Shown one piece after another: positions 1 through 11,090 of a DNA stretch of 11,090 bases. Within the stretch, counting starts at the first letter, position 1. Each line of letters begins with the position of its first letter. Where the stretch lies: positions 1 to 11,090 of the forward strand of contig MGQK01000053.1 of NCBI GenBank assembly GCA_001797815.1. Reading direction: 5' to 3'. The DNA comes from Deltaproteobacteria bacterium RBG_13_61_14 (GTDB taxonomy: Bacteria; RBG-13-61-14). A model generated the notes under the pieces. That model was given only the letters and a program-made list of their open reading frames with translations. It did no database searches and was not told the origin of the DNA. Position numbers and translations under genes: made by a program.

Positions 1-2789
1 TCCGGGTCGGCGGCCGGCGCAAGTTCTTCCTCGAAGCCAAAAAACCATCCCTCGACATCAAAAACAACCCCGAGCCCGCCTTCCAACTCCGCCGCTACGC
101 CTGGTCCGCCAAGCTCCCCCTCTCCATCCTCTCCGACTTCGAGGAGCTAGCGGTTTACGACTGCCGCCTCAAGCCCGAGCCTGGCGACCCGGCCGCGGCC
201 GGCCGCGTCTTCTTTTACCGCTACCCCGATTACCTCGAGCGCTGGCCCGAGCTTGAGGGCGTCTTTTCCAAGGAGGCCGTGCTCAAAGGCAGCTTCGATA
301 AATTCGCCGAGTCCGCCAAAAAGAAAAAAGGCACCGCCGAGGTTGACGCCGCCTTCTTGAAAGAGATCGAGTCCTGGCGCGAAGCCCTCGCTAAAAATAT
401 CGCGCTCCGGAACCCCAGACTCACGAACCGCGAGCTTAACTTCGCGGTCCAGGCCACCTTGGACCGCATCATCTTCATCCGCATCTGCGAGGACCGAGGC
501 ATCGAAAATTACGGCATCCTCCAGGCCCTGCTCAACGGCCAGAATCTCTACCGCCGACTCTTCCAGCTCTTCGATCATGCCGACGATAAATACAACTCCG
601 GCCTCTTCCACTTCAAACCCGAAAAAGACCGGCCCGAACCCGATACCCTCACCCCCCGCCTCAACGTGGACGACAAGCCGCTCAAGGAAATCCTCAAGCG
701 GCTTTACTATCCGGAAAGCCCTTACGAGTTTTCGGTCCTGCCCGCGGATATCCTGGGCCAGGTTTACGAGCAGTTCCTGGGCAAAGTCATCCGCCTCACC
801 GCCGGGCACCAGGCCAAAGTCGAGGACAAGCCCGAGGTCAAAAAAGCCGGCGGGGTCTATTACACGCCCACCTATATCGTGGATTACATCGTCAAGAACA
901 CGGTTGGCAGACTCCTGGAAGGCAAAACTCCTGAAAATGTAGCCGCGACCGCTCCTCGGTCGCGGAAGGTGTCAGGCAAGAAAAAGCAGGGTGGGGCAGA
1001 CATTCCTGTCTGCCAACCTTTGAGAATCTTGGATCCCGCCTGCGGCTCCGGCTCCTTCCTCCTCGGCGCTTACCAATACCTCCTCGACTGGTATCTGGAT
1101 CAGCACCTGAAGCAAGTCCCCGAAAAACATCGGGACAAGCTTTACGAAATCCCCCGGGCCGACGCTTCTTTTCCGTCAACCAGGAACCAGGAACCGCGAA
1201 CCACGAACCGTTCTTACCGCCTCACCACCGCCGAACGCAAACGCATCCTCCTCGATCACGTCTTCGGCGTGGACATTGACCCCCAGGCGGTGGAAGTCAC
1301 AAAACTCTCCCTGCTCCTCAAATGCCTCGAAGGCGAGACCGAAGAGACCCTCAAGCAAATGATGCTCTTCCACAAAGAGCGGGCACTCCCCGACCTCTCC
1401 CACAACATCCAGTGCGGCAACTCCCTGATCGGCCCGGACTTCTACCAGCAAAAACAACTCAGCCTGATTGACGAAGAAGAAAGGTACCGAATCAATGTCT
1501 TTGACTGGAAGACCGGCTTTCCCGAAGTCTTCAAAGGCGACAACCCCGGCTTCGATGTGGTCATAGGGAATCCGCCGTATGGGGCAGAATTTTCCGAAAA
1601 TACATATGATTACCTAAAGCGTAATTTCGAAACCTATGTCTTGCGTGGAGAAAGTTATTTAATTTTTGTAGAGAAAGTGATCAACTTGCTCAAGATTGGA
1701 GGAATTTTAGGTTATATTATTCCTGATACTTACCTTAATCTCACTTTTACGCAAGTATTACGCAATTTTCTTCTTAAGAATACAGATATTATGGAAATTG
1801 TGCAGTTGCCATCTAGAGTGTTCCCTGGAACAACTGTCGATACAACATTACTATTTGTTCATCGAGTTCCGCAATCCTTAACATTCATTGATTCAAATAT
1901 AATAGTAAAGCTTTTTAATAAAAATGAAAAGCTATCTTCTATAGATGCGCCTGCCAAGACATTTCAATCAAAAACAAAGTTATGGCATGAACAAGGATCA
2001 TTTAACTTGCAAGCAAGCCCTTCGGAATATTATCTTCTTTCTATTATTGAAAAAGATAAATATATGCTATCAGCTTTTGCAGAAATGTTCTCTGGAATTA
2101 AGGCCTATGAGGTTGGCAAAGGAAGTCCTCCTCAAACAAAACTCATTAGAGATACAAAGCCCTTCACTTCAGATGTATGTAGAGATAAATCATTTAAACC
2201 ATTTTATGACGGGAAACACATCGGCCGTTATCAATTGATCTGGCAGAATAATAATTGGATTAAATACGGAGAATGGCTTGCAGCTCCTCGCTCTCAATAT
2301 AATTTTGAAGGTGAAAAGTTATTAGTTCGAAAAATCGTAGGTAAGACGCTTATTGCAACCTATATTCCTGATACTTCATATTGCAATACTTTAACGCATA
2401 TAATTAAGCTTCTCTCAAATACTCATTTTTTATATAAATATCTCCTTGGAATTATTAACTCAACTCTGATAGGATGGTATTTTAAAAAGAAGTTCCAAAT
2501 TAGCTGTGAAGATACTTTTCCACAAATAATGATAGAAGATATTATGAAATTTCCCATTAAAAATATTAACATTGATAATGATATTGACAAGCAAATGCAC
2601 GATCGAATGGTTGAATTAGTCGAGACGATGTTGGATTTGCACAAGCGGAAGGCGGCGGCGAAGGTTCCGGCGGAGCGGGAGGCGATAGAGCGGCAGATAG
2701 CGGCCACGGATCGGGAGATAGATGGTCTTGTTTATGAGTTATACGGATTAACGGATGAGGAGATCAAGATTGTGGAAGGTGAACCTTGA
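1..2789 (+). CDS. Type IIG restriction-modification enzyme (Eco57I-like nuclease/N6-adenine methyltransferase/TRD), 5' partial
   Basis: The frame is open from base 3 to the TGA at 2787-2789 (928 residues visible), so the true start lies upstream; the GTG at 279 is internal. A single chain of this type cuts DNA and methylates adenine at one target site. The visible N-terminus has FFLEAKKP (Glu11, Lys13), the E-x-K half of a PD-ExK nuclease. The methyltransferase follows: GGVYYTP at about 283 (motif X), DPACGSGSF at 344 (SAM-binding motif I), GVDIDPQAVEVTKLSLLLK near 424 (motif II) and NPPY at 523 (catalytic motif IV of N6-adenine enzymes). The AT-rich C-terminal part, with FYDGKHIGRYQL, fits a TaqI/Eco57I-type target recognition domain, and a charged helical tail ends it. 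Oddities: in-frame palindromes and a heptad array at about 930-1212, and GC-rich/AT-rich/GC-rich mosaicism. The family assignment is firm; the target site cannot be read from sequence. No frameshift is seen, so it may be active. Confidence 0.93.
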   Translation, partial: RVGGRRKFFLEAKKPSLDIKNNPEPAFQLRRYAWSAKLPLSILSDFEELAVYDCRLKPEPGDPAAAGRVFFYRYPDYLERWPELEGVFSKEAVLKGSFDKFAESAKKKKGTAEVDAAFLKEIESWREALAKNIALRNPRLTNRELNFAVQATLDRIIFIRICEDRGIENYGILQALLNGQNLYRRLFQLFDHADDKYNSGLFHFKPEKDRPEPDTLTPRLNVDDKPLKEILKRLYYPESPYEFSVLPADILGQVYEQFLGKVIRLTAGHQAKVEDKPEVKKAGGVYYTPTYIVDYIVKNTVGRLLEGKTPENVAATAPRSRKVSGKKKQGGADIPVCQPLRILDPACGSGSFLLGAYQYLLDWYLDQHLKQVPEKHRDKLYEIPRADASFPSTRNQEPRTTNRSYRLTTAERKRILLDHVFGVDIDPQAVEVTKLSLLLKCLEGETEETLKQMMLFHKERALPDLSHNIQCGNSLIGPDFYQQKQLSLIDEEERYRINVFDWKTGFPEVFKGDNPGFDVVIGNPPYGAEFSENTYDYLKRNFETYVLRGESYLIFVEKVINLLKIGGILGYIIPDTYLNLTFTQVLRNFLLKNTDIMEIVQLPSRVFPGTTVDTTLLFVHRVPQSLTFIDSNIIVKLFNKNEKLSSIDAPAKTFQSKTKLWHEQGSFNLQASPSEYYLLSIIEKDKYMLSAFAEMFSGIKAYEVGKGSPPQTKLIRDTKPFTSDVCRDKSFKPFYDGKHIGRYQLIWQNNNWIKYGEWLAAPRSQYNFEGEKLLVRKIVGKTLIATYIPDTSYCNTLTHIIKLLSNTHFLYKYLLGIINSTLIGWYFKKKFQISCEDTFPQIMIEDIMKFPIKNINIDNDIDKQMHDRMVELVETMLDLHKRKAAAKVPAEREAIERQIAATDREIDGLVYELYGLTDEEIKIVEGEP
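943..965. repeat. Palindromic element inside the methyltransferase gene (9-bp perfect stem)
   Basis: CCGCGACCG (943-951) pairs perfectly with CGGTCGCGG (957-965) across a CTCCT loop. It lies in frame between motif X and motif I of the R-M gene and encodes part of the stretch AATAPRSRKV. Relatives usually pass from the LLEGKTP helix to the DPACGSG motif through a short linker, so this looks like an insertion that adds codons without breaking the frame. Confidence 0.8.
995..1014. repeat. Second in-frame palindromic element (8-bp perfect stem)
   Basis: GGCAGACA (995-1002) and TGTCTGCC (1007-1014) form a perfect 8-bp stem with a TTCC loop. It encodes GGADIPVC immediately before LRILDPACGSG. I recall this phrase as a recurrent dispersed element in environmental bacterial genomes; that is recollection, not a search. 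With the palindrome at 943-965 it makes up most of an approximately 28-codon in-frame insertion. Confidence 0.8.
1116..1136. repeat. Third in-frame palindrome (7-bp stem with one bulge)
   Basis: GTCCC(C)GA at 1116-1123 pairs with TCGGGAC at 1130-1136, leaving one bulged C and an AAAACA loop. It is translated as VPEKHRDK within the R-M protein, between methyltransferase motifs I and II. It is weaker than the other two palindromes but sits in the same short interval. Confidence 0.55.
1178..1212 (+). repeat. Heptameric tandem array (5 x 7 bp, AACCNNN), in coding sequence
   Basis: AACC recurs at exactly 1178, 1185, 1192, 1199 and 1206, with variable three-base spacers (AGG, AGG, GCG, ACG, GTT). 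Thirty-five bases are not a multiple of three, yet the frame stays open and yields STRNQEPRTTNRS. This low-complexity segment precedes the conserved TTAERKRILLDHVFGVDID stretch of the methyltransferase. It belongs to the same repeat style as the array at 2792-2823. Confidence 0.8.
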
Positions 2790-2791
2790 TA

Positions 2792-2823
2792 AACCGTGAA
2801 CCGCGAACCGTTAACCGTGAACT
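2792..2823 (+). repeat. Heptameric array (AACCGNN) at the junction of two R-M gene tails
   Basis: AACC occurs at 2792, 2799, 2806 and 2813, with a last degenerate copy AACT at 2820, a strict 7-bp period. It begins two bases after the stop of the R-M gene and ends where similarity to the duplicated tail begins, so it marks the recombination junction. Confidence 0.8.
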
Positions 2824-2893
2824 GGAAAATGAGTTGTATGGGTTGACGGAGGAAGAGATCAAGATAGTTGAGGGAGAGCATAGGAATGAATGA
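2822..2893 (+). pseudogene. Relic of the 3' end of a second, homologous type IIG R-M gene
   Basis: Read from 2822, this frame gives LENELYGLTEEEIKIVEGEHRNE and then TGA at 2891-2893. The 16 residues at 2831-2878 match the final residues of the intact R-M gene (2736-2783) at 15 of 16 positions, while the DNA matches at only 37 of 48, almost all changes being synonymous. It therefore derives from a separately evolving homologous gene, not a recent tandem copy. No start or body remains, and it is in a different frame from the upstream gene. Its stop overlaps the ATG of the next gene (ATGAATGA), a normal operon arrangement, so the downstream gene was probably coupled to this lost R-M gene. Confidence 0.75.
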
Positions 2894-3839
2894 TGATCCA
2901 AAGATAAAATATGAAGAATTTCTCAAGCTTTCTTACCCTCCTGATCTGGTCGAAAGGTTAAAAACAATTAGTCTAGATGATAAATGGCTTTGGGATTACT
3001 TTAATTTGAGATCAAATTATCAGATATATTCCGATTCCTTTGATAGAGAGATAGCTCAATATCAAAAAGAGCATCCCCTTAATATACCTTTTCATCAACT
3101 AAAAAAGCTTGCTGATGGTAGTGCATTAAAATCATACTTTATTACTATTTTACAAATGAAACAAACCTATGCTAAACTAGTCATAGAAACCAAATACGCT
3201 ATAAACTTCTTTCTTGCTTTGCTAATAAGGCTCGAAGATGTTATAAAGGCGAATAAGATTAGTTTCGAAGAAATGCATAATATAGCAGAAACAATGTCAT
3301 TAGTGACCAGTAACATTGTCCCCAATTGCCTTACTCTAGAATTTGAAAGGACAATTAAAACTATCGAGCTTATCTCAGTTCCAGTTATTGAATCAATCTA
3401 TAAAAACATTCTGCTTGAACTAGGCATGTTGTATAGAATACCAGACCTCAAGGGAAAATCAATAGGCTATATAAAAGAGAAAGTTAAAAATCAAAAGGGT
3501 TTTGTGACTCTGCTAGACTTTCTTTTTGACCCAGATATACTACTCTTGAGAAACTCGATAGCCCACAAAGACTATGAAATTGATTATGAAACTAAGCTCA
3601 TAACTTTGAGAAAAGATGGTAATCGCATAAAGTCATGTAACGTTAGTGATATTTTCAACATAATAGAAAAAGTGCTAACTATGAATGCTGGCTATTTGAT
3701 AGCAAAGAATGCGATGACCTTTTTGCTTGATCATTGTCAGTTCTTTAAAATTCAGCTAGATGATAAATCTATACACGTCAAGATTAGTCGTTCTTATGTC
3801 AAATTGAATCATTTGAATATCATCATTAAATTGGAATGA
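2886..3839 (+). CDS. Putative HEPN-domain protein linked to the R-M locus (function unknown)
   Basis: This is a 317-residue, AT-rich, mostly helical-looking protein without signal peptide or membrane segment, so probably cytoplasmic. I choose ATG 2886 over the TTG at 2868 because AGGGAG (2871-2876) is well placed before it and because it overlaps the stop of the R-M relic. Residues 222-227 in LLLRNSIAHKDY form R-N-x3-H, the Rx4-6H signature of HEPN domains, within a Leu/Ile-rich helix as in that superfamily. HEPN proteins are often metal-independent RNases acting in toxin-antitoxin, abortive-infection or CRISPR systems. The N-terminal about 150 residues I do not recognise. The HEPN call rests on one motif plus context; it could be a non-catalytic HEPN or an unrelated helical protein. 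Its base composition matches the R-M recognition domain, suggesting joint transfer. Confidence 0.6.
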   Translation: MNDDPKIKYEEFLKLSYPPDLVERLKTISLDDKWLWDYFNLRSNYQIYSDSFDREIAQYQKEHPLNIPFHQLKKLADGSALKSYFITILQMKQTYAKLVIETKYAINFFLALLIRLEDVIKANKISFEEMHNIAETMSLVTSNIVPNCLTLEFERTIKTIELISVPVIESIYKNILLELGMLYRIPDLKGKSIGYIKEKVKNQKGFVTLLDFLFDPDILLLRNSIAHKDYEIDYETKLITLRKDGNRIKSCNVSDIFNIIEKVLTMNAGYLIAKNAMTFLLDHCQFFKIQLDDKSIHVKISRSYVKLNHLNIIIKLE

Positions 3840-3852
3840 TTTAACTGAAGAT

Positions 3853-3913
3853 TGGGGTCAGAGCTTCACATGAAACTTAACTCAGTTATCTTCTAAGTGA
3901 AGCTCTGACCCCA
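3853..3913. repeat. REP-like perfect inverted repeat, 17-bp arms, 27-nt loop
   Basis: TGGGGTCAGAGCTTCAC (3853-3869) is perfectly complementary to GTGAAGCTCTGACCCCA (3897-3913). The GGGGTCAG/CTGACCCC ends recall the palindromes that surround REP-associated (Y1/RAYT) transposases in several phyla, but no transposase is in the window. It starts 14 bases after the HEPN-like gene stops. It could act as a transcript-end hairpin, though no T-run follows. The TGA at 3898-3900 in its right arm closes the downstream reading frame. Confidence 0.85.
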
Positions 3914-4668
3914 GATGCCCTTTTCAAGCACCAGATTGTGTTTATGGTTGGATTTTAAAGGCGAAGTCAAATCAGATTAGAAAAATCGTAAGGAACATAA
4001 ATGCTAGAAACCCACGGATTTTCAACAAGCTTAGATTAAATCAGATATCATGGTATAATTTATCATTTAAAATTCATTCATATTATAATCCAGACGAAAA
4101 GAAGGTTGAAGAAATAGCAAGGGCATTTTCTGATTTATGGTCGAGGTTTTGTCGTGATTTTCTGAACTATATGAATGTTAATGAATACAATAGCTTTAAG
4201 CATGGCTTTAGATTTGCTTTAGGTGGATTTGAATTAGCCTTCGGAAAAGAAGAAAACCCTGGCGTGCAAGCTCCCCCAGAAAAAATGCACTCAATAGGAC
4301 GGAATGAATTGGGCACCTCATTTCTTGTTGCAGAAAAAATTGAAGGAGCTCCTAATGAAAAACCTGATTGTCACTTTACAACAAACAAATATTCGCTTAA
4401 TTGGGATCCTGAAAACATGTCGTATGGTCTTTTATTAATATCCATGTCAATAAATAATGTGCTTTCTTATTTAAAGATATTTAATGGAACGTCGCCATCT
4501 GTATGTTTATTTGAACGTCCTCAGAATCTTGATGATTTTTATAGACCATGGAAAAATGCCGTTGGTGTTAGGGAATGCTCCATTAATCCAATAATAAATG
4601 AATATGAGATTAAGAGATATACTAAGCAGGAAATCTTGGAGAATCTAAAGAAATGGTCGGCAGATTAA
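3901..4668 (+). pseudogene. 5'-truncated unknown gene (coding-like frame without a start)
   Basis: The frame is open from 3901 to the TAA at 4666-4668 (255 codons). Before ATG 4171 it has no ATG, GTG or TTG, although 3901-4170 translates to plausible protein (RCPFQAPDCVYGWILKAKS onward) with the same AT-rich codon style. The upstream edge coincides with the right arm of the palindrome, so the original 5' end was probably removed when the repeat arrived or recombined. Translation from ATG 4171 would give a 165-residue remnant, but there is no good ribosome-binding site before it. I do not recognise the family. The stretch EYNSFKHGFRFALGG resembles N-x-x-K-H-G helices seen in some HEPN-like proteins, which is only a hint. 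A gene starting at an unusual codon is the alternative. Confidence 0.6.
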
Positions 4669-4702
4669 AGATTTTAACAGCAAAATGCGAAAAATCGCAA
4701 GA

Positions 4703-4732
4703 ATTGGGGTCAGATCTAAACATAAAACATAA
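4703..4732 (+). repeat. Diverged direct copy of the palindrome's left arm
   Basis: ATTGGGGTCAGA and the following bases at 4703-4732 align without gaps to 3851-3880, with about six mismatches in 30. The match extends past the stem into the loop (CATAAAACATAA against CATGAAACTTAA). The two copies bracket the truncated gene, 852 bases apart. No matching right arm is seen after it. Confidence 0.7.
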
Positions 4733-4753
4733 GAAGCAGTGGACAGGGAAGGA

Positions 4754-4788
4754 AGAGGCTTTAGACATTAGGCTTGGGGCTTTAGAAC
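4754..4788 (+). repeat. Heptameric array, degenerate (AGAGGCT/TTAGACA/TTAGGCT/TGGGGCT/TTAGAAC)
   Basis: Five consecutive 7-base units vary around TTAGGCT. The period is exact, but the unit sequence differs from the AACC and CCAC arrays elsewhere in the window. Confidence 0.6.
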
Positions 4789-4820
4789 CAGAAAATCTGC
4801 GAAATCTGCGGATGTTCTTT

Positions 4821-4929
4821 AACCGCGGATTAACGCAAATGAACGCGGATTTGAGCTCAAGGGTTTCGATTTTCACCTTCAATCCTCTTGGATATAACTA
4901 TCGGCGTTTATCTGCTTCCATCTGCGGTT
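4821..4929. repeat. Imperfect 30-nt inverted repeat with 49-nt loop
   Basis: The arm at 4821-4850 (starting AACCGCGGATTAACGC) matches the reverse complement of 4900-4929 (starting AACCGCAGATGGAAGC) at 23 of 30 positions. I recall both forms as dispersed noncoding repeats in environmental genomes. They are flanked outside by the direct repeats AATCTGCGGATGTTCTTT (4803-4820) and AATCTGCGGATATTCTTC (4968-4985), so the structure has an element-like outline without any encoded protein. Confidence 0.65.
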
Positions 4930-4947
4930 TTTAATTCTTCTTGGGTT

Positions 4948-4960
4948 GCGGCTCTGCCGC
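4948..4960. repeat. Short hairpin GCGGC-TCT-GCCGC
   Basis: A 5-bp GC stem with a three-base loop lies about 70 bases past the porin stop codon on the minus-strand transcript. No clear T-run follows on either strand, so I do not call it a terminator. Confidence 0.5.
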
Positions 4961-4996
4961 GCTGGGTAATCTGCGGATATTCTTCTTCGATTTCTT

Positions 4997-5031
4997 CCAC
5001 TGTCCACCGTCCACTGTCCACTGTCCACTAT
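4997..5031 (+). repeat. Heptameric array (5 x 7 bp, CCACTGT)
   Basis: CCAC occurs at 4997, 5004, 5011, 5018 and 5025, followed by TGT, CGT, TGT, TGT and TAT. The array ends on the first base of the minus-strand porin stop codon, so it sits directly at the gene's 3' end. Confidence 0.85.
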
Positions 5032-6407
5032 TAAAAATGATAGATCAAGGACGCGACCAGGAAGCGGTCGAAGACATCGGCCCGGATTTCGCCGATGGTG
5101 CTGTCCGAGTTGTCCACCAGGACGTCCTGGCCGAAGCGATACTGGTAAGCGAAGTCCGCGACAAAATGGCCCCTGCCGAAGCCGGTGCCCAGGCTGAGGC
5201 CGTAAAATTCCGCCTGCTCGCCGGCCCGCGGCTCCGGGTCGTAAAACCCGCCGCCCCGGAGCGCCACCACCACCTTGGGCTTGATAATCAGGTATTCCAT
5301 GCCGCCCCGCACCTGGGTGGTGTCCCGGACCACGCCTCCAGCCATGGCGATGGGGCTGATCGCCTTGCCTTGCTCCGGTTTCAGTTTGAACTTGGACCAC
5401 TCGGTGCGGTTGACGTCCAGGGCCATGCTGAAGGCATCGGAGAAGCGGTAGCCCAGGCCCAGGCCATAGGAAGCCGGCCAGGTCAGTTTCCGCCAGTGTT
5501 CATTGGCATAAGGATGGTCAATAAAATAGGGGGGAGTAAAAACCGGGCTGGGCGATTTGGTCCAGAACCAAGTCTGAACTTCCTCGTAATCGTAAACCAG
5601 GTCGGCGTCAAAACTGGACTTGAACACCCCGCCGATGGTGAAGTTCCCCGGCTTGACCAGGAATCCCGCTTGCCAGTTCCAGTTCAGGCCCGAGAGTCGA
5701 AATTCCTCGTTCCTTTCGGAGGTATAAACGTCAGTGGCCCCGTTCCAGAGCGGGTCCGGCGAACTGACCGTTTCTTGGGACCGCTGCTGGACCTGGGTTT
5801 TCCAGCCGTCGCCCCAGGGGTCCAGGCCCCAGAAGTTGACGGAAAGGCCCAGCGATATCTTGGGAGTGATCTGCGCGGCCAAAGCGGGAGTAACCGTGGT
5901 CAAGGCGCCCACTTGCTCGACTTTGGCTTTGCCTTGGGTCTGCAGCCAGCCTTTTCCCGGCAAGAGATCCGGCTCGCGGGTATAGTTGAATTCCATGCGC
6001 CGGTCCAGCTCGTAGAGCCGCTGGTAGTTAAGGCTCGGCACCAGGTTGACCTTGCCGATGTGGAAGGGATAGACCATGCTGGCGTAGTTGATGTCCGCGT
6101 GCGAGGCCACCTCGCTGCTGGCCGCGGCCTCGCCCCGCTCGAAGTCCATGCTCTCGCCCCGGTCCAGGTAGGAGAACACCACCGAGCACTCGGGGGTCTC
6201 CAGTTGCACCAGCCCGGCCGGGTTCCAGGAGGCGGCGGTGGCGTCGTCGGCCACGGCGATAAAGGCGCCGCCCCAGGCCACGGCGCGGCCGCCGGAGCCT
6301 ACCGGGTTAGGGGTGGAGCCGAACTTGATGGGTTCATCCGCCCGGGCGGGGGACAGGGCCACTGCCAGGATCATCCCCGCGGCCAGCCAACTCTTCCTGA
6401 TCTTCAT
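5031..6407 (-). CDS. FadL/OmpP1-family outer-membrane beta-barrel protein
   Basis: This is a 458-residue outer-membrane barrel of the OmpP1/FadL/TodX type, a family that moves hydrophobic compounds across the outer membrane. I prefer the ATG at 6405-6407 to the one at 6426-6428. It gives a textbook signal peptide (MKIRKSWLAAGMILAVALS, cleavage after PARA) with purine-rich AGGAGGAAGAGAAGAGG upstream; the longer form merely adds MQEEEKR. After cleavage come the family's N-terminal signature pieces GSGGRAVAWGGAF and AVADDATAASWNPAGL, then alternating strands rich in aromatic and polar residues, and a C-terminal YHF whose last Phe is the usual barrel assembly signal. It is close to the family's usual length. 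It follows the lipoprotein gene by about 50 bases with no promoter evident, so they are probably co-transcribed. The substrate cannot be told from sequence. Confidence 0.85.
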   Translation of the reverse strand: MKIRKSWLAAGMILAVALSPARADEPIKFGSTPNPVGSGGRAVAWGGAFIAVADDATAASWNPAGLVQLETPECSVVFSYLDRGESMDFERGEAAASSEVASHADINYASMVYPFHIGKVNLVPSLNYQRLYELDRRMEFNYTREPDLLPGKGWLQTQGKAKVEQVGALTTVTPALAAQITPKISLGLSVNFWGLDPWGDGWKTQVQQRSQETVSSPDPLWNGATDVYTSERNEEFRLSGLNWNWQAGFLVKPGNFTIGGVFKSSFDADLVYDYEEVQTWFWTKSPSPVFTPPYFIDHPYANEHWRKLTWPASYGLGLGYRFSDAFSMALDVNRTEWSKFKLKPEQGKAISPIAMAGGVVRDTTQVRGGMEYLIIKPKVVVALRGGGFYDPEPRAGEQAEFYGLSLGTGFGRGHFVADFAYQYRFGQDVLVDNSDSTIGEIRADVFDRFLVASLIYHF

Positions 6408-6433
6408 CCTCTTCTCTTCCTCCTGCATGAGTG

Positions 6434-6454
6434 CCTGAAGCCTGAAACCTAAAA
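6434..6454 (+). repeat. Heptameric array (3 x 7 bp, CCTGAAG/CCTGAAA/CCTAAAA)
   Basis: Three exact-period 7-base units lie in the short gap between the lipoprotein stop and the porin start. They are therefore within the probable operon transcript, upstream of the porin ribosome-binding site. Confidence 0.6.
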
Positions 6455-6459
6455 ACCGG

Positions 6460-8031
6460 TCAGGGCGCCTCCTGGGCCAGGTTCGATGGAGTCAGGGCGG
6501 TGTCCGGATCCAGCAGCGGACAATTGTCGGCGCATTGTTCGCCCACTAGGTTGAGGATATGGAGCCCGTTGTTATCGTAGGCCCAGTAAGTCGAACCGTC
6601 CTGATCCACGTAAAGCGGCAGCGTTTCCTGCGGCGTGATCACCTCCGGCGGATAATACACCGCCAGGTTGGGCATGTCGCCGATGGTGAGGAAATCCACG
6701 AACAAGTCTCCGACCAGGTCATTGCCACCGTGTGGGGGGGGGTCGGGGTCGGGAGGGGGGTTGTTAACGATCACCAGGGAGATCTGGTCCACCTTGGTCG
6801 GATCAAACGTGGTCACCGTGACCAGGGGATCAAAATCTTCCGGCAAGGCCCGGGTAAAGAATATCCAATTGGTATTAACCCCGGCAATTTCAATATTGCT
6901 TCCAACTACGTTTCCGTCGCTGTCGCGGAGCTGGAGTTCGAGCCGGCTGTAGCTGGCTCCGCCGGAAGTCACGTTCCCCATCTTGAAGGCGAACATAATC
7001 CCGGTCGTATCTGCGGGAAAGCCGCCGCTCCAGGGACGGGAGATCGAGTCGTCCAGAGAATTGGGGAGATTAAGGTGAATCCGCATCCCGGAAAAGCCTT
7101 CCGAGTATTCCCCGCTCTCCAGGAAGACCGGCGTGTTGGTGGGATCGCTCGAAGTCCAGGCGTCCACCGTCGTAAACGAGTCCAGCAAAACTGTGGGCCA
7201 GTAAGGCCGGACATTGAAATACCCCGGGGTGAGGCCCAGGCTCAAATCCGCGCTGGGGGAACGATTGGTGATATAGACCAGCACGGTGTAAGGAGTGGGA
7301 GGAGGGAGGAACAGGTAGTCGCTGTCCGTCCAGTAGTAAATGTTTTCATGCAAGTCAGTGTCTTTATACAAGTAGCCAAAAGAGTATGAATTGTCCGCTA
7401 TTCTTTGATAGAGGGGTGGATCGCTCAGGATCCCAACCGCCACCAAGTTGCAGGCCGTGTCCCCGGCCAGGCCGCCGTTGATGCCTTGCAGGTCCGAGAG
7501 GTCATAGGCCATAAGCGGCAGGACCAACTCATCACAGTAAAAAGGATCCAGGTAGTCCCGGGGCAAAGGCCCGGTGGTGAAATGGAGGATCAGGTCCGGC
7601 ATCGGGCTGCCGTCGGCCAGGAGCAGGCCCAAAAGCTCCAGCCGGTAGTCGGTCAGGGGATAAAGGTCGCAGCGCGGCTCAAAGGCCAGGTAAGCGCCCC
7701 TCCCGGATTCCAGGTTAAAAACCGAGATCATGCCCGGGACCTCGGCCCCATCTCCGGTGACGATGGCGCCGGCCAGCAAGGCAGAGCCGGAAGCTTGGAA
7801 GAGCTTCACCGTGTTGGAGTTGGCGCTATCCGGGTTGAGGGAATCGTGCAACTCGACATAGAGAATGCTGCGGAGGTCAACGCCCCGGTCCCCGTCCTGC
7901 AGGAAGTGCTGGCGCCAGTTCGAGACCGGCTCAATCGAATCGCCCAGCTCGCGTTCGCAGGAGATCCCGAAGCACAACAAGACCAAGCCGAGTCCCAGTG
8001 CCTTTACCCAAAATTTCGGCCGGCGATGCAT
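6460..8031 (-). CDS. Large lipoprotein with N-terminal Ig-like (Big_5-type) and C-terminal beta-sandwich domain
   Basis: The 523-residue precursor starts at ATG 8029-8031, with GGGAGG (complement of 8041-8046) nine bases upstream. A hydrophobic leader ends in GISC, so Cys25 is the likely lipidated residue and the protein sits on a membrane surface. Residues about 50-155 (ILYVELHDSLNPDSANSNTV ... LAFEPRCDLYPLTDYRLEL ... HFTTGP) read as a Big_5/SbsA-like Ig fold. Residues about 281-452 (DSFTTVDAWTSS ... MFAFKMGNVT ... LELQLRDSDGN ... LFVDFLTIGDM) look like a galactose-binding or carbohydrate-binding beta-sandwich. A Pro/Asp-rich loop at 424-435 (NPPPDPDPPPHG) is encoded by long C runs. The middle is unrecognised. 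No catalytic motif is seen; a binding or structural role with the porin encoded just downstream is inference. Confidence 0.75.
   Translation of the reverse strand: MHRRPKFWVKALGLGLVLLCFGISCERELGDSIEPVSNWRQHFLQDGDRGVDLRSILYVELHDSLNPDSANSNTVKLFQASGSALLAGAIVTGDGAEVPGMISVFNLESGRGAYLAFEPRCDLYPLTDYRLELLGLLLADGSPMPDLILHFTTGPLPRDYLDPFYCDELVLPLMAYDLSDLQGINGGLAGDTACNLVAVGILSDPPLYQRIADNSYSFGYLYKDTDLHENIYYWTDSDYLFLPPPTPYTVLVYITNRSPSADLSLGLTPGYFNVRPYWPTVLLDSFTTVDAWTSSDPTNTPVFLESGEYSEGFSGMRIHLNLPNSLDDSISRPWSGGFPADTTGIMFAFKMGNVTSGGASYSRLELQLRDSDGNVVGSNIEIAGVNTNWIFFTRALPEDFDPLVTVTTFDPTKVDQISLVIVNNPPPDPDPPPHGGNDLVGDLFVDFLTIGDMPNLAVYYPPEVITPQETLPLYVDQDGSTYWAYDNNGLHILNLVGEQCADNCPLLDPDTALTPSNLAQEAP
6734..6762 (+). 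repeat. G9 homopolymer and G-quadruplex motif inside the lipoprotein gene
   Basis: Nine consecutive G (6734-6742) are followed by G4, G3 and G6 runs separated by TC, TC and A. This meets the four-run, short-loop quadruplex pattern on the strand opposite the mRNA. In the minus-strand gene it encodes the Pro/Asp loop between the last strands of the beta-sandwich domain. Confidence 0.7.
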
Positions 8032-8163
8032 GGTATGCGTCCTCCCTGTGGAAATGGAGCTAAAAAATCAGCCCCTCTACTTTAGCCCAGGCGCGCAACC
8101 AGAGTCAAGAAAAAGCGGACCATCCGGCTAAACCCGGCCTTCTTCGATAAATCGCGCCCGGCC
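8032..8163. other. Intergenic gap between sulfatase and lipoprotein genes
   Basis: Apart from the promoter and ribosome-binding site of the lipoprotein gene, I see only a weak CCGG-loop-CCGG structure near 8125-8140. On the minus strand a T-rich stretch (GCTTTTTCTT) follows it within about 15 bases. It could be a poor terminator for the sulfatase gene but is not convincing. Confidence 0.35.
8079..8108 (-). promoter_or_regulatory. Probable sigma70-type promoter of the lipoprotein-porin operon
   Basis: On the minus strand TTGACT (complement of 8103-8108) and TAAAGT (complement of 8079-8084) are separated by 18 bases. This puts the start of transcription near 8072 and leaves a leader of about 40 bases with GGGAGG before the ATG. 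It is the only clean promoter-like match in the 132-base gap after the sulfatase gene. No obvious operator overlaps it. Confidence 0.5.
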
Positions 8164-9552
8164 CTAGCCCAGGAACTCCGAAAACGGGTCCTTGGTCTCC
8201 CGCCGCCACTCGCGCACCCGTTCGCGCCAGGCGCTCAGCACGTCGGCGGCACCGTGATCGCCCGCCAGGTTGTGCAGTTCCAACGGGTCCTCCTGCACGT
8301 TAAAGAGCAACTCCTCGCCGTTCAGGTAATGCCAATACTTCCATTCCCGGCTGCAGAGGCCCCGCCATCCAAACCGCTTCGGGTCGCCCCCGCCCTCGCA
8401 GAACAAATGCTCCCGCGCAATGCCTTCCTCTCCTCGGAGCACCGGGGTTAGGTCCCTCCCGGGCAAAGGCTCGGGCCAGCGCACCCCCGCCGCCGCGCAG
8501 AGCGTGGGCGCCAGGTCCAGGTTCGAGACCAGGCCGTCGCATTGCCTGAAACCCTGCCCCGGCCGCGGATCGGAAATCCACAGAGGAATACGCAGGTTCT
8601 CCTCATACATGGTGGGCGACTTCCCCATCAGCCCGTGCGAGCCGCCCATCTCGCCGTGGTCCGAGGTGAAGACCTTCACCGTGTTCTCCCATTGCCCGCT
8701 TTCCTCCAAAGCGTCCAGGACCACGCCCAGGTTCCGATCCACGTCCTCGATCAGGTAACAATAGAACCGCAGGAAGTCAAGCCAGCCCGATTCATCCGGC
8801 AAGAGGCTCTTGACCACCGCGCTGTTGTGCAGGCCGGCCAGGGTTCTAATTCCAGGGGCGGCAGGAGACTCGTAGTTGGCCGGCAAGGATACCGGGTAGT
8901 TCTTGTCCCCCGGATAGCGCCGGCTGAGCCCCGGGAAGCAGATGTCGTGCGGGTTGATCGGGGAATAGACCAGGAGCCACGGCGCCCGGTCTTTGCTCTT
9001 CCGGATCCAGCGGCCGGCGTTTTCGGTCACCCGCGGGTCGGAGTGGAACGCGATGAGCTGGTTCGAGACGTGGGGGGAATCGAACCCGTAGCGGCGCAGG
9101 GTTCCGAAAGTATGGGCGCGCCGGGAGAGGTGCCACTTGCCGAAGTAGGCGGTGGTGTAGCCCGCCTCGGAGAAGACGCGGCCCAGCGTGGGCGCCCGGG
9201 TGGAAAGCGAGGGGTTCTTGGCGGCAAAGTCCACGTTGGTAAGGACCCCGACCTGGTGCGGGTAGCGGCCGGTCATCAGAGTGGCCCGGCTGGGCGAGCA
9301 GAGCGGATAAGTGCAATAGGCGCGGGTAAATTCCACCGCCTGCGGCTTCAGCCGGTCCCGGTTGGGCAAAGCCAGCGCCGGCGTGTGCATCGGCTGCCGC
9401 TCCTGGTCGTCCAACACCAGCAGGAGATTGGGCCGATCCCGGAGCCGGCCCGAAGACCAGGCCTTGCCGCCGATGCCCCCGAAGGCGAGCGCCGCGCCTC
9501 CGGCCGCGGTCGCTTTCACGAAATCGCGCCTGGTGATTTTTCTCGGTCTCAC
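8164..9552 (-). CDS. Tat-exported sulfatase (arylsulfatase family, formylglycine-dependent)
   Basis: This 462-residue enzyme of the alkaline-phosphatase superfamily hydrolyses sulfate esters, here probably on an extracellular glycan. The N-terminus has TRRDFVK followed by an Ala/Gly-rich hydrophobic stretch, a twin-arginine signal, so it should fold in the cytoplasm before export. The signature CSPSR is at 85-89; Cys85 would be converted to formylglycine by a maturase not in the window. Metal-site and active-site elements are visible: Asp48-Asp49 in LLLVLDDQ, GKWH at 138-141, NPHD at 200-203, and SDHGE at 297-301 with GK at 310-311. All key residues appear intact and the length is normal. The start is GTG (9550-9552) with a short-spaced AGGA upstream. 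It is divergent from the GH172 gene, suggesting a common polysaccharide target. The substrate is unknown. Confidence 0.92.
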   Translation of the reverse strand: MRPRKITRRDFVKATAAGGAALAFGGIGGKAWSSGRLRDRPNLLLVLDDQERQPMHTPALALPNRDRLKPQAVEFTRAYCTYPLCSPSRATLMTGRYPHQVGVLTNVDFAAKNPSLSTRAPTLGRVFSEAGYTTAYFGKWHLSRRAHTFGTLRRYGFDSPHVSNQLIAFHSDPRVTENAGRWIRKSKDRAPWLLVYSPINPHDICFPGLSRRYPGDKNYPVSLPANYESPAAPGIRTLAGLHNSAVVKSLLPDESGWLDFLRFYCYLIEDVDRNLGVVLDALEESGQWENTVKVFTSDHGEMGGSHGLMGKSPTMYEENLRIPLWISDPRPGQGFRQCDGLVSNLDLAPTLCAAAGVRWPEPLPGRDLTPVLRGEEGIAREHLFCEGGGDPKRFGWRGLCSREWKYWHYLNGEELLFNVQEDPLELHNLAGDHGAADVLSAWRERVREWRRETKDPFSEFLG

Positions 9553-9620
9553 GGTGTCCTGCGGACGGGGATTATGCTAGCATTAATGCACTGGAAAAAT
9601 AAAGGACCAGGAGGTTGGCC
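9553..9620. promoter_or_regulatory. Divergent promoter region with overlapping palindromes
   Basis: This 68-base gap must drive the sulfatase leftward and the GH172 gene rightward. ATGCTAGCAT (9574-9583) and GCATTAATGC (9580-9589) are both perfect 10-bp palindromes sharing GCAT, a plausible regulator site. Leftward, TTTTCC (complement of 9593-9598) and CATAAT (complement of 9571-9576) with a 16-base spacer could be the sulfatase promoter, which the palindromes would cover. A rightward promoter is not clear. AGGAGG at 9609-9614, six bases before ATG 9621, is a strong ribosome-binding site for the GH172 gene. Confidence 0.5.
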
Positions 9621-11090
9621 ATGAACAGAAAAGTATGGGCTGCCGTCATGATCGTAACCCTGGGTTTGGCCGCAGGGCTGGCGGTCCTGGCCCAGGAGCA
9701 AGCCGATCCGCCGAAGGGCCTGGCCGCCCTGGCCGGGCTCGACCACCTCACCGTCTGGACCGGCCAGGTCGAGACCGCGATGAGCTCGAGCACCTCTCCC
9801 CGGAACGGCAACTTCGATTTCCACCACTTCCACGGCAAGTCCCAGGGGGAGGAGATCCTGTTCGAGCACGCGGGACCGGGCTGCGTCTATCGCATCTGGT
9901 CGGCCCGGCCCAGCGGAACCATCAAGTTTTACCTTGACGGCGCCGACGAGCCGGCGCGGCAATGCGACTTCAAGCAATGGCTGAAACAAGGCCAATGCGA
10001 CGACCTCCCCAGCTTCCACGTCGGCCGCGACGCCGAGTATCTGCCCATCTGCTTCGAGAAAGAGCTGCGCATCACCACCCGCGGCTTCGGGGGCATGGCC
10101 TACTACCAGATCAGCTACCAGCTTTACGACCCCTCCGCGCCGGTGAAGTCCTTCTCGCCCGGCCCGGACCTGGGCGATCCCCGGGGACTGGCCGCGGCCC
10201 GGGCCTGGTGGGATTCCAACGGCGAGAAGGGCGAGGAGCTCCAGCGGCCGCTCCTGGTCGAAGAATCAAAAGTGAATATCCCGCCGGGGGCCAGAAGGGT
10301 GGTGCAAAGTCTGGCCGGCGCCGGGGTGGTCCGGGAGCTGCGCCTGCAGGACGGCGAGGACGCGGCCCGCAACTTGAGCGACCTCTGGCTCATCGTCGGG
10401 AGCGACGGCCGGGCCGAGCCGGACCTCTTCGTCCCGGCCGATGCCTTCTTCGCCAACAAGTTCGAGACCCGCGGCGAATGGCCGGGACAGAATTGGGCGA
10501 GCGTCGCCCTGGCGGCCGGCCCCTTCGGCTTCACCTCGCGCTGGCCCATGCCCTTTGCCCACGGGCTCAAGATCGAGATCGAGAACCGCGGCGCCCAGGA
10601 CCGCGGCGTGTTCTGCCGGACCTCCCGCCAGGAGCTGAAAGAGCTGCCGGCTCGCACCATGCGCTTCCGCGCCCTCTACCGCGATCAGGACTACGAGACC
10701 AACGTCACCCGCCAGAACTCCTTCGGGTCCTCCCACGCGGTGGACCCGGCCACCAACTACGTGGTCCTCGACCGGCAGGGCCAAGGCCACTACGTGGGCT
10801 GCATCCTCTACGTGAAAAGCATCGGGCCGATCTGGTGGGGCGAGGGCGACGAGAACACCTGGGTGGACAAGGCCGAATGGCCGCCCCAGATCCAGGGCAC
10901 CGGCACCGAGGACGAGTTCAATTGGTCCTGGGGCTTTATGAACTTCCTCTCCCCCGTCGCCGGCGCGCTTAAGAGCTATCCGCCCGACACGCCCAAAGGC
11001 GAGGTCCGCGAGAACGTCATCTTCCGCTGGCGCGTCTCCGATTACGTGCCCTTCCGCCAGTCCATCAAGGTCAGCTACGAGCGCTTGGCC
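9621..11090 (+). CDS. Secreted DUF2961 / GH172-family glycoside hydrolase, 3' partial
   Basis: The frame runs from ATG 9621 to the window end (490 residues, no stop), so the C-terminus is missing. A signal peptide (MNRKVWAAVM... to AVLA, then QEQADPP) predicts export. The family signatures are strong: SSSTSPRNGNFDFH at 55-68, GEEILFEHAGPGCVYRIWSA at 76-95, IKFYLDG at 101-107, YLPICFEKELRI at 140-151, GEGDE at 407-411, GTGTEDEFNWSWGF at 426-439 and a final VSDYVPFRQSIKVSYE block. DUF2961 proteins include GH172, whose characterised members act on alpha-D-fructofuranosides and D-arabinofuranosides. The Glu residues of GEGDE and GTGTED (408/411 and 430) are the likely catalytic pair by family analogy; I could not align them to a reference. 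The divergent sulfatase fits extracytoplasmic degradation of a decorated glycan. The actual substrate is open. Confidence 0.88.
   Translation, partial: MNRKVWAAVMIVTLGLAAGLAVLAQEQADPPKGLAALAGLDHLTVWTGQVETAMSSSTSPRNGNFDFHHFHGKSQGEEILFEHAGPGCVYRIWSARPSGTIKFYLDGADEPARQCDFKQWLKQGQCDDLPSFHVGRDAEYLPICFEKELRITTRGFGGMAYYQISYQLYDPSAPVKSFSPGPDLGDPRGLAAARAWWDSNGEKGEELQRPLLVEESKVNIPPGARRVVQSLAGAGVVRELRLQDGEDAARNLSDLWLIVGSDGRAEPDLFVPADAFFANKFETRGEWPGQNWASVALAAGPFGFTSRWPMPFAHGLKIEIENRGAQDRGVFCRTSRQELKELPARTMRFRALYRDQDYETNVTRQNSFGSSHAVDPATNYVVLDRQGQGHYVGCILYVKSIGPIWWGEGDENTWVDKAEWPPQIQGTGTEDEFNWSWGFMNFLSPVAGALKSYPPDTPKGEVRENVIFRWRVSDYVPFRQSIKVSYERLA

Follow-up and report, generated by a model that had tools for sequence, protein, structure and literature searches.

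The window, a stretch of 11,090 bases, corresponds to positions 1-11,090 of contig C53 (151,101 bases) in a genome of 4.74 Mb. It opens with a type IIG restriction-modification (R-M) gene, which is followed by the gene of a putative effector, P0001 (Table 1). The R-M gene product matched the Pfam families Eco57I (8e-38), N6_Mtase (1e-18) and TaqI_C (2e-17) and the PADLOC model REase_MTase_IIG (5e-163). Nuclease, N6-adenine methylase and target-recognition domain (TRD) are united in a single chain, which is the criterion for a type IIG enzyme; the initial part of the nuclease domain lies beyond the contig edge in the window and is present in the paralogue P0002. The gene is a standard member of the Eco57I/TaqI_C kind, but these enzymes are usually treated as one-gene systems, whereas here an apparently exchangeable gene is added downstream. 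The GC content is 58% in the head of the type IIG gene and 32% in the effector gene.

Table 1 Features at the type IIG locus (positions in the window)
Feature	Position	Strand	Remarks
Type IIG R-M gene	3..2789	+	5' end lost at contig start; EAK nuclease motif, N6-adenine methylase (DPACGSG, NPPY), TaqI-like TRD
Target-recognition region	1581..2620	+	AT-rich (32% GC); DNA unrelated to that of the C33 paralogue; exchanged block
Duplicated, decayed type IIG 3' tail (relic)	2786..2893	+	Left boundary of the cassette; from C33 alignment and translation
Putative HEPN effector P0001, 317 aa	2886..3839	+	ESIYK at 169-173, RNSIAH at 222-227
Inverted-repeat (MITE-like) element	3846..3918		Right boundary of the cassette; 73/73 identical copy after the C33 HEPN gene
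Second accessory gene remnant P0007, 5'-truncated	3917..4668	+	Full-length relative on a Deinococcus plasmid

The P0001 frame extends over 317 codons from the ATG at 2886 to the stop at 3839 and encodes R222-N-S-I-A-H227. The longest stop-free run in 1,000 Markov trials of equal AT-rich composition was 180 codons (mean 84), and the codon-position composition of P0001 was above that of all 2,000 shuffles. Since both the length of the frame and its codon-position composition beat the controls, we consider P0001 to be a real coding gene. The 317-residue protein with an Rx4H motif (R222...H227) given in the preliminary description was therefore confirmed, its true frame being 2886-3839. The same description had the ATG overlapping the stop of an R-M gene relic, and this was also found: the 3' tail of the type IIG gene (ELYGLTEEEIKIVEGE) recurs at 2822-2893, and the TGA of the relic frame (2891-2893) comes after the effector ATG, which results in an 8-nt overlap. 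This relic is distinct from the R-M gene, however. The stop codon of the intact type IIG gene is located at 2787-2789, and 96 nt including the relic separate the end of this gene from the effector ATG. The translational coupling to the type IIG gene that had been claimed was consequently abandoned as a demonstrated feature of the window. Translational re-initiation may be possible via a 35-codon frame (TTG at 2786 to TGA at 2893), which overlaps both the type IIG stop and the effector ATG. The paralogous locus on C33 has the same relic behind its type IIG gene, but the counterpart frame contains an early in-frame stop. Because the frame is not conserved in C33, we do not count coupling through it as established.

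Three paralogous type IIG genes, alike in their heads, are present in the genome, and the gene behind each of them is a different one, AT-rich in every case. The type IIG head of C33 is 93% identical in DNA to that of the window. Comparison of the window with C33 by blastn detected similarity in the head (1-1581), in the tail together with the relic (2598-2868, 82%) and in the 73-base element behind the effector (3847-3919, 73/73), and none in the recognition domain and the effector. Since only these two blocks lack similarity between C53 and C33, we conclude that the recognition domain and the effector were exchanged between homologous loci. The paralogous loci thus share a slot with conserved boundaries and differing cargo, and P0001 is very probably an exchangeable effector cassette in this slot directly behind the type IIG gene. 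The simplest idea for the mechanism is that exchange would proceed by homologous recombination between the type IIG tail and the repeat. The MITE-like inverted-repeat element (TTGGGGTCAGAGCTTCAC...) and its fragments (GGGGTCAGATCTAAACATAAAACAT) occur at 3846-3918 and 4699-4738. The genome has four near-full copies of it besides many partial ones, some of them at sites unrelated to defence.

The cargo of the C33 slot is P0004, a 521-aa protein with TPRs, a Pfam match to HEPN_LA2681 (1.1e-38) and the motif RNRLTH. Among 386 diverse genomes, 3 contained HEPN_LA2681, and the genome studied has a single copy, P0004. As this family is rare and there are three type IIG genes among several thousand genes, the position of P0004 behind one of them is unlikely to be due to chance. 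This member of HEPN_LA2681 (PF18733, TPR-HEPN) holds the slot equivalent to that of P0001, but P0001 has neither TPRs nor a match to the LA2681 profile and shows no motif-to-motif similarity to P0004. At the C12 locus (L022 7383-9282), the type IIG stop and the P0005 start codon overlap in an ATGA, and P0006, whose family was not recognised, comes next. P0005 gave weak deoxyribosyltransferase/TIR matches under the curated cut-offs. The type IIG gene, P0005 and P0006 probably form a three-gene defence operon. A same-strand accessory gene directly behind the type IIG gene was thus found in all three paralogues as well as in close relatives. It seems that each of the three closely related enzymes is accompanied by a back-up effector that can be exchanged, the P0001 gene being one such cassette.

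The assignment of P0001 to the HEPN superfamily has to be weighed separately. HEPN proteins have a polar residue after the arginine of the motif, which ends helix 3, and an Ex3[KR] element in an earlier helix; a β-hairpin at the equivalent place was reported for Csx1 (Anantharaman et al. 2013, PMC3710099). The rule Rx4-6H with N, D or H after R is satisfied by R222-N-S-I-A-H227. In a single-sequence AF2 model of low confidence (pLDDT 59), the predicted helix 216-226 ends at RNSIAH and is followed by a β-hairpin, and ESIYK (ExxxK) at 169-173 lies in a helix before it; this ExxxK weighs little since it is common in helices. The HEPN reading is likely: RNSIAH with N in second place, the predicted helix that stops there, the β-hairpin and ExxxK speak for it, and the genomic context does so most strongly. 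P0001 could also be some other helical accessory protein in which RNSIAH arose by coincidence. We consider this unlikely, although the loose Rx4H pattern is common and profile, sequence and fold searches lent P0001 no support. Searches of Pfam, PADLOC, NCBIfam and PDB sequences gave no significant match, and homologues were likewise not detected among plasmids, phages, viral contigs, GTDB contigs and about 1,200 genomes, in a collection that included three genomes from the source phylum. The PDB match 7b3a was weak (E 0.04) and was set aside, and weak matches in the 386 genomes (ABC-transporter ATPases, a sugar-kinase-like protein and out-of-frame pieces) were judged to be due to chance. AF2 without relatives reached a pLDDT of 41 for the whole protein and 59 for its C-terminal part. 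Foldseek and VIA-align searches with this low-confidence C-terminal model gave no clear match and no HEPN chain among the matches listed, which is not evidence against the dimeric four-helix bundle of HEPN proteins. Comparison of P0001 with other slot proteins by hhalign yielded no convincing match. Against coincidence speak the rarity of the stricter motif RN.[ILVMF].H (4 of 607 control flank genes), the placement of the P0001 motif where HEPN motifs sit and the Pfam-verified HEPN domain in the paralogous slot. Altogether, P0001 is probably a HEPN RNase, an enzyme type whose metal-independent activity depends on the R and H of the motif.

Relatives of the type IIG gene were collected from GTDB contigs (427 in total), and the best 80 of the 427 were kept. 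Downstream DNA extended for 600 nt or more in 73 of these 80, and in 51 a gene on the same strand and encoding 100 aa or more lay no further than 450 nt downstream. The downstream genes showed an average drop in GC content relative to the type IIG head of 8.5 points, compared with 1.5 points for the upstream genes (p 2e-6); the latter were mostly ordinary but are an imperfect control, as some match PADLOC models. The families detected downstream, beside ordinary genes, included HEPN_AbiV, PycC-type cyclases (two), SIR2, HipA, Mrr_N, DUF3800 (two), PBECR2 (two), BrnT, PIN, GmrSD_N, Vsr and an RTasHEPN-like gene. Toxin or defence families account for a minority of the 51 genes, and many type IIG relatives lack an effector or have an ordinary gene downstream. 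Pycsar-type nucleotide cyclase genes were observed directly behind type IIG genes at L024 10832-11590 and L077 3695-4648. Eight plasmid type IIG genes at 32-38% identity had no comparable effector gene behind them, and the slot therefore belongs to a part of the type IIG family.

The motif RN.[ILVMF].H, a pattern chosen post hoc after the motif had been seen, was enriched among the first downstream genes (5 of 51 vs 4 of 607 others; p 2e-4). After the homologous genes of L052 and L080 had been merged, the post hoc pattern still gave 4 of 50 (p 0.0017), and three control patterns were not over-represented among the first downstream genes. L052 (11560-12462) and L080 (10784-11692) encode, directly behind type IIG genes, homologous RNDLFH proteins without a family match. 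They come from a Nitrospirota and a Planctomycetota MAG, so that one RNxxxH gene is kept behind a type IIG gene across phyla, and they are a candidate new HEPN family. A distant relative of these proteins was noticed on Burkholderia plasmids.

These data modify the picture of a HEPN effector tied to a type IIG enzyme, as it was initially drawn. The tie is favoured by the context, that is, the Pfam HEPN in C33, the ATGA gene in C12 and AbiV-HEPN and RNxxxH proteins in the relatives, whereas the HEPN fold of P0001 itself could be addressed only with a poor model. A dedicated pairing of type IIG with HEPN was not upheld: the slot holds many effector types, the eight plasmid type IIG genes lack one, and none of the LA2681 HEPNs in the two other genomes stands beside a relative of the type IIG gene of the window. 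The effector slot is facultative and promiscuous. Functional coupling would agree with this, and so would a mere insertion hotspot.

In the mechanism that we propose, P0001 would be a HEPN RNase with R222 and H227 catalytic at the dimer interface, and its helical N-terminal part may serve as a sensor or restraint. The effector would be silent as long as the type IIG enzyme works. If restriction were blocked or overwhelmed, it would cut cellular or phage RNA and growth would stop ahead of phage spread. Back-up abortive infection functionally tied to the type IIG enzyme is a tentative proposal that we rate just short of an even judgement. On the explanation as a whole, in which P0001 is an exchangeable cassette encoding a HEPN RNase for back-up defence behind the type IIG enzyme, our judgement is evenly balanced. 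The same evidence may be read as a free-standing HEPN/Abi gene in a defence hotspot behind the type IIG gene, which would have a trigger of its own and be functionally independent of restriction. The great diversity of the slot content, the LA2681 HEPNs that occur without this R-M neighbour and the 96 nt with the relic between the two genes all fit such a gene, and flanking homology alone would suffice for cassette exchange. We nevertheless find it doubtful, because the effector is on the same strand as the type IIG gene, an AT-rich accessory gene fills the slot in 3 of 3 paralogues, and the ATGA overlap in C12 recurs as a -4 gap in 7 of the 51 relatives, including the RNxxxH gene of L080.

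R-M genes are known addiction elements, and toxin-like genes directly behind type IIG genes would suit a system in which the type IIG protein or its methylation acts as the antitoxin. The effector would then mainly stabilise the R-M locus, whose loss would harm the cell. This is quite improbable, since unrelated effectors swap behind a nearly identical type IIG head. Every swap would call for a new specific contact with the antitoxin, except where that contact is made by the TRD, which co-varies. Returning to back-up defence, its broadest form would make the type IIG clade a general platform with a plug-in slot, the R-M protein being sensor and first line. Interchangeable toxins (HEPN RNases, TIR/SIR2 NADases, nucleotide cyclases, kinases) would be swapped by tail/repeat recombination, released on restriction failure and possibly co-exchanged with the recognition domain. 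This generalisation is speculative and, in our opinion, rather unlikely.

PrrC, which accompanies the type Ic R-M system EcoprrI, is an RNase released on the inhibition of restriction. The release logic proposed for P0001 would be analogous, but the partner of PrrC is hsdRMS while that of P0001 is a single type IIG gene, and P0001 gave no Pfam match to the N-terminal ABC-ATPase that is fused to HEPN in PrrC/RloC. HEPN genes are also established in R-M operons, at least 16 HEPN clades being linked to R-M, and HEPN proteins were proposed in 2013 as a second line of defence by RNA cleavage when restriction fails (Anantharaman et al. 2013, PMC3710099). P0001 likewise is an Rx4H-bearing protein encoded beside an R-M gene. 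It differs from those cases in that its partner is a single-chain type IIG enzyme and its slot also accommodates TIR-like, SIR2, cyclase and other effectors. The term type IIG does not occur in PMC3710099, and no description of type IIG linked with HEPN effectors, or of a type IIG effector slot, was found in the open-licence literature; PMC10853773, the one paper that mentions both type IIG restriction and HEPN, names a type IIG structure in its references only. The pairing of HEPN with R-M in general is already known, and the slot behind the type IIG clade is the less expected part.

If the back-up reading is true, the enzymes of type IIG, which generally pass for one-gene systems, would be the front end of a two-layer defence in some lineages, and defence finders that halt at the type IIG gene would overlook the second layer. 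The slot is a place for finding new toxins because known families do not cover several of its genes. As natural replicates within one genome, the three paralogues combine a near-constant enzyme with a swapped recognition domain and effector, and this makes the two-layer idea testable.

Some minor observations concern the surrounding DNA. Micro-repeats of the ACCGTGAACCGCGAACCG and GTCCACTGTCCACCGTCC type are present at 1177-1212, 2792-2820 and 4998-5030, in intergenic DNA and also inside the type IIG frame. The full-length relative of P0007, WP_126353448.1, is encoded within a DNA methyltransferase operon on pRadio3 of Deinococcus radiophilus, and the motif N-S-[IF]-K-H-G-[LF]-R is conserved.
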